From: Actinorugispora endophytica
GTDB lineage: Bacteria; Actinomycetota; Actinomycetes; Streptosporangiales; Streptosporangiaceae
DNA: 64,000 nt
Direction: 5' to 3'
NCBI RefSeq assembly: GCF_004363075.1
Contig: NZ_SNYN01000015.1
Location: 1-64,000, forward strand
The notes under the pieces were generated by a model. The model was not told the origin of the DNA. It searched no databases and saw only the letters and a program-made list of their open reading frames with translations. Shown here one piece after another: positions 1-64,000 of the stretch. The position numbers and the translations under genes are program-made. How positions within the stretch are numbered: position 1 is the stretch's first letter; each line of letters opens with the position of its first letter.

Positions 1-434
1 TACGGGGAGTCGGGCGCCGGCGCGGGTGCGCGCGCTCGCCTGCGTTCCGCGCGGCGCGCTTCCCGCGCCACGCCGTGCCCAGGGGCACGACGTTCAATAG
101 GGGGATCGACCAGAGGGCCAACCACAGTCCTTGAGGGAGTGGACCGCGGGACCGAGGCCGGAGCCGAGAGCACCAGCACAGCACGCGCGGCCAGGACCAG
201 AAGCCCGCTCACCGGGCAGGCCGAGGCCAAGAGCGCAGCAAGCACAAGAAGAACGGTGAGGAGAGGGGAAAGGGGGGAGGAGGGAAGCAGGGAAGGCACC
301 GTGTTCCGTCCCTGTTCCGCTGAACAACCGGAAGCAGCCGGAAACAACGGCAAACAGGGAGAGGAACTTTGCCAGGCCAGAGCCTTATTTATGGCAACGG
401 TGCAGGTCGGAGCATTCTGGTTTTAGAATCCGGC
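1..434. other. Non-coding stretch, purine-rich tract
   Basis: No convincing gene is visible on either strand. The reading frames lack the strong third-position G/C bias of neighbouring genes. Positions about 240-297 form a nearly uninterrupted purine run on the plus strand. Around 380-432 the sequence becomes unusually AT-rich for this genome. The frames at 94-327 (minus) and 139-426 (plus) are judged chance ORFs. Confidence 0.5.
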
Positions 435-746
435 TTACCGGCCGACTCCTCTTCTCCTCGCCCTCCTCAGACGGCGGGGCGGCATCCTCCTGCGGGGGTC
501 CTCCCCGGCCGCCAGGCCGCGGCCCGTCTCGGTGACGCCGCCGAGTTCGACCAGGTCGGACGAGGAGCGCTCGAAGTAGGAGATCGCCCGGTGGGTGGTC
601 TTCAGGGACTCCGCGGCCATGCGCACCCGATCGGGCGGCAGACCGATCCCGGCCGCGATCTCCTGTGCGGAGAAGCGACCGAGCCAGCCCTCCTGGTCCT
701 CCAGCCGGATCAGTTCGCGCAGGACAGCACCCTCGTCGTCGTTCAT
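435..746 (-). CDS. Small winged-helix-like hypothetical protein
   Basis: A 103-residue protein starting MNDDEGAVLRELIRL. The helical first 60 residues contain an alternation of acidic and hydrophobic residues and a segment (SAQEIAAGIGLPPDRVRMAA) that reads like the helix-turn-helix of a winged-helix domain. It is followed by a short strand-like part (FERSSSDLVELGGVTETGRGLA) and a very Arg-rich tail from about residue 80, which could contact nucleic acid. The open frame extends upstream to 911, but the ATG at 746 is chosen because upstream residues are Pro/Arg-rich without coding character. I do not recognise a named family. The DNA-binding role is inference. Confidence 0.55.
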   Translation of the reverse strand: MNDDEGAVLRELIRLEDQEGWLGRFSAQEIAAGIGLPPDRVRMAAESLKTTHRAISYFERSSSDLVELGGVTETGRGLAAGEDPRRRMPPRRLRRARRRGVGR

Positions 747-1032
747 GGTCCGACCGTAGACAAACACCCCGCGGCGCGCATAGCAGACGCGCTGGCGGAG
801 CGGAATCCCGGGATCCCGGTCCGGGAACCGAGTGGGGCGAGGGGCTCCGGCCGACGGATGAAAACTCCTGCCGGGTGTCCCTGTCGGTATGAAACCGCCG
901 GTCAGGGGCATGGTGGCCGGAACGGGGGAGCCGGACGGCCTGTAACGGGCGGTGCGTCGGACTCCGGGGGTCTTCGGGCACCACTAGATTGGGGGAAGTT
1001 TTCGGCGGCGTCCCCGACCCGAGTGGGTGAGC

Positions 1033-1167
1033 ATGAGTTCCACGGTGTACCTGCTGATGTTCGGCCTCCCCGTTGTCGCGATCATCGTGATCATCGGGTT
1101 CGCCCGTTACCAGTCCTCCCCGGTGGAGCACGACGAGCGCGAGGAGGAGCGGTCGGGCGAGGAGTAG
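1033..1167 (+). CDS. 44-aa single-pass membrane peptide
   Basis: ATG at 1033 follows a purine-rich GGTGAG. The product has one predicted membrane helix (about residues 5-24, LLMFGLPVVAIIVIIGF) and a strongly charged C-terminal tail rich in Glu and Arg (residues 31-44). An acidic cytoplasmic tail after a single helix is typical of small actinobacterial membrane peptides of unknown role. Codon use is G/C-ending in most codons, which supports translation. The stop codon TAG (1165-1167) is also the first part of the terminal repeat of the intergenic element that follows, so the 3' end of this gene is defined by that repeat. Confidence 0.6.
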   Translation: MSSTVYLLMFGLPVVAIIVIIGFARYQSSPVEHDEREEERSGEE

Positions 1168-1350
1168 GGAACCTCCGGCGCGGGGGTGGTTCGGCGTGCC
1201 GGTGCTTCGGGTGGGTCTTTCGGTCTCGCGCCACGCGGATCGCGGGGTCACGGCGGGCGGCGACGGACCCCTCACACAACGGACACAGACCCCGAGCAGA
1301 CCTCGATCCGGCCAACCACGCGAAACACCCCCGCGGCGGAAACCCCATAG
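1165..1350. repeat. CTAG-family intergenic repeat, copy A
   Basis: The left end reads GTAGGGAACCTCCGGCGCGG and the right end ...CCCCCGCGGCGGAAACCCCATAG, which is a degraded inverted match to the left end. Between them lies the conserved arm (GCCGGTGCTTCGGG, then GCGCCACGCGGATCGCGGGG, then GGCGGGCGGCGACGG) also found near 28.4, 49.5 and 56.4 kb. The large central hairpin seen in other copies is missing, so this is probably an internally deleted copy. The left end supplies the TAG stop of the 44-aa peptide gene. Confidence 0.6.
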
Positions 1351-1400
1351 CCCGCCCGCGGACCGGGACCCTCCGGGGGCGCCGTGTGCGCGGCGCCCGC

Positions 1401-1433
1401 CGAAGCCCCCGGCACTCCGTGCCGGGGGCTTCG
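1401..1433. terminator. Terminator hairpin after the SulP-carbonic anhydrase gene
   Basis: Perfect 15-bp inverted repeat (CGAAGCCCCCGGCAC at 1401-1415 with its complement at 1419-1433) and a 3-nt loop, lying 12 nt beyond the stop of the minus-strand gene ending at 1446. There is no U-tract, as is usual in high-GC actinobacteria. Confidence 0.75.
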
Positions 1434-1445
1434 GGGAGCCCGCCC

Positions 1446-3776
1446 CTACTGCGGCTGGGGCTCCCGGGCCGTTCCGGTCGGGGGGTGTTGCCGTCCGGGG
1501 ACCGGGGCGGCCTCCACCGCGGTGAACAGGCCGGTGCGCGGGTCCAGGACGTGCAGCATCGCCGTGTCCAGGTCGTAGTACAACCCGGTCAGTTCGAGCT
1601 CTCCCCGCTCGTGGCGGTCGCGCACCGCCGGGTAGCCGAGCAGGTTCTCCAACTGCTGCACCACGTTGGCCTGGGACAGCCGCCGCACCGACTCCGCCGC
1701 GGGCACCCCGGGGCCGACCTCCCCCAGCCGGTCCAGGCTCGGTTCGCCGTACCGCAGCCAGCGCCCCAGCGACCCGGCTGCCACCTCGTCGGCGGCCGCC
1801 GAGGGCCGCTCCTCCAGCAGCGCGCGCATCGCGCCGCAGTGCGAGTGCCCGCACACCACGATCGAGGGCACCTCCAGCACCGACACCGCGTACTCGATGG
1901 CGGCGCCCATCGAGTCGTCTCCGCTCCCGGCGCCCCGGGGCGGCACCAGGTTGCCGATGTTGCGGACGGTGAACAGGTCCCCGGGGCCGCTCGAGGTGAT
2001 CACGTTGGGCACCACCCGCGAGTCCGCGCACGTGATGAACAGCGCCTGCGGCCGCTGGCACTGGGCCAGCCGCCCCATCAGCGCGCGCATCCGCTCGGCG
2101 GTGCTGGCGTGGTACTCCCGGGCCCCGGCCAGCAGCAGCCCCGAAGCGTCGGGGGAGGCGGCCCGCTCCTGGCGCATCCCCCACGGCGCCCACCAGCGGG
2201 CCAGTCCGCGCGTCGGGGTCTTGGCGACCGGCGCGGTCCGGGTGGAGTTGAGCTCGTACCAGTTCTCGTGCACCTCGTCGATGTCGACGCGGCCGCCCGT
2301 GCGCTCGTGGTCCACCCGCCAGGCGTGGATCGACTCGAACGCGGCGTGGTCCATGAAGTCCACGTGCAGGTCCAGGTCCACGTGCGCGCCCGCGGGCACG
2401 GTCCGCAGCACCTGCGCCACGCGGGGCACCCCGAGGAACGTCAGCGAGCCCTGCACGACCACGTGCCACTGCCCGGTGCCGCCCGGTCGCTCCTCGGTCA
2501 GCACCGTCACCCTGGTCAGGCGGCGCAGCGAGACCAGGAGCGCCAGCGCGAAACCGATCAGCACCCCCTCCATCAGCCCCAGCAGCACCACGGCGGCCAG
2601 TGTCGTCAGGTACACCCCGGCCTCGTGGTGCTCGCGCAGGTCGCGCAGGTGCGCCAGGTTCACCATCCGCACCCCGATGAACACCAGCAGCCCGGCCAGC
2701 GCCGCCATCGGGATCAGTTCCACGGTGGAGGCGAACAGCGCGACGAACAGCAGGACCCATACGCCGTGCAGGACCGCCGCCAGCGGTGTGCGCGCGCCCG
2801 CGCGGGCGTTGACGCTGCTGCGGACGATCACCCCCGCCACGGGCAGCCCGCCCAGCGCGCCGCTGGCGATGTTGGCCGCGCCCTGTCCGATCAGTTCGCG
2901 GTTGAGGCGGACCCGGCGCCCGTCGTGCATGCGGTCGACCGCGATGGCGCACAGCAGCGACTCCACGCTCGCCACCAGGGCGACGGTGGCGACGGCGGTC
3001 GCCACGCCGTGGACCTGGCCGATCTCGGGCAGCGCCGGCCCGCTCCAGGCGTGCGCCGGCGAGTCGGGAAGGTCGACCCGCTGCACCGGCCAGTCGTAGA
3101 ACGAGGCCGCGGCGGTGGACGCGGCGACCGCCACCAGCGCGGGGGGGATCCGGCGCAGCCGCCCGGTCTCCGGTAGTCGGGACCACGCGGTCATGACCAC
3201 GACGGTCACCAGGCCCACCGCGACCGCGGGGGAGTGGTTGTCCATGACCTGCCGGGGCAGTTCCATGATGTTGGCGACCGCCGAGCTCTGCGGGTCGCCG
3301 CCGAGGACCACGTGCAGCTGGGCCAGCGCGATGGTGATGCCCACTCCGGCGAGCATGCCGTGGATGACGGCGGGGGAGACCGCCAAGGCGGCCCTGGCCA
3401 CGCGGAACGCGCCCAGCGTCAGCTGGACCAGGCCGGCGAGAACCGTGACCAGGCAGGTGACCCCCCACCCGTGGGTGAGGACGAGCTCCGCGACGATGAT
3501 GGTCAGCCCGGCGGCGGGTCCGCTCACCTGGATGGCGGAGCCGCCGAACGCCCCGGCCACGATCCCTCCGACGACGGCCGCGATGATCCCGGAGACGAGC
3601 GGGGCGCCGGACGCGACGGCGATCCCCAGCGACAGCGGGACGGCGACGAGGAAGACCACGAGCGAGGCGGCCGCGTCGCGGGGCAGGGAGCGGAGTAACG
3701 GAACGGCGCGCGCGTCGATCGCGCGGATCGGCCGGACAGCCGGATTCGACGGTGTTCCCTGGGCGTCTTCACACAT
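1446..3776 (-). CDS. SulP-family anion permease fused to beta-carbonic anhydrase
   Basis: 776-aa fusion. The N-terminal half (about residues 15-410) is a multi-pass SulP permease with the conserved Pro/Gly-rich segments SGPAAGLTIIVAELVL and RSSVNARAGARTPLAAVLHG. It is followed by a short STAS-like linker (about 420-520, DLHVDFMDHAAFESIHAW). The C-terminal part is a beta-class carbonic anhydrase with the zinc motif CADSR (Cys583, Asp585) and HSHCGAM (His644, Cys647). Such fusions are thought to couple bicarbonate transport with CO2 hydration at the membrane. The start at 3776 (MCEDAQ) is chosen over upstream starts because residues before it are low-complexity; the ribosome binding site is weak. 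The gene appears monocistronic, with a strong terminator at 1401-1433. Confidence 0.9.
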   Translation of the reverse strand: MCEDAQGTPSNPAVRPIRAIDARAVPLLRSLPRDAAASLVVFLVAVPLSLGIAVASGAPLVSGIIAAVVGGIVAGAFGGSAIQVSGPAAGLTIIVAELVLTHGWGVTCLVTVLAGLVQLTLGAFRVARAALAVSPAVIHGMLAGVGITIALAQLHVVLGGDPQSSAVANIMELPRQVMDNHSPAVAVGLVTVVVMTAWSRLPETGRLRRIPPALVAVAASTAAASFYDWPVQRVDLPDSPAHAWSGPALPEIGQVHGVATAVATVALVASVESLLCAIAVDRMHDGRRVRLNRELIGQGAANIASGALGGLPVAGVIVRSSVNARAGARTPLAAVLHGVWVLLFVALFASTVELIPMAALAGLLVFIGVRMVNLAHLRDLREHHEAGVYLTTLAAVVLLGLMEGVLIGFALALLVSLRRLTRVTVLTEERPGGTGQWHVVVQGSLTFLGVPRVAQVLRTVPAGAHVDLDLHVDFMDHAAFESIHAWRVDHERTGGRVDIDEVHENWYELNSTRTAPVAKTPTRGLARWWAPWGMRQERAASPDASGLLLAGAREYHASTAERMRALMGRLAQCQRPQALFITCADSRVVPNVITSSGPGDLFTVRNIGNLVPPRGAGSGDDSMGAAIEYAVSVLEVPSIVVCGHSHCGAMRALLEERPSAAADEVAAGSLGRWLRYGEPSLDRLGEVGPGVPAAESVRRLSQANVVQQLENLLGYPAVRDRHERGELELTGLYYDLDTAMLHVLDPRTGLFTAVEAAPVPGRQHPPTGTAREPQPQ

Positions 3777-4234
3777 GCGGTACCCCCGGTGGGTCTGCGG
3801 AGCCCGCGCGCACCGGTTCCCGGCTGCTGCTCCTGCCGGCGGTGCGCGCTCCCCCGATGAAACGGCGCTCTGGGGACAGCGGGCCGGGGGAGACCAGGTC
3901 GTGCCTCTCGAGTCGTTCCGGGTTCGCGCCCGCCGGAGCGGTGCTCGCCGCGCCGATTCCGCTCGAACGGCCGCCCGGGGCGAACCTCGCGAATCAGCGG
4001 GCGGGTCCCGCCCCGGACGGGGGTTCGCCCACCCGGACGTCCCCAAGAGAAACCCCCGCTGCGGCCGGCGGGTTCACGTCGTCCCGGTTCCGGCAGCATC
4101 GAGGCCTGTTCACCCGGCGGATGCTGTCGATCACTTACCGTCGCCAATTCTGGGGGTGTCCGCTCGCGGCGCGGGCGGTCTTGGCCGATCTTCTCCCCGA
4201 GTGTGGCCAAGGACACGTTTCGGGACCGGGTATG
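3777..4234. other. Intergenic region with putative repeat-family-2 segment
   Basis: No gene is visible in this 458-bp stretch between two minus-strand genes. It should carry the promoter of the SulP-carbonic anhydrase gene close to 3777. Its middle part (3911-4020) resembles a segment at 39552-39702; see the repeat entries. Confidence 0.5.
3911..4020. repeat. Possible dispersed repeat family 2, copy 1
   Basis: Shares two blocks with 39552-39702: GGGTTCGCGCCCGCCGG versus GGGCTCGCGCCCACCAG, then TCGCCGCGCCGATTCCGCTC versus TCGCCGCGCCGATGTCACTC, continuing through ...GAACCTCGCGAATC versus GAACGTCGCGAATC. By eye the identity is about 75-80 percent over the aligned parts, with an extra segment of about 45 bp in the second copy. 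Both copies are intergenic. Function unknown. Confidence 0.45.
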
Positions 4235-4283
4235 GAAACGGCCGGGGGCGGGGCGCTGTCCGCGCCCCGCCCCCGGCCGTTTC
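4235..4283. terminator. Strong terminator hairpin, perfect 22-bp stem
   Basis: Left arm 4235-4256 and right arm 4262-4283 are perfect reverse complements (begins GAAACGGCCGGGGGCGGGG) with a 5-nt loop. It lies 13 nt beyond the stop of the minus-strand repeat-protein gene and ends its transcript. Confidence 0.85.
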
Positions 4284-4296
4284 CGACGGTGTCCCG

Positions 4297-6393
4297 TTAC
4301 CGGCGGTAGCCGTCGCCGTAGTAGTTGTCGGGATCGTCCTCGGGCCGGTTCGGGCGGCCCTGGGGAGGACCGCTCTGGTCGTAGGGCGGCCACTCGCCGG
4401 GCCGGGGGCCGTAGCCCGGTCCGGTGCCGTACCCGCCCGGCTGGGCCGGCCCGCCCTGGGGGTATCCGCCCTGCCCGTCGGGGTAGCCGTTGTAGGACGG
4501 CGGCTGCGGAGCGCCCGGCGCGGGGTAGTCGCCGCGGTTGTAGGAGCCGGTGTCGTAGGGGTTGTCGAAGGACCCGGTGGTGTAGGGGGAGTCGTAGCCG
4601 CTCGTCGAGGGCTGCGCCCCGGTCGGGGTGTAGCCGCCGCCGACCCCGGGACGTTCCCCGGCGTCGCCGCCGAACGGCTGCGGCCCGCTGTCGGGGGAGC
4701 CGCTCCAGGAGGACTCCTCCCAACCGCCGCGCGGTCCCGGACCGTACCCCGGTCCGCTCCGCCCCTGTGCCGGGTCCTGCCCGGCGGAGTCGCCGCGGTT
4801 GTAGGAGCCGGTGTCGTAGGGGTTGTCGAAGGACCCGGTGGTGTAGGGGGAGTCGTAGCCGCTCGTCGAGGGCTGCGCCCCGGTCGGGGTGTAGCCGCCG
4901 CCGACCCCGGACTGGTCGGGGGAGGAGCCCCGGAAGGACGGCTGCGCACCGGTCGGCGCCGCCCCGGCGGGCGGGAACGGCGGCGCGGCCGGCGGAACCG
5001 GCGGCCGCTGGTGGGAACCGGTGTCCAGACTCGACCAGATCGGGGATCCGGTGGCGGGGCCCGACGGAGGCGTTGACGTGAACGACGGGTCGGTCAACGG
5101 GTCCCCGGGGGAGGGCCGGGCGGCCGGCGCGCCGGCCGCGAAGGAGCCGGTGTCGTAGCTTCCGCGGCTGTGGGAGCCGGTGGTGGAGGCGGGGCGGTCG
5201 TGTGACCCGGTGTCGTAGGAGGAGGGGGTCGGCGCGCCCGACGGGAAGGAGCCGGTGTCGTAGCCTCCGCGGCTGTGGGAGCCGGTGGTGGACGACGGCG
5301 CGGGGCCGCCCAGCGGGTCGGACTCGTAGCTTCCGCGGCTGTGCGACCCCGTGTCGAAGGACGACGCGGGGGACTGGCCGCCGGGCGTGCCGTAGCCCCC
5401 GCGGTCGTGCGACCCGGTGTCGTAGCTTCCGCGGCTGTGGGAGCCGGTGGCGGAGGCGGGGCGGTCGTGTGACCCGGTGTCGTAGGAGGAGGGGGTCGGC
5501 GCGCCCGACGGGAAGGAGCCGGTGTCGTAGCCTCCGCGGCTGTGGGAGCCGGTGGTGGACGACGGCGCGGGGCCGCCCAGCGGGTCATCGGCCGCGCGCG
5601 GGTCCCACGCCTGGGTGCGTTCGGTCGCGGACGGGACCTGACCCGGGTTCCAGCCCTGGGCGGGCGTCGCGGGAGCCGCCGGGACAGGGGGCAGGGCCGC
5701 GGCGGGGGCGCGGTTCACGAGGCCGCCCAGAGCCTCACCCGCGACGGGGGTGGGCGGACCGGTCCGGCCGGAGAGGCCCGGCTCCGAGGGGGAGTCGTCC
5801 CCCTGGCCGAGACTGGCCAGCATCGCCAGCGGGTCGGTGCCGCCGGACGCGGCCGGCGCGGCCTCCTCGGCCTCGCCCCGGGAGCGGCGGCCGCGCGAGC
5901 GCGGAGGCTCCTCGTCGTACTCGTCGTCCGCGACGACGGTCATGGCCGCCGTGGACTCGTTGCGGGTGTCGCGGCGCTGCGGTTCGGGCTCGTCGAAGTC
6001 CGGCCCCTGGTCGAGGCCGTCGTCGGAGCGGTCGTCGTGCAGGCTGGAGAAGTAGCCGTCGTCGTCGCCCCAGTCGTCGTCGCGGCTCTTGCGCGAACGC
6101 GGCTTGCGGGCGGCCCGGGGCTCGGCCTCGGACCGGGACCGGCGGCCCCCGCGCGACCGGGGCGCGGGCTGATCGTCCTCGGACTCCTCGGCCGGTTCGG
6201 CCTCGTCGTCGCGGGCGGCCGCGCGGCGCGAGGAGCGCCGGGCGCGGGGCTTAGCCTCCTCGCCCTCGTCCTCCTCGACGTCGTAGTCGTCCTCGTAGTC
6301 GTCCGCCGCGCTGCCCGCGCCGAGGGCACGCAGCCCAAGCACGATGAGCAGAAGCACGACGATGACGATGACGACGATGAGTGCAATGATCAT
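4297..6393 (-). CDS. Membrane-anchored low-complexity repeat protein
   Basis: 698 aa. Residues 1-22 (MIIALIVVIVIVVLLLIVLG) form one N-terminal membrane helix. Residues about 30-165 are an acidic/basic mixed-charge region with clusters of Asp/Glu and Arg. From about residue 200 the protein is Gly/Ser/Pro/Tyr-rich, with roughly twenty copies of a short unit of the type YDTGSHSRG or YDTGSFPSG. Two in-frame DNA duplications are visible inside the gene. The architecture suggests a disordered cytoplasmic tail tethered to the membrane, as seen in several actinobacterial cell-envelope or division-associated proteins, but no named family is recognised. It is probably transcribed alone. Confidence 0.8.
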   Translation of the reverse strand: MIIALIVVIVIVVLLLIVLGLRALGAGSAADDYEDDYDVEEDEGEEAKPRARRSSRRAAARDDEAEPAEESEDDQPAPRSRGGRRSRSEAEPRAARKPRSRKSRDDDWGDDDGYFSSLHDDRSDDGLDQGPDFDEPEPQRRDTRNESTAAMTVVADDEYDEEPPRSRGRRSRGEAEEAAPAASGGTDPLAMLASLGQGDDSPSEPGLSGRTGPPTPVAGEALGGLVNRAPAAALPPVPAAPATPAQGWNPGQVPSATERTQAWDPRAADDPLGGPAPSSTTGSHSRGGYDTGSFPSGAPTPSSYDTGSHDRPASATGSHSRGSYDTGSHDRGGYGTPGGQSPASSFDTGSHSRGSYESDPLGGPAPSSTTGSHSRGGYDTGSFPSGAPTPSSYDTGSHDRPASTTGSHSRGSYDTGSFAAGAPAARPSPGDPLTDPSFTSTPPSGPATGSPIWSSLDTGSHQRPPVPPAAPPFPPAGAAPTGAQPSFRGSSPDQSGVGGGYTPTGAQPSTSGYDSPYTTGSFDNPYDTGSYNRGDSAGQDPAQGRSGPGYGPGPRGGWEESSWSGSPDSGPQPFGGDAGERPGVGGGYTPTGAQPSTSGYDSPYTTGSFDNPYDTGSYNRGDYPAPGAPQPPSYNGYPDGQGGYPQGGPAQPGGYGTGPGYGPRPGEWPPYDQSGPPQGRPNRPEDDPDNYYGDGYRR
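4527..4649. repeat. Intragenic duplication, block 1 (partner 4788-4910)
   Basis: A 123-bp block that recurs with no visible difference at 4788-4910, offset 261 bp (87 codons), so the reading frame is kept. It encodes the repeated peptide around TPTGAQPSTSGYDSPYTTGS. Confidence 0.9.
4788..4910. repeat. Intragenic duplication, block 1 second copy
   Basis: Second copy of the 123-bp block at 4527-4649. Synonymous positions are identical as far as I can read, which points to a recent duplication or ongoing gene conversion. Confidence 0.9.
5147..5319. repeat. Intragenic duplication, block 2 (partner 5414-5586)
   Basis: A 173-bp block recurring at 5414-5586 with offset 267 bp (89 codons). Only one clear base difference is seen (GGTGGTGGAGGCGG versus GGTGGCGGAGGCGG). 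It encodes the DTGSHSRG-type repeats. Confidence 0.9.
5414..5586. repeat. Intragenic duplication, block 2 second copy
   Basis: Second copy of the 173-bp block at 5147-5319, in the same reading frame of the low-complexity protein gene. Confidence 0.9.
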
Positions 6394-6731
6394 GGTGAAC
6401 GCACCACCCTGGGCCCCGTGGCCTGATAGAGGACAGAGATGGCACCGGCGGTGGTGATGTGTCTGGCCGGTGTCGGACCGTTCCCGCCGTGATGGCGTCC
6501 GCGCCCGGGGGCCGGTGCGGAGTGCCCGGTGAAGGGCGCCCCGGGATCGGTGCTCGGACGTCGGCGCGCGCGAGCACGTCGACGCGCCGGCGCACGCGGA
6601 ACGGATTCGGTCATCAGAAAATCAGCGGGGGGCACGGCCCCACTTTATGCATAGTTGCGCCGTCCGTGCAGAGGGCGACGGCCGGTTCTCCCTGAGGAAC
6701 GGGAGACCCGCGCGTTCCCGGGTGTCGCATG
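6394..6731. other. Intergenic region upstream of the repeat-protein gene
   Basis: 338 bp without a credible gene. It must hold the promoter of the minus-strand repeat-protein gene and the 3' region of the PEBP gene. A short AT-rich island around 6640-6656 (TTATGCATAGTTG) is the only obvious promoter-like spot. No strong terminator is visible. Confidence 0.4.
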
Positions 6732-7313
6732 TCACGAAGCGCTCACGGTCGTGAGCCGCCCCCGGGCGAGTGTATGCGAGGCGATCGCCCCGAGCGCGAC
6801 ATCCAGCGTCGCGGAGTCGCCCAGGTCCAGCTGCTCCGACAGCGCGTACACGGTGAAGCGGAACTCGTGCTCGACGCCCTCCTCCGGGCAGGGCGGCTCG
6901 TACGCGGCGTTCCCGAGGCTGTTCTGGCCCTGCTGGGCGGGTTGGGGGACGCTTCCCTCGGGGAACTCCGGGTTGACCGGGTCGATCCCGTAGACCACCC
7001 AGAGCACGGTGGCGCCGCCCGACGACTCGGCCTCGTCCACCACCAGCGCCAGCGACTCGGTGTCGGAGGGCAGGCCCGACCAGCGCAGCGGCGGCGACAC
7101 GCCGTCCCCCGCGCAGGTGTAGCGGGCCGGGATCGTCTCGCCCTCGCGCAGCATCGGACTGGTGACGGTGATGTCGTCGCTGGTCTCGACGTTGCTCGTA
7201 CCGATCAGCACGTCGCACCCCGTGGTCAGGGCGATCAGCGCGGCCGCGCCGCCGGCGGCGGCCGACCGGCGGGCACGCCCTGCGGCCGTGCGGTGTCGTG
7301 CGAAGGCGAACAT
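6732..7313 (-). CDS. YbhB/YbcL-type PEBP lipoprotein
   Basis: 193 aa. An Arg-rich n-region, a hydrophobic Ala/Gly stretch and the lipobox LTTGC (about residues 29-33) mark it as a lipoprotein exported to the outer face of the membrane. The mature part belongs to the phosphatidylethanolamine-binding / Raf-kinase-inhibitor-like family: it has ITVTSPMLREGETIPARYTC near the start, then LRWSGLPSDTESLALVV and WVVYGIDP. Members bind phospholipid headgroups or small anions; the bacterial role is mostly unknown. Start at 7313 precedes a typical signal peptide. It is divergent from the AfsR-like regulator at 7537, so the two share an upstream region of about 220 bp. Confidence 0.85.
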   Translation of the reverse strand: MFAFARHRTAAGRARRSAAAGGAAALIALTTGCDVLIGTSNVETSDDITVTSPMLREGETIPARYTCAGDGVSPPLRWSGLPSDTESLALVVDEAESSGGATVLWVVYGIDPVNPEFPEGSVPQPAQQGQNSLGNAAYEPPCPEEGVEHEFRFTVYALSEQLDLGDSATLDVALGAIASHTLARGRLTTVSAS

Positions 7314-7536
7314 GGGACTCCTGCGGGACGGGGCGGACGGGGGCGCGCGTGCCGCGGCACGCGCACGCGGGCGGACCCGCGCGCGGTGCGGCACGCGTCG
7401 GCGGGCTCCAACCGAACCATACTGCCGTCGGCGCCCCGCTCGGCCCCGGCACAGACGGCGCGGGGAAAGTTTCGCCGCGCCGCGCGCGGGTCGAATCGGT
7501 TGGCCCGGTAGGTCCCTTATCGGTGACGATAGGGGA

Positions 7537-10500
7537 GTGAAGTTCTCGATCCTGGGCACGCTCGCGGTGCACGACGACGAAGGCCGGCCCGTGCCGGTCG
7601 GCGGAACCCGGCTGCGGGCGCTGCTCGCCATCCTGCTGCTGGAACCGGGTCGCGGCATCGGCGCCGAACGGCTCATCGACGAGATCTGGGACGGCGTCGC
7701 GCCCGCGGGAGCGGCCAACGCGCTGCAGGCCCTGGTGTCCCGGCTGCGCAGGGCGCTGGGCGAGGCGGCGCCGCTGCGCGCCGAACCCGCCGGGTACCGC
7801 CTGGACATCGACCCCGCCGACGTCGACCTGTGGCGCTTCGAGGAGCTGGTGGAGCAGGGCCGCCGAGCCCGTGCGGAGGGCCGCGTCGAGCGCGCGGCGG
7901 AACTCCTGGACGCGGCCCTGGCGCTGTGGCGCGGCCCCGCCGACGTGCTGGCGCTGCCCGGGGGCCGGGGGGTCGCGGTCCGGCTGGCGGAACTGCGCGG
8001 CACCGTCACCGAGGAGCGCCTCGGTCTGGCCCTGGACCTGGGCGAGCACGCCCGCGCGCTGCCCGACATCGAGGCCGTCGCCGCCCAGTCGCCGTCCCGG
8101 GAGCGGCCGACCGCGCTGCTGATGCGCGCCCTGGCCGCTTCCGGCCGCACGGCCGAGGCGCTGGCCGCCTACGACAAGCTGCGCCGGGTGCTCGTCGACG
8201 AGCTCGGCATCGACCCCTCCCCGGAGCTGCGCGCCCTGCACGTGCGGCTGCTGCGCGGGGAGCTCGACCCCCGACCGGAACGGCCCCTCGACGACGAGGA
8301 GGAGCCCCCCGCGGTCCGCCTGCCCCCCACCCTCACCAGTTTCGTCGGCCGCGCCGCCGAGGTGCGCGCGGCCGTGGACCTGGTCGGCGGCGGACGGCTG
8401 GTCACCCTGACCGGTCCTGGAGGGGCAGGCAAGACCAGGCTGTGCATCGAGAGCGCCGCCCGCCTGGCCGCCGAACGGCCCGGCCTGGTCCGCGACGGCG
8501 TGTGGTTCGTCGAGCTCACGCCGCTGACGGGGGACGCGGAGGTCTCCCAGGCGGTGCTGGCCGCGCTGGGCCTGCGCGAGCGGGTTCCGGTGGGGGTGCG
8601 CGGCGGGGCCCCCGCCGCGCACGAGCCGATGGCGCGCCTGACCGAGGCGCTGAGGGGGCGGCGGATGCTGCTGGTGCTGGACAACTGCGAGCACGTGGTG
8701 GAGGCCGTCGCGGCCTTCGCCGCGCGCCTGCTGGCGGCCTGTCCCGGCGTGCGGATCCTGGCCACCAGCCGCGAGGCGCTCTCCGTGGCGGGGGAGCGGC
8801 TGCTGCCGGTCCCCTCGCTGGATCTGCCTCCCGAGGGCACCGGGGCCGACCGCGCCGCGCAGTACGCCTCGGTTCGGCTGTTCACCGAGCGGGTCGGCGC
8901 GGTACTGCCCGGTTTCGCCGTCAACGACGGCAACGTCGCCCAGGTGGTGCGCCTGTGCCGGGAGCTCGACGGCATGCCGCTGGCCCTGGAACTGGCCGCC
9001 GCGCGCGTGCGCACCATGCCCCTGGCCCGGCTCTCGGACCGGCTCTCCGACCGCTTCCGGCTTCTGGCGGGCGGGAACCGGCTCGCCCTGCCGCGCCACC
9101 GGACGCTGCTGGCCGTCGTGGACTGGAGCTGGGAGCTGCTGGACGACGCCGAGCGCGCGCTGCTGCGCCGCCTCTCGGTGTTCGCGGGCGGCGCGACCCT
9201 GGACGCCGTCCAGCAGGTCTGCGCGGACGACGCCGAGGCGGGGGTCATCGCCGGGCGCGACGTGTGGTCGGTGCTGTTCGCGCTCGTGGACAAGTCGCTG
9301 GTGCAGATCGTCGACAGCGGCGGAGACGGGACGGACCACCGCCACTACGGGATGCTGGAGACGGTGCGCGCCTACGGCGCGCGCCGGCTGGCCGAGGCGG
9401 GCGAGACCACCGCCGTGCGCGCCGCGCACGCCGCCCGGGTGCTGCGCCTGTGGCGCGAGGGCGACCCGCAGCTGCGCGGCGCCGGGCAGCGCCGCTGGCT
9501 GGCGCGGTTGCGCGGCGAGCAGGACGACCACACCGCCGCGCTGCGCTGGGCGCTGGAGGTCCGCGACACCGGGCTCGCCCTGGACCTGACACTGGCCGCC
9601 CACTGGTACTGGCAGATCATGGACGGCTGGATGGACTTCGGGGGCTGGGCCGCGAAGGTCCTGGAGCTGGCCGGGGACCGGCCGCCTCCCGGGAAGGAGC
9701 TCGCCTACGCGGCGTGCCTGTCCGCCGTCGGGATGGACGGCAGGTCCGAGGAGAGGAGGATCTCCTTCCTGGAGCGGGCGCTGGGCGTCCTGCGCGAGGC
9801 GGGGCTGCGGCCGCGGGACCACCCGAGCACGATCGTGATCCCCGGGATCCTGGCGCTGGTCCGGGGCGAGGGCGAGAAGGGGCTGGATACGGTCGCGGAG
9901 TGGCGGGACCACCCGGACCCGTGGCTGCGGGCCACGGCGCTGTATCTGGAGGGCACGCTCGCGATCCAGGTCGGACAGGCCGAGCGGGCGTACGCGTCCC
10001 TCTCGGTCGCGGTCGAGGAGTACCGGTCGCTCGGAGAAGGCTGGGGAACGGCCCAGGGGCTGGTCATGCTCACCGACATCCTGCGCTTCACCGACCCGGA
10101 GCGGGAGCGGGAGATGCTGCTGGAGGGGCTGGGCCTGACCGAGGGCATGGGGACGGGCGACTACTTCGTGATGTTCCGGCTCAAGCTCGCCCTCTCGCAC
10201 GCCGAACGGGGGGAGCGGGACGACGCCAGGACGCTGCTGGACCTGGCCCGGGGCGCGGTGGCCGCCTCGGTGTTGTCGCAGCAGGAGATGAGGATCTACA
10301 TCGACTTCGTCGCCGCCGAGGTCGACCGGCTGCTCGGCGACCGCGGATCCGCCCGCGAGGGGTTCACCCGGGTCCGCTCGGACCTGGCCGGAACGGCCGA
10401 GGTCGGCACCCTCGCGCGGGTGCACCTGGACGCCCTGACGCGCGACGCGCTCGCGCGGCTGGCGGTGGACGACGGGGACGCGGAGGCGGCCAGGGAGCAC

Positions 10501-10809
10501 CTGGCCGTGGCGTGGACGGCGCTGGAGGACGCCAGCGGAGACGCGTTCTCGACCGCGACGCTGCTGGAGACGATGGCGGCCCTGGCCGAGCGGGACGGCG
10601 AACCGGAGCGGTCCGCCGTCCTGCTCGGGTTCGCCGGGCTCGCCAGGGGCATCCCCGGCGGTATCGCGCCGGAGGCCGTCCCCCTCCGCGAGCGGTTGCG
10701 CGCGAGTCTGGGGGCGGACGGCTTCGCCCGCGCCCACGCGCGCGGCGCGGGCGGAGCCCCCGACCGGCTCACCGCCGAGGTCCGCGCGTGGGTGGGCTCC
10801 TGGCGCTGA
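7537..10809 (+). CDS. AfsR/SARP-like regulator with BTAD and NB-ARC-type ATPase
   Basis: 1090 aa with a GTG start overlapping an AGGGGAG ribosome binding site. Domains in order: winged-helix DNA-binding domain (about 1-90, containing RLRALLAILLLEPGRG and ANALQALVSRLRRALG), bacterial transcriptional activation domain (about 95-245, ending LVDELGIDPSPELRALH), a nucleotide-binding domain with Walker A GPGGAGKTRL (about 293-302) and LLVLDNCEHV as Walker B, then a long helical TPR-like C-terminal half. This is the AfsR/DnrI-type plus STAND-ATPase arrangement of actinobacterial pathway-specific or pleiotropic activators. No secondary-metabolite cluster adjoins it, so its targets are unknown. It is divergent from the PEBP lipoprotein gene and convergent with the DrrAB exporter. 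Confidence 0.9.
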   Translation: MKFSILGTLAVHDDEGRPVPVGGTRLRALLAILLLEPGRGIGAERLIDEIWDGVAPAGAANALQALVSRLRRALGEAAPLRAEPAGYRLDIDPADVDLWRFEELVEQGRRARAEGRVERAAELLDAALALWRGPADVLALPGGRGVAVRLAELRGTVTEERLGLALDLGEHARALPDIEAVAAQSPSRERPTALLMRALAASGRTAEALAAYDKLRRVLVDELGIDPSPELRALHVRLLRGELDPRPERPLDDEEEPPAVRLPPTLTSFVGRAAEVRAAVDLVGGGRLVTLTGPGGAGKTRLCIESAARLAAERPGLVRDGVWFVELTPLTGDAEVSQAVLAALGLRERVPVGVRGGAPAAHEPMARLTEALRGRRMLLVLDNCEHVVEAVAAFAARLLAACPGVRILATSREALSVAGERLLPVPSLDLPPEGTGADRAAQYASVRLFTERVGAVLPGFAVNDGNVAQVVRLCRELDGMPLALELAAARVRTMPLARLSDRLSDRFRLLAGGNRLALPRHRTLLAVVDWSWELLDDAERALLRRLSVFAGGATLDAVQQVCADDAEAGVIAGRDVWSVLFALVDKSLVQIVDSGGDGTDHRHYGMLETVRAYGARRLAEAGETTAVRAAHAARVLRLWREGDPQLRGAGQRRWLARLRGEQDDHTAALRWALEVRDTGLALDLTLAAHWYWQIMDGWMDFGGWAAKVLELAGDRPPPGKELAYAACLSAVGMDGRSEERRISFLERALGVLREAGLRPRDHPSTIVIPGILALVRGEGEKGLDTVAEWRDHPDPWLRATALYLEGTLAIQVGQAERAYASLSVAVEEYRSLGEGWGTAQGLVMLTDILRFTDPEREREMLLEGLGLTEGMGTGDYFVMFRLKLALSHAERGERDDARTLLDLARGAVAASVLSQQEMRIYIDFVAAEVDRLLGDRGSAREGFTRVRSDLAGTAEVGTLARVHLDALTRDALARLAVDDGDAEAAREHLAVAWTALEDASGDAFSTATLLETMAALAERDGEPERSAVLLGFAGLARGIPGGIAPEAVPLRERLRASLGADGFARAHARGAGGAPDRLTAEVRAWVGSWR

Positions 10810-10893
10810 CCCGGCACCGCGGAGAAACGTACCCCCCGGCACCGCGGGGGGTGACGGTCCTGGGCAGGGCCGCCCGCCGGGCCTCAGCGGCAG

Positions 10894-11162
10894 GGCGCCG
10901 TGGGGTTTCCGCCTCGGGGGTGTCTCGGTGTCGGGGGTTCGCCGGCTCCTTGGCGCTCTCTCCGGTGATCTTGACCTTTTCGGGGCCTCAACCGTCTCTG
11001 AGACCCCGAAAAGGTCAAGATCACCGGGAGGAACGGACACCACGGGCATCGGGGCGGGGCCCACTCCCGGCCCCCGCCCGCCGTCGCCGCCGCTGTCACC
11101 AGACCCTGAGCGGACCCCGCCCCGACAGAGCCCGAAACACCCCCGCGCCGGGGACTCCCTAG
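10894..11162. repeat. CTAG-family intergenic repeat, copy B, with perfect 24-bp hairpin
   Basis: The right end reads CCCCCGCGCCGGGGACTCCC then CTAG at 11159-11162. The CTA of that tetranucleotide is the reverse complement of the TAG stop of the exporter permease gene. The left end (GTGGGGTTTCCGCCTCGGGG) is a degraded inverted copy. The centre is a perfect 24-bp inverted repeat, 10962-10985 with 11004-11027, containing GGTGATCTTGACCTTTTCGG, with an 18-nt loop. Because the flanking genes converge, the hairpin is probably a bidirectional terminator. Confidence 0.75.
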
Positions 11163-11983
11163 GAGCGGCGTCGGTAGGCGCGGGTGGCCAGGGGGAAGAA
11201 GAGCGCGACGAGGCCGAGGGACCACGCCAGGGTCCACAGCAGGGGTTCGGCGACCGGGCCGCCCAGCATCAGTCCGCGCATCGCGTCGGTCACGTGCGTG
11301 ACCGGGTTCGCCCCGGCGAACGCCGCCATCCAGCCCGGCATGCTGTCGGTCGGCACGAACGTGGAGCTGGCGAAGGTCAGCGGGAACATCCAGAGGGAAC
11401 CGAAGATGTTCACCGCCATCGGGGTGCGCAGCAGCAGCCCCACGAAGGCCGACAGCCAGCACAGCGCGAACGCGAAGAGCATCAGCACCGCCGTGGCCGC
11501 CAGCACCCCCGGAAGGCCGTTGTCGGGCCGGAACCCGATGACGACCGCCACCAGCAGCACCATCGCCACGGTCAGCAGGTAGCGGACCATGTCGCCCAGG
11601 ATCGCGCCGATCAGCGGGGCGGAGCGGGCCACGGGCAGTGACCGGAAGCGGTCGAAGATCCCCTTCTCGATGTCGGTGTTGAGCGCGACCCCGGTGCCGA
11701 TGGTGGCGAAGATGACGGACTGCGCGGTGATGCCCGGGATGGTGAAGTCCCGGTAGGCCCGCCAGTCGCCCATCATCGCCTCGCCGAAGACGAACACGAA
11801 CAACGCCACGAACATGATGGGCATGAAGGTCAGGCCCAGGACCTCTTCGGGGTTGTTCTTGATCCGGATCAGGCTGCGCCAGGTCAGCAGCAGGCCGTGC
11901 CGCACCGCGGAGAGCGGCGATATCCAGGCGGGCGGCTCGGGCGCGGCCCCGGCCCGGGGGGCCGCGTCCGTCATGGTGCTCAT
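11159..11983 (-). CDS. DrrB-type ABC-2 exporter permease
   Basis: 274 aa, six predicted membrane helices beginning near residue 45 (LGLTFMPIMFVALFVFVFG). It contains the ABC-2 signature region around PLTFASSTFVPTDSMPGWMA and NPVTHVTDAMRGL. The preceding ATPase gene and this start overlap as ATGA (11980-11983), so the pair is translationally coupled. The family exports drugs, daunorubicin-like compounds or lipids; the substrate here is unknown. The stop codon lies in the CTAG end of intergenic repeat B. Confidence 0.9.
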   Translation of the reverse strand: MSTMTDAAPRAGAAPEPPAWISPLSAVRHGLLLTWRSLIRIKNNPEEVLGLTFMPIMFVALFVFVFGEAMMGDWRAYRDFTIPGITAQSVIFATIGTGVALNTDIEKGIFDRFRSLPVARSAPLIGAILGDMVRYLLTVAMVLLVAVVIGFRPDNGLPGVLAATAVLMLFAFALCWLSAFVGLLLRTPMAVNIFGSLWMFPLTFASSTFVPTDSMPGWMAAFAGANPVTHVTDAMRGLMLGGPVAEPLLWTLAWSLGLVALFFPLATRAYRRRS

Positions 11984-12957
11984 GCGTTGGTCCTTTCGGG
12001 GCTGTGGCCGTTCAGGGCGGCGGTGTCCTCGGCCGCGTGCCCGGTGATCGCGAGGAACACCTCGTCCATGCTGGGCTTGCGCAGCGACAGCTCGGCCACC
12101 GCGATGCCCGCGGCGTCCAGGCGGCGCACCACCTCGGGCAGCATGCCCGGGTCGGTCACCGAGGCGTGCACCGAGTCGTCGGTGGAGCGGGTCCGCGAAC
12201 CCGTCACGGACTCCACGACCCCGGCCGCGTCGGCGAGCCGGCCGGTGCGTACCGGCCGCACCTGGAGCACCTGGTGCCCGGCGCGGTTCTTGAGCTCCTC
12301 GGGCGTGCCGGTGGCGATCACCCGGCCGTGGTCCAGCACCATGATGTCGTCGGCGAGCTGGTCGGCCTCCTCCATGTACTGCGTGGTCAGCAGCACCGTC
12401 ACGCCGTCGTCGACGAGCCCGCGCACCACGTTCCACAGCTCGTTGCGGCTGTGCGGGTCCAGCCCGGTGGTGGGCTCGTCCAGGTACAGCAGGCTGGGGC
12501 GGCCCACCAGGCTCGCGGCCAGGTCCAGGCGGCGGCGCATGCCGCCCGAGTACGTCTTGGCGGGCCGCCCGCCCGCGTCGGTCAGTGAGAACCGCTCCAG
12601 GAGTTCGGCGGCGCGGGCCTTCGCGGCCGGGCGCGAGTAGCCCAGCAGGCGCGCGATCAGCACGAGGTTCTGCGTTCCGGTGAGGCCCTGGTCGACCGCG
12701 GCGTACTGGCCGGTGAGCCCGATCAGGCGGCGCACCTGGTGCGGCTGCTTGACCACGTCGAAGCCGCCGACGAGCGCGTGCCCCCCGTCGGGCCGCAGCA
12801 GCGTGGACAGGACGCGCACCGAGGTCGTCTTGCCGGACCCGTTGGGGCCGAGAACACCCAGTACCGCCCCCGTGCGGGCCACGAGGTCCACCCCGTCAAG
12901 CGCGGTCTTGCCCTTGAACCGCTTGACCAGGCCCTCCGCTCGGATGGCGTCAGTCAT
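11980..12957 (-). CDS. DrrA-type ABC exporter ATPase
   Basis: 325 aa. Walker A GPNGSGKTTS (about residue 38-47), signature YSGGMRRRLDLA, Walker B LLYLDEPTTGLD, switch His in VLLTTQYMEEADQ, and the C-terminal DUF4162-like extension (about 240-315, ending MDEVFLAITGHAAED) typical of DrrA/CcmA-like multidrug exporters. A good ribosome binding site GGAGGA precedes the ATG. It energises the permease encoded directly downstream. Confidence 0.93.
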   Translation of the reverse strand: MTDAIRAEGLVKRFKGKTALDGVDLVARTGAVLGVLGPNGSGKTTSVRVLSTLLRPDGGHALVGGFDVVKQPHQVRRLIGLTGQYAAVDQGLTGTQNLVLIARLLGYSRPAAKARAAELLERFSLTDAGGRPAKTYSGGMRRRLDLAASLVGRPSLLYLDEPTTGLDPHSRNELWNVVRGLVDDGVTVLLTTQYMEEADQLADDIMVLDHGRVIATGTPEELKNRAGHQVLQVRPVRTGRLADAAGVVESVTGSRTRSTDDSVHASVTDPGMLPEVVRRLDAAGIAVAELSLRKPSMDEVFLAITGHAAEDTAALNGHSPERTNA

Positions 12958-13132
12958 CAGTTCGGTCCTCCACGTCCTTTTCCGTTTTCACGGCACCCAG
13001 TCTCGGGGGCGCCGCTGACAAAGAGCTGACAGGCGGCACCGGGCGCCTCCGTCGGAGACGCCCGGAGTGTCGATTTCCTGTCGGAAAAGCCGAAGTGTCC
13101 CCTGGGGGGCGCGTCACCGTAGAATCTGACGG

Positions 13133-13654
13133 GTGACGATCACAGCCCGGCTGCGCCCTCCCCAGAACCGCGTTTCCCCCCGAGCCGTCTGGATGTGGAC
13201 GGTGAGCGACGCGGTGGGGTCGGTGGTCCTCACCGGTCTGCTGGCCGCCGGCGCCTGGACGGTGTGGTTCTTCCGCTGGTCCTGGATACCCGACTGGGTC
13301 GTGGAGTACGCCTGGCTGGTCCCCGTGGTCGCCGGGGTGGTCTCGGTCGTGGACACGGTCGTCTCGCCGCGCTGGCGCTACCAGGCGCACCGCTGGGAGA
13401 TCACCGGTGACGTCGTCTACACCCGCAAGGGCCGGATCGGCCGCTCCTGGCAGCTGGTGCCGGTGGGACGGATCCAGACCGTGGACCACACCCAGGGATG
13501 GTTCGAGCGGGCCTTCGGCCTGGCCACACTCAAGATCCAGACCGCCTCGCACGCGGGCTCCTCGAGCATCGAGGGGCTGGAGGAGGCCGACGTCCGGCGG
13601 ATCTCCGAGGAGCTGGCCGCGCGCGCCGGCGAGCTGAAGGACGACGCCACGTGA
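13133..13654 (+). CDS. Bacterial PH-domain membrane protein (YdbS-like)
   Basis: 173 aa, GTG start. There are two membrane helices (about 25-47 and 60-82), then a bacterial PH (bPH2, formerly DUF304) domain from about residue 88, with YQAHRWEITGDVVYTRKG, the QTVDHTQGWFERAFGLATLKIQT block and a final SIEGLEEADVRRISEEL helix. The stop overlaps the GTG of the next gene (GTGA at 13651-13654). In Bacillus the YdbS/YdbT pair has been linked to resistance to competitor bacteriocins; that role is not shown here. Confidence 0.88.
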   Translation: MTITARLRPPQNRVSPRAVWMWTVSDAVGSVVLTGLLAAGAWTVWFFRWSWIPDWVVEYAWLVPVVAGVVSVVDTVVSPRWRYQAHRWEITGDVVYTRKGRIGRSWQLVPVGRIQTVDHTQGWFERAFGLATLKIQTASHAGSSSIEGLEEADVRRISEELAARAGELKDDAT

Positions 13655-15381
13655 GCGCCCCGGACGAAGCGGAGCAGGGCCGACCGCACCTGGGCGACGG
13701 GGACGGCCCCCGGCCGCCGCGCGACCCCGCCGAGGCCGTTCCCGCCGAGGCCCCCGAGGGGACCGGGAGCGCTCCGGTGGAGGAGCCCGGCCCCGTGGGG
13801 GCCCTCGACGGGGCCGAGGCCGGACTCGCCCCCGACGCCGACCGGAGGCTCAGCCCTCTGACGGTGGTCACCGCGTCGATCAACCACGTGCGGTCGTTCA
13901 TCGTGCCGATCGTGGTGGCCCTGGTCGCCGGAAGCTTCAACCCCTGGGTGCTGGGCGGTTCGGCCGCGACCCTCGTCGCCCTGGTCGTCACCGGCTTCGT
14001 CACCTACAAGACCGTGCGCTACCGGGTGAGTCCCGAGCGCCTGGAGATCCGCTCGGGCCTGGTCTCCCGCTCCCGGCGCACCATCCCGCTGGAGCGCATC
14101 CGCGGCGTGGACATCACCTCCACGCTCCTGCACCGCGTGTTCGGCCTGGCCGTGGTCAAGATCGAGGCCGCGGCGGGCGGCGGCGGGGGCAAGGAGGAGG
14201 GCAAGCTCGACGCGGTCACCGCTGCCGACGCCGAGCGGCTGCGGGTGGAGCTGCTGCGCCGCAGGGCGCTGCTGACCGCCGGGGCCGCCGCCGACCCGGT
14301 GGAGGGCGGCCCGGAGGCGGGGGAGGCCCCGGAGGCCGACGCCGGGGCGGACCCCCGGGACGTCGTCTACTTCCGGATGCCGAACCGCTGGTACCTGTAC
14401 GCGGTGCTGAGCCTGGGCTACCTGCTCACCCCGTTCGCGGCGCTGGCGGCGCTGTTCGGCTTCCTCAGCCAGCTCGTCGACGACGACGCCATCGCGGACT
14501 ACGCCGTGGAGGGGGTCGACGCGGTCCAGGACCTCGTCCGGTCCGGGGTGGCCGTGCTGCTGATCCTCGTGGTCGGCGCGGCCGTGCTGCTGCTGGTGGC
14601 CATGCCGCTGTTCGCGGTGGGTTCCTACCTCGTCAGCCACTGGAAGTTCACGCTGCGCCGGCACGGCGACGCGCTGGTCACCGAGCGCGGTCTGCTCACC
14701 CGGCACAGCGTCACGCTGGAGCACCGCCGCATCCGCGGCCACGAGCTGTCGGACAACCCGATGCAGCGGATGCGCTCGCTGGTGCGGCTGTCGGCGATCG
14801 TCACGGGGCTGGGGGAGTCCGCGACCCGTGCGGCGCTGCTGCCGATGGGCCCGCGCGCCGTGGTGGACGACGTCCTGGCGCGGGCGCTGCGCCCGTTCGA
14901 GGGCGTGCTGACCCCGCATCCGCCCGCTGCCCGTTCGCGCAGGCTGTTCCGGGCGGTCGTGCCCCCCGCCGTGGTCGCCGTCGCCGCCGCGCTGTCGGGG
15001 TTCTACTGGGTGGCCGGGGCCTTCGCCGTCCTGGCGCTGCTGGGAGTCCCGCTGGGTCTGAGCCGCTACCGCGCGCTCGGCCACGGCTACGACGGTCACC
15101 TGGTCAGTGTGCGCTCGGGGTCGCTGAGCCGAACCCAGGCGAGCGTGCGGCGCGACGCCGTCATCGGCTGGCGGTGGGAGCAGAGCCTCTTCCAGCGCCG
15201 CGCGGGCCTGGCCACCGTGAAGGTCACCGTCGGCGCGGGCAGCGGAGGCTACGACGCCGTCGACGCGGACTTCGCCGAGTCCGTGGCCTTCGCCCACGGG
15301 GTCACCCCCGGGATGGTCCGCCAGTTCCTGGAGGCCGGACCCGGGAAGCCGGAGAAGCATGAGCCCCCGAGGGAGGGCTGA
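13651..15381 (+). CDS. Multi-PH-domain membrane protein (YdbT-like)
   Basis: 576 aa starting at the GTG that overlaps the upstream stop. A variable acidic N-terminal region (1-70) is followed by repeated units of paired membrane helices plus a bPH2 domain. The three PH blocks are recognisable by RIRGVDITSTLLHRVFGLAVVKIE (given in part: RIRGVDITSTLLHRVFG), HRRIRGHELSDNPMQRMRSL and FQRRAGLATVKVTVGAGSGG. It is the larger partner of the two-gene PH module and presumably forms a membrane complex with the upstream protein. It ends just before a shared bidirectional terminator. Confidence 0.87.
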   Translation: MSAPDEAEQGRPHLGDGDGPRPPRDPAEAVPAEAPEGTGSAPVEEPGPVGALDGAEAGLAPDADRRLSPLTVVTASINHVRSFIVPIVVALVAGSFNPWVLGGSAATLVALVVTGFVTYKTVRYRVSPERLEIRSGLVSRSRRTIPLERIRGVDITSTLLHRVFGLAVVKIEAAAGGGGGKEEGKLDAVTAADAERLRVELLRRRALLTAGAAADPVEGGPEAGEAPEADAGADPRDVVYFRMPNRWYLYAVLSLGYLLTPFAALAALFGFLSQLVDDDAIADYAVEGVDAVQDLVRSGVAVLLILVVGAAVLLLVAMPLFAVGSYLVSHWKFTLRRHGDALVTERGLLTRHSVTLEHRRIRGHELSDNPMQRMRSLVRLSAIVTGLGESATRAALLPMGPRAVVDDVLARALRPFEGVLTPHPPAARSRRLFRAVVPPAVVAVAAALSGFYWVAGAFAVLALLGVPLGLSRYRALGHGYDGHLVSVRSGSLSRTQASVRRDAVIGWRWEQSLFQRRAGLATVKVTVGAGSGGYDAVDADFAESVAFAHGVTPGMVRQFLEAGPGKPEKHEPPREG

Positions 15382-15390
15382 CCCCGGGAA

Positions 15391-15431
15391 ACGGAGCGGG
15401 CCCCGCGGCCTGGCCGCGGGGCCCGCTCCGT
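15391..15431. terminator. Bidirectional terminator between PH-protein and sepH genes
   Basis: Perfect 20-bp inverted repeat: ACGGAGCGGGCCCCGCGGCC at 15391-15410 with its complement at 15412-15431. It lies 10 nt after the plus-strand stop and 7 nt after the minus-strand stop of sepH. Confidence 0.85.
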
Positions 15432-15437
15432 CACGGG

Positions 15438-16496
15438 TCATTCGGACTTCTTGGAACCGAACATGATCTCGTCCCAGGAGGGGACCGAGGCCCGGCGGCC
15501 GCGGCCCTTGCGGCGGGGCGGCTGCGGGGCCCCCGAGGCCGCCGCGGGCAGCGGCGGGTCCGGGTGGGGCGAGAGCTGGCCGGGGGCGGAGGGCTGCTGG
15601 GCGGCGGCCGGGGGAGAGAGCGGTTCGGGCCGCTCGGCCCGCCCCGGCGGAGCGGGCGCGGGCGGCGGGGCGGCCTCGGGCCGGTACCGGTACTCGGGGG
15701 CGGGGCGAGGAGGAGCGGACTCGGCCTGGCGCATCCGCTCGGCGGTGATGGGGACGCGCGTTCTGCGCGGTGCCGCGGCGGGGGCGGGCCCGGCGGCCGG
15801 GGCGGCGGTCTCCTCCAGCGTGGGCGGCGGGGCCTGCGGGACCTCGCGCGCGCCGGGGCGGCGCGGCGCGAACGGGGTGACGTTGGCGCTGCCGGGCCCC
15901 AGGTCCGGCGGCTCGTCGGAGTCCGCGCCCGAGGAGAACCGCACGGCCTCCTCGTCGTAGGGGGTCACCGAGCGCCGGCGCGGCTCGTACACCCAGTGCG
16001 CGACGTGTTCCTCGCCCATCACCCGGAAGGACAGTCTGATCTGCCAGGTGTTGTCCTCGCGCTTCCAGGAGTCCCAGGAGGCGTCCCCGGACTCCAGCTG
16101 GGCGCTGCCGATCCGCTCGGCCACGACGTCGCCGAGGACGGGCCCCGGCGCGGCGTCGCCCTGGAGGCGGACCGAGGCGCGCTGGGCCTGCTGCGCCATG
16201 TACTCGCGTTCCTGCAGGACCGGGCCCTCGAACCAGCGCACGCGTTCGATGGGGATGCCGGCGGCCTGGGCGATGGATTCGGCGGTCTCACCTGAGCGGA
16301 TCCGGGCCTGGATCTCCTTGGGGCGCAACGGATTCTCCACTTCGATCTCGTACTGGCCGAGCCGAGAGAACTGTCCGCGCACGGCGGCGCGGAGACGGTC
16401 GTCGACGGGCAGCGTGAACCGGGTCCCGCGCCCGGCGCTGGCCAGCACCAGGTAGGTTCCGTCCTCGCTGACGGCGACCAGGCGAAGCTCCTGCAT
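15438..16496 (-). CDS. sepH: Septation protein SepH
   Basis: 352 aa. The N-terminal DUF3071 region (about 1-170) is clear: MQELRLVAVSEDGTYLVLAS, the helix-turn-helix-like IQARIRSGETAESIAQAAG, and SWDSWKREDNTWQIRLSF. A long Pro/Ala/Arg-rich disordered linker and a basic C-terminal motif (KGRGRRASVPSWDEIMFG) follow, matching SepH architecture. In Streptomyces and mycobacteria SepH binds FtsZ through the N-terminal region and promotes Z-ring assembly. Length and domain order are as expected. An AGGGAGGG ribosome binding site precedes the ATG. It ends at the shared bidirectional terminator. Confidence 0.95.
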   Translation of the reverse strand: MQELRLVAVSEDGTYLVLASAGRGTRFTLPVDDRLRAAVRGQFSRLGQYEIEVENPLRPKEIQARIRSGETAESIAQAAGIPIERVRWFEGPVLQEREYMAQQAQRASVRLQGDAAPGPVLGDVVAERIGSAQLESGDASWDSWKREDNTWQIRLSFRVMGEEHVAHWVYEPRRRSVTPYDEEAVRFSSGADSDEPPDLGPGSANVTPFAPRRPGAREVPQAPPPTLEETAAPAAGPAPAAAPRRTRVPITAERMRQAESAPPRPAPEYRYRPEAAPPPAPAPPGRAERPEPLSPPAAAQQPSAPGQLSPHPDPPLPAAASGAPQPPRRKGRGRRASVPSWDEIMFGSKKSE

Positions 16497-16889
16497 CGCC
16501 CTCCCTTTCGCGTCCCGTCGAGGGTATGTCGGCAGCCCTACATCCCCCAGCTCACAGTCTTGTCGGCCCGGGTTTGTCGAGCCAGTACCGCGCCCGGCAT
16601 GTTCCGAACCTCCGACACCCGGTACGGGGCGCGCTGCACGCCCCTATCGTGCCATCTTGACACGTCGGCGTGTCGGAGCCGAGACCGCGGATCCGACACT
16701 CGGGCGCCCGGTGCTTGACGCGCGCCGGTCGCGCCGTCCACCGGCTCCGCTTTCCCCGGTGGCCCGCGCAGCCGATCACGGGGCGTCCCTGATGTCGAAT
16801 CGACACGCCGTCCGCTGCCCCGGGAAAACGGGTCCAACCCTCCCGAGGGAGGCCGTGTGGTCTCGGGCGGGCCGGAGCCCGGTCCCGGG
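16497..16889. other. Intergenic region upstream of sepH
   Basis: No gene seen. It should contain the sepH promoter next to 16496. A small palindrome GACACG-TCGG-CGTGTC is at 16659-16674, overlapping a TTGACA-like hexamer, with further TCCGACAC words near 16612 and 16690. These may be regulator sites but no regulator is evident. Confidence 0.4.
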
Positions 16890-18191
16890 TCACCTCCCCA
16901 GCACGCGGTCCAGGTAGGCGTTGGCGAAGAGCCGCCGGGGGTCGACCCGCTCGCGCACCGCCAGCGCGTCGCCCAGGCGGGGGTACACCGTCTCCAGGTA
17001 CGCCAGGTCCCGGGTGTGCAGCTTGCCCCAGTGCGGACGCCCGGCCACGTTCGTGAAGACCGCCTCCAGGTCCGCGAAGTACGCCTCGTGCGGGGTCCCC
17101 CGGTACACGTGCACGGCGACGTAGGCGGTCTCGCGACCGTAGGCGGTGGACAGCCACAGGTCGTCGGCGGGCGCGAAGCGCACCTCGATGGGGAAGCTGA
17201 CGCGGTGCTCCCCCCGGTCGAACACCGCCCGGACCTCCCGCAGAACGTCGGCCAGGTGCTCGGCCGGGACGGCGTACTCCATCTCCACGAACCGGACCCG
17301 GCGCGGGCTGGCGAACACCGAGTGCGAGGCGTCCACGTACTCGCGCGCGGACAGCGCCCGCGCGGACACCTGGTTGATCGCGGGGATCGCGCGGGGGAAG
17401 CGCAGCCCTATCCGGTTGACGGCCTCGAACACCGTGTTGGACAGGAACTCGTCGTCCAGCCACGCCCGGAAGGCCGACAGCGGCCGGGCCGGGCCGGGGG
17501 TCCGGTTGTTGCGCTTGGTGTTGGTCGAACCGGTGTGCGGGAACCAGAAGAACTCGAAGTGCTCGTTCTCGGCGCGCAGTTCGGGAAGCCGTTCCAGGAC
17601 CTCGGCCAGCGGCATCGGCTCCTCGCGCGCGTGCAGCAGGAACGCGGGTTCGATCGCCATGGTCAGCGCGCTCACCACCCCGAACGCGCCCAGGCCCAGG
17701 CGGGCGGCCTGGAACAGGTCGCCTTCGGTGTCGGCCGAGCAGTCGACGACGGAGCCGTCCGCCAGGACGATCTCCAGGCCCAGGATCTGTGCGGCGATGC
17801 CCGCCGAGCCGCGTCCCGTCCCGTGCGTGCCGGTCTGGGTGGCGCCCGCCAGCGTCTGCACCGCGATGTCGCCCATGTTGGTCAGGGCGGCGCCGCGCGC
17901 GGCGAGCGCGTCGTTGAGGTCGCACAGCCGCGCCCCGGCCTCGACGGTCGCGGTCCCCGCGTCGAGGTCGATCGAGCGCACCGACGCCAGCGCGGTCGGC
18001 GACAGCATCAGGCCGTCGGTCACGGCGATGTCGGTGAAGGAGTGGCCCGATCCCACCATCCGCACCCGCAGCCCGTCCCCGGCGGCCGCGCGCACCGCCG
18101 CGACCACGCCGGCGGTGTCGGCGGGGGCGCCCACCCGGCGGGGTTCGCTCCGATAGGTACCCGACCATGTGTTCCACGTCACACTCGTCAT
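16890..18191 (-). CDS. FAD-linked sugar-1,4-lactone oxidase (ALO type)
   Basis: 433 aa. The N-terminal FAD-binding type-4 domain contains VRMVGSGHSFTDIAVTDG (the His of GSGHS is the usual covalent FAD attachment site in this family) and GDIAVQTLAGATQTGTHGTG. The C-terminal half is a D-arabinono-1,4-lactone oxidase domain with GRPHWGKLHTRD and DPRRLFANAYLDRVLG. The enzyme oxidises an aldonolactone, passing electrons to oxygen or another acceptor; the exact sugar cannot be told. Start at 18191 gives the normal family N-terminus. It is divergent from the ferrochelatase gene. Confidence 0.9.
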   Translation of the reverse strand: MTSVTWNTWSGTYRSEPRRVGAPADTAGVVAAVRAAAGDGLRVRMVGSGHSFTDIAVTDGLMLSPTALASVRSIDLDAGTATVEAGARLCDLNDALAARGAALTNMGDIAVQTLAGATQTGTHGTGRGSAGIAAQILGLEIVLADGSVVDCSADTEGDLFQAARLGLGAFGVVSALTMAIEPAFLLHAREEPMPLAEVLERLPELRAENEHFEFFWFPHTGSTNTKRNNRTPGPARPLSAFRAWLDDEFLSNTVFEAVNRIGLRFPRAIPAINQVSARALSAREYVDASHSVFASPRRVRFVEMEYAVPAEHLADVLREVRAVFDRGEHRVSFPIEVRFAPADDLWLSTAYGRETAYVAVHVYRGTPHEAYFADLEAVFTNVAGRPHWGKLHTRDLAYLETVYPRLGDALAVRERVDPRRLFANAYLDRVLGR

Positions 18192-18362
18192 GCAATGGCA
18201 CGGTACACAGTGGAGGCCCGAGAGGTAACCCGTCGGTAATGGGCTTTTCGCCGGCCCCCGCGGCGGGCGGCCGGGCCGCCTCCGCGCCGGGCCCCCGGCG
18301 TGGAGCGGGGCGCAGTCCGGGGGTCGCGCGTGACCTCCGCGAACAGCTGGTTTGATGGGGCC

Positions 18363-19394
18363 ATGAGGCCCTACGACGCTTTCCTTCTTCTCTCCTTCGG
18401 AGGACCGGAGAAATCCGACGACGTCATCCCGTTCCTGGAGAACGTGACCCGCGGGCGCGGGATCCCCCGGGAACGGCTGGCCGAGGTCGGCGAGCACTAC
18501 TTCCTGTTCGACGGAGTCAGCCCGATCAACCAGCAGTGCCGGGACCTGGTCGAGGCGGTCCGGGCCGACTTCGACGCGAACGGGGTCGACCTGCCCGTCT
18601 ACTGGGGCAACCGCAACTGGGACCCCTACCTCGGGGACACGGTCGCGGCCATGGCCCGGGACGGCGTGCGCCGCGTCGTGGCGCTGGCGACCTCCGCCTA
18701 CAGCAACTACTCGAGCCACCGGCAGTACCTGGAGGACATCGAGCGGGCCCGCGCCGCGGTCCCGGGGGCGCCCGAGATCGACCTGATCCGGCCCTACTAC
18801 GACCACCCCGGGTTCGTCGACTCCTTCACCGGGCACACCCTCGACGCCCTGGCCCGGCTGCCCGCCGAGCTGCGCGAGGACGCGCACCTGCTCTACTCCG
18901 CGCACTCCATCCCCGAGGCGATGGCCAGGGCCTCGGGCGACCCGCGCCGCGACTACGGTCCGGTGGGCGCGTACGAGGCGCAGCTGGCGGAGGTGGCGCG
19001 GCTGGTCACCGAGCGCGTGGGCGGCGGCCACCGCTACGACCTCGTCTACCAGAGCCGCAGCGGCCCGCCCACCCAGCCGTGGCTGGAGCCCGACATCAAC
19101 GACCGCCTCGCCGAGCTGGCCGACGAGGGCGTCCGGGCCGTCGTCGTGGTCCCCTACGGCTTCGTCTCCGACCACATGGAGGTCAAGTACGACCTCGACG
19201 TGGAGGCGCTGGAGACCGCCCGGAAGCTCGGTGTCCGGCTGGAGCGGGCATCGGCCCCGGGCACGCACCCCGCGTTCGTGGCGATGGTCCGCGATCTTGT
19301 CACCGAGCGCGCCGAGGGCCGCGAGCCCAGGGGTCTGGGCGCGATCGAGCGCTCCTGCCACGACGCCCCGGAGGACTGCTGCAGACCGCGCTGA
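18363..19394 (+). CDS. hemH: (Copro)porphyrin ferrochelatase
   Basis: 343 aa. The start MRPYDAFLLLSFGGPEKSDD is the family N-terminus. The active-site segment LLYSAHSIPEAMA places the metal-binding His at residue 181, and WLEPDINDRLAELADEGVRAV is the conserved C-terminal block. Inserts Fe(II) into coproporphyrin III or protoporphyrin IX; actinobacteria generally use the coproporphyrin route (CpfC), so that substrate is the more likely. The C-terminal tail SCHDAPEDCC holds three Cys residues, compatible with the 2Fe-2S cluster described in some actinobacterial ferrochelatases; whether all ligands are present is uncertain. No other haem gene is adjacent. Confidence 0.94.
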   Translation: MRPYDAFLLLSFGGPEKSDDVIPFLENVTRGRGIPRERLAEVGEHYFLFDGVSPINQQCRDLVEAVRADFDANGVDLPVYWGNRNWDPYLGDTVAAMARDGVRRVVALATSAYSNYSSHRQYLEDIERARAAVPGAPEIDLIRPYYDHPGFVDSFTGHTLDALARLPAELREDAHLLYSAHSIPEAMARASGDPRRDYGPVGAYEAQLAEVARLVTERVGGGHRYDLVYQSRSGPPTQPWLEPDINDRLAELADEGVRAVVVVPYGFVSDHMEVKYDLDVEALETARKLGVRLERASAPGTHPAFVAMVRDLVTERAEGREPRGLGAIERSCHDAPEDCCRPR

Positions 19395-19427
19395 CGCCCC
19401 GCGTCCGGGAACCGCCGCGGGCCGGGG

Positions 19428-20642
19428 TCAGGAGACCGGGACGGCGGCCCCCTCGGCCTCCGAGGGGGCCAGGAACTCCGCCCAGCCCTGCTCGGGCCGC
19501 TGACCCACGCCCAGGGTCGCCAGCCGCTCCACGACGGCGGGGTCCTGGGCGTTGATCCAGTCGGTGAACTGGCGGAAGGAGACCATCCGCACGTCCCGCT
19601 CGCCGCCGACCCCGTCCATGAACCGCTCGACGGCGTCCATGTAGATCCCGCCGTTCCACCGCTCGAAGTGGTTTCCCACGAACAGCGGCGCGCGGTTGCC
19701 GCTGTAGGAGCGCTCGAAGCCCGCCAGGTAGGTGCCCAGCGCCTGCCCGCCCCACGCGCGGTGCCTGCTCTTGTCCTTCGTGCTGGTCTCGGACTGGTTG
19801 AACATGATGTTGTAGTCCATCGAGAGCACCTCGAACCCGCTGCCGGGCATGGGGATCGACTGCAGCGGGAAGTCCCAGAGCCCGCCCCTGCGCCGCGGCC
19901 AGACCTGCAGGCCGCCCGGGGAGCTCGCGTCGTACTTCCAGCCCAGCTTCGCCGCGGTGGGCAGCAGGTTGTCCTGGCCGAGCAGGCACGGGGTGCGCGC
20001 CCCGACCAGTTCCCTGCGGTAGTCGAAGGGCAGCGGCGGCAGGTCGGTGAAGCCGGTGTTGGTCTTCCAGTTCATCACGAACCGTACGGCCTGCTCGATC
20101 TCGGACGCCCAGTCCGCCGCGCCCCACAGCCGAACGCCCCGGGGGCCGCAGAAGTGCCCGTTGAAGTGGGTGCCGATCTCGTGCCCGGCGCGCCAGGCGA
20201 GGTCGATGTGCCGGATGGTCCGGTGCACCGACTCCTCGCTCAGGTAGGCGATGTCGGAGGCCCCCACGGGGTGGCCGGGCGGGCGGTAGAGGTTCTTCCG
20301 GTGCTCGGGCAGGAAGTACAGGCCGCTGAGGAAGAACGTCATCCACGCGCCGTTGCGCCGGGCGACCTCCAGGAACCGGGCGAACAGCCCGTCGCTCAGC
20401 TCGCCCGCCCCGTCCCAGGAGATGATCACGAACTGCGGCGGGGCCTTGGTGCGGTCGAGTGTGTCCACCACGGGCTGGTTCGGCTGCGGTCCCGTGTCCG
20501 ACGTGGAGCCGTCGCCGATGAGGCGGGCCTCGGGCGCGGGCCCGGGCGGGGGCTTCCCGGTCCGCGGCGCGGAGCACCCGGCGGCGCCGAGCGCGCCCAG
20601 CGCGGTCGCGGACAGGAGTGTGCGGCGCGAAATGTCTCTCAC
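19428..20642 (-). CDS. Tat/lipoprotein polysaccharide-deacetylase-like protein
   Basis: 404 aa from the GTG at 20642 (VRDISRRTLLSATALGALGA): a twin-arginine motif SRRTLL and lipobox GAAGC indicate a Tat-exported lipoprotein. An upstream ATG at 20705 would add 21 residues but would bury the signal peptide. The mature domain has VIISWDGAGE, where the catalytic Asp of the NodB fold is expected, and HEIGTHFNGHFC, matching the zinc-binding His pair. It is longer than simple NodB enzymes and resembles actinobacterial polysaccharide-deacetylase-like lipoproteins of unknown substrate. It converges with hemH. Confidence 0.82.
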   Translation of the reverse strand: MRDISRRTLLSATALGALGAAGCSAPRTGKPPPGPAPEARLIGDGSTSDTGPQPNQPVVDTLDRTKAPPQFVIISWDGAGELSDGLFARFLEVARRNGAWMTFFLSGLYFLPEHRKNLYRPPGHPVGASDIAYLSEESVHRTIRHIDLAWRAGHEIGTHFNGHFCGPRGVRLWGAADWASEIEQAVRFVMNWKTNTGFTDLPPLPFDYRRELVGARTPCLLGQDNLLPTAAKLGWKYDASSPGGLQVWPRRRGGLWDFPLQSIPMPGSGFEVLSMDYNIMFNQSETSTKDKSRHRAWGGQALGTYLAGFERSYSGNRAPLFVGNHFERWNGGIYMDAVERFMDGVGGERDVRMVSFRQFTDWINAQDPAVVERLATLGVGQRPEQGWAEFLAPSEAEGAAVPVS

Positions 20643-20832
20643 TTGGATCCCGGTTTCCCTGGGCGCGTGAACGCGGCGGAAGGTGACCAGGAGAAAATTT
20701 ATCACTTTAAGTAATCATTCAGCTGCGTTACGTGCTCGATTGTCCGTCTGGCGTGTCATGCGCTTACTGTGCGTCCTTGCGGGCGCCGATAGGGTCACAG
20801 ACGAGACCAACAGTCGAGAACCGGAGGGTTCT

Positions 20833-22854
<2,022 letters not shown>

Positions 22855-22883
22855 GCGGCCCCACACTCAAGGAGAAGACGATC

Positions 22884-23684
22884 ATGACAGATCCCGATCC
22901 CCGGGTCCTGCTGGACCTCGCGGTCGAGGCGGCCCGCAAGGGCGGCGCGCTGGCCGCGCGCGGCCAGGCGGGCATCTCGGTGCTCGACACCAAGTCCTCG
23001 CCCACCGACGTGGTCACCGAGATGGACCGCGCGAGCGAGGAGCTGATCCGGGGCGTCCTGCTCGGGGCCCGCCCCGGCGACGCGATCCTGGGGGAGGAGG
23101 GCGGCGAGGCCTCGGGCAGCACCGGGGTGCGCTGGCTGGTCGACCCCATCGACGGGACCGTCAACTACCTGTACGGGCGCCCCGACTGGGGCGTGAGCAT
23201 CGCCGCAGAGGTCGACGGCGTCGTCGTGGCCGGGGTCGTGGAGGTCCCGGTGCGCGGCCTGACCTACACCGCGGTGCTGGGCGGCGGGGCCTTCCGCGAC
23301 GGCGAGCCGATCGCGGCCGCGCCCCGGGTCGAGCTGGGGATGGCCCTGGTGGCGACCGGGTTCGGCTACGAGTCCCGGCGCAGGCGCAAGCAGGCCGAGG
23401 TGCTGGGCACGGTCCTGCCTCGGGTGCGCGACATCCGCCGGGTCGGTTCGGCCGCGCTGGACCTGTGCGACATCGCGGAGGGGCGCGTCAACGCCTACTA
23501 CGAGCGGGGGATGCAGCCCTGGGACTGGGCCGCGGGCGCCCTGATCGCCGCGGAGGCGGGAGTCCGGGTCGAAGGGCTGCGGGGCGGGCCGCCCAGCACC
23601 GACATGACGCTGGCGGCGGTCCCGGGCCTGTTCGAGGAGCTCCACGACCTGCTGGAGCCCCTGGGGGCCGACACCGACGGCTGA
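22884..23684 (+). CDS. Inositol-monophosphatase-family phosphatase
   Basis: 266 aa, ATG with AAGGAGAAG ribosome binding site. The metal-binding motifs are intact: GEEGG (Glu pair near residue 72), DPIDGTVNYLYG (about 92-103), and the late WDWAAGALIAAEAG. The family removes phosphate from inositol, histidinol or fructose-bisphosphate substrates in a Mg-dependent, Li-sensitive manner; the substrate cannot be assigned. It probably shares a transcript with the upstream S9 peptidase and ends at a strong terminator. Confidence 0.92.
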   Translation: MTDPDPRVLLDLAVEAARKGGALAARGQAGISVLDTKSSPTDVVTEMDRASEELIRGVLLGARPGDAILGEEGGEASGSTGVRWLVDPIDGTVNYLYGRPDWGVSIAAEVDGVVVAGVVEVPVRGLTYTAVLGGGAFRDGEPIAAAPRVELGMALVATGFGYESRRRRKQAEVLGTVLPRVRDIRRVGSAALDLCDIAEGRVNAYYERGMQPWDWAAGALIAAEAGVRVEGLRGGPPSTDMTLAAVPGLFEELHDLLEPLGADTDG

Positions 23685-23703
23685 GGCGCCTCCGACGGTG
23701 AAA

Positions 23704-23743
23704 GGGGCCGGCCCGGTGTCCCGCCGGGACCCGGGCCGGCCCC
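23704..23743. terminator. Convergent terminator hairpin
   Basis: GGGGCCGGCCCGG (23704-23716) pairs with 23731-23743, continued by GTCCC-gcc-GGGAC inside, with one bulged base. It lies 20 nt after the phosphatase stop and 19 nt beyond the stop of the small minus-strand gene, so it serves both. Confidence 0.85.
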
Positions 23744-23762
23744 TGCCCTGCCGTCTCGAACG

Positions 23763-23933
23763 CTACGCGTTGTGCGGGTCGATCCCATTGCGAGCGGCGA
23801 TGCGACGCAGGTCCTCCAGCTCCGACGCGTGCGCGTCGGCGAGGAATTCGTCTCCAGCGGCCTGAGCCGCTTGGAGCGACGTGCAGGTCTCGTTGATCCG
23901 GACCCGAATCTCCGACAGAAACTCGCCCATCAT
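23763..23933 (-). CDS. 56-aa helical hypothetical protein
   Basis: Starts MMGEFLSEIRVRINETCTSL after a GAGAGGGG ribosome binding site; ends with LRRIAARNGIDPHNA. The sequence has a heptad-like alternation of Leu/Ile/Ala and charged residues, so a two-helix hairpin or short coiled coil is likely. I do not recognise the family. It converges with the phosphatase gene and uses the same terminator. Confidence 0.7.
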   Translation of the reverse strand: MMGEFLSEIRVRINETCTSLQAAQAAGDEFLADAHASELEDLRRIAARNGIDPHNA

Positions 23934-24118
23934 CACACCCCTCTCACCACATGGTTGGCGGTTGCCGACCATACCCACGCCCGTGCACGCGCCAAACCTC
24001 CCGGTTCGAAGGTTCACCAACCGGTAACCGGTAACCGGTGACGCGGCGGACGCCGGTTCCGGCCGCGGGCGCCGGGCCCCGCCATGATTCCAGGGGCCTC
24101 GCGGAGGGCGCGGGCCGG

Positions 24119-24501
24119 GTGGCGGTAAACCGCGATCGGGGTGTCTTACCCCACAATGGTCACGAAAGAGGGGTGCTTACCTTTTTCTTATCCGTGCTGT
24201 GTCACATTCGAGATGTGCGGGGTGAACGTCGCGGTCGGCGGTTGGGGGATGCGCCGACCGCGACTCCGCGTTCTCGGGGGTTCCGGACCGACGTCCGGAC
24301 TCCGGTGAGCGAAGAGCGCGGAACTCCCCGTATCATCGAAGACGTACCGGCTCCGGCCGGGGAAGTCGCCTGATCTTCCGGTTGCGCGACACCGACCTGG
24401 TTTACCAGCACCTTAACCAGGACGTGGGAAAACAGATGACGCAGCCGGGGTTGAGCGCCGCTGCCGGTGTGTTGGGGGATGCGCCGGCAGCGGCCTTTTT
24501 T
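24119..24501 (+). promoter_or_regulatory. Structured leader of the two-component operon
   Basis: About 380 nt without a gene ahead of the response regulator. It contains hairpin 1 (GCGGTCGGCG at 24231-24240 with 24252-24261) and hairpin 2 (GCCGCTGCCGG at 24457-24467 with 24484-24494). The same 16-mer GTTGGGGGATGCGCCG occurs in both (24241-24256 and 24471-24486), forming the G-rich loop and start of the 3' arm. An additional inverted repeat CCTGGTT...AACCAGG lies at about 24399-24417. No known riboswitch consensus is recognised. Confidence 0.55.
24457..24501 (+). terminator. Intrinsic terminator or attenuator upstream of the response regulator
   Basis: An 11-bp GC stem with 16-nt loop followed directly by a run of six T residues (24496-24501), the only U-tract terminator seen in the window. 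It sits 32 nt before the GTG of the response regulator, with its ribosome binding site beyond the hairpin. It either ends a short upstream RNA or attenuates the operon. Confidence 0.7.
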
Positions 24502-24532
24502 CTGCCGCCCCGACGGAGAAACGAAGGACACA

Positions 24533-25186
24533 GTGCGCGTACTCGTGGTCGAAGACGAGCAGGTCCTCGCGGACGCGGTCGCCGTGGGCCTGCGGCGCGA
24601 GTCGATGGCCGTGGACGTCGTGTACGACGGTGACAGCGCGTTGGAGCGCACCAGCGTCAACGACTACGACGTCGTCATCCTGGACCGGGACCTGCCGGGA
24701 ACGCACGGCGACGACGTGTGCCGGTCACTGGCCTCCTCCAGCTACACCGGGCGCATCCTGATGCTCACCGCCGCGGGCGAACTCGACGACAAGGTGGCCG
24801 GGCTGACCCTGGGCGCCGACGACTACATGGCCAAGCCCTTCGCGTTCGCCGAGCTCATCGCGCGGGTGCGGGCACTGGCCCGGCGCGCGGCCCCGCCGCT
24901 GCCGCCCGTGCTGGAGCGCGGGGGCATCACGCTGGACCCGGCCAACCACACGGTCGAGCGCGACGGGCGCCCCGTCCCGCTCACGCCCAAGGAGTTCGCG
25001 GTCCTCGAGGTCCTGATGCGCGCGAACGGCACCGTGGTCAGCGCCGAGGGCCTGCTGGAGAAGGCGTGGGACGAGAACGCCGACCCGTTCACCAACGTCG
25101 TGCGGGTGACCGTCATGACCCTGCGCAAGAAACTGGGCGAGCCCCCGGTGATCCGAACCGTGCAGGGCGCGGGGTACCGCATTTGA
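24533..25186 (+). CDS. OmpR-family response regulator
   Basis: 217 aa, GTG start with GAAGGACA ribosome binding site. The receiver domain (1-118) has the acidic pocket EDE at 8-10, phospho-acceptor Asp51 in ILDRDLPG, the switch Thr in MLTAAG and Lys in MAKPFA. The C-terminal winged helix (about 125-217) has LTPKEFAVLEVLMRANG and VVRVTVMTLRKKLGEPPVIRT (recognition region in part: VRVTVMTLRKKLG). It should be phosphorylated by the kinase encoded downstream, whose start overlaps this stop. The regulated genes are unknown. Confidence 0.95.
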   Translation: MRVLVVEDEQVLADAVAVGLRRESMAVDVVYDGDSALERTSVNDYDVVILDRDLPGTHGDDVCRSLASSSYTGRILMLTAAGELDDKVAGLTLGADDYMAKPFAFAELIARVRALARRAAPPLPPVLERGGITLDPANHTVERDGRPVPLTPKEFAVLEVLMRANGTVVSAEGLLEKAWDENADPFTNVVRVTVMTLRKKLGEPPVIRTVQGAGYRI

Positions 25187-26499
25187 GTGCCGAGGGACAG
25201 GGGCGGCCCGACTTCGTCCCCGCCCAGGCCTCCACCGGCGAGGTCCCGCCCACGCCGCCCGGCGAGACCGGGACCTGGCGCCGGCTGTCCTCGCCGCTGC
25301 AGTCCGCGGCCTCCGGCGGCGGGCCGGTGTCCCGCCCCGTCAGGGCGGAGGTGCCCCAGATCACCGACAACATCAGCCTGCGGATGCGCCTCACGCTCAT
25401 CTACGGGATGCTCTTCTTCGCGGCCGGATCGCTCCTGGTCCTGCTGAACTACGTGATCCTGACCAGCGTCCTGGACAAGCCCGACTTCACGATCCAGATC
25501 GACGGCTACACCCTCGAATCCGAGATCGCGGAGGAGATCAAGGCCAGCCTGATCGACGGCATCGCCAACCAGGTCACCCGGTTCTCCATCCTGGCGCTGG
25601 TCGTGGTGGGCGTCCTGGCGGTGGGCCTCGGGTACGTGGTGGCCGGCCGGGCGCTGTCCCCGCTGCACAAGATCACCCGCATCGCGCGCAGGCTGTCCGA
25701 GCGCTCACTGCACGAGCGCATCGCGCTGAGTGGGCCCGACGACGAGATCCGCGAGCTCGCAGACACCTTCGACGCGATGCTGGAGCGCCTGGACCGCGCC
25801 TTCGACGGCCAGCGCCGCTTCGTCGCCAACGCCTCCCACGAGCTGCGCACCCCGCTGGCGATCAACCGCACCCTTCTCGAGGTCGCGCTCGCCGACCCCG
25901 AGGCGTCGGCCGACCTCAGGACCATCGGCCGCACCCTGCTGGAGACCAACTCCCGGCACGAGCGCCTCATCGACGGCCTGCTCTTCCTGGCCAAGAGCGA
26001 CCGCGAGCTGAACGTGCGCGCCGTGGTCGACCTGGGCGAGGTGTCGGCCACCGTGCTCAGCCAGCTCAGCGGCGACATCGAGAACTCGGGGCTGAGGATC
26101 CGCACCGACCTGCGCGAGGCGCCCGTCACCGGTGACCCCGTGCTGCTGGAGCGGCTCGTGGGCAACCTGGTGGAGAACGCCCTGCGGTACAACGTCGCCG
26201 GCGGCGAGATCACGGTCCGCTCCGGCGAGAACGAGGGCGCCCCCGCGGTCCAGGTGGAGAACTCCGGTCCGGTCATCCCGGTCTACGAGATCGAGGGCCT
26301 GTTCGAGCCGTTCCGTCGGGGTTCCGGCGACCGGGTGCGCTCCAAGAAGAGCGCGGGCCTGGGACTGTCCATCGTGCGCTCGGTCGTGCGCGCCCACCAG
26401 GGGGTGGTCACCGCCTGGCCGCGTGCCGGGGGCGGCCTCGTGGTGACGGTCCGCTTCCCCTCGAGCGGCCGCCGCGCCGACTCCGAGGGCGCGGTCTGA
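25183..26499 (+). CDS. Membrane sensor histidine kinase
   Basis: 438 aa from TTG 25183, which overlaps the regulator stop as TTGA; a later start is possible because the first 60 residues are low-complexity. Two membrane helices (about 70-92 and 128-153) bracket a short external loop of about 35 residues, so the sensed signal is probably in or near the membrane. HAMP (GRALSPLHKITRIARRLSER), HisKA with His219 in NASHELRTPL, and HATPase with NLVENALRYN and GLGLSIVRSVV follow. It phosphorylates the OmpR-type partner encoded upstream. Confidence 0.93.
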   Translation: MSAEGQGRPDFVPAQASTGEVPPTPPGETGTWRRLSSPLQSAASGGGPVSRPVRAEVPQITDNISLRMRLTLIYGMLFFAAGSLLVLLNYVILTSVLDKPDFTIQIDGYTLESEIAEEIKASLIDGIANQVTRFSILALVVVGVLAVGLGYVVAGRALSPLHKITRIARRLSERSLHERIALSGPDDEIRELADTFDAMLERLDRAFDGQRRFVANASHELRTPLAINRTLLEVALADPEASADLRTIGRTLLETNSRHERLIDGLLFLAKSDRELNVRAVVDLGEVSATVLSQLSGDIENSGLRIRTDLREAPVTGDPVLLERLVGNLVENALRYNVAGGEITVRSGENEGAPAVQVENSGPVIPVYEIEGLFEPFRRGSGDRVRSKKSAGLGLSIVRSVVRAHQGVVTAWPRAGGGLVVTVRFPSSGRRADSEGAV

Positions 26500-26968
26500 G
26501 ACCGCTTCCGGTCGCCGGAGTGTCAGCTGTCGAGACCGACTGCGCTTTCCATCGCCTCCGTGGTATTCATACGTGTCCGGTGACACGGGCGGCCGCGGTA
26601 CGGAGTGCTCCCACGGGTGGGTATGCTCTCCCGGGCATCGTCACGGCGGGACGCGTCTCGCCGTGGACGTCCGCTCTGACCTCCTGACTTGGCGCGGGTT
26701 CCGTGCTCGGCCAGTCGGGACGCAGAGGAAACAGGTCGGAATCCGTTCGGCGTTGGGTAGCACATGGGGATGAACCGTTCGCGAAGTACACGAGTGCGCT
26801 CGCGTTCGGCCGCTCGATGCTGCCGTTCAGGTGTGACAAGCACCCGGGAGGGGTCACAGTCCACTAACGCCGTGGGAATTTTTTGATCCGAACGGGCACA
26901 AGAAACGTCTCTCAAGCGTTACACCCGCGCGACGAGGCACAGAGATCGAGGGGGATGGAGTAAGAAAG
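26500..26968. other. Long upstream region of the DUF4193 gene
   Basis: 469 bp without a credible gene. The part closest to the DUF4193 gene is AT-rich for this genome (GGGAATTTTTTGATCCGAAC at about 26874-26893), where a promoter is likely, and GAGGGGGATGGAG at 26949-26961 is the probable ribosome binding site. No strong hairpin terminator is visible after the kinase gene. Confidence 0.4.
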
Positions 26969-27268
26969 ATGGCCACCGACTACGACAGCCCGCGTAAGAC
27001 CGACGAGGACCTGGGCGAGGACAGCCTTCAGGAGCTGCAGGCGCGTCGGGTGGACAAGGGGACCAGCACCATCGACGTCGACCCCGACGACGTCGCGGAG
27101 GGCCTGGAACTGCCCGGTGCGGACCTGTCCGGCGAAGAGCTCGCCGTCCGGGTGCTGCCGCGCCAGGCCGACGAGTTCACCTGCTCGCGCTGCTTCCTGG
27201 TGCACCACCGCAGCCAGCTGGCCGAGGAGCGGAAGGGGCAGCTCGTCTGCAAGGAATGCGCCTACTAG
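26969..27268 (+). CDS. DUF4193 zinc-ribbon-like protein
   Basis: 99 aa. An acidic N-terminal half (MATDYDSPRKTDEDLGEDSL) leads to a C-terminal zinc-ribbon pattern: CSRC at about 73-76, CKEC near the end, and the conserved FLVHHRSQLA between them. This is the DUF4193 signature, widespread in actinobacteria, role unknown. Related proteins are sometimes compared with RNA-polymerase-associated factors, which is not evidenced here. It is highly expressed-looking (almost exclusively optimal codons) and has its own terminator. Confidence 0.95.
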   Translation: MATDYDSPRKTDEDLGEDSLQELQARRVDKGTSTIDVDPDDVAEGLELPGADLSGEELAVRVLPRQADEFTCSRCFLVHHRSQLAEERKGQLVCKECAY

Positions 27269-27320
27269 GCAGGCGGCGTTCCCCTTCCCCACTCCGTCTC
27301 TTCCGGCCGAAGAACGCGAC

Positions 27321-27346
27321 GCGCCCCGGCAACCGTGCCGGGGCGC
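27321..27346. terminator. Terminator hairpin after the DUF4193 gene
   Basis: Perfect 11-bp stem GCGCCCCGGCA (27321-27331) with 27336-27346 and a 4-nt loop. Confidence 0.8.
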
Positions 27347-27526
27347 ATCCGTTTCCCCGGCCCGGCACGCGCTTCCGGGACGTTCCCGCCGTCGCGGCCC
27401 CCGGGCCCCACGGGCGGCCGCCGGGGGGCGCGGGAGACGGGCCGCGCCAGGGACGGAACGGGACGGCGCACCCGTTCGTCTACCGTGTGTGCCACTACCA
27501 CCTTCGTCGCGAAGGGGAACGAGACC

Positions 27527-28390
27527 GTGACCGAAGAGACCGAAGACAGGGACCGGAACATCGAACCGGGAACCGGGCTGGTGCCCGTCGGCGACGCGGA
27601 GGTGGGTGAACTCGTCACCCGGCTGGTCGCCGACGACGGAACCGACAAGGAGGGGCGCGCCCGGCTGCTGGGGCGGCTCTCCGCGGCGCTGGCCCGCAGC
27701 GCGCGCACCGCCGGAGCCAGGAGCCTGGCGGGCGGACGCTGGCTGACCGACCTGTTCACCGAGGAGATCGCGCCGCGCATCCCGGTCCGCGACCGCGAGA
27801 CCCTGGTCCGCCACCACAAGGGCCTTGAGGGCGAGGAGCTCGCCGACGCGCTGGAGCGCACCGCGACCAACGCCACCACCGCCGTGGGCGCGGCGGGCGG
27901 GGCGCTGGCGGCGGTCCAGTTCACCGCGCCGCCGCTGCTGCTCACGGTGCCCGCCCAGATCGTCGCCGAGACCGTCGTGGTCGCGGCGATCGAGGTCAAG
28001 CTCATCGGCGAGCTGCACGAGGTCTACGGGGCGCCGGCCAGGGGCGGCTCCCTGCAGAGGACCTCCGGCTACCTGCTCTCGTGGGCCAGGCGGCGCGGCA
28101 TCAACCCGGCCCAGATGACCGAGTCGCTCACGGTCGCCCTGGGGTCGGCCGCCAAGACCGCGCTGCGCAACCGTCTGATGAAGCTGCTGGGCCGCCACGT
28201 GACCACGCTCGGCCCCTACCTGACCGGAGCCGTGGCGGGAGGGACGCTGAACCGCGTCGGGACCCGCGGCATGGCCAAGGCCGTGCGCGCCGACCTGCGC
28301 TCGGTGGCGCTTCCCGGAGCCGGGGGCATGGCCACGGTGACCCCGCTGTCCCAACCCGCGCACCGCAGGAGCCTGGACGGCGGTCACTAG
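27527..28390 (+). CDS. Conserved actinobacterial protein of unknown function (EcsC-like hydrophobic core)
   Basis: 287 aa, GTG start after GAAGGGGA. The acidic N-terminus is followed by a helical region, a hydrophobic Gly/Ala-rich segment (about 118-150, NATTAVGAAGGALAAVQFTA then PAQIVAETVVVAAIEVKLIG) and a second one near the end (LGPYLTGAVAGGTLNRVG). The arrangement of two Gly-rich amphipathic helices is reminiscent of EcsC-family proteins, but I cannot confirm membership. The TAG stop (28388-28390) lies inside the CTAG end of intergenic repeat C. Confidence 0.75.
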   Translation: MTEETEDRDRNIEPGTGLVPVGDAEVGELVTRLVADDGTDKEGRARLLGRLSAALARSARTAGARSLAGGRWLTDLFTEEIAPRIPVRDRETLVRHHKGLEGEELADALERTATNATTAVGAAGGALAAVQFTAPPLLLTVPAQIVAETVVVAAIEVKLIGELHEVYGAPARGGSLQRTSGYLLSWARRRGINPAQMTESLTVALGSAAKTALRNRLMKLLGRHVTTLGPYLTGAVAGGTLNRVGTRGMAKAVRADLRSVALPGAGGMATVTPLSQPAHRRSLDGGH

Positions 28391-28952
28391 GGAGTCTCCG
28401 GCGCGGGAATGATTCTTGTACCGGTGCTTCGGGGGTCTTTCGGCCCCGCGCCACGCGGTTCGAGAGGTCACGGCGGGCGGCGACGGCGGGCGGGGGCCGG
28501 GGCCGCACCCACGGTGTCCGGTGCGTGAGGGTTCCGTTGACGGTCGTGGGCTTTCTGCCCGTTTCGGGGCCGGGAAGGGCGGAAAGCCCGTGATCATTCC
28601 GGGTGGGGGCGGAACCGGCCCTCGAATGTCCGGTGATCTTGCTGTTTTCCCCACGGAATCCTTGGTTTCAGGGGGAAACAGCAAGATCATCAACGGAAAC
28701 CACGCGAAACGGACGTCGTGGGCGCGGCCCCGACCCCCACCCGCCGTCGCCGCTCGCCGTGACCCCGCGATCCGCGTGACAGGAGGCCGAAATGTCACCG
28801 AAGCACCGGAGGGAACGCCAGGAAACGGACGCCTTCCCGCAGCCCGGGGCCCCGCCCGTCGTCGCCGCCCCGTCACCGCGCGCACGAGAACACCCCGACG
28901 ATCCGGTCGGCGGACTCCCGGCGCCGAATCACCCCCGCGACGGAAATCCCAT
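28387..28952. repeat. CTAG-family intergenic repeat, copy C (composite, about 565 bp)
   Basis: The left end CTAGGGAGTCTCCGGCGCGG starts at 28387 and supplies the upstream gene's stop. There are two central hairpins: GGGCTTTCTGCCC (28548-28560) with GGGCGGAAAGCCC (28577-28589), and TGATCTTGCTGTTTTCCCC (28634-28652) with 28671-28689 (one G-T pair). Two successive right arms follow; the first carries GCGCGGCCCCGACCCCCACC and the second GACGATCCGGTCGGCGGACTC. It ends at ...CACCCCCGCGACGGAAATCC (to 28952). It looks like one element nested in, or fused to, another. Confidence 0.7.
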
Positions 28953-29121
28953 GGTGCGGTGACCACAGGCGTTCGTCGGGTCGGAGGGCGAGAAGCCCCT
29001 CCGTGAGCGGCAGCGGCCTCGGACCGCCGCCGGTGGCCGGGGAGGGTCACCAGGCCGCCCCGGCGAACGTCTCCGGCCGGAGCGCCGGGGGCTCCCGGGG
29101 TTTCCGGCGCGGAAGCGCGGC

Positions 29122-29153
29122 GGGGGACGGCGGGAGTGCTCCCGCCGTCCCCC
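29122..29153. terminator. Terminator hairpin after the DUF4235 gene
   Basis: Perfect 15-bp stem GGGGGACGGCGGGAG (29122-29136) with 29139-29153, lying 17 nt beyond the stop of the minus-strand gene. Confidence 0.8.
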
Positions 29154-29170
29154 GAACCGGACCCGGAGGG

Positions 29171-29455
29171 TCAGACCGGCAGGTCCTTGATGTCGCGGTG
29201 CCGGCGCGGCGCGAACCGCTTGTGCACGGTGCGCACCACCAGGACGCGGGCCACCTCCATGCCCACGCCGGTGACCACGGCCCAGCCGAGAGCCTCGCCC
29301 AGGCTGATGTCGGGCGCCTCGGGGTCGGCCGGGGGCTCCTTGCCCACGGCCTTGGTCCAGGCGAGGGTCAGGGCCTTGCGGGTCACGTAGGCGGCGGCCA
29401 GCGCGGCCACGCCTCCGACGATCCGGGCGGTGAGGTCACCATCCTTGTCTGCCAT
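29171..29455 (-). CDS. DUF4235 membrane protein
   Basis: 94 aa. Two hydrophobic helices (about 11-32, ARIVGGVAALAAAYVTRKAL; and about 51-72, SLGEALGWAVVTGVGMEVAR) are followed by a basic tail VHKRFAPRRHRDIKDLPV. This is the DUF4235 pattern of small actinobacterial membrane proteins; function unknown. It is divergent from valS with about 210 bp between starts. Confidence 0.9.
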   Translation of the reverse strand: MADKDGDLTARIVGGVAALAAAYVTRKALTLAWTKAVGKEPPADPEAPDISLGEALGWAVVTGVGMEVARVLVVRTVHKRFAPRRHRDIKDLPV

Positions 29456-29663
29456 ATGCGTTCAGTCGCCTTCCGTTTCGGCGTCGGTCGTCAGCGGGGA
29501 ACGGGAAACACTGACCGAAATACTGCCACGCCCGGGGCCGCCGCCGCAGGGCGCGGCCGCTCAGGGTGTCGGGGCGGCCGCCCGGGGACCGGGGACCGGG
29601 AGCGCCGCGGGGCCTGTGGACAACCGGAGCGATCATGCGCGCGGGGCCAATACCATTACCTCT

Positions 29664-32237
29664 ATGACCAACCGCTCTCGTTCCTTCAACGTGCCTGAGA
29701 AGCCTTCGCTCGACGGTATCGAGGCGAAATGGGTGGACGCCTGGGACGAGTCCGGCGTCTACCACTTCGACCGCTCCCGGAGCCGGGAGGAGATCTTCTC
29801 GATCGACACCCCGCCGCCCACCGTCTCGGGCTCGCTGCACATCGGGCACGTCTTCTCCTACACCCACACCGACACCGTCGCCCGCTTCCAGCGGATGAAC
29901 GGCAAGGCCGTCTTCTACCCGATGGGCTGGGACGACAACGGCCTGCCCACCGAGCGCCGGGTGCAGAACTACTACGGGGTCCGCTGCGACCCGTCGATCG
30001 CCTACGACCCGGACTTCACCCCGCCGGCCAAGCCCGACGCCAAGCGACAGGTCCCGATCTCCCGGCGCAACTTCATCGAGCTCTGCGACCGGCTCACCGC
30101 CGAGGACGAGAAGGTCTTCGAGGGGATCTGGCGCACCCTCGGCCTGAGCGTGGACTGGCGGCACACCTACGCCACCATCGACGACAACTCCCGCGCCGCC
30201 GCCCAGCGGGCCTTCCTGCGCAACCTCGCGCGCGGCGAGGCGTACATGGCCGAGGCGCCCACCCTGTGGGACGTCACCTTCCGCACCGCGGTGGCCCAGG
30301 CCGAGCTGGAGGACCGCGACCGCCCCAGCGCCTACCACAAGCTGGCCTTCCACCGCGACGGCGGCGAGCCGGTCCTGATCGAGACCACCCGCCCCGAGCT
30401 GCTGCCCGCGTGCGTGGCGCTGGTCGCCAACCCCGACGACGAGCGCTACCAGCCCCTGTTCGGCTCCACCGTGCGCACCCCGGTCTTCGGGGTCGAGGTC
30501 CCGGTCCTGGCGCACCGCCTGGCCGATCCCGAGAAGGGCTCGGGCATCGCCATGATCTGCACCTTCGGCGACCTCACCGACGTCACCTGGTGGCGCGAGC
30601 TCCAGCTTCCCACCCGGCCCATCGTCGGCTGGGACGGCCGCATCGTCGCCGACCCTCCCGCGGGCCTGGAGTCCGAGGCCGGGCGCGACGCCTACGCCAC
30701 GCTCGCGGGGGCCACCGTGCACACCGCGCGCGAGCGCGTGGTCGGGCTGCTGCGCGAGTCCGGCGACCTGATCGGCGAGCCCAGCAAGATCACCCACCCG
30801 GTCAAGTTCTACGAAAAGGGCGACAAGCCCCTGGAGATCGTCACCACCCGCCAGTGGTACATCCGCAACGGCGGACGCGACGCCGGGGTCCGCGAGGCGC
30901 TGCTGGAGCGCGGCCGCGAGCTCGCCTGGCACCCCGCGCACATGCGCAGCCGCTACGAGCACTGGGTGGGCGGGCTCAACGGCGACTGGCTGATCAGCCG
31001 CCAGCGCTTCTTCGGCGTGCCGTTCCCCGTCTGGTATCCGCTGGACGCCGAGGGCAACCCGCGCTACGACGAGCCCATCACCCCGGCGGAGTCGGCGCTG
31101 CCGGTCGACCCCAGCTCCGAGGCCCCCGAGGGCTACACCGAGGCCCAGCGCGGCGTGCCCGGCGGTTTCACCGGCGACCCCGACGTCATGGACACCTGGG
31201 CCACCTCCTCGCTGTCGCCGCAGATCGCCGCGGGCTGGGAGCGCGACCCCGACCTGTTCGAGCGGGTCTTCCCGATGGACCTCCGCCCGCAGGGCCAGGA
31301 CATCATCCGCACCTGGCTGTTCGCCACGGTGGTCCGCTCGCACTTCGAGCACGGTTCGCTGCCCTGGAGCACCGCGGGCATCTCCGGCTGGATCCTGGAC
31401 CCGGACCGCAAGAAGATGTCCAAGTCCAAGGGCAACGTCGTCACCCCCATCGACCTGCTGCAGAAGTACAGCTCCGACGCGGTCCGGTACTGGGCGGCCA
31501 GCGGCCGCCTGGGCACCGACACCGCGCTGGACGAGGGGCAGATGAAGGTCGGGCGGCGCCTGGCCATCAAGATCCTCAACGCGAGCAAGTTCGCGCTGTC
31601 GGTCGCGGGCGAGACGTCCGTCCCGGACCCCGCCGCCGTCACCGAGCCGCTGGACCGGTCGATGCTGGCGGCCCTCGCCGACGTCGTCGAGGACGCCACC
31701 GCGGCGTTCGAGGGGTACGACCACACCCGGGCGCTGGAGCGCACCGAGCGGTTCTTCTGGGACCTCTGCGACGACTACCTGGAGCTGGTCAAGACCCGCG
31801 CCTACGACACCGAGTCGGCGGCCGGGGCCTCGGCCCGCGCCGCGCTGCTCATCGCGCTGTCGGCGCTGCACCGCCTGTTCGCCCCGTTCCTTCCCTTCGT
31901 CGCCGACGAGGTCTGGTCGTGGTGGCAGGACGGCTCCGTGCACGCGGCGGCCTGGCCCTCGACCGGCGAGTTCCGGGCGGCCGCGGGCGACGGCGACCCC
32001 GCCGTGCTGACCGCCACCGCCGAGGTGCTGCGCGCGGTGCGCAAGGCCAAGTCCGAGGCCAAGCTGTCCATGCGCGCCGAGGTCGACCGGGTCGTCGTGC
32101 GCGGCAAGCAGGCCGAGAACGCGGGCCTGTCCCGGACCGACATCGCGGCCGCGGGCCGCGTCGGCGAACTGGGCTTCGAGACCAGCGACGACGCCGAACT
32201 GCGCGTCGAGGTGTCCCTGCCCGAGGCCGCGGAGTAG
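29664..32237 (+). CDS. valS: Valyl-tRNA synthetase, archaeal-like type
   Basis: 857 aa. HIGH motif SLHIGHVF with first His at residue 59; KMSKS motif at 584-588 (DRKKMSKSKGNVVTP). The editing domain lies between about 190 and 340. The segment MGWDDNGLPTERRVQNYYG is typical of the ValRS subtype found in archaea, Rickettsiales and a subset of actinobacteria rather than the common bacterial form; this is from memory of the family. The C-terminus lacks the long coiled-coil extension of E. coli ValRS and is short (ends RVEVSLPEAAE). It attaches valine to tRNA-Val. A terminator follows at 32254-32285. Confidence 0.95.
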   Translation: MTNRSRSFNVPEKPSLDGIEAKWVDAWDESGVYHFDRSRSREEIFSIDTPPPTVSGSLHIGHVFSYTHTDTVARFQRMNGKAVFYPMGWDDNGLPTERRVQNYYGVRCDPSIAYDPDFTPPAKPDAKRQVPISRRNFIELCDRLTAEDEKVFEGIWRTLGLSVDWRHTYATIDDNSRAAAQRAFLRNLARGEAYMAEAPTLWDVTFRTAVAQAELEDRDRPSAYHKLAFHRDGGEPVLIETTRPELLPACVALVANPDDERYQPLFGSTVRTPVFGVEVPVLAHRLADPEKGSGIAMICTFGDLTDVTWWRELQLPTRPIVGWDGRIVADPPAGLESEAGRDAYATLAGATVHTARERVVGLLRESGDLIGEPSKITHPVKFYEKGDKPLEIVTTRQWYIRNGGRDAGVREALLERGRELAWHPAHMRSRYEHWVGGLNGDWLISRQRFFGVPFPVWYPLDAEGNPRYDEPITPAESALPVDPSSEAPEGYTEAQRGVPGGFTGDPDVMDTWATSSLSPQIAAGWERDPDLFERVFPMDLRPQGQDIIRTWLFATVVRSHFEHGSLPWSTAGISGWILDPDRKKMSKSKGNVVTPIDLLQKYSSDAVRYWAASGRLGTDTALDEGQMKVGRRLAIKILNASKFALSVAGETSVPDPAAVTEPLDRSMLAALADVVEDATAAFEGYDHTRALERTERFFWDLCDDYLELVKTRAYDTESAAGASARAALLIALSALHRLFAPFLPFVADEVWSWWQDGSVHAAAWPSTGEFRAAAGDGDPAVLTATAEVLRAVRKAKSEAKLSMRAEVDRVVVRGKQAENAGLSRTDIAAAGRVGELGFETSDDAELRVEVSLPEAAE

Positions 32238-32253
32238 CGGCCGGGAACCGACC

Positions 32254-32285
32254 GGAGGCGCCCCGCGTTGACGTGGGGCGCCTCC
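32254..32285. terminator. Terminator hairpin after valS
   Basis: Perfect 11-bp stem GGAGGCGCCCC (32254-32264) with 32275-32285 and a 10-nt loop, 17 nt after the valS stop. Confidence 0.8.
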
Positions 32286-32310
32286 GCTGTTCGCGGTAGG
32301 CTCGGCCAGT

Positions 32311-32796
32311 GTGAGCAACGTTTCCCTCGACAGCACTCCGGTACGGGTCCGGATCCTGAGGATCGACCCCGACCTGCCGCCGCCCGCCTACGCCCATCCG
32401 GGGGACGCGGGGGCCGACCTGGCCACGGCGGAGGACGTCGTGCTGGACCCGGGCGAGCGTGCGACCGTGCGCACCGGCCTGGCCGTCGCGCTGCCGGACG
32501 GCTACGCGGCGTTCGTGCACCCCAGGTCGGGCCTTGCCGCGCGGTGCGGGCTGACCGTGGTGAACGCGCCCGGCACGGTCGACGCCGGATACCGGGGGGA
32601 GATCAGGGTGACCCTGCTCAACACGGACGCCACCACGCCGGTGAAGCTGACCCGGGGGGACCGCGTCGCCCAGCTGGTGATCCAGCGGGTCGAGCACGCG
32701 GTCTTCGTCGAAGTCGACGAACTCGGGGACTCGGCGCGCGGTGCCGGTGGGTTCGGCTCCACCGGCGGCCACGCCGTGCGGCCGGACCAGCGATGA
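32311..32796 (+). CDS. dut: dUTP diphosphatase
   Basis: 161 aa, GTG start. All five trimeric dUTPase motifs are visible: [14 protein letters not shown] (1), [18 protein letters not shown] (2), [17 protein letters not shown] (3), [13 protein letters not shown] (4) and a C-terminal [11 protein letters not shown] (5). Hydrolyses dUTP to dUMP and pyrophosphate, keeping uracil out of DNA and supplying dTMP synthesis. The start lies close to the valS terminator, so dut and the following DUF3710 gene probably form their own transcript. Confidence 0.96.
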
Positions 32797-32840
32797 ACGT
32801 CTCCCGGACGATCCGGGACACAAGGAAGAGGTGTTGAGGC

Positions 32841-33539
32841 GTGTTCGGACGCCGACGCAAGAAGAACGCCAAGAGCGGCGCTGACGACACCATCCCCGCC
32901 GTCGCACCCCGACAGAGCCCGGTGACGGAGCCGGCCAAGGAGGAGGACAGGTACCGCGCCCAGGGACCGTGGGACGCCTCCGAGAAGTCGTCCGAGGTGC
33001 AGCGGGTGGACCTGGGGGCCTTGCGCGTCCCGGTCGGCCCCGACATCGAGGTCCAGGTCAACGTCGCCAAGCAGCAGAACAAGGTCATCGGGGTGACCAT
33101 CGTCAACGGCCAGACGGCCTTGCAGGTGCAGCCGTTCGCCGCACCCAAGTCCAGCGGGCTGTGGGACGAGATCCGCGGTGAGATCGCCGCCGAGATCGCC
33201 CAGTCCGGGGGCAAGAGCGAGGAGTTCGACGGCACCTTCGGCCCCGAGCTGCGCACCATCCTGCCGGTACCGGGCAAGACCAACGACAAGGGCCAGCAGC
33301 TCGCCCAGCCCGCCCGCTTCATCGGCGTGGACGGGCCGCGCTGGTTCCTGCGCGGGGTGATCCGCGGGGAGGGATCAGTCCGGCCCGAGGCAGCGGCCAG
33401 GATCGAGGAGATCTTCGCGGGGATCGTCGTGGTCCGCGGCGACCTGCCGGTTCCGCCCCGGGAGCTGCTGGACCTCAAACTCCCCCAGCAGGCCAGGCCG
33501 GCGCCCGGGACGGCCGCGCAGCAGACCGCCAAGGAGTAG
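32841..33539 (+). CDS. DUF3710 protein
   Basis: 232 aa, GTG start 45 nt after dut. The basic N-terminus MFGRRRKKNAKSGADD is typical of the family. The core (about 45-205) has GPWDASEKSSEVQRVDLGAL, DIEVQVNVAKQQNKVIGVTI and DGPRWFLRGVIRGEGSV. DUF3710 genes follow dut in many actinobacteria; the role is unknown. In related genomes the run dut, DUF3710, OB-fold protein, DUF3159, TrkA is conserved. Here a serpin and a repeat stand between DUF3710 and DUF3159, and no OB-fold gene is seen. Confidence 0.95.
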   Translation: MFGRRRKKNAKSGADDTIPAVAPRQSPVTEPAKEEDRYRAQGPWDASEKSSEVQRVDLGALRVPVGPDIEVQVNVAKQQNKVIGVTIVNGQTALQVQPFAAPKSSGLWDEIRGEIAAEIAQSGGKSEEFDGTFGPELRTILPVPGKTNDKGQQLAQPARFIGVDGPRWFLRGVIRGEGSVRPEAAARIEEIFAGIVVVRGDLPVPPRELLDLKLPQQARPAPGTAAQQTAKE

Positions 33540-33543
33540 CGTC

Positions 33544-33584
33544 CCCGCCGACGGGGCCCGCACGGCGCGGACCCCGTCGGCGGG
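33544..33584. terminator. Terminator hairpin after the DUF3710 gene
   Basis: Perfect 13-bp stem CCCGCCGACGGGG (33544-33556) with 33572-33584. Confidence 0.8.
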
Positions 33585-33871
33585 CACGGCGGGCGGGACG
33601 AGGACGTCCGGCCACCGCGTGTGCGGGTGTGGACGACGAGCGGATGCCGATCCGACGGGAGACCCCAGCGGGCCATCGACGTCATCCGGCCGGTCACGGC
33701 CGCGGTCTTCACCCGGGAGGGGAGGAGCCGCCCGAGGCGGACCTGACCGACCGGCTCCGGGCCTGGGGCCGATCAGCGAGGGAAGGGCCACCGTCCCGCA
33801 ACATCCCTCGGGCACCGCGAGGAGTGACGACTCCGAGTGGGAGTCACCCGCCGACCCTCGGACACGGGACG
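33585..33871. other. Gene-free segment next to repeat D
   Basis: No convincing gene. A frame starting at GTG 33629 (MDDERMPIRRETPAG) runs into the repeat but lacks consistent coding bias after its first 30 codons and has no family signal. It may be a remnant of a gene deleted from the conserved DUF3710-DUF3159 interval. Confidence 0.35.
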
Positions 33872-33967
33872 CTAGGGAGCCTCCGGCGCGGGGGTGGTTC
33901 GGCGTGAGGCCGAAAGACCCCCGAAGCACCGGTGCCCGAATTCACCCCCGCGCCGGAGCTTCCCTAG
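33872..33967. repeat. CTAG-family intergenic repeat, copy D (96-bp minimal element)
   Basis: Both ends are intact and inverted: CTAGGGAGCCTCCGGCGCGG at 33872 and CCGCGCCGGAGCTTCCCTAG ending 33967. Only the outer arms remain (GGTGCTTCGGGGGTCTTTCGG on the minus strand, here written in part as GGTGCTTCGGGGGTC); the central hairpin is deleted. This copy defines the element's boundaries best. Its right end supplies the TAG stop of the serpin gene. Confidence 0.8.
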
Positions 33968-35073
33968 TCGCCCGCGGGGCCCGGGTCCTTCGGGTCGTTG
34001 ACGGTGCCCAGGAACAGGATCGCGTCGCGGCGGCGCAGGAGGACGAGGAAGGGCCGGTCCACGACGAAGGGCACCGGCGGGGGCGGCATCGCGCCCGCGG
34101 CGCGCATCATCATGACCGCGGTCGCGGCCGCGCCCTCGGCACCCTTCTCGTCGACCCGGAGCCGGGCCTGGTGGACGACGGAGTCCACCTTCAGCGGCAC
34201 GGGGGAGATCGCGGACAGGTCGGCGGCGTCGGTGAAGACGGTGCGCACCCCCGCGGAGTCCAGCACGTCGGTGAGCTCCTGGTGGTGGGTGACGTCGAAG
34301 CGGGGCAGGGCCAGGGCCACGGAGGTGTCGCGCGCGTCCCGGTACAGCGCGGTGAGCGTCCCGGCGTCCAGCGTGCTCCGGGAACCGGCCTCGGGTGGAA
34401 GCAGCACGTCCAGTACGAGGCCGTCCCGCCCCGGCAGGCTCACCATCCGCCAGTCCCCGGTCCGGGCGTGGGCCAGGCGCTCGACCCGGTGCATCAGCGC
34501 GGCGCGCCTGGTCCCCGAGGGGGCGTGGAAGGGGAGGTCGCGGGTGCGTCCGGGGTTGAACGGCTCGGTCCAGCGCATCTTCACCCACAGCGCGTTGACC
34601 AGGATCGACAGCACGTCAGCGGTGACGCTGCCGGGGGTGAGCAGATCGCTGATCATCCCGCGGGTGGTCTTGGCGACGTCGGAGTTGATCTCGGCCCGGA
34701 CCCCTTCGGGGTCGCCGCGGAAGTCCGCCGCCCGCAGGTCGGAGTCGGGGCGGGCGCGGACGCGCGACTCGAAGCCCGGCTCCACGGGCACGTCGTCGCG
34801 TACCCACAGGGCGGTCCGCGAGGCCAGTTCGGGTCCTCCGGCCACGGCCTCGTCGAGCGCGGCGAGCAGGCCGTCCAGGTCCGCGCCCAGCAGCGCGGTC
34901 AACTCCGAGCGGGTCCGCCCGTGGGCGCCGGCGGCCACGAGGCCCAGCGCGCACGCCACCGAGTAGGGCGACCACACGAAGCCCGGCCCGTCGCCCGCCC
35001 CCGACGCGGTCAACAGCTCGTGTACGCGGAGCGCGAACGCGACGTGGTCGGGGCGCGGGGCGGTGGCGGGCAT
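33964..35073 (-). CDS. Serpin-family protease inhibitor
   Basis: 369 aa, ATG with GAAGGAGT ribosome binding site. Serpin landmarks: FVWSPYSVACALGLVAAGAHG near residue 32 (in part), ILVNALWVKMRWTEPFNPG, and the hinge VDEKGAEGAAATAVMMM leading into the reactive loop, then PPVPFVVDRPFLVLLRRRDA and FLGTVNDP. The small residues of the hinge (GAEGAAATA) fit an inhibitory serpin; counting from the Glu at P17 puts the scissile bond near MMMRAA, so P1 is about Arg/Ala and the target could be trypsin- or elastase-like. No signal peptide is seen, so it should act inside the cell. Serpins are patchy in bacteria, and this one interrupts a conserved gene run, suggesting acquisition. Confidence 0.92.
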   Translation of the reverse strand: MPATAPRPDHVAFALRVHELLTASGAGDGPGFVWSPYSVACALGLVAAGAHGRTRSELTALLGADLDGLLAALDEAVAGGPELASRTALWVRDDVPVEPGFESRVRARPDSDLRAADFRGDPEGVRAEINSDVAKTTRGMISDLLTPGSVTADVLSILVNALWVKMRWTEPFNPGRTRDLPFHAPSGTRRAALMHRVERLAHARTGDWRMVSLPGRDGLVLDVLLPPEAGSRSTLDAGTLTALYRDARDTSVALALPRFDVTHHQELTDVLDSAGVRTVFTDAADLSAISPVPLKVDSVVHQARLRVDEKGAEGAAATAVMMMRAAGAMPPPPVPFVVDRPFLVLLRRRDAILFLGTVNDPKDPGPAGD

Positions 35074-35262
35074 CGGGTACTCCTTCGCGGAGAACGGCAC
35101 TCCTGGCGGTTCACACCCTAGGCGACGTACCGTGGGTAGCTCCAGAACGGTGTTCGCCCGCGTGGGCGCGCAGGTCCGGGCGCCGTCGACACTAGGCTGG
35201 ACGGCGCGGCAACCCTGTTGACCGCCTCCGTTCAGCGCGTCCCAGACTTCTCCAGGAGTGAA

Positions 35263-35982
35263 ATGACCGACCAGCGCCAGGGCGAGGTCTCCGAGAACAC
35301 CGTCGAGGAGGTCGTTCGAGGCCAACTGTCCAAGGCTCTGGGCGGCAAGCGCGGCATGGCGGAGGCGGCGGTGCCCACCATCGTCTTCACCGTCACCTAC
35401 CTGCTGGCCAACCGCTACGAGTTCGGCCCGGTCATGGGACTGGACAACCTCCGGATCGCGCTGGTCCTGGGCGTGGGCTCGGCCCTCGTGCTCGCCGCGG
35501 TCCGGCTCGCCCAGCGCTCCTCGGTGCAGTTCGTCTTCAACAGCCTGATCGGCATCGGCGTCGCCGCGTTCTTCGCGCTGCGCAGCGGGGAGGCCGAGGA
35601 CGCGTTCCTGCCGGGCATCATCTACAACGCCGTGTACGCGGTCGTGCTGATCCTGACCATCCTGATCCGCTGGCCGGCGATGGGCCTGCTCATCGGCGCG
35701 GTCACCGGGGACACCGGGGGCTGGCGGTCCGACCCCGCCGTCCTCAGGCTCAGCTCCCGGCTGACCTGGCTGCTGGTGCTGCCGTGCGTGGTGCGGGTCG
35801 TGGTGCAGTACCCGCTGTGGGCCTCGGGCGCGGTCGGCTGGCTGGGCGCGTCCAAGGTCCTGATGGGCTGGCCGCTCCAGGTCGCCGCGCTGGCCGCCAT
35901 GGTGTGGCTGCTGGCCCTGGGCCGCACCCCCATCGGGGGCTCCGTCCCCCACCAGGACCCCGGGGACGGTTCTCCCCGGTGA
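35263..35982 (+). CDS. DUF3159 membrane protein
   Basis: 239 aa, ATG after CCAGGAG. A short charged N-terminus is followed by six or so membrane helices. DUF3159 hallmarks are GGKRGMAEAAVPTIVFTVTY, QFVFNSLIGIGVAAFFALRSG (in part) and LPGIIYNAVYAVV. The family is conserved next to TrkA genes in actinobacteria, role unknown. It converges with the CE1759-type reductase across a hairpin at 35974-36042 that overlaps the gene's last codons. Confidence 0.94.
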   Translation: MTDQRQGEVSENTVEEVVRGQLSKALGGKRGMAEAAVPTIVFTVTYLLANRYEFGPVMGLDNLRIALVLGVGSALVLAAVRLAQRSSVQFVFNSLIGIGVAAFFALRSGEAEDAFLPGIIYNAVYAVVLILTILIRWPAMGLLIGAVTGDTGGWRSDPAVLRLSSRLTWLLVLPCVVRVVVQYPLWASGAVGWLGASKVLMGWPLQVAALAAMVWLLALGRTPIGGSVPHQDPGDGSPR

Positions 35983-36042
35983 TCTCGGTCCCTCCGGGGC
36001 TCGGAAGCGGTTGAGAGCCGGGAAGCGTCGAGACCACCGGGG
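35974..36042. terminator. Bidirectional terminator-like hairpin
   Basis: CCCCGGTGATCTCG (35974-35987) pairs with 36029-36042 with one mismatch; an inner stem CCGGGGCTC...GAGAGCCGG extends it. The outer arm starts inside the DUF3159 coding end. The word GGTGATCT is shared with the hairpins inside repeats B and C, so this may be a solo relative of those centres. Confidence 0.6.
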
Positions 36043-36074
36043 GAGGACCCCGCCCGGCCAAGGGCGGGGCGGGG

Positions 36075-36689
36075 TCAGGCGCCCAGCAGGTCGGCGAAGG
36101 GGGTCGGGTCCTCGTAGGGGTCCGAGGGCTTCTGCCGGTCCCGGCCGCCGAGCAGCGCGGCGAGTTCGCCGGCGGCCCGATCGATCCGTTCGGTGAGCGC
36201 CCGGCCGTCACCGCCGCCGGTCCCCCAGTCCTCGGACGCGGCGTAGACCGCGGTCGGAACGACGACGGACCGCAGGTAGGCGAACAGCGGGCGCAGGGCG
36301 TGCTCGAGCGCGAGGGAGTGGCGCGGAGTTCCGCCGGTGGCCGCGATCAGCACGGGCTTCCCGGCCAGCGACTCGGGTTCCAGGACGTCGAAGAACATCT
36401 TGAACAGGCCGCTGTAGGAGGCCGTGAAGATCGGGGTGACCGCGATCAGGGCGTCGGCGTCGACCACGCTGTCGATCGCGGCCCGCAGGTTGCCGGTGGG
36501 AACGCCGCTGACCAGGTTGTTCGTCAGGTCGTGGGCGTGGCCGCGCAGTTCGACCACGTCGACGGCCGCCTGGATCCCCTGGCCGAGCAGGGATCGCCCG
36601 GTCGCCGCGGCGAGCCGGTCGGCCAGCAGCCGCGTGGAGGACGGCTGGCCCAGGCCCGCCGAGACGACGGCGAGAGTGCGGTTGCTCAT
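36075..36689 (-). CDS. CE1759-family NAD(P)H:FMN reductase
   Basis: 204 aa flavodoxin-like fold: LAVVSAGLGQPSSTRLLADR at the N-terminus is the FMN phosphate loop, ITPIF-type segment AVTPIFTASYSGLFKMFFD contacts the flavin, and KPVLIAATGGTPRHSL closes the site. It reduces FMN for the monooxygenase encoded directly upstream. The start overlaps that gene's stop by one base (TGATG at 36687-36691), so the two are produced together. Confidence 0.92.
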   Translation of the reverse strand: MSNRTLAVVSAGLGQPSSTRLLADRLAAATGRSLLGQGIQAAVDVVELRGHAHDLTNNLVSGVPTGNLRAAIDSVVDADALIAVTPIFTASYSGLFKMFFDVLEPESLAGKPVLIAATGGTPRHSLALEHALRPLFAYLRSVVVPTAVYAASEDWGTGGGDGRALTERIDRAAGELAALLGGRDRQKPSDPYEDPTPFADLLGA

Positions 36690-37792
36690 CAGGCCTCCCC
36701 GGCCTTCTCGGTGTCGGCCGCCGCGGCCGCCGCGCGCAGGGCGGCGTGCGTGGGAGCCTCGGGGACGTGTGCCGGGCGCAGGGAGTCGAACTCCTTGCGC
36801 AGGACGGGGACGACCTCCTCGCCGAGCAGGTCGAGCTGCTCCAGGACGGTCTTGAGGGGCAGGCCCGCGTGGTCCATCAGGAACAGCTGGCGCTGGTAGT
36901 CGCCGAAGTGGTCGCGGAACCCCAGGGTCCTGTCGATGACCTCCTGCGGGCTGCCGACGGTGAGGGGCGTCTGCTCGGTGAACTCCTCCAGCGACGGGCC
37001 GTGCCCGTACACGGGGGCGTTGTCGAAGTACGGGCGGAACTCCCGGACCGCGTCCTGGGACCTCCTGCGCATGAACACCTGGCCGCCGAGGCCGACGATC
37101 GCCTGGTCGGCCGAGCCGTGGCCGTAGTGCTCGTACCGCCTGCGGTACAGGTTGATCAGGCGGACGTAGTGCTCCTTGGGCCAGAAGATGTGGTTGGCGA
37201 AGAACCCGTCCCCGTAGTAGGCCGCCTGCTCGGCGATCTCCGGGCTGCGGATGGAGCCGTGCCAGACGAACGGCGGAACGCCGTCCAGGGGCCGCGGGGT
37301 CGAGGTGAAGGACTGGAGGGGGGTGCGGAACTTGCCCTCCCAGTCCACGACGTCCTCACGCCACAGCCGGTGCAGCAGGTGGTAGTTCTCGACGGCCAGC
37401 GGGATGCCCTGGCGGATGTCCTGGCCGAACCAGGGGTACACGGGGCCGGTGTTGCCGCGCCCCATCATGAGGTCGACCCGGCCGTCGGCCAGGTGCTGGA
37501 GCATCGCGAAGTCCTCGGCGATCTTGACCGGGTCGTTCGTGGTGATCAGGGTGGTGGAGGTGGACAGGACGAGCCGCTCGGTCCGGGCCGCGATGTAGCC
37601 GAGCATCGTCGTGGGGGAGGAGGGCACGAACGGCGGGTTGTGGTGCTCGCCGGTGGCGAAGACGTCCAGGCCCACCTCCTCCGCCTTCAGTGCGATCGTC
37701 ACCATCGCCTTGATCCGCTCGGCCTCGGACGGGGTCCGCCCGGTCGTCGGATCCGTGGTGACGTCGCCGACGGTGAAGACTCCGAACTGCAT
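36689..37792 (-). CDS. CE1758-family FMN-dependent luciferase-like monooxygenase
   Basis: 367 aa, ATG after GGAGGGG. Starts MQFGVFTVGDVTTDPTTGR; bacterial-luciferase-fold segments are FATGEHHNPPFVPSSPTTML, GRGNTGPVYPWFGQD and FVWHGSIRSPEIAEQAAYYG. Together with the CE1759-type reductase it forms a two-component flavin monooxygenase; the substrate is unknown. An inverted repeat (CTTTCC-6-GGAAAG, 37811-37828) sits 19 nt upstream of the start and may be an operator or promoter element. The pair stands between DUF3159 and TrkA genes that are normally close neighbours. Confidence 0.93.
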   Translation of the reverse strand: MQFGVFTVGDVTTDPTTGRTPSEAERIKAMVTIALKAEEVGLDVFATGEHHNPPFVPSSPTTMLGYIAARTERLVLSTSTTLITTNDPVKIAEDFAMLQHLADGRVDLMMGRGNTGPVYPWFGQDIRQGIPLAVENYHLLHRLWREDVVDWEGKFRTPLQSFTSTPRPLDGVPPFVWHGSIRSPEIAEQAAYYGDGFFANHIFWPKEHYVRLINLYRRRYEHYGHGSADQAIVGLGGQVFMRRRSQDAVREFRPYFDNAPVYGHGPSLEEFTEQTPLTVGSPQEVIDRTLGFRDHFGDYQRQLFLMDHAGLPLKTVLEQLDLLGEEVVPVLRKEFDSLRPAHVPEAPTHAALRAAAAAADTEKAGEA

Positions 37793-37810
37793 GCCGACCC
37801 CTCCGAGAAG

Positions 37811-37828
37811 CTTTCCTTGATTGGAAAG
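37811..37828. promoter_or_regulatory. Candidate operator upstream of the flavin monooxygenase pair
   Basis: CTTTCC TTGATT GGAAAG, a perfect 6-bp inverted repeat with 6-nt spacer in an AT-rich stretch (37810-37857) that also has promoter-like TATA-rich words. No regulator gene is adjacent. Confidence 0.45.
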
Positions 37829-37944
37829 AAGTAGAAAATTCAACTATATGTGCGAACTTACCCGCGTTCGCGTGTATTCCACGGATGCGCCGCTGGTGGG
37901 ACACGTCACCCGGGCGGCGCGTCCCCTTCCCACGGTACGGGCCG

Positions 37945-37975
37945 CGCCTCTCCCCGGAGCCACCGGGGAGAGGCG
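37945..37975. terminator. Terminator hairpin after the TrkA pair
   Basis: Perfect 13-bp stem CGCCTCTCCCCGG (37945-37957) with 37963-37975, 7 nt beyond the minus-strand stop. Confidence 0.85.
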
Positions 37976-37981
37976 TTCCTC

Positions 37982-38677
37982 TCAGCGGTCGGACGCCCCC
38001 GCCAGCACCGCCTGCAGGTCGTCGTCGGCCTCGGTGCTGCTGAGCAGCACCAGGTCGTCCCCCGGCGAGAGCACGGTGTCGGCCAGTGGGGCGAGCGCCC
38101 GGCCGCCGTGCACGACCGCCACCAGCACGACGCCCTCGGGCAGCTCCGCACCGAACTCGCCGACGGCCCGCCCCACGTGCGGGGAGTCCGCGGGCAGGGT
38201 GAACTCCAGCAGGTCGGTGCCGCCGAGCGCGGCCAGAGCCACCGCGTCGCCGGCCCCGGGAAGGCCGAACCCGGTGTCGTCCTCGTCGTCCTCCACCAGC
38301 GCCGCGATCAGCCGCGGCGGCGAGACGGCGACGTCCACCCCCCAGGAATCGGTGAACAGCCACTCGTTGCGGGGGTCGTTGATCCGTGCGACGACCCGGC
38401 GCACCCCGAACTCGCTCTTGGCCAGCAGCGCCACCACCAGGTTGACCTTGTCGTCGGAGGTCGCGGCGACCACCACGTCGAACTCGTCCAGCCGGGCGTG
38501 CTCCAGGGAGCTCAGCTCGCAGGCGTCGGCCAGCATCCACTCGGCGCTCTCCACCTCGTGCACGCCGATCGCGCGGGAGTCGCGGTCGATGAGCAGCACC
38601 TCGTGCCCGTTGCCCAGCAGCTCCATGGCGATGGAGCGCCCCACCGCGCCGGCCCCGGCGATCGCGACGCGCATCAT
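37982..38677 (-). CDS. TrkA-family potassium uptake regulator, second copy
   Basis: 231 aa. Rossmann RCK-N domain with VAIAGAGAVGRSIAMELLGN (GxGxxG) and acidic ribose-binding Asp after LLIDRD; RCK-C domain from about 145. It pairs with the preceding TrkA protein; the start overlaps that gene's stop (ATGATG region 38672-38677). The two are the actinobacterial CeoB/CeoC-type pair that gate a K+ transporter in response to nucleotides. No transporter gene is adjacent here. Confidence 0.93.
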   Translation of the reverse strand: MMRVAIAGAGAVGRSIAMELLGNGHEVLLIDRDSRAIGVHEVESAEWMLADACELSSLEHARLDEFDVVVAATSDDKVNLVVALLAKSEFGVRRVVARINDPRNEWLFTDSWGVDVAVSPPRLIAALVEDDEDDTGFGLPGAGDAVALAALGGTDLLEFTLPADSPHVGRAVGEFGAELPEGVVLVAVVHGGRALAPLADTVLSPGDDLVLLSSTEADDDLQAVLAGASDR

Positions 38678-39357
38678 CGGCCCGCCCCTTCCACATCGTC
38701 CGCGCCGAGACGGCGCACCGTCTCCTGGATCGAACCCGCCGGAGCGAGCACGTGCAGCACGTCACCGGACCGCACCCGGGTGTCCCCGCGCGCCAGCGTG
38801 ATCTCCCCGCCCCTGCCCAGGTAGGCCACCCGCACCCCCAGCGCCGACTCGACCTGGTCGACCCGCCGGTCCAGCCACGAGGTCCCGGTCACGGCCTCGA
38901 CGAGCGCGAGCGTGCCGGAGGGGTCCCGCCACAGGGGCTCGGCGCCCAGCCCCTCGTCACCGGGGACGAGGCGGCGCAGGATCGTGTCGGCGGTCCAGCG
39001 CACCGTGCCCACGGTGGGGATTCCCAGCCGCTGGTACACCTCGGCGCGGCGGGGGTCGTAGATGCGCGCCACCACGTTGCGCACCCCGAACGTCTCGCGT
39101 GCCACCCGGGCGGCGATGATGTTGGAGTTGTCCCCGCTGCTCACCGCCGCGAACGCGTCCGCCGTCTCGACGCCCGCCCGCACCAGCACGTCCCGGTGGT
39201 GGCCCAGCCCGGTGACCGCCTGCTTGGCGGTGGCCGAGCGCAACCGCCGGAACGCCTCGGGGGAGCGGTCGATCACCGCGACCGTGTGCCCGGCGTCCTC
39301 CAGCGTGTGCGCGAGGGTGGACCCCACCCGCCCGCAACCCAATATGACGATGTGCAC
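38674..39357 (-). CDS. TrkA-family potassium uptake regulator, first copy
   Basis: 227 aa. MHIVILGCGRVGSTLAHTLE opens with the dinucleotide-binding GCGRVG loop; AVIDRSPEAF gives the acidic end of strand 2. The RCK-C domain follows from about residue 140 (DPSGTLALVEAVTG). It is co-transcribed and overlapping with the second TrkA gene. Together they should form the cytoplasmic nucleotide-sensing ring of a K+ uptake system. Confidence 0.94.
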   Translation of the reverse strand: MHIVILGCGRVGSTLAHTLEDAGHTVAVIDRSPEAFRRLRSATAKQAVTGLGHHRDVLVRAGVETADAFAAVSSGDNSNIIAARVARETFGVRNVVARIYDPRRAEVYQRLGIPTVGTVRWTADTILRRLVPGDEGLGAEPLWRDPSGTLALVEAVTGTSWLDRRVDQVESALGVRVAYLGRGGEITLARGDTRVRSGDVLHVLAPAGSIQETVRRLGADDVEGAGR

Positions 39358-39798
39358 TGGTTGTCCGATCCGATCGGGTTGTTCTCACTTCGCGCGCGCA
39401 CGATCGCGCGGTCCAGGATTACGAAGATATCCAGTTCGCACGGTGGGCGTCGTCCCGCCCCGGGGCCGCGGCGCCGGTTCCGCCGGGCGCGGAGCCGCCG
39501 CCGCTCGACTAGAGTTACCGCAGACGGGCGGTGGCTGGAGCGTGTCTTCAAAGCCGTTTCGGGCTCGCGCCCACCAGGGGCAGGGCCCCGCCGCGCGAGA
39601 ATCGCGAAGCGGTGCAGCAGGGACGTTCGCCGCGCCGATGTCACTCGAACAGCCGACCGAGACGAACGTCGCGAATCGGCTTGCGGGCAGCGCCCTGGAC
39701 GGACGAGAGCCGTCCCGAAAAGCCCCTTGAGGACACGCCCCGGCAAGGGGGTACCCGTTGCGATGCCCGAAGTCCCGTCTAAACGAAGGTCGTTTTCC
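39358..39798. other. Intergenic region between TrkA pair and RNA methyltransferase
   Basis: 441 bp with divergent promoters expected at both ends and no gene. In related actinobacteria an APC-type transporter gene is often found here; it is absent. Positions 39552-39702 form the second copy of putative repeat family 2. Confidence 0.45.
39552..39702. repeat. Possible dispersed repeat family 2, copy 2
   Basis: Matches 3911-4020 in two blocks (AGCCGTTTCGGGCTCGCGCC, then TTCGCCGCGCCGATGTCACT and on through GAACGTCGCGAATCGGC to CTGGACGG). An extra segment of about 45 bp separates the blocks. Intergenic in both places. Confidence 0.45.
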
Positions 39799-41058
39799 AT
39801 GAGTATGGTCGGAAGCCACGTAGAGCTGAGCGTCGACGGAGTCGCGCACGGAGGGTGGTGCGTGGGGCGTTACGACCAGCAGGTCGTGTTCGTCCGGCAC
39901 GCCCTGCCAGGGGAGCGCGTCCGGGTCCTGGTGACCGAGGAGACCAAGAAGTTCCTGCGCGCCGACGCCGTGGAGGTGCTGGAGGCCTCCGAGGACCGGG
40001 TCGAGCCGCCGTGCCGCTTCGCGGGCCCCGGCAAGTGCGGCGGCTGCGACTGGCAGCACGCCTCGCCGGACGCCCAGCGCCGGATCAAGGCGCGGGTGGT
40101 GGCCGAGCAGCTGCGCCGTATCGCCGGGATCGAGCGCGAGGTGCGCGTCGAGGAGCTGCCCGGAACCCCCGACGGTCTGGGGTGGCGCACCCGGGTGCGC
40201 TTCGCCGTTGACGCGGACGGCGCCGCCGGACTGCGCAAGCACCGCTCGCACGAGCTCCAGCTCATCGACGAGTGCCCCATCGCGCACCCCGAGGTCAACC
40301 GGTTGGGCGTGCCCCGCCTGGAGTGGCCCGGAATCGCCGAGGTCGAGACCGTCACCTCGGCGAGTACCGCCGACACCGCCGTCATCATCACCCCGAGCGG
40401 GGCCAAGCTCCCCGAGCTGCCCACCCCTGAGGCGTCGACCGCGGTGCTGCGCCGCTTCAAGGGCGGACGCACCCAGCCGATCAAGGGCCGCCGCGGCATC
40501 CGCGAGAACGTCGCGGGACGCGAGTGGCGGGTCAGCGCGGGCGCGTTCTGGCAGGTCCACCCGGCCGCGGCCGAGACCCTCACCCAGGCCGTCCTGGACG
40601 CGCTCGAGCCCGAGCCCGGCGAGACCGCCCTCGACCTGTACTGCGGGGCCGGGCTGTTCGCGGGCGCCCTCGCCCTCGCGGTCGGCGCCGAAGGCCGGGT
40701 GCTCGGCGTGGAGGGCCAGAGCGACGCGGTCCGCGACGCGGAGCACAACCTGCGGGACCTGCCCCAGGCCAAGGTCGAGCGCGGCGACGTGGCCGGGCGC
40801 CTGCGCCAGTGGGCCGACCTGCGCGCCGACGTCGCGGTCCTGGACCCGCCGCGTTCGGGGGCCGGGACGGAGGTCGTGGAGTCCCTGACGCTGCTGCGCC
40901 CGCGCCGTGTCGCCTACGTCTCCTGCGACCCCGCGACGCTGGCCCGCGACATCAAGACCTTCGCCCAGCGCGGCTACCGGCTCACCGGCCTCCGCGCCTT
41001 CGACGCCTTCCCGATGACCCACCACGTGGAGTGCCTGGCCACCCTGACCAGGGACTGA
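39799..41058 (+). CDS. TRAM-domain SAM-dependent RNA (uracil-5) methyltransferase, RumA/TrmA type
   Basis: 419 aa (an ATG at 39763 would add 12 residues). TRAM domain at 1-60 (VELSVDGVAHGGWCVGRYDQ). Fe-S cluster ligands as in RlmD/RumA: Cys in PPCRFAGPGKCGGCDW and a later Cys in DECPIAHPE. SAM-binding LDLYCGAGLFAGALALAVG and catalytic SCDPATLARD near the C-terminus, with VLDPPRSGAG. It should methylate a uridine in rRNA or tRNA; the exact site cannot be read. It ends near repeat F. Confidence 0.93.
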   Translation: MSMVGSHVELSVDGVAHGGWCVGRYDQQVVFVRHALPGERVRVLVTEETKKFLRADAVEVLEASEDRVEPPCRFAGPGKCGGCDWQHASPDAQRRIKARVVAEQLRRIAGIEREVRVEELPGTPDGLGWRTRVRFAVDADGAAGLRKHRSHELQLIDECPIAHPEVNRLGVPRLEWPGIAEVETVTSASTADTAVIITPSGAKLPELPTPEASTAVLRRFKGGRTQPIKGRRGIRENVAGREWRVSAGAFWQVHPAAAETLTQAVLDALEPEPGETALDLYCGAGLFAGALALAVGAEGRVLGVEGQSDAVRDAEHNLRDLPQAKVERGDVAGRLRQWADLRADVAVLDPPRSGAGTEVVESLTLLRPRRVAYVSCDPATLARDIKTFAQRGYRLTGLRAFDAFPMTHHVECLATLTRD

Positions 41059-41094
41059 AGGGCCTGAGCGGCGGGGCGGCCGATGGCGCGCGCT

Positions 41095-41242
41095 CGGACT
41101 GGCGATCCCCCGGCGCGGGGGCCGCTCGGTGTCCGTGGACGGGGACCTGCTCGATGGTCTCGAGCTTTCCGCCCGTTTCGGGGCCGGAAAGAGCGGAAAG
41201 CTCATGATCATCCCGAGCCCGGTCACCCCGCGCCGGGGGTCA
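41095..41242. repeat. CTAG-family intergenic repeat, copy F (degenerate)
   Basis: The arms CCCCCGGCGCGGGGGCCGC (left) and ACCCCGCGCCGGGGGTCAG (right) face each other. The centre has GAGCTTTCCGC (41162-41172) paired with 41193-41203 and the loop word GTTTCGGGGCCGG seen in copy C. The right end abuts and overlaps the TGA stop (41240-41242) of the minus-strand permease gene; the CTAG itself has decayed. Confidence 0.55.
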
Positions 41243-42820
41243 GCGGCACGGCGGGAGTTCCGGGGGATCCGGCGCCGTCGAGGGGGCCGTCAACCACTCG
41301 GCGGCCTGCTGCTCCTCCACCATCGCCTCCCACTCGGCGGACATCCGGTCCCACCGCAGCCGGGCCAGGCGCAGGTGGTCGGCGGTGACCTCCACGCCCA
41401 GGAGCGCGGACGCGTCCGCGCTGCCGGTGTCGGGAGAGGCCAGCGCGTCCCAGTGCCGCTCCACCCCGTCCCGGACCCGCGACACCGGCGCGTCGTTCAG
41501 CGCGGACAGCACCGCCAGGTCCTCCGCGGAGTAGGTGTCGGGCTGGAACCTGGTCTCGGCCAGGGCCTCCATCGGGTCGCCTCCGTGAGCCCGGTGGTAC
41601 TCCCCGGTCATCCACAGGGCCAGGACACCGCGCGCCTGCCCGGTCATGGTGCACTCGTCCATGGAGGGGTTCAGGCCGCCGAGCGCGGCCGAGGCGACCC
41701 CCATGGCCACGTACCCGCCCGACAAGGGGTCCCACGCGGAGTACGCCTCGACGTACCCGGTCTCGGGCGGGGGCTCGCCCGCGCCGTGGGTCACCCACAC
41801 CACGGGCAGATCCGCCCTGACGTGCCCGGGCAGCAGGACGACCAGCGGGCGCAGGCCGTTTCCCCACCCGGGGAGCAGGGACGCGTACGGCTCGATCGAG
41901 CAGTAGCGCGCCCCGTGGTCGGTGACACAGGACTCCGCCGGCAGCGGCCGGGCCGGGTACAGCGGTGACGAGGGCCGCTGGTCGTAGGGCAGGCTCGACA
42001 GGCTCTGGATCGCCCCGCCGCTCAGGACCAGGGCCGAGGCGGTGAGCGCGCCCACCACGGCCCGCCCCGCCGCGCGGCGCCGGTGGCGCAGCTCCACGGC
42101 CAGCACGCAGAAGAGCAGTGTGCCGACCAGGTAGGCCAGGTACATGGGGGCCTGCGAGTAGCCGAACGCCTCGTTCCCGTACGCGGGATGGGTCACCAGG
42201 TCGGGGAGGAGTGTCGCCCTGCGGCCGATGGAGCCCGGGGTGTCCCCGAGGAACACCCCGGACACGCCGAGCCGACCGCCCAGGTAGACCAGTACGAGTC
42301 CGAACGCGGGCAGCGCCGAACGGGTCCAGGCGGCAACCGCGACGGACAGGAGCCCGCAGGCGGGAACGGTCAGCAGGGGGACGCCCAGCTGCCACAGGTG
42401 GAGATCGCCCAGGAGCTCGTCCCGGCGGGACGCCAGGTACAGTGCCGCGGCTCCGCTGAGCAGCAGCCCGTGCAGCGCGCCGACGAGCGCGGTGGCCAGC
42501 AGCAGTGACGCCCTGCGGACCGGTTCGGGGACCGGGGAGACGACGTCCGGGCCGTGCCGGAAGACGCGCACCCCGGCGAACGTCGCCGCGATGAACAGTC
42601 CGCCCGCAGGGTAGGCGCCCAGCGTCAGCACCGAGTCGAGCGTGTCGCTCCACAGCAGCGGCCGCTCCATGAGCCTCAGGTCGCGGTAGCCCAGCAGCAG
42701 CCCGCCGACCAGCCCGAACCAGGGGAACGGCGATCGCAGCAGCCGCCCCGCCTCGAACCGGCAGAGCCTGGCCAGCGCGGTCGGGACGCGCGCGGCCGCG
42801 CGGCCCGTTCGGGGCGTCAA
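41240..42820 (-). CDS. Membrane protein with large C-terminal extracytoplasmic domain (ABC permease-like)
   Basis: 526 aa from TTG 42820, which overlaps the ATPase stop as TTGA. Six or seven membrane helices occupy about residues 20-285 (PFPWFGLVGGLLLGY, PAGGLFIAATFAGVRVF, LLLATALVGALHGLLLSGAA and others). The remaining 240 residues lack membrane helices and hold Cys residues (AESCVTDHGARYCSIEP), suggesting an external domain possibly with a disulphide. No family is recognised. Being coupled to an ABC ATPase under an ECF sigma/anti-sigma pair, it is probably the membrane part of a transporter. Confidence 0.78.
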   Translation of the reverse strand: MTPRTGRAAARVPTALARLCRFEAGRLLRSPFPWFGLVGGLLLGYRDLRLMERPLLWSDTLDSVLTLGAYPAGGLFIAATFAGVRVFRHGPDVVSPVPEPVRRASLLLATALVGALHGLLLSGAAALYLASRRDELLGDLHLWQLGVPLLTVPACGLLSVAVAAWTRSALPAFGLVLVYLGGRLGVSGVFLGDTPGSIGRRATLLPDLVTHPAYGNEAFGYSQAPMYLAYLVGTLLFCVLAVELRHRRRAAGRAVVGALTASALVLSGGAIQSLSSLPYDQRPSSPLYPARPLPAESCVTDHGARYCSIEPYASLLPGWGNGLRPLVVLLPGHVRADLPVVWVTHGAGEPPPETGYVEAYSAWDPLSGGYVAMGVASAALGGLNPSMDECTMTGQARGVLALWMTGEYHRAHGGDPMEALAETRFQPDTYSAEDLAVLSALNDAPVSRVRDGVERHWDALASPDTGSADASALLGVEVTADHLRLARLRWDRMSAEWEAMVEEQQAAEWLTAPSTAPDPPELPPCR

Positions 42821-43722
42821 GCCGCCACCGTTCCCTCGGCGGACCCGGTGACCAGCAGGTAGCCGTCCTCCAGGGTGGGCTCCAACGGCTCGGCGATCCC
42901 CCCGTATCCGGCCGGGGGCTCCGCCCCGTGCGGGGTGAGCACCCGGTAGCGCCCGTCGGGGGAGCGCCACGAGGTGCTCCCGGTGGAGGGCCGCTCGGGC
43001 AGCGACCAGACCCGGCCCCGGGCGCGGTCGGTGAGGGCCGCGGGCGTGTCCGCGAACACGACCAGCCCCTCGTCCAGCACGACCACGCGGTCGCACACCG
43101 CGGCAACGTCCTCGGTCTGGTGGGTGGACAGCACCACGGCCCGGGTCGCGGCGAACTCCGAGACCAGGTCGCGGAAGCGGATGCGCTGCTCGGGGTCCAG
43201 GCCGATGGTCGGCTCGTCCAGCAGCAGCAGCCCGGGCTCTCCCAGGAGCGCCCCGGCCAGCCCGAGGCGCTGGCGCATCCCTCCGGACAGCCTCCGCACC
43301 CGCGTGTGCCGCCGGTCGGTGAGCCCCACCTGGTCCAGGACTCGCCGCACCTCGTCGTGGCGGGCACGCCGCCCGCCCACCTCCTTGAGGATCGCGATGT
43401 AGTCCAGCAGGGTGAACGCCGTGAAGTTCGGGTAGAACACCGGGTTCTGCGGCAGGAACCCCAGCTGGGCGCGGACACGGGCGCGCCCCGGAGCGGTCGT
43501 CGGATCGTGCCCGAGGACCTCCAGGGAGCCCGAGTCCGGGTCGTGCGCGGTGGCCAGGCAGCGCAGCAGCGTCGTCTTGCCCGCGCCGTTGCGGCCCAGC
43601 AGTCCGGTCACCCCGCGGCCCAGGTCGAGGTCGATCCGGTTCAGCGCCGCGCGGTCGCCGTAGTGCTTGGTCAGGCCGCGGGCCGAGACCACGATCCCCG
43701 AGGGGGACGGCCACGTCGTCAT
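42817..43722 (-). CDS. ABC transporter ATPase in sigma-factor operon
   Basis: 301 aa, ATG after CCAGGAG. Walker A GRNGAGKTTL (about 41-50), signature LSGGMRQRLGLA, Walker B LLLLDEPTIGLD, switch His in VVLSTHQTEDV. The N-terminus (ARGLTKHYGDRAALNRIDL) and length are those of exporter ATPases such as CcmA/NatA-like. The C-terminal region (about 225-301) is a small extra domain. It is coupled to the permease-like protein by a TTGA overlap. Confidence 0.92.
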   Translation of the reverse strand: MTTWPSPSGIVVSARGLTKHYGDRAALNRIDLDLGRGVTGLLGRNGAGKTTLLRCLATAHDPDSGSLEVLGHDPTTAPGRARVRAQLGFLPQNPVFYPNFTAFTLLDYIAILKEVGGRRARHDEVRRVLDQVGLTDRRHTRVRRLSGGMRQRLGLAGALLGEPGLLLLDEPTIGLDPEQRIRFRDLVSEFAATRAVVLSTHQTEDVAAVCDRVVVLDEGLVVFADTPAALTDRARGRVWSLPERPSTGSTSWRSPDGRYRVLTPHGAEPPAGYGGIAEPLEPTLEDGYLLVTGSAEGTVAA

Positions 43723-43742
43723 CGTCGTCGTACTCCTGGGTC

Positions 43743-44555
43743 TCAGGCGCGCCGGGCGCGCGCGGCGATGCAGGCGGTGCCGAGCGCGGCGAGAAGGACC
43801 GCGTACAGGGCCTGGGCGGGCGGGGTGAACAGGTACGCGGCCGCGAACCGCGACTCGTGGTGCAGGACGGTGGACACCAGCGCGCCCGTCCACACCGTCC
43901 CGGTCAGGCCGGTGGCCATGATCAACGGAACCCACCGCGACAGCAGGAGCGAACCGGTGACCAGGGACAGCGCGGGCAGCAGCCAGGCCACCGGCGCCCA
44001 CCCGGGCCCGTGTCCGGGCAGGAGCAGGGCGGTGACCAGGCAGAGCGCGAACGCGGGGACGAGGACGGCCAGGGAGCGCAGGAACAGCAGCCGCTGGCCC
44101 GCCATCGGGGTGACCGAGGTGAACTCGTGGGCGGGGTCCACCCAGCGGCCGTAGGCCAGTGCGACGCCGACCAGCGGGAGCACCGGCGCGAGCGAGAAGA
44201 ACATGAGGGTTCCGCCGTTCACGTTGTAAGCGGTGGCCAGGGCCATGCCCAGGACGACCACCATGGCCAGCAGCCACGCGCGGTACAGCATGGGGGTGGC
44301 GACCAGCAGCCGGGCGGCGGCCTCGTGGACGCCGATCCGGGTCAGCAGGCGCTCCAGGAGGCTGGCCCGGGGCCGGTCCACGACGTCGCGCAGTTCGGCC
44401 CACCCGGCCCTGATCCAGGCGGGGTCGGCGGGCACCCCCGCGCGGCACCGGGGGCAGTCGAGGATGTGGGCTTCCGCGGACATCGCCATGGCGTGGTCCA
44501 ATCGTCCGTCGGCGTAGTCGTCGAGCTGCTGTCGGGTCAGGTGCCAGGCGGTCAT
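43743..44555 (-). CDS. Zinc-finger anti-sigma-like membrane protein
   Basis: 270 aa. The N-terminal anti-sigma zinc finger (zf-HC2/ZAS) reads EAHILDCPRCRAG with the HxxxCxxC pattern. After a linker, six membrane helices follow (YRAWLLAMVVVLGMALATAY, FFSLAPVLPLVGVALAYG, LVPAFALCLVTALLLPG and others). The start overlaps the sigma gene stop as ATGA. It most likely binds and inhibits the ECF sigma factor at the membrane and responds to an envelope signal or to the transporter encoded downstream. Confidence 0.88.
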   Translation of the reverse strand: MTAWHLTRQQLDDYADGRLDHAMAMSAEAHILDCPRCRAGVPADPAWIRAGWAELRDVVDRPRASLLERLLTRIGVHEAAARLLVATPMLYRAWLLAMVVVLGMALATAYNVNGGTLMFFSLAPVLPLVGVALAYGRWVDPAHEFTSVTPMAGQRLLFLRSLAVLVPAFALCLVTALLLPGHGPGWAPVAWLLPALSLVTGSLLLSRWVPLIMATGLTGTVWTGALVSTVLHHESRFAAAYLFTPPAQALYAVLLAALGTACIAARARRA

Positions 44556-45136
44556 GTCAGCTGCTCCCGAAGTCGTGCCTTCGCCCGCATGACGCGGGTC
44601 TTGACGGTCCCCTCCGGGACGCCCAGGAGCTGGGCGGCTTCGCGTACGGTCAGCCCGTCCAGGATGGTGGCCTGGATCGCCAGGCGGAGCTCGGGGGACA
44701 GGTTGTTCAGCGCCGCTCCCAGCGGCCCGTGCTCGATGCCCACCAGTACGAGGTCTTCGGCCGAGGCGTCGCCGACCGGCTCGTAGGACTCCAGCGCGGC
44801 GTCGCCGATCCACTTGTTGCCGCGCCTGCGCAGGGCGGAGACGAGCTGGCGGATCGCGATCGTCCAGATCCACGCGGCGGCGTCCCCGTCGGCCGTGCGC
44901 GGTGTGAACGTCCTGGCGTTACGCCATATGGACAGGAAGGCGTCCTGCAACGCCGCGTCGACGACGTCGGGATCGGCGCACCGGTAGCGGAGCCGCGCGC
45001 CCAGCCACGGGGCGTGCCGCCGGTGCAGGATCTCCAGGGCGTCGGCCGCGCCCGCGCCGATCGCGGAGAGCAGCTCGGCGTCGGAGCTCCGCGCGTCGTA
45101 GTCGGGGACGCGTCTGGCGCGTCGAAACAGCTTCAC
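44552..45136 (-). CDS. ECF RNA polymerase sigma factor
   Basis: 194 aa. Region 2 contains LQDAFLSIWRNARTFTPRTA and AAWIWTIAIRQLVSALRRRG; region 4 contains LSPELRLAIQATILDGLTVR and AAQLLGVPEGTVKTRVMRAK. It heads a four-gene operon with its anti-sigma partner, an ABC ATPase and a permease-like protein, each coupled or closely spaced, so the sigma factor probably activates its own operon. Confidence 0.94.
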   Translation of the reverse strand: MKLFRRARRVPDYDARSSDAELLSAIGAGAADALEILHRRHAPWLGARLRYRCADPDVVDAALQDAFLSIWRNARTFTPRTADGDAAAWIWTIAIRQLVSALRRRGNKWIGDAALESYEPVGDASAEDLVLVGIEHGPLGAALNNLSPELRLAIQATILDGLTVREAAQLLGVPEGTVKTRVMRAKARLREQLT

Positions 45137-45344
45137 GGTGCTCTTATCGCGGTCGGGGGCGCGGACGGTTCACGGGGCGGGGCGGATCGGGGGAAGCGGG
45201 CCGGGCGGCCCCGGCCCCGCCGCCCCGACGTTACGGGGGCTCAACAGGGAGGCGGCCGGTGGCGCGCGCCCGGAGCACCCCGGTGCCGCGCCGAGGCAGC
45301 CGGGGGAGGACGAAGGGGCGTCCGGTCGACGGGACAATAGGGTC

Positions 45345-46277
45345 ATGCGACTGAGGATTTTCACCGAACCGCAGCAGGGCGCGAGCTACGACACCCTTCT
45401 GGCGGTGGCCAGAGCCGCCGAGGAGCTCGGCTTCGACGCCTTCTTCCGCTCCGACCACTACCTGACCATGGGCGGCAGCGGGCTGCCCGGTCCGACCGAC
45501 GCCTGGGTCACCCTGGCCGGGCTGGCCCGGGAGACCTCCCGGATCCGCCTGGGCACGCTCATGACCGCGGCCACCTTCCGCCCGCCGGGCCCGCTGGCGA
45601 TCAGCGTCGCCCAGGTGGACCAGATGAGCGGCGGCCGGGTGGAGTTCGGGTTCGGAGCGGGCTGGTTCGAGGCCGAGCACACCGCCTACGGCCTGCCGTA
45701 CCCGGCTGACGCCCGTGAGCGCTTCGACCGCTTCGAGGAGCAGTTGGCGGTCATCACCGGGCTGTGGGAGACCCCGGTCGGCGAGACCTTCGACCACAAG
45801 GGCGAGTACTACAGCTTCACCGACAGCCCCGCGCTGCCCAAGCCCGCCCAGTCGCCGCGTCCGCCGGTCCTCATCGGCGGTACCGGACGCAAGCGCACCC
45901 CGCGGTTGGCCGCGGCCTACGCCGACGAGTACAACGTCCCGTTCAACTCCCGGGAGGACACCGCTGCGGCCTTCGAGCGCACCCGCGCCGCGGTCGAGGC
46001 GTCCGGGCGGACCAGGCCCATGGTCTACTCCGCCGCCCAGGTGGTGTGCGTCGGGCGGGACGACGCCGAAGTGGCCCGACGCGCCGCCGCGATCGGGCGG
46101 GAGGTGGACGAGCTCAAGGCCAACGGCCTGGCCGGGACCCCCGCCGAGGTCGTCGACAAGATCGGCCGGTTCGCCGGGATCGGCGCGGAGCGGATGTACC
46201 TGCAGGTGCTGGACCTGTCGGACCTGGAGCACCTGGAGCTGATCGCCGCGGAGGTCGCGCCGGGGCTGGACGGATAG
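45345..46277 (+). CDS. LLM-class (F420-type) oxidoreductase
   Basis: 310 aa. MRLRIFTEPQQGASYDTLLA begins the luciferase-like TIM barrel; RIRLGTLMTAATFRPPGPLA, GGRVEFGFGAGWFEAEHTAYG (in part) and PRPPVLIGGTGRKRTPRLAA are the cofactor-site segments of F420-dependent LLM enzymes. The short length without luciferase insertions fits F420 rather than FMN, by inference. The substrate is unknown. It is divergent from the sigma-factor operon. Confidence 0.9.
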   Translation: MRLRIFTEPQQGASYDTLLAVARAAEELGFDAFFRSDHYLTMGGSGLPGPTDAWVTLAGLARETSRIRLGTLMTAATFRPPGPLAISVAQVDQMSGGRVEFGFGAGWFEAEHTAYGLPYPADARERFDRFEEQLAVITGLWETPVGETFDHKGEYYSFTDSPALPKPAQSPRPPVLIGGTGRKRTPRLAAAYADEYNVPFNSREDTAAAFERTRAAVEASGRTRPMVYSAAQVVCVGRDDAEVARRAAAIGREVDELKANGLAGTPAEVVDKIGRFAGIGAERMYLQVLDLSDLEHLELIAAEVAPGLDG

Positions 46278-46285
46278 CGGCCCGG

Positions 46286-46308
46286 GCGGCGGGGCCCGGC
46301 CCCGCCGC
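46286..46308. terminator. Weak terminator hairpin
   Basis: 10-bp stem GCGGCGGGGC (46286-46295) with 46299-46308, just after the oxidoreductase stop. Confidence 0.5.
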
Positions 46309-46385
46309 CGCGCCTTCCGGGGCCGCCGTGTCCCGGCCGCGGCGCGGGGTAGTGGAGCGACGGCGGGGACGTCGCCGGTAGGTAA

Positions 46386-46427
46386 CTTGATGTCGAGATA
46401 CATGTTCGATACCTTGATATCGAGATA
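46386..46427. promoter_or_regulatory. Tandem operator-like repeats upstream of acnA
   Basis: CTTGATGTCGAGATA (46386-46400) and CTTGATATCGAGATA (46413-46427) are direct repeats 27 bp apart, each a near-palindrome CTTGAT-ATCGAG. They lie in an AT-rich island about 260 bp before the aconitase GTG and overlap TTGATG/TTGATA-like -35 words. Words of this type are used by MarR/PadR-class regulators in actinobacteria (general knowledge); no such regulator gene is adjacent. Confidence 0.6.
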
Positions 46428-46684
46428 AAAACGAGAGCGAATCACTGAGCGCGTGAGGTTCACCGCCACCGGCGCTCCCACCTGCCATGATGAAGTCGGG
46501 GCAGTCCGAGCCCGGATGGCGGGGCCAAGGTCGTCAGCGCAGGTGGACCCCTGTGGCAGGGCTGACGGGAACCGTCGTCCCGGTCCGGGGAAGCGGTCTC
46601 GTAAGGGCAGCCTCAGTGATTTTCCGGCACCGCCGCTAGGGCAGGATGCTGGAGAAAAGTGGCGAGATCAGGAGGCGATCAACC

Positions 46685-49411
<2,727 letters not shown>

Positions 49412-49481
49412 CGGTAGTCGTCCCGCCGCGCCGCGGGAGCAGACCCGCGTAAGGGCCCACCAGGCCCGGCGCGGCCGCCAA

Positions 49482-49520
49482 AAAGGCCCACCGCCGTTCA
49501 GGAGACGGCGGTGGGCCTTT
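49482..49520. terminator. Terminator hairpin after acnA
   Basis: Perfect 16-bp stem AAAGGCCCACCGCCGT (49482-49497) with 49505-49520 and a 7-nt loop; the right arm ends in TTT. Confidence 0.88.
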
Positions 49521-49525
49521 GGCGT

Positions 49526-49773
49526 CGGCGGGGGTGTTTGTGTGCCGGTGCTTCGGGGGGGTCTTTCGGCCTCGCGCCACGCGGATCGCGGGGTGACGGC
49601 GGGCGGCGACGGCGGGTGCCGGTCGGGGCCGCGCCCATGATGTCCGTCGCGTGAGGGTTTCGTTGACGGTCGTGGGCTTTCCGCCCTTCCCGGCCCCGAA
49701 ACGGGCAGAAAGCCCACGACCGTCAACAAAACCACCGGTGCCCGAATTCACCCCCACCCCGGGGACTCCCTAG
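49526..49773. repeat. CTAG-family intergenic repeat, copy E
   Basis: The left boundary is decayed or abuts the acnA terminator (CGGCGGGGGTGTTTGTGTGC). The conserved arm CCGGTGCTTCGG...GCGCCACGCGGATCGCGGGG follows. The centre is a 25-bp hairpin (49662-49686 with 49703-49727, one mismatch, starts GTTGACGGTCGTGGGCTTTC) with loop TTCCCGGCCCCGAAAC. The right end is CCACCCCGGGGACTCCCTAG, ending 49773; its CTA is the reverse complement of the TAG stop of the STAS gene. Confidence 0.72.
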
Positions 49774-50132
49774 TGGCAGGTGGGCTCGTCCTGGTGGGCG
49801 AGGGCGGTCTGGGCCGCCTCGATGATCGGGTAGACGTCGATGCCGCGGGCGGCGGAGTGGAGCTCCAGGACCTTCGCGGTGACGCCGCGCGGCTCGGCCA
49901 GGACGCAGTGGACCCCGCGCGAGGCCAGGGCGCCGTGGGCGGCGCGCAGGGCGCGCAGGCCGCCCGAGTCCAGGAAGGTCACCTGGGACAGGTCGACGAT
50001 GACCGGGCGTCCCGGGGTGGAGCCGCGCGCGGCCTCCCTGATGAGAGAGCCGAACGTGGGGCCGGTGGCGAGGTCGATCTCGCCGCGCAGCCGGATGACG
50101 AGCGGGGGGTGAGGGTGGGACACAGAGATCAT
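49770..50132 (-). CDS. STAS-domain anti-sigma-factor antagonist
   Basis: 120 aa, ATG after GGAGAGAG. The single STAS domain has LVIRLRGEIDLATGPTFGSL and VIVDLSQVTFLDSGGLRALR, where the Ser of LDSGG is the usual phosphorylation site that controls binding to an anti-sigma kinase. No kinase or sigma partner is adjacent, so it acts with partners elsewhere. The stop codon is part of the CTAG end of repeat E. Confidence 0.92.
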   Translation of the reverse strand: MISVSHPHPPLVIRLRGEIDLATGPTFGSLIREAARGSTPGRPVIVDLSQVTFLDSGGLRALRAAHGALASRGVHCVLAEPRGVTAKVLELHSAARGIDVYPIIEAAQTALAHQDEPTCH

Positions 50133-50609
50133 CTCTCTCCGGAGCGGACCAGGGTGACTGGATTCGCGGAGGGGCCGCCGCGAACAAGGACTTTCGCGAC
50201 GGAAACACGTGAGGCCGCTCCGGGGCCGATGGTCGTGGCTCCCGGGCGGTTCCGGCCGGCACCGGGATCCCTCCACAGCAAGAGGCGCGTGAAGCGGTCC
50301 CTCCGTGTCCCGGTGCCGTTGACCGCACCGTCCGGCGTGACCGTCCGCACGCCGGACACCGGGAAGGCCGCCCACCCGTTTGAGGGCAGAAACCTACCGG
50401 CCTTGATCAACTTACTGAATTTTGCGTTTTCTGGCTACTCGAGACCGTCGTCGATCGTTTAACGGATATGACAATCCGGGTTGGATGTACCCCAAAACGG
50501 CTAATTATCACGTGGTATGCGCGGATGGTCGGCCTTGGCGGCTTTCACGGTGGTCTCGCCGAGGGGGCGGATCCGCGCCAGGGATCACGTTACGAAAGGC
50601 GAGTGCGCA
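50133..50609. other. Intergenic region between divergent STAS and monooxygenase genes
   Basis: 477 bp, no gene. Probable divergent promoters. The part from 50405 to 50525 is AT-rich for this genome (for example CTGAATTTTGCGTTTTCTGG and CGGCTAATTATCACG), a likely promoter zone for the monooxygenase gene. Confidence 0.4.
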
Positions 50610-51710
50610 GTGGCGCGTCACCAGGACTTCCAGCTCGGTCTGTTCTCCGCCAACACGGCTTCGGGGCTTTCCATCACCACGGTTCCCGAGCGCTGGTCGG
50701 GTGAGTGGGAGGACAACCTGCGGCTCGCGCTGATGGCGGAGGAGGCGGGCATCGACTTCCTGCTCCCCGTGGCGCGCTGGACGGACTGGGGGCCGGACAC
50801 CGCGTTCCACGAGAGCGCCCTGGAGACCGTCACCTGGGCGACCGGGCTGCTCGCGGCCACCAGCAGGATCAGGGTGTTCGCCACCGTGCACACGGCCTTC
50901 CACCACCCCTTGGTGGCGGCCAAGCAGCTGGCCACCATGGACCACATCGGGCGGGGCCGCGCGGGGCTGAACATCGTCGCGGGCTGGCACGCCCCCGAGT
51001 ACGCGATGTTCGGCCTCGAGCTGCCCTCCGAGCACGACGACCGCTACGCGCTCGCCCAGGAGTGGTGGGACGTGGTGCGCCGGGTGTGGGCCGAGGCCGA
51101 GCCCTTCGACCACAAGGGCCGCTTCTTCGAGCTCGAACGGGTCGTGGGCCGCCCCAAGCCCTACAACGGTTCGGGCCTCCCGATCATCAACGCGGGATCC
51201 TCCAAGCAGGGCCGCGCCTTCGCCGCCCGCAACGCCGACCACGCCTTCACCTCGGTGGGCGGCCCCGAGGACGGAGCCGGGGTGGTCGCCGCCATCGAGG
51301 CCGACGCGCGGGCGAACGGGCGCGAGGTCGGTGTCTTCACCTTCGGCCACGTCAGCTGCCGTCCCACCGAGCAGGAGGCGAAGGACCACCTTCGCCACTA
51401 CGCCCAGGACAACGCGGACTGGCCCGCGGTCGAGGAGGTCATGCGGCTGCAGGGGCTGCACGCCCAGTCCTTCAGCCCCGAGATGCTGGCCACCTTCCGG
51501 GACCGGTTCGCCGCCGGGCACGGCGGCTACCCGCTCGTGGGCGACCCCGACCAGGTGGCGGAGCGGATCATCGCGTTCGCGGAGGCGGGCTTCGCCGGTA
51601 TGACGCTGTCCTTCCTGGACTACACCGGCGAACTGCCCTACTTCGTCCAGGAGGTGCTGCCCCGCCTGGAGCGGGCGGGAATCCGCGCGCCGCGTCCCGC
51701 GGACGGGTGA
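50610..51710 (+). CDS. LLM-class flavin-dependent monooxygenase (RutA/SsuD-like)
   Basis: 366 aa, GTG with GAAAGGCGAG ribosome binding site. The luciferase fold is clear: LGLFSANTASGLSITTVPER, TTVHTAFHHPLVAAKQLATM (observed as ATVHTAFHHPLVAAKQLATM), GLNIVAGWHAPEYAMFGLEL and IINAGSSKQGRAFAARNADH. These match the pyrimidine- or alkanesulfonate-monooxygenase branch that uses reduced FMN. The substrate is not determinable; no flavin reductase gene is adjacent. The AraC-type regulator downstream probably controls it. Confidence 0.9.
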   Translation: MARHQDFQLGLFSANTASGLSITTVPERWSGEWEDNLRLALMAEEAGIDFLLPVARWTDWGPDTAFHESALETVTWATGLLAATSRIRVFATVHTAFHHPLVAAKQLATMDHIGRGRAGLNIVAGWHAPEYAMFGLELPSEHDDRYALAQEWWDVVRRVWAEAEPFDHKGRFFELERVVGRPKPYNGSGLPIINAGSSKQGRAFAARNADHAFTSVGGPEDGAGVVAAIEADARANGREVGVFTFGHVSCRPTEQEAKDHLRHYAQDNADWPAVEEVMRLQGLHAQSFSPEMLATFRDRFAAGHGGYPLVGDPDQVAERIIAFAEAGFAGMTLSFLDYTGELPYFVQEVLPRLERAGIRAPRPADG

Positions 51711-51726
51711 CGCCCGGGCGGGAGAG

Positions 51727-51739
51727 GGACATAATGTCC
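51727..51739. promoter_or_regulatory. Palindrome at the araC-family gene start
   Basis: GGACAT-A-ATGTCC, a perfect inverted repeat ending 5 nt before the GTG start. It contains CATAAT, which could be a -10 box for a leaderless transcript. Site overlap suggests autoregulation; this is inference. Confidence 0.5.
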
Positions 51740-51743
51740 TGTT

Positions 51744-52760
51744 GTGAGCGCGGTGGCACCTGAAACGACGGATCCGCCCCTGCTGGCCCGACACCGCAGG
51801 GCCAGCAGCACGCGGATCGAGGACCTGCACGCGGCCGTGGAGCCCCTGGCGGTCGGCCACGATCTGCGGGCGCTCCGGCCCGCGGAGCCGCTGGACGGCA
51901 CGGTCAACGGTGTCGTGCTGGAGCGGCTCAGCATGGTCTGGGTCCGCTACGGCGGGGCGGGCGTCGTGGTGGAGACCCCGCCCACCGAGGGCCACTTCGC
52001 GATGTGCGCGCCGCAGGCGCCCATGGGCGTGCGCTACCAGCGCTCCGGGACGGCGGCGCCCACTTCGGGGCAGCTCGTGCTGTCCCACGACGAGAAGATG
52101 TGGATGAGCCCCGACCCGGTGGCGGGCTGCCTGGTCGTCTCCGCCTCGATGGGCGACCTCGAGGACCACCTGCTGGCGATGGCGGGCCGGTCCGCGGCCG
52201 CGCCCCTGCGCTTTCTCGACGCCGGGCGGCAGGCCGTCCGCGGCCAGGCCATGATGGAACAGACGTGGCGCTACGTCGTGCGCGTCCTGGACGCGATGGC
52301 GGACAGCGACATGCACCCGATGGCGCTGCGGGCGCTGGAGCAGTCGCTGTTCACCGCCGTGCTGCTGGGGCTCCCGCACACCGCCACGGAACTGCTCGTC
52401 CCCGACGCGGAGACCCTCCCCTCGGCGCGGGCGGGCGACTTGGTGGCCTGGTTGGAGGCCAACCACCACCGCCCGCTCGGTGTCGCCGACATCGCGGCGG
52501 CGATGGGGGTGAGCATCCGGCACCTGCAGGCCACGTGCCGCCGCACCCACGGGGTCACACCGATGGCGCTGCTGCGCGCGATCCGGCTCGAGCACGCCCG
52601 CCGGGCGCTGCGCGAGGCGGAGCCGACCCGCGCCTCCGTGGCCGCGATCGCGGACCGGGCGGGCTTCACCCACCTGAGCCGCTTCGCGGCCGCCTACCGC
52701 CGCCGTTTCGGCGAGATGCCGTCCCAGACCCTCGGGTCGCCCCCGGTCCCGATCCGGTAG
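51744..52760 (+). CDS. AraC-family transcriptional regulator
   Basis: 338 aa, GTG start 33 nt after the monooxygenase stop. The N-terminal AraC-binding-like domain (about 40-195, VNGVVLERLSMVWVRYGG) senses an effector. The C-terminal double helix-turn-helix has VADIAAAMGVSIRHLQATCR and SVAAIADRAGFTHLSRFAAA. Almost no space exists for a conventional ribosome binding site, so the transcript may be leaderless or coupled to the gene before. It most likely regulates the adjacent monooxygenase. Confidence 0.92.
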   Translation: MSAVAPETTDPPLLARHRRASSTRIEDLHAAVEPLAVGHDLRALRPAEPLDGTVNGVVLERLSMVWVRYGGAGVVVETPPTEGHFAMCAPQAPMGVRYQRSGTAAPTSGQLVLSHDEKMWMSPDPVAGCLVVSASMGDLEDHLLAMAGRSAAAPLRFLDAGRQAVRGQAMMEQTWRYVVRVLDAMADSDMHPMALRALEQSLFTAVLLGLPHTATELLVPDAETLPSARAGDLVAWLEANHHRPLGVADIAAAMGVSIRHLQATCRRTHGVTPMALLRAIRLEHARRALREAEPTRASVAAIADRAGFTHLSRFAAAYRRRFGEMPSQTLGSPPVPIR

Positions 52761-52931
52761 CGTCCGCTTCCGCGGCCGGACGAACCGGGCCGGAGGCCGG
52801 TCCGCGTCGTGGTGAGCCGATCGGAGCGCGCGCCGTCGGCGCCGTCGTCGCGGGCGCCCTGACGCCGCGCCCCGGGCGGCCGGGCGGGGGCGCGCCCCGG
52901 CGCTTCCCCCGGTGCCGGGCGGCCGGAGGGG

Positions 52932-53480
52932 TCAGAGGTCGCCGACGATGACGTCCGCGTAGTCGCGGGGGGTGTGCTCGGCGTAGAAGAGGTCCTCCTG
53001 GCGGGCCCACAGGTCCCGGTAGGGGGCGTACAGGAGCGCGTCGTCCCGGGCGTCCAGGCGCCGGCGGCGCACGTCCCCGGGGGTGTCGATCCAGACCAGG
53101 GTGGACACGTACGGCCGCAGCTCGGCGGCCCCGCAGCCGCAGCCCTCCACGACGAGGCCGTCGACGACGGGGGTGTCGTGCCACTCGGCGTGGCGGCCGA
53201 GCTCCCAGTCGTACCGGCGCCACCGCGGGTTCGCGCCGTTGAGCAGCGGCATGACCACCCACAGGGCCAGCAGCTCGGCCGAGGCCGCCAGTCCGGTCCA
53301 GCCCGGGTACACGTCCTCCATGCGGAACACCGGCCAGCCGAGTTCGGCGGAGAGCGCGTCGGACAGGGCGGTCTTGCCCGAACCCGAGCGGCCCTCGATC
53401 GCCACCACGCGCACGCCCCCGGCCAGAGGGGGCCGTACCCGGACCTCCTCCGCCAGGGCCGCGACCGTCTCGATTCTCAA
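52932..53480 (-). CDS. Uridine-kinase-like P-loop protein
   Basis: 182 aa from TTG 53480, preceded by AAGGTGGA. Walker A GRSGSGKTAL is near residue 27; the kinase-like segments MEDVYPGWTGLAASAELLAL and WHDTPVVDGLVVEGCGCG follow, where an acidic catalytic residue is expected. It resembles the small uridine-kinase-like family found next to sigma-factor genes in actinobacteria, but its substrate is uncertain. The TTG overlaps the stop of a tiny 19-codon frame (53477-53536), so translation may be coupled. Confidence 0.82.
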   Translation of the reverse strand: MRIETVAALAEEVRVRPPLAGGVRVVAIEGRSGSGKTALSDALSAELGWPVFRMEDVYPGWTGLAASAELLALWVVMPLLNGANPRWRRYDWELGRHAEWHDTPVVDGLVVEGCGCGAAELRPYVSTLVWIDTPGDVRRRRLDARDDALLYAPYRDLWARQEDLFYAEHTPRDYADVIVGDL

Positions 53481-53536
53481 ACGTCCACCTTCATCGGTTC
53501 CTCGTTGGGCTTGGGCATGCCGTCGGCGGGTTCCAT
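53477..53536 (-). CDS. Putative 19-aa leader peptide
   Basis: ATG at 53536 encodes MEPADGMPKPNEEPMKVDV, whose TGA (53477-53479) overlaps the TTG of the kinase-like gene. It has no obvious ribosome binding site, so it is tentative; it could instead be only the region that carries the ribosome binding site of the kinase-like gene. Confidence 0.3.
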   Translation of the reverse strand: MEPADGMPKPNEEPMKVDV

Positions 53537-53562
53537 CGTGATACCCGGCCGGCGGGGGCCGA

Positions 53563-54168
53563 TCAGGCCGGGGGGCCGTGGCGGTGAGCACGCGCCCCCA
53601 GGCAGTCGCGCAACCGGATCAGCCCGTCGCGCAGGCGGCCCTTGATCGTGGTCAGCGGAACCCCCAGCAGGACGGCGGCCTCGCGCTGGGTGCGGCCGGT
53701 GTAGTAGGTGAGCCGGACCGTTTCGCGTTGCAGGTCGGTCAGACCGCCCAGGCAGCGCCGGACCCTCTCGTGCTCCAACCGGCGCGCGACCTGGTCGGGG
53801 ACGTCGTCGGCGGCCGAGGCCCGGTCCTCCAGCAGCCCGGCGCGCGCCTCGCGGTCGGCGGCGGTCTGCTCGGCGCGGACCCGGTCCACCGCGCGGCGGT
53901 GCGCGATGGTCAGCACCCAGGAGCGGGCGCCGCCCCGGCGCGCGTCGAACCGGGCGGCCAGGCGCCAGACCTCCACGAACACCTCCTGGGTCACCTCCTC
54001 GGCCTGGGAGTGGTTCCGCAGCACCCTTTGGACCAGACCGAACACCGGTCCCGACAGGTCCCGGTAGAACGCCTCGAAAGCCGACAGGTCGCCCAGCGCG
54101 ACCGCGCGCAGCCGGGACTCGTCGGCGCCGCCCCCGGGCGCAGGTTCGGGCGGAACCCCCTGCCTCAC
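53563..54168 (-). CDS. ECF sigma factor, SigK-like
   Basis: 201 aa from GTG 54168 (an upstream ATG at 54291 would add a Pro/Arg-rich stretch). Region 2: FEAFYRDLSGPVFGLVQRVL and EVTQEVFVEVWRLAARFDAR; region 4: CLGGLTDLQRETVRLTYYTG and REAAVLLGVPLTTIKGRLRD. The length and spacing resemble SigK. SigK genes are usually followed by the anti-sigma gene rskA; none is present here. It is divergent from a sulfite-oxidase-fold membrane protein often linked to SigK regulons. Confidence 0.9.
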   Translation of the reverse strand: MRQGVPPEPAPGGGADESRLRAVALGDLSAFEAFYRDLSGPVFGLVQRVLRNHSQAEEVTQEVFVEVWRLAARFDARRGGARSWVLTIAHRRAVDRVRAEQTAADREARAGLLEDRASAADDVPDQVARRLEHERVRRCLGGLTDLQRETVRLTYYTGRTQREAAVLLGVPLTTIKGRLRDGLIRLRDCLGARAHRHGPPA

Positions 54169-54404
54169 CCGGAACCCACCGTCCTCGTCCGCGTCGTCGT
54201 GTCCTCCCGGGGGGCGTCTCCGACAGGGCCCCCAGCGGGGGCCGAACGGAGGGGCGGCGAACCCGGAACCGTCTCGGGGGACACGATCCAACTCTGCACC
54301 ATCGCGTTCGGGGGCGGAACGGCGGTGGCGGCCTCGGAGGCGCCGTTATCTTCTCGTTATGGAAACCGGGGTCGCCCCGGGCGCCCGCGCTCCGAAGCAG
54401 GAAC

Positions 54405-56015
54405 GTGTCCGAACCACTCGAGGGCCGCCCCGCGCCGCGTAGACCGCTCGTCGACGCCGTGTGCGGCCTGCTCGCCGCCGCGTCGGCGCTGGCCGCGGCC
54501 GAGCTCGTCGCCGCGCTGACCAATCCGGCCGCCGCCCCGCTGATCGCGGTCGGCGGCGCCGTCGTCGACCTGGCCCCGCCCTGGCTCAAGGACTTCGCGG
54601 TGGAGGCCTTCGGCACCGCGGACAAACCGGTCCTGCTGGGCGGGATGGCCGTCGTACTCGCCCTGTTCGCGGCGCTGGCCGGTGTCCTCGGCAGGACCGC
54701 GCCGCGGGCGGGGACCGCCGGGGTCGTGCTGTTCGCCGCGATCGGCGTGGCCGCCGCGCTGTCCCGGCCCGGCAGCGGGCCCGCCGACGCGCTGCCCGCG
54801 ACCCTGGGCGGCCTGGTCGCGGCCGGGGTGCTGCGGCTGCTGCTGCGGGCGTCCGCCCCCGCGGTCCCCGGCGCGGCGCCGGACGAGGGGGAGGGGAGCG
54901 GCGAGGAGGCGGCCGGGGACGGCCCCGGGTTCGACCGTCGGCGGTTCGTCATGGTCGCGGGCGCGGCAGCCGGGCTGTCCGCGGGCGCGGGCGCGGTGGG
55001 TCGGCTGCTGGCCGTGGAGCGGGTGGACGTCGAGGCGGTCCGCCGGGCCGTCCGGCTGCCCGCTCCCGCGTCGCCCGCCCCGCCGCTCGCGGACGGCGTC
55101 GACCTGGAGATCGGCGGGCTGGCCGCGTTCTTCACCCCCACCGCGGACTTCTACCGGATCGACACGGCGCTCTCCGTCCCGCGCGTGGACGCGTCGACCT
55201 GGCGGCTGCGCCTGCACGGGAAGGGGATCGCCGAGCGCGAGTACGCCTACGCCGACCTTCTCGGACGCGCGGACCTGGTGGAACGCGACATCACCCTGGC
55301 GTGCGTGTCCAACCCGGTGGGCGGGGAGTACGTCGGCAACGCCCGCTGGATCGGCGTCCCCCTCGCCCCGCTGCTGCGCGAGGCGGGGGTGCGCCCGCCC
55401 GGCGAAGGCGGCCCGGCCGACCAGATCGTGTCGCGTTCGGTGGACGGGATGACCATCGGCACCCCCCTCGAGGACGTACTGGACGGGCGCGACGCCATGC
55501 TCGCCCTGGGCATGAACGGTGTTCCGCTGCCGCTGCGGCACGGCTTCCCGGTCCGGATGGTGGTGCCCGGCCTGTACGGGTACGTCTCGGCCTGCAAGTG
55601 GCTGGCGGAACTGGAGCTGACCACGTTCGACGCCTTCGACGCCTACTGGGTGCCGCGCGGCTGGTCGGCGCTGGGTCCGATCAAGACCCAGTCCCGCATC
55701 GACCGGCCCCGGTCGTTCGACGAGGTCCCGGCGGGCGACCTCACGGTGGCGGGCGTGGCCTGGGCCCAGCACACCGGGATCGACAGGGTCGAGGTGCGCG
55801 TCGACGGCGGCCCGTGGCAGGAGGCCGGGCTCGCCGCCGAGGACACCGCCGACACCTGGCGGCAGCGGGCGCTCACCGTGCGGCTCGAACCGGGCGACCA
55901 CCGGTTCGAGGCCCGCGCCACCGACCGGTCCGGCCGCACCCAGACCGGCGCGCGCGCCCCGGTCGCCCCCGACGGCGCCACCGGATGGCACTCGGTCTCG
56001 GTGACCGCCGCCTGA
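54405..56015 (+). CDS. Membrane sulfite-oxidase-fold molybdopterin oxidoreductase
   Basis: 536 aa, GTG start. Four membrane helices occupy about residues 10-150 and one more at 185-200 (FDRRRFVMVAGAAAGLSAGA, which looks like an internal Tat-type segment). The catalytic domain (about 235-430) has the Mo-ligand Cys300 in LACVSNPVGGEYVGNARW and the GFPVRMVVPGLYGYVSACKW block. The C-terminal Mo-co dimerisation domain (about 435-530) includes VAGVAWAQHTGIDRVEVRVD. It resembles YedY-like extracytoplasmic oxidoreductases; substrate and electron partner are unknown. Confidence 0.92.
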   Translation: MSEPLEGRPAPRRPLVDAVCGLLAAASALAAAELVAALTNPAAAPLIAVGGAVVDLAPPWLKDFAVEAFGTADKPVLLGGMAVVLALFAALAGVLGRTAPRAGTAGVVLFAAIGVAAALSRPGSGPADALPATLGGLVAAGVLRLLLRASAPAVPGAAPDEGEGSGEEAAGDGPGFDRRRFVMVAGAAAGLSAGAGAVGRLLAVERVDVEAVRRAVRLPAPASPAPPLADGVDLEIGGLAAFFTPTADFYRIDTALSVPRVDASTWRLRLHGKGIAEREYAYADLLGRADLVERDITLACVSNPVGGEYVGNARWIGVPLAPLLREAGVRPPGEGGPADQIVSRSVDGMTIGTPLEDVLDGRDAMLALGMNGVPLPLRHGFPVRMVVPGLYGYVSACKWLAELELTTFDAFDAYWVPRGWSALGPIKTQSRIDRPRSFDEVPAGDLTVAGVAWAQHTGIDRVEVRVDGGPWQEAGLAAEDTADTWRQRALTVRLEPGDHRFEARATDRSGRTQTGARAPVAPDGATGWHSVSVTAA

Positions 56016-56117
56016 GAAGCCGCCCCGGAGCTTCGCGCGAAGGCGGCCGCGCGGGGATGGGAGGCCGGGCCGCCCACCCGTTACTGTCGAGAGCACGTTC
56101 GACACGAGGAGTTCACG

Positions 56118-56405
56118 ATGACCACTCGCACCCCTGAACTGACGGCCTCGTTGCGCCGCCTCGCGGCCGGAACCGCGATCGTCCTGCTCGCCCTGGTCCC
56201 CCTGAGCGCCTGCGACGACAGCGCAGAGGCGCCCCGGGAGGACACGGAGTCCGAGTCGATGACGGAGGACGGTGAGGACGGTGAGGACGGTGAAAACGAC
56301 ATGGAGGACGACTCCGACGACGGCGACATGGGCGGCGAGGAGGAACCCGTGGACGGTGACGGCGCGGAGGACGACATGGGCGGCGAGGAGCACGAGGACC
56401 ACTAG
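56118..56405 (+). CDS. Acidic lipoprotein
   Basis: 95 aa, ATG after CACGAGGAG. The signal peptide ends in the lipobox LSAC (about residue 32). The mature part is almost entirely Asp/Glu/Gly with repeated EDGEDGE and DDMGGEE units, plus Met residues, suggesting cation binding or an extended spacer. It stands 100 nt behind the oxidoreductase gene and may be co-expressed. The TAG stop (56403-56405) is the TAG of the CTAG that opens intergenic repeat G. Confidence 0.82.
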   Translation: MTTRTPELTASLRRLAAGTAIVLLALVPLSACDDSAEAPREDTESESMTEDGEDGEDGENDMEDDSDDGDMGGEEEPVDGDGAEDDMGGEEHEDH

Positions 56406-56737
56406 GGAGTCTCGGGCGCGGGGGTGAATCGGGCATCGGTGTTTCGGGGGCCTTTCGGCCTCACGCCACGCGGATCGCAAGGTGACAGCAGGCGGCGACG
56501 GCGGGGCCGGTTCCGCACCCACCCGGAATGATCTTGGGCTTTCCGCCCTTCCCGGCCCCGAAACGGGCAGAAAGCCCAAGACCGTCAACGGAACCCTCAC
56601 GCAACGGACGTCGTGGGTACGGCCCCGGCCCCCGCCCGCCGTCGCCGCCCCGTCACCGCGCCGCACACGAGGACACCCCGACGATCCGGCCGGCGGACTC
56701 CCGACACCGAATCATCCCCGCGCCGGAGCTTCCCCAG
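56402..56737. repeat. CTAG-family intergenic repeat, copy G (full length)
   Basis: The left end CTAGGGAGTCTCGGGCGCGG and right end CCCGCGCCGGAGCTTCCCCAG face each other (here given in part, CGCGCCGGAGCTTCCCCAG). Arms are more than 100 bp each; the left has TTTCGGCCTCACGCCACGCG and the right CGACGATCCGGCCGGCGGAC. The centre is CTTGGGCTTTCCGCCC (56533-56548) paired with 56565-56580 (one mismatch) and loop TTCCCGGCCCCGAAAC, as in copy E. The left end supplies the stop of the acidic lipoprotein gene. Confidence 0.75.
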
Positions 56738-56766
56738 TGTCCCGCGTCCGGGGTCCGGCGCCCGCT

Positions 56767-56839
56767 CTCCCCGCTGGTCGTGACCTTTCCGGGGCCCGGA
56801 GACGGTCGAGACCACGAGAAGGCCACGTCCAGCGGGGAG
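56767..56839. terminator. Hairpin between repeat G and the ROK gene
   Basis: A 21-bp stem (56767-56787 with 56819-56839, two mismatches, begins CTCCCCGCTGGTCGTGACCT) with a 31-nt loop. It resembles the hairpins at 10962-11027 and 35974-36042, and could be a further solo member of that hairpin family. Confidence 0.6.
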
Positions 56840-56966
56840 GCCGCCAGGAACCGGACATCGTCCTGCGGTTCCGGGCTCCGGTTCCCGTCCGCTTCCCGCT
56901 GTTTTCAAGCCTTGTAAGCTCGCTTCCACCGGCTACCGACCGGAGCCGCCGAGAAGAGGAGCGCAA

Positions 56967-58136
56967 GTGACAACGGACGTCCAGGTCACGCCGGGGTCGC
57001 AGGCCGCACTGCGCCAGGCGAACCGGGAGCGGATCGTGAACGCGCTGCGCGACGGCGGAACGCTCACCCAGGCCGAGATCGCGCGCGCCACCGGTCTGTC
57101 CGCGGCGAGCGTGTCCAACATCGTGCGGGACCTGCGCTCGACGGGCGCGGTCTCGGTGCGCGAGACCTCCTCCAACGGGCGGAGGGCGCGCGCGGTCACA
57201 CTGCTGCGGCCCCCCGGGGTGCTGGTGGCGATCGACTTCACGCACTCGGCGCTCACCGTCGCCCTGGGCGACACCCAGGGGCAGGTCCTCCTCGAGGAGA
57301 CGATCTCCTACGACGTGTCGGAGGACCCGGTCCGCGGGGTGCGGCGCGCGGTCTGGCTGGCCGAGACCATGCTCACCCGGGCGCGGGTGGACCACTCGAT
57401 GGTCGCCGGGGCCGCCGCGTCGATCCCCGGGCCCGTGGACCCGGTCAGCGGCCTGATCGGCGGGATCACCTGCATGCCGCGCTGGGCGGGGTTCGAGCCG
57501 GGGCGGGAGCTGAGCGACCGCCTGGGCCTGCCGGTGCGGGTGGACAACGACGCCAACCTGTGCGCGCTGGCCGAGACCGCCGAGGGCGTGGCCCGGGGGA
57601 TGGAGCACGTCGTCTACGTCAACGTCTCCCAGGGCGTGGGCGCCGGGGTCGTCGTCGCGGGGCGGCTGTTCCAGGGAGCGGGCGGCACCGCGGGCGAGAT
57701 CGGGCACATCGGGTTGGACGAGCGCGGGCAGGTGTGCCGCTGCGGCAACCGGGGCTGCCTGGAGACGCTGGTCGGCGCCCCGTACCTGCTGGGCATGCTC
57801 CCCCAGCAGGGCAACGTGGGGCACAACGCCACGATGCCGGACCTGATCCGGGCCGCGCTGGCGGGGGACCCGGGATGCCGCAGGATCATCGCGGAGGCGG
57901 GGGCCGCGCTGGGCCGGGGCGTGGCGGTCGTGGTGAACATGTTCAACCCGCAGATGGTCGTCGTCGGGGGTGAGCTCGCCGAGTCGGGGGAGCTCCTGCT
58001 CGACCCCATGCGCCGCGCCATGGAGATGGGCGCGCTCGGCAGCGCGCTCGCCGACCTGCGGCTCGTCCAGGGGGACTTCGACACCCGGGCCGCGCTGCGC
58101 GGGGCGCTCCGGCTCGCTCTTGCCTCCACGGCCTGA
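56967..58136 (+). CDS. ROK-family transcriptional regulator
   Basis: 389 aa, GTG after AAGAGGAGCG. An N-terminal winged helix (about 15-80, TQAEIARATGLSAASVSNIV) is followed by the ROK sugar-kinase-like domain with VDNDANLCALAETAEG, GVGAGVVVAGRLFQGAGG and the zinc-binding CRCGNRGCLE. This is the XylR/NagC pattern of sugar-responsive repressors. The adjacent xylose-type ABC operon is the likely target. The promoter region between the two (58137-58391) contains palindromic sites. Confidence 0.92.
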   Translation: MTTDVQVTPGSQAALRQANRERIVNALRDGGTLTQAEIARATGLSAASVSNIVRDLRSTGAVSVRETSSNGRRARAVTLLRPPGVLVAIDFTHSALTVALGDTQGQVLLEETISYDVSEDPVRGVRRAVWLAETMLTRARVDHSMVAGAAASIPGPVDPVSGLIGGITCMPRWAGFEPGRELSDRLGLPVRVDNDANLCALAETAEGVARGMEHVVYVNVSQGVGAGVVVAGRLFQGAGGTAGEIGHIGLDERGQVCRCGNRGCLETLVGAPYLLGMLPQQGNVGHNATMPDLIRAALAGDPGCRRIIAEAGAALGRGVAVVVNMFNPQMVVVGGELAESGELLLDPMRRAMEMGALGSALADLRLVQGDFDTRAALRGALRLALASTA

Positions 58137-58211
58137 AGCGGCCGGGTAAAACCTTGACCGGTTTACAGATCTTCACATGACCCCTGTCGCCCGCTTTGAC
58201 CTGCGGATACG

Positions 58212-58221
58212 TTGAATTCAA
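58212..58221. promoter_or_regulatory. Palindrome in the sugar-operon promoter
   Basis: TTGAATTCAA is a perfect 10-bp palindrome, followed by AAGGCTAAATCCAAC and, downstream, TTCAAAGCTTGA (58259-58270). The AT-rich sites lie in the gap between the ROK gene and the binding-protein gene and are plausible ROK operators. Confidence 0.5.
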
Positions 58222-58391
58222 AGGCTAAATCCAACATCCGTGACATTTCGGTTATGTGTTCAAAGCTTGACGACAAGGTTGCGAGAGGTTTGACTTCACG
58301 CATTGGTTCACCGAGTGATCCAGCGCACGTTCTGCGGTGGGTGCGTACTCATTCCCCAGGTTCGGTGGGCCCTCAACGGAGGTCAGAAGCG

Positions 58392-59528
58392 ATGAGCAAC
58401 CGAAACAAGTTCTTCCACCGCGTCGCGGTGGGCGCCGCCTCGGTGGCGCTCCTGGCGGCGGCCGGGTGCGGGGCGACCACGACCGGCGGAGGCGACGGCG
58501 AGACGGCGACCGCCTCGGTCGAGGAGGGCTTCACCATCGGGCTGCTGCTGCCCGAGTCCAAGACCACCCGGTACGAGAAGTTCGACAGGCCCCTCTTCGA
58601 GGAGGCCGTGGCGGAGATCTGCCCCAACTGCGAGGTCTCGTACCAGAACGCGGACCAGGACGTCGCCAAGCAGCAGTCCCAGGCCGAGGCCATGCTGACC
58701 CAGGGCGTCGGCGTCCTGGTCCTGGACGCCGTCGACGCCGAGGCGGCCGGCAGCATCGTCCAGCAGGCCAAGGGCCAGGGCGTCCCGGTCGTCGCCTACG
58801 ACCGGCTGGCCCAGGGCGGCGTGGACTACTACGTCTCCTTCGACAACAAGACCGTCGGTAACGTCCAGGGCGAGGCGCTCATCGCCGGGATGGAGGCGGC
58901 GGGGACGGCCGGCGAGGGCGAGGTCGTCATGATCAACGGTTCGCCCACCGACCCCAACGCCGCGGACTTCAAGGCCGGCGCGCACGAGATCCTCGACGGC
59001 CAGGTCGAGATCGGCGCCGAGTACGACACCGCCGACTGGTCGCCCGACAGGGCCCAGCAGCAGATGGAGCAGGCCATCACCTCCATCGGCGCCGAGGAAA
59101 TCAGCGGCGTCTACAGCGCCAACGACGGCATGGCCGGCGGCGTCATCGCCGCGCTCAAGAGCGCGGGCGTGGAGGAGCTGCCTCCCATCACCGGGCAGGA
59201 CGCCGAACTCGCCGGCATCCAGCGGATCATCTCCGGCGACCAGTACATGACGGTCTACAAGGCCATCCAGCCCGAGGCCGAGATCGCCGCCGCGATGGCG
59301 GTCGCCGCCGCCACCGGCGAGGAGTACGAGGGCAGCGCAGACAACCCGCTGACCGAGTCCACCGACGGCGAGGGGAACACGGTCCCGTCCGTGCTCATCG
59401 AGCCGGTCGCGGTCACCGCCGAGAACGTCGAGGACACCGTGATCTCCGATGGTTTCTACTCCATCGAGGAGATCTGCACCGACGCCTACGCCGACACCGA
59501 CCTGTGCAAGGAAGCCGGCGACAGCTAG
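58392..59528 (+). CDS. xylF: Sugar-binding lipoprotein of xylose-type ABC transporter
   Basis: 378 aa, ATG after CAACGGAGG. The signal peptide ends in the lipobox AAAGC (about residue 24). The periplasmic-binding-protein fold shows FTIGLLLPESKTTRYEKFDR, VPVVAYDRLAQGGVDYYVSF and ISGVYSANDGMAGGVIAALK, the XylF/RbsB class that binds xylose or a related monosaccharide. It is followed by a hairpin at 59621-59652 and the ATPase gene; lower downstream expression is expected. Confidence 0.92.
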   Translation: MSNRNKFFHRVAVGAASVALLAAAGCGATTTGGGDGETATASVEEGFTIGLLLPESKTTRYEKFDRPLFEEAVAEICPNCEVSYQNADQDVAKQQSQAEAMLTQGVGVLVLDAVDAEAAGSIVQQAKGQGVPVVAYDRLAQGGVDYYVSFDNKTVGNVQGEALIAGMEAAGTAGEGEVVMINGSPTDPNAADFKAGAHEILDGQVEIGAEYDTADWSPDRAQQQMEQAITSIGAEEISGVYSANDGMAGGVIAALKSAGVEELPPITGQDAELAGIQRIISGDQYMTVYKAIQPEAEIAAAMAVAAATGEEYEGSADNPLTESTDGEGNTVPSVLIEPVAVTAENVEDTVISDGFYSIEEICTDAYADTDLCKEAGDS

Positions 59529-59620
59529 GACGTGCCTCCCGGGCCGCTTCGGGTCCGCGCCGCCGAGGCGACGCACACCGACCCGGGAGCACCGGAGAGG
59601 CGCCCCAGGAAGCGGACCGG

Positions 59621-59652
59621 GGGCGCCGGACCCACCCATAAGTCCGGCGCCC
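59621..59652. terminator. Hairpin between xylF and xylG
   Basis: Perfect 10-bp stem GGGCGCCGGA (59621-59630) with 59643-59652 and a 12-nt loop. It probably stabilises the binding-protein mRNA or partly terminates it. Confidence 0.55.
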
Positions 59653-59684
59653 TCCCGATCAGCGGTCACCACGAGGAAGCGACA

Positions 59685-60470
59685 ATGACAGAACCGGTCC
59701 TGGAGCTCTCCGGGATTTCCAAGAGATTCGGCGCGGTCCAAGCGCTCAGCGACGTCGACCTCCGCGTCCACCCGGGCGAGGTCGTGGCACTGCTGGGCGA
59801 CAACGGCGCCGGAAAATCGACCCTCGTCAAGGTCATCGCGGGGGTCAACCCCGCGGACAGCGGCGTGATCGCCTGGGAGGGCCGACCGGTCCAGGTGAAC
59901 CGCCCCAGCGACGCCCAGCACCTGGGGATCGCGACCATCTACCAGGATCTCGCGCTCTGCGACAACCTGGACATCGTGGCCAACCTGTTCCTCGGCAACG
60001 AGCGGACCACCGGCGGCGTCCTGGACGAGCTGGAGATGGAGCGGCGCGCCCAGGAACTCCTGGACTCGCTCTCCGTGCGCATCCCGAGCCTCCGGGTCCC
60101 GGTGGCCTCGCTGTCGGGCGGCCAGCGCCAGATCATCGCGATCGCCCGTTCCCTGCTCGGCGACCCCAAGGTCGTCATGCTGGACGAGCCCACCGCGGCG
60201 CTGGGCGTGGCCCAGACCGCCCAGGTGCTCGACCTCATCGAACGCCTGCGCGACCAAGGACTCGCGGTTATCCTGATCAGCCACAACATGGCCGACGTGC
60301 GCGCGGTCGCCGACCGCGCCGTGGTCCTGCGCCTGGGCCGCAACGCGGGTGACTTCCAGGTCGAGGACACCAGCTACGAGGAGATCGTGGCGGCCATCAC
60401 CGGAGCGGCCGACAACCCCGTGTCCCGTCGGGCCGGCCGCGTCGCGGTTCCGGGATCGGAGGAAGCGTGA
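59685..60470 (+). CDS. xylG: Xylose-type ABC transporter ATPase, single-domain
   Basis: 261 aa. Walker A GDNGAGKSTL (about 38-47), signature SLSGGQRQIIAIARSLL, Walker B VVMLDEPTAALG. Classical XylG/RbsA proteins hold two ATPase domains in about 500 aa; this one has a single domain, as in the shorter actinobacterial form, so it should work as a homodimer. The stop overlaps the next start (TGATG at 60468-60472). Confidence 0.93.
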   Translation: MTEPVLELSGISKRFGAVQALSDVDLRVHPGEVVALLGDNGAGKSTLVKVIAGVNPADSGVIAWEGRPVQVNRPSDAQHLGIATIYQDLALCDNLDIVANLFLGNERTTGGVLDELEMERRAQELLDSLSVRIPSLRVPVASLSGGQRQIIAIARSLLGDPKVVMLDEPTAALGVAQTAQVLDLIERLRDQGLAVILISHNMADVRAVADRAVVLRLGRNAGDFQVEDTSYEEIVAAITGAADNPVSRRAGRVAVPGSEEA

Positions 60471-61723
60471 TGGCTCAACAGACCACCCCCGCCGCCCACG
60501 GCGCGACGGCGGCCCGTGACCCGCGACTCATCGTGGACGGCGGCGGCGCCAAGGGACTGCTGTCCGGTTCGCTGCGTCGGCTGCGCGGCGGCGAACTCGG
60601 CCCGGTGCCGGTCATCGCGGGCCTCGTCGTCATCGCCGTCGTCTTCCAGAGCCTGAACGACAAGTTCCTGTCCCCGCAGAACCTGTCCAACCTGACCCTC
60701 CAGATCGTCGCGATCGGACTGATGTCCTGCGGCGTCATCATGGTGCTGCTGCTGGGTGAGATCGACCTGTCGGTCGGTTCGGTCGCGGGCGTGTCCGGCG
60801 TGGTCATGGCGGTCCTCGCGATCAGGCACGGCTGGAACGAGATCGCCGCGATGGTGGTCGCCATCGCGGTCGGCGCGCTCATCGGCGTCATCCACGGCGC
60901 CATCTTCGCCAAGATCGGGGTGCCCGCGTTCGTCGTGACCCTGGCGGGCCTGATCGGCTGGCAGGGCGCGCAGATCTACCTGCTCAGCCCCGACGGCACC
61001 ATGAACGTGCCCTACGACGGCCCGATCGCCTACCTCACCCAGACGTACTTCGTCCCGGTGATCGGCTGGACCGTCGGGGGCCTGGCGGTCGCCCTCTACG
61101 CCGCGTCCACCCTGTACGGCGAGCGCCGCCGCGCGGCCGCGGGCCTGCCCGCCAAGTCCGTCACGGACGTCGTGACGCGCATCGTCCTGGTGGCGGTCCC
61201 GGTGCTCGGCACGGTGTGGGTGCTCAACAGCTACAAGGGCGTCCCGCTGGCGTTCCTGATCTTCGTCGGGTTCGTCGTCGTGTTCGACCTGGTCCTGCGC
61301 AAGACCCGGTACGGCCGGATGGTCTTCGCGGTCGGCGGCAGCGCCGAGGCGGCCCGCCGCGCGGGCATCAGCGTGGACCTCATCCGGATCTCGGTGTTCG
61401 CGCTGGCCTCGATGCTCTCGGCGCTCGGCGGCATCATGTTCGTCTCGCGCAGCTTCGCGGTGAACCAGTCCACCGGTGGCGGCGACGCGCTGATGATGGC
61501 CATCGCGGCAGCGGTCATCGGCGGCACCAGCCTCTTCGGCGGCCGCGGCAGCGCCTACTCGGCGCTGCTGGGCGGCCTGGTGCTGGGGGCCATCGCCTCG
61601 GGGCTGTTCCTGCTCCAGATGGACTCCTCGGTGCGGTTCATGATCACCGCGGGCGTCCTGCTCGTCGCGGTCATCCTGGACGCGGTCTCGCGCCGCAGCA
61701 GAAAGACCCACGCCCGGGGTTAG
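60470..61723 (+). CDS. xylH: Xylose-type ABC transporter permease
   Basis: 417 aa from ATG 60470 (a GTG at 60467 is an alternative). About ten membrane helices start after a 45-residue Ala/Arg-rich head. The family motifs are GVIMVLLLGEIDLSVGSVAG, IHGAIFAKIGVPAFVVTLAG, AVGGSAEAARRAGISVD (the ATPase-contact loop) and AVIGGTSLFGGRGSAYSALL. Forms the channel of the sugar importer with the single-domain ATPase. It ends at a strong terminator. Confidence 0.94.
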   Translation: MAQQTTPAAHGATAARDPRLIVDGGGAKGLLSGSLRRLRGGELGPVPVIAGLVVIAVVFQSLNDKFLSPQNLSNLTLQIVAIGLMSCGVIMVLLLGEIDLSVGSVAGVSGVVMAVLAIRHGWNEIAAMVVAIAVGALIGVIHGAIFAKIGVPAFVVTLAGLIGWQGAQIYLLSPDGTMNVPYDGPIAYLTQTYFVPVIGWTVGGLAVALYAASTLYGERRRAAAGLPAKSVTDVVTRIVLVAVPVLGTVWVLNSYKGVPLAFLIFVGFVVVFDLVLRKTRYGRMVFAVGGSAEAARRAGISVDLIRISVFALASMLSALGGIMFVSRSFAVNQSTGGGDALMMAIAAAVIGGTSLFGGRGSAYSALLGGLVLGAIASGLFLLQMDSSVRFMITAGVLLVAVILDAVSRRSRKTHARG

Positions 61724-61794
61724 CGCGACCCCGGCCCTCCCCGGTCCCGCCCGCCCTCCACCACTCCTCCCGGCGGACGCGGACCGGTCCGGGC

Positions 61795-61829
61795 GGCACC
61801 CCTGGAGACTCCTCCCCTCCAGGGGTGCC
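61795..61829. terminator. Terminator hairpin after xylH
   Basis: Perfect 12-bp stem GGCACCCCTGGA (61795-61806) with 61818-61829 and an 11-nt loop. Confidence 0.82.
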
Positions 61830-61868
61830 GTGCCGTCCGATGTCCGATGGGGGATAGTCTCGCCTTTC

Positions 61869-62588
61869 GTGTCTGATCTGGTGTTCTTCTCGGTGGCGGG
61901 GGCGGCGGTGCTGCTCGGCGCGCTCGTGCAGAGCAGCGTCGGAACGGGGCTGGCCCTGGTCGCGGCCCCCGTCGTCTCGCTGCTGGACCCGACGCTGATG
62001 CCGGGTTCGCTGCTCGTGCTCACCGCGGTGCTGCCGCTGTTGAACATCGGCGCCGAATGGCGGCACGCGGACGTGCGCGGCATCTCCTGGGCGCTGGTCG
62101 GACGGCTGGTGGGGACAGCGGCGGGAGTGGGCGTGGTGGCGCTGCTGGCGCCCCGCGCGCTCGGCCTGATCGTGGGAGTGATGGTGCTCCTGGCGGTGGC
62201 CGCCACCGTCTCGGCGGTGCGTCTGAGCCCCACCCCGGTGACCCTGGTCGTGGCGGGCACGGTCTCGGGCGTCTTCGGAACGGCCACCGCGATCGGGGGC
62301 CCGCCCATCGCGCTGGTCTACCAGCACGAGAAGGGGCCCCGGGTGCGCGCCACGCTGGCCGGGTTCTTCTTCGTGGGCGTACTGCTCTCGTTGACCGCGC
62401 TGGCCCTGGGCGGCCAGTTGCACGCCCGCGAGGTCGTGGTGGGGGGCGCGCTGATCCCGTTCATGGCGGCGGGCTTCCTGTTGTCCCGCCCGCTGCGGCG
62501 GTACCTTGACGGGGACCGGCTGCGCGCGGCGCTGCTGGTCCTGGTCTCGGTCTCGGGCGTGGTGCTGATCGCGCGCTCCCTGCTGTGA
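61869..62588 (+). CDS. TauE/SafE-family anion permease
   Basis: 239 aa from GTG 61869 (an upstream GTG at 61830 overlaps the terminator and is rejected). Seven or eight membrane helices; the two half-repeats are marked by LGALVQSSVGTGLALVAAP and SGVFGTATAIGGPPIALVYQ, the TauE/SafE pattern. It probably exports sulfite, sulfoacetate or another small anion. The gap before the start is very short and a TAGTCT word lies about 9 nt ahead, so a leaderless transcript is possible. Confidence 0.88.
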   Translation: MSDLVFFSVAGAAVLLGALVQSSVGTGLALVAAPVVSLLDPTLMPGSLLVLTAVLPLLNIGAEWRHADVRGISWALVGRLVGTAAGVGVVALLAPRALGLIVGVMVLLAVAATVSAVRLSPTPVTLVVAGTVSGVFGTATAIGGPPIALVYQHEKGPRVRATLAGFFFVGVLLSLTALALGGQLHAREVVVGGALIPFMAAGFLLSRPLRRYLDGDRLRAALLVLVSVSGVVLIARSLL

Positions 62589-62623
62589 CCGGGAGCGCCG
62601 AGGAGAGAGGGGCGGCGGGGCCG

Positions 62624-63208
62624 ATGACCGGACCGGTCCGGAGACCGACGAAGGCCGACCTGGCGGCCGCGCACGGGACCGCCATCGCCGACGTGCTCGG
62701 TCCCGACCTGGACGTGCTGTTCTGCGGGATCAACCCGGGGCTGTACTCCGGCTGGAGCGGCCACCACTTCGCCCGGCCGGGGAACCGGTTCTGGCCCGCG
62801 CTGCACGCCGCGGGGTTCACCCCCCGGCGGCTGCGCCCCGACGAGCAGGACCTGCTGCCCGCCATGGGGCTGGGCATCACCAACCTCGTGTCCCGGGCGA
62901 CCGCGCGGGCCGACGAGCTGACCCGGGACGAGCTGCGAGAGGGCGGCCGGGACCTGGCCGCGCGGCTGCGCGAGTACCGGCCGCGCGTGCTCGCGGTGCT
63001 CGGGGTCACCGCCTACCGCCAGGCGTTCGCCCGTCCCGGTGCCCGGATCGGACCGCAGGGGGGCGACGCCGCCGTCGAGGAGGTCCCGGTGTGGGTGCTG
63101 CCGAACCCCAGCGGGCTCAACGCCCACTGGAGCGCCGAGGCCATCGCCGCCGAACTGCGCCGTATGCGTGCCGGGTGCGTGCGGGGAAGAAGTGGAACCG
63201 GTCGGTAG
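62624..63208 (+). CDS. mug: G/U mismatch-specific uracil-DNA glycosylase (Mug/TDG family)
   Basis: 194 aa from ATG 62624 preceded by GAGGAGAGAGGGG; a GTG at 62585, overlapping the upstream stop, is the alternative. UDG family-2 motif A is VLFCGINPGLYSG (catalytic Asn in GINPG), and the late motif NPSGLNAHW inserts into DNA. HHFARPGNRFWPALHAAGF is the conserved region between. It removes uracil or alkylated bases opposite G in base-excision repair. Placed next to, and probably read separately from, dxs. Confidence 0.93.
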   Translation: MTGPVRRPTKADLAAAHGTAIADVLGPDLDVLFCGINPGLYSGWSGHHFARPGNRFWPALHAAGFTPRRLRPDEQDLLPAMGLGITNLVSRATARADELTRDELREGGRDLAARLREYRPRVLAVLGVTAYRQAFARPGARIGPQGGDAAVEEVPVWVLPNPSGLNAHWSAEAIAAELRRMRAGCVRGRSGTGR

Positions 63209-63322
63209 GTTGCGGGACAAAGCCCTGTGCCTTGCTCGTAGACTCGAACGAAGTGTGCCGGTCCAGCGCGCCCACGGCGCGGACACCGCACGCGTAGTCC
63301 GCAGATGAGGGGAATGGCGAGA

Positions 63323-64000
63323 GTGACGCTGCTCGAGTCGGTGCACAGTCCGGATGACCTGAAGAAGCTCTCAGCGGAGCAGCTTCCGGGGTTGGCCGCC
63401 GAGATCCGCGACTTCCTGGTCTCGGAGGTGGCCCGCACCGGCGGGCACCTGGGCCCCAACCTGGGCGTCGTCGAGCTCACCGTCGCGCTGCACCGGGTGT
63501 TCGACTCCCCGCGCGACCCCATCCTGTTCGACACCGGGCACCAGGCCTACGTGCACAAGATGCTGACCGGCCGCCGGGACTTCTCCAAGCTGCGCCGGGA
63601 GGGCGGCCTCTCGGGGTACCCCTCGCGCGCGGAGTCCGAGCACGACTTCATCGAGAACTCGCACGCCTCCACCGCGCTGTCCTACGCCGACGGCCTGGCC
63701 AAGGCCAACGAGGTGCGCGGGCAGGACGACCGCACCGTGGTGGCCCTCATCGGCGACGGCGCCCTCACCGGCGGGATGGCCTGGGAGGCGCTCAACAACA
63801 TCGCCGAGGGCAAGAACCGGCGCGTGGTCATCGTCGTCAACGACAACGGCCGCTCCTACTCGCCGACCATCGGCGGTCTGGCCGACCACTTCGCCACCCT
63901 GCGCATGACCCAGGGCTACGAGCAGATGCTCGACATGGCCAAGAGCGCGATCAACCGCGCCCCCGTCGTCGGCCCGCCGCTGTACGAGGCCCTGCACGGG
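63323..64000 (+). CDS. dxs: 1-deoxy-D-xylulose-5-phosphate synthase (5' part, runs off the window)
   Basis: The first 226 codons are present, open to the last base. GTG 63323 ([20 protein letters not shown]) is chosen because GAGGGGA ends 9 nt before it and the family starts here; ATG 63305 and 63314 are alternatives. [35 protein letters not shown] and the thiamine-diphosphate motif [16 protein letters not shown] with [13 protein letters not shown] are Dxs landmarks. It joins pyruvate and glyceraldehyde-3-phosphate to make DXP, the first step of the MEP isoprenoid pathway. Confidence 0.95.

Follow-up and report, generated by a model that had tools for sequence, protein, structure and literature searches.

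Our data show that the 5′ leader of the two-component operon cutR-cutS (cutRS) carries two hairpins with a common G-rich tip in one clade of soil bacteria related to Nocardiopsis, one member being Nocardiopsis xinjiangensis (L038). Comparison of related leaders shows, at the level of sequence, both hairpins and selection on the sense-strand RNA, and the element is almost certainly a functional leader RNA. On balance, and with limited confidence, we favor the explanation that it is a clade-specific cis-regulatory RNA whose apex is read by a trans-acting factor, setting cutRS expression. As far as our Rfam and literature searches show, the element is undescribed; its general kind, a cis-regulatory hairpin leader, is known. 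The features concerned lie in the 64-kb stretch of DNA that was analyzed (the window) and are as follows.

24176-24191, plus strand: upstream box of putative promoter P1, CTTAC-N6-CTTAT, an 11-bp direct repeat and putative OmpR-family regulator site (sequence and family alignment).
24203-24208, plus strand: putative −10 element of P1, CACATT (CAGATT in many relatives), assigned from its position relative to the box and its conservation.
24212-24227, plus strand: conserved block GATGTGCGGGGTGAAC between P1 and hairpin 1 (family alignment).
24228-24264, plus strand: hairpin 1, with arms 24228-24240 and 24252-24264 (13 bp) and apex GTTGGGGGATG at 24241-24251 (folding, covariation, G.U versus A.C counts, and covariance-model matches).
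24401-24416, plus strand: upstream box of putative promoter P2, TTTAC-N6-CTTAA (TTTACC-N5-CCTTAT in many relatives; pattern match).
24428-24433, plus strand: putative −10 element of P2, GAAAAC (GATAAC in several relatives), assigned from the alignment.
24457-24494, plus strand: hairpin 2, GCCGCTGCCGGTG-TGTTGGGGGATG-CGCCGGCAGCGGC, 38 nt (identity across leaders and folding).
24496-24501, plus strand: T6 tract after hairpin 2, resembling that of an intrinsic terminator (sequence and U-tract count across leaders).
24533-25186, plus strand: cutR orthologue, an OmpR-family response regulator with a GTG start (Pfam Response_reg and Trans_reg_C; identity to Streptomyces).
25183-26499, plus strand: cutS orthologue, a sensor histidine kinase (HAMP, HisKA, and HATPase_c; inferred start).

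The original prediction placed the hairpins in front of a two-component operon, and this is borne out by the regulator and histidine kinase domains that Pfam recognized. Since cutR is 72-75% identical to most of the Streptomyces orthologues found, and several of these agree, in the sequence before and at the gene start (AGGAAGGACAAGCGAC-GTGCGCGTA), with the primer text given for S. coelicolor cutR in a portion of PMC10433416, the operon was named cutR-cutS. The cutS gene overlaps cutR by 4 nt (TTGA). The operon is orthologous to CutRS of Streptomyces, a secretion stress two-component system, and a DUF4193 gene (Pfam) was noted downstream of it here; the likeness does not extend to the leader, as the exact TTGGGGGATG was absent from 79 other cutR loci, mostly from Streptomyces. 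The element precedes a system whose own regulation is unclear: according to part of PMC12802291, the published CutR motif (TAWATAAA) is absent at the cutRS promoter and no binding there was seen by SPR, yet the promoter is enriched in ChIP. A small divergent open frame lies upstream of cutR (23763-24020, minus strand); it has no Pfam match, and DNA resembling this region is seen by eye upstream of cutR in several sister genera.

The sensor also varies between groups. Two invariant cysteines are a reported feature of the Streptomyces CutS sensor (PMC12802291, in part). We counted sensor-region cysteines in a stretch set by its distance from the HELR motif and not by membrane helices (the preceding 150 residues at most, minus the last 60), and found none in any of the 30 readable clade loci, while 78 other cutS loci contained two (n = 66), none (n = 6), one (n = 5), or four (n = 1). 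Given that the clade proteins lack the two Streptomyces cysteines, the input signal of CutS may differ between the clade and Streptomyces.

As had been reported from the first inspection, the 16-mer GTTGGGGGATGCGCCG occurs exactly at 24241-24256 and 24471-24486. Simulated 64-kb sequences contained a mean of 9, 13, or 19 repeated 16-mers (Markov orders 1, 3, and 5), and since the repeat alone is not significant in a window of 73% GC, it was not relied on as an argument against chance and the evidence was taken from relatives instead. Each hairpin folds more stably than all 200 of its dinucleotide shuffles (z = −3.3 for hairpin 1 and −4.7 for hairpin 2), and the whole leader folds better than 100 shuffles (z = −5.2). 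Folding draws the apex as a short GUU/GAU helix closed by GGGG, and the number of pairs in hairpin 2 ranges from 13 to 17, depending on how the apex is drawn. Within the block at 24212-24227, GAGATGTGCGGGGT is conserved at 90% or more in each column of the family alignment.

A blastn search with the leader matched 85 of 297 family genomes; 16 in which only short pieces matched were dropped, and 69 distinct leaders from 17 genera were kept (the identical L038 and L141 were counted once). Hairpin 2 is identical over its 38 nt in 68 of the 69, the remaining leader (L140) having one change. Where a full-length cutR is available (30 genomes), hairpin 2 shows no variation at any of its 38 positions; in cutR itself, just 5 of 88 fourfold-degenerate sites are invariant, with a mean pairwise identity of 0.65. 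A 38-nt hairpin frozen across 17 genera while cutR synonymous sites vary freely is a sign of strong constraint. Coding constraint was ruled out by reasoning, as the invariance extends to all codon positions of the hairpin.

Hairpin 1 has changed in its stem and kept its tip. The GGGGGAU tip (DNA GGGGGAT) is found in all 69 leaders, and the exact TTGGGGGAT in 66, the other three having one substitution just before the G tract; the apex TTGGGGGAT is also invariant in alignments A2 (49 rows) and A3 (47 rows), which consist of hand-picked distinct hairpins. Across 47 distinct sequences, 98.9% of the cells in hairpin 1 pair, with double changes at 8 of the 13 pairs. None of 500 shuffles reached the observed percentage paired, the number of pairs or of cells with double changes, or the covariation score; the weakest of the five measures, further pair types, was reached by 16 of 500. 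As the 47 rows are related and hand-picked, the pair counts do not represent independent events. In addition, these cells contain 31 G.U against 4 A.C combinations, which points to selection on the sense RNA. The earlier claim that a constant loop on a compensated stem marks a functional RNA is thus strongly supported, both by this covariation and by the clade-wide conservation. Since hairpin 1 drifts with compensation of its own, alternative pairing between its arms and those of hairpin 2 was ruled out.

In genus g9, all six leaders contain a third hairpin, whose unrelated stem bears the tip GTTGGGGGA[CT], indicating that it is the tip, and not one stem sequence, that is kept. This hairpin was misaligned for L134 in alignment A1; the row was dropped in A2 and used as separate evidence. 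In our reading, the GAC of hairpin 3 and the UC in place of UU in L149 would preserve the GUU/GAU helix, and the UG of L017 would not. Among leaders with two exact tips, the tips lie 104 to 320 nt apart.

Genomes were searched with a covariance model of the hairpins. Of the 345 genomes searched in the order, 70, from 17 of its 70 genera, each gave exactly two matches at E values up to 1e-6; the remaining 275 gave none. These searches score first-look candidates and apply stricter filters above 40 genomes. In 24 hairpin-bearing genomes, the leader scored at least 54.6 bits, and the matches listed elsewhere at most 35.4 bits. Conservation upstream of orthologous regulators, the absence of which had been set out as grounds for giving up the prediction, was found within the clade, and the prediction survives. 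The only family-sample genome of the 17 genera without the leader (G256, genus g46) comes from an assembly that also lacks cutR (E up to 1e-75).

Outside the clade, strong matches among 396 phylum-wide genomes occurred in the source genome alone. Five other members of the phylum (L179-L183) gave weak matches (30.7-33.9 bits) and were rejected as further copies, as none has GTTGGGGGAT; L179 has TGGGGGATT in a hairpin loop, but inside an 815-codon open frame, and a single match of this type among 396 genomes is near chance. TTGGGGGA was absent from both strands of 20 sister-genus loci (only 10 nt upstream for L175). In the loci searched, the hairpins do not precede cutR outside the clade, and hence are not a cutRS-leader element of all Actinomycetota. 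Since model matches are confined to 17 genera and to the cutRS leader, comparison of the genomes searched shows an element restricted, as judged by sequence, to one operon and one clade. In 12 of the 20 sister loci (L158-L164, L166, and L168-L171), a different short palindrome-like block, GCCGGTCC[AG]GCGC, stands where hairpin 2 would be, a little way past the −10-like hexamer of cutR.

The promoter region suggests how the pair arose. We propose that two tandem promoters, each with an 11-bp direct-repeat box, derive from a duplicated promoter-plus-hairpin unit, and that each GC-rich hairpin lies within about 12-25 nt of the likely start of a putative promoter. The P2 box pattern, [TC]TTAC-N4..8-TTA, is present in 59 of the 69 leaders; the 10 without a match include the close relatives L009-L012, and hairpin 2 is intact in all ten. 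Several Streptomyces cutR genes are preceded by an 11-bp repeat like the P1 box, CTTACAGCCGACTTAT; in many sister loci, CTTAT or CTTAC recurs at 11 bp, together with CATAAC. The published CutR motif differs from the box sequence. In one leader (L156, genome G062), the two hairpins, separated by only 104 nt, both belong to the hairpin-2 type, an arrangement possibly close to the original duplication.

Given that the tip is kept across hairpins and stems, we take it to be the site read by a trans factor, and such reading at the apex is probable. We postulate that an RNA-binding protein, or a small RNA with C-rich loops such as 6C, would dock at the apex, and that, by binding the leader during or after its synthesis, it would set the amount of cutRS expressed. 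In species with a U-tract, the effect at hairpin 2 would fall on termination or read-through; in species without one, it would fall on translation or mRNA lifetime. The stem of hairpin 2 is as frozen as its apex, beyond what loop recognition needs, and could have a DNA-level or trans-pairing role as well. The hairpins offer a short bait for finding an RNA-level regulator.

The element was originally called an attenuator, and part of this holds. In the window, the GC-rich hairpin at 24457-24494 is directly followed by CTTTTTT, i.e., a C and the T6 tract, which gives it the form of an intrinsic terminator, and the GTG of cutR lies 31 nt past T6. Such a U-tract (at least 5 T within 8 nt after hairpin 2) is found in 47 of the 69 leaders; the other 22 lack it, and no conserved antiterminator pairing was seen by eye in the part of the leader alignment inspected. 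Action by termination at hairpin 2 is accordingly a possibility that we regard as somewhat doubtful. It was also stated that this is the only U-tract terminator in the window, which is not quite accurate: the scan also lists, at 49517-49485 on the minus strand, a stem of 13 bp with TTTTT behind it, hairpin 2 being the strongest of the terminator-like sites listed.

A simpler version of this idea, which we consider unlikely, is that hairpin 2 is a plain attenuator whose read-through sets the cutRS level, with hairpin 1 a spare copy left by the duplicated promoter-hairpin unit. The 17-pair stem with T6 in the window and the U-tracts of the 47 leaders agree with it, and the remaining 22 leaders count against it, although actinobacterial terminators can function with poor U-tracts. 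A terminator, however, requires neither an invariant apex nor an invariant stem, and the apex is also kept in hairpin 1, which has no U-tract here; a conserved competing pairing was likewise not apparent by eye.

A second rival, first raised as a speculation from the sequence alone, names the partner: a 6C/B11-type small RNA with C-rich loops would form kissing contacts with the leader, the GGGGGA tips pairing with UCCCCC of 6C loop 2, and the two hairpins would jointly repress cutRS. We rate this as improbable on present evidence, although it is now better motivated than before. There is precedent in Mycobacterium abscessus, in which B11 (6C) represses a gene by direct pairing with a G6 tract in its 5′ UTR, as demonstrated by compensatory mutants (PMC10470900, in part). 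The source genome has a 6C RNA that scores above the cut-off (54.7 bits), and 6C is present in 15 of 19 hairpin-bearing genomes at E values up to 0.001. Moreover, UCCCCC, complementary to the invariant GGGGGA, lies in a loop of 24 of the 25 6C copies kept, and in the 25th (L190) as judged from its sequence. The loci compared were L157, L185-L204, L235, L236, L238, and L240.

Two further comparisons with sister genera bear on 6C. In 15 of 20 sister loci (6 of 10 genera), the 30 nt ahead of the cutR start contain a G5 tract, which none of the 69 clade leaders has there; these 20 were chosen by hand among the better cutR matches lacking the leader, with 8 of them from one genus, and L175 has only 10 nt upstream. 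Elsewhere, G5 precedes the start in 4 of 79 other cutR loci, in 6 of 72 genes of a ribosome-binding-site control with crude gene calling, and in 4.1% of random windows. Loop 2 of 6C has a C run of 5-6 nt in all 19 hairpin-bearing genomes and of 7-8 nt in all 6 sister genomes, a difference that may be a single old change and thus weak evidence for 6C pairing. In genus g52 (L158-L165), all eight loci have a G5 tract in the cutR ribosome-binding region, and in some of them, L158 and L160 included, this tract is the loop of a TTTCCA-GGGGG-TGGAAA mini-hairpin.

Several observations speak against 6C. UCCCCC is also present in the 6C RNAs of sister genera without the hairpins; the invariant UU and U that flank the G tract find no explanation in 6C; and a C tract of any origin will match any G tract. 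Genus g46 has the hairpins, but a 6C-like locus resembling the other 6C loci was found in just 4 of its 10 searched genomes, in each case short of the gathering score; six loci with weaker matches (L237, L239, and L241-L244) were set aside, and none was convincing in G042. Cofolding of 6C with the hairpins gave no gain, by a method that cannot represent kissing loops. A dedicated RNA-binding protein is equally compatible with the data, and 6C is unlikely to be the partner.

Returning to the preferred reading of a trans factor at the apex, we tentatively extend it as follows. The cutRS leader may be a two-site RNA receptor, with a dedicated partner (either a small RNA with C-rich loops or an RNA-binding protein) binding its frozen GUU-GGGG-GAU tips, such that the secretion-stress system is set after initiation; within one family, the G-tract target may have shifted from the ribosome-binding site into the tips of hairpins. 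Compared with mycobacterial 6C/B11 targets, the leader would likewise present a G5/G6 tract in a 5′ UTR to a small RNA with two C-rich loops; in contrast, the published G6 example lies at the ribosome-binding site (PMC10470900, in part) and the G tracts here are in hairpin tips. The question of whether 6C-type RNAs have structured targets becomes directly testable.

Other known systems resemble the element in outline. The guanidine-II riboswitch also has two similar tandem hairpins with a repeated conserved loop, but its loop is ACGR and its spacing short, and Rfam gives no match here: a search of the 64 kb with Rfam 15 returned nothing at the gathering score, the best sub-threshold match in the leader being PtaRNA1 (18.9 bits against 47). 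ANTAR-target RNAs (e.g., the E. faecalis eut leaders) share the plan of two leader hairpins with common loop residues, one of them linked to a terminator in many species, whereas here the apex is GUU-GGGG-GAU, the stems are ~13 bp, and the spacing of the tips is that given above. ANTAR-target loops are described, in part of PMC3369931, as hexanucleotides on short stems with a conserved A (first) and G (fourth), a definition that the invariant TTGGGGGAT does not fit, and this candidate was rejected. The published literature, as far as covered by searches on the motif letters and on Nocardiopsis leader and small-RNA topics, contains no description of the element in the parts consulted.

That hairpin 2 is instead a DNA-level element, i.e., a palindromic operator over the initial transcribed region with an incidental hairpin, agrees with the 38-nt identity of both arms in 68 of 69 leaders but is very improbable, as the asymmetric apex varies no more than the arms do, hairpin 1 maintains its pairing through changes of sequence, G.U far exceeds A.C, and hairpin 3 has a similar tip on an unrelated stem. 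A CsrA-regulated leader was rejected because CsrA (PF02599) has no match in the source genome (3 of 14 control genomes were positive). A fully complementary trans RNA was rejected as well on the basis of the source genome, in which the full 10-nt loop complement, ATCCCCCAAC, has one copy outside the leader, and this falls inside a 299-aa open frame; five other genomes have 3 to 7 further copies each. A genome-wide repeat or mobile element was likewise rejected, as the 14-base core of the 16-mer, TTGGGGGATGCGCC, has no other exact copy in the source genome; in addition, the hairpin-2 26-mer had no match in viral contigs, and the leader none in plasmids.

Elsewhere in the window, an exact direct repeat of at least 35 nt occupies 4527-4561 and 4788-4822, with its copies 261 nt apart.
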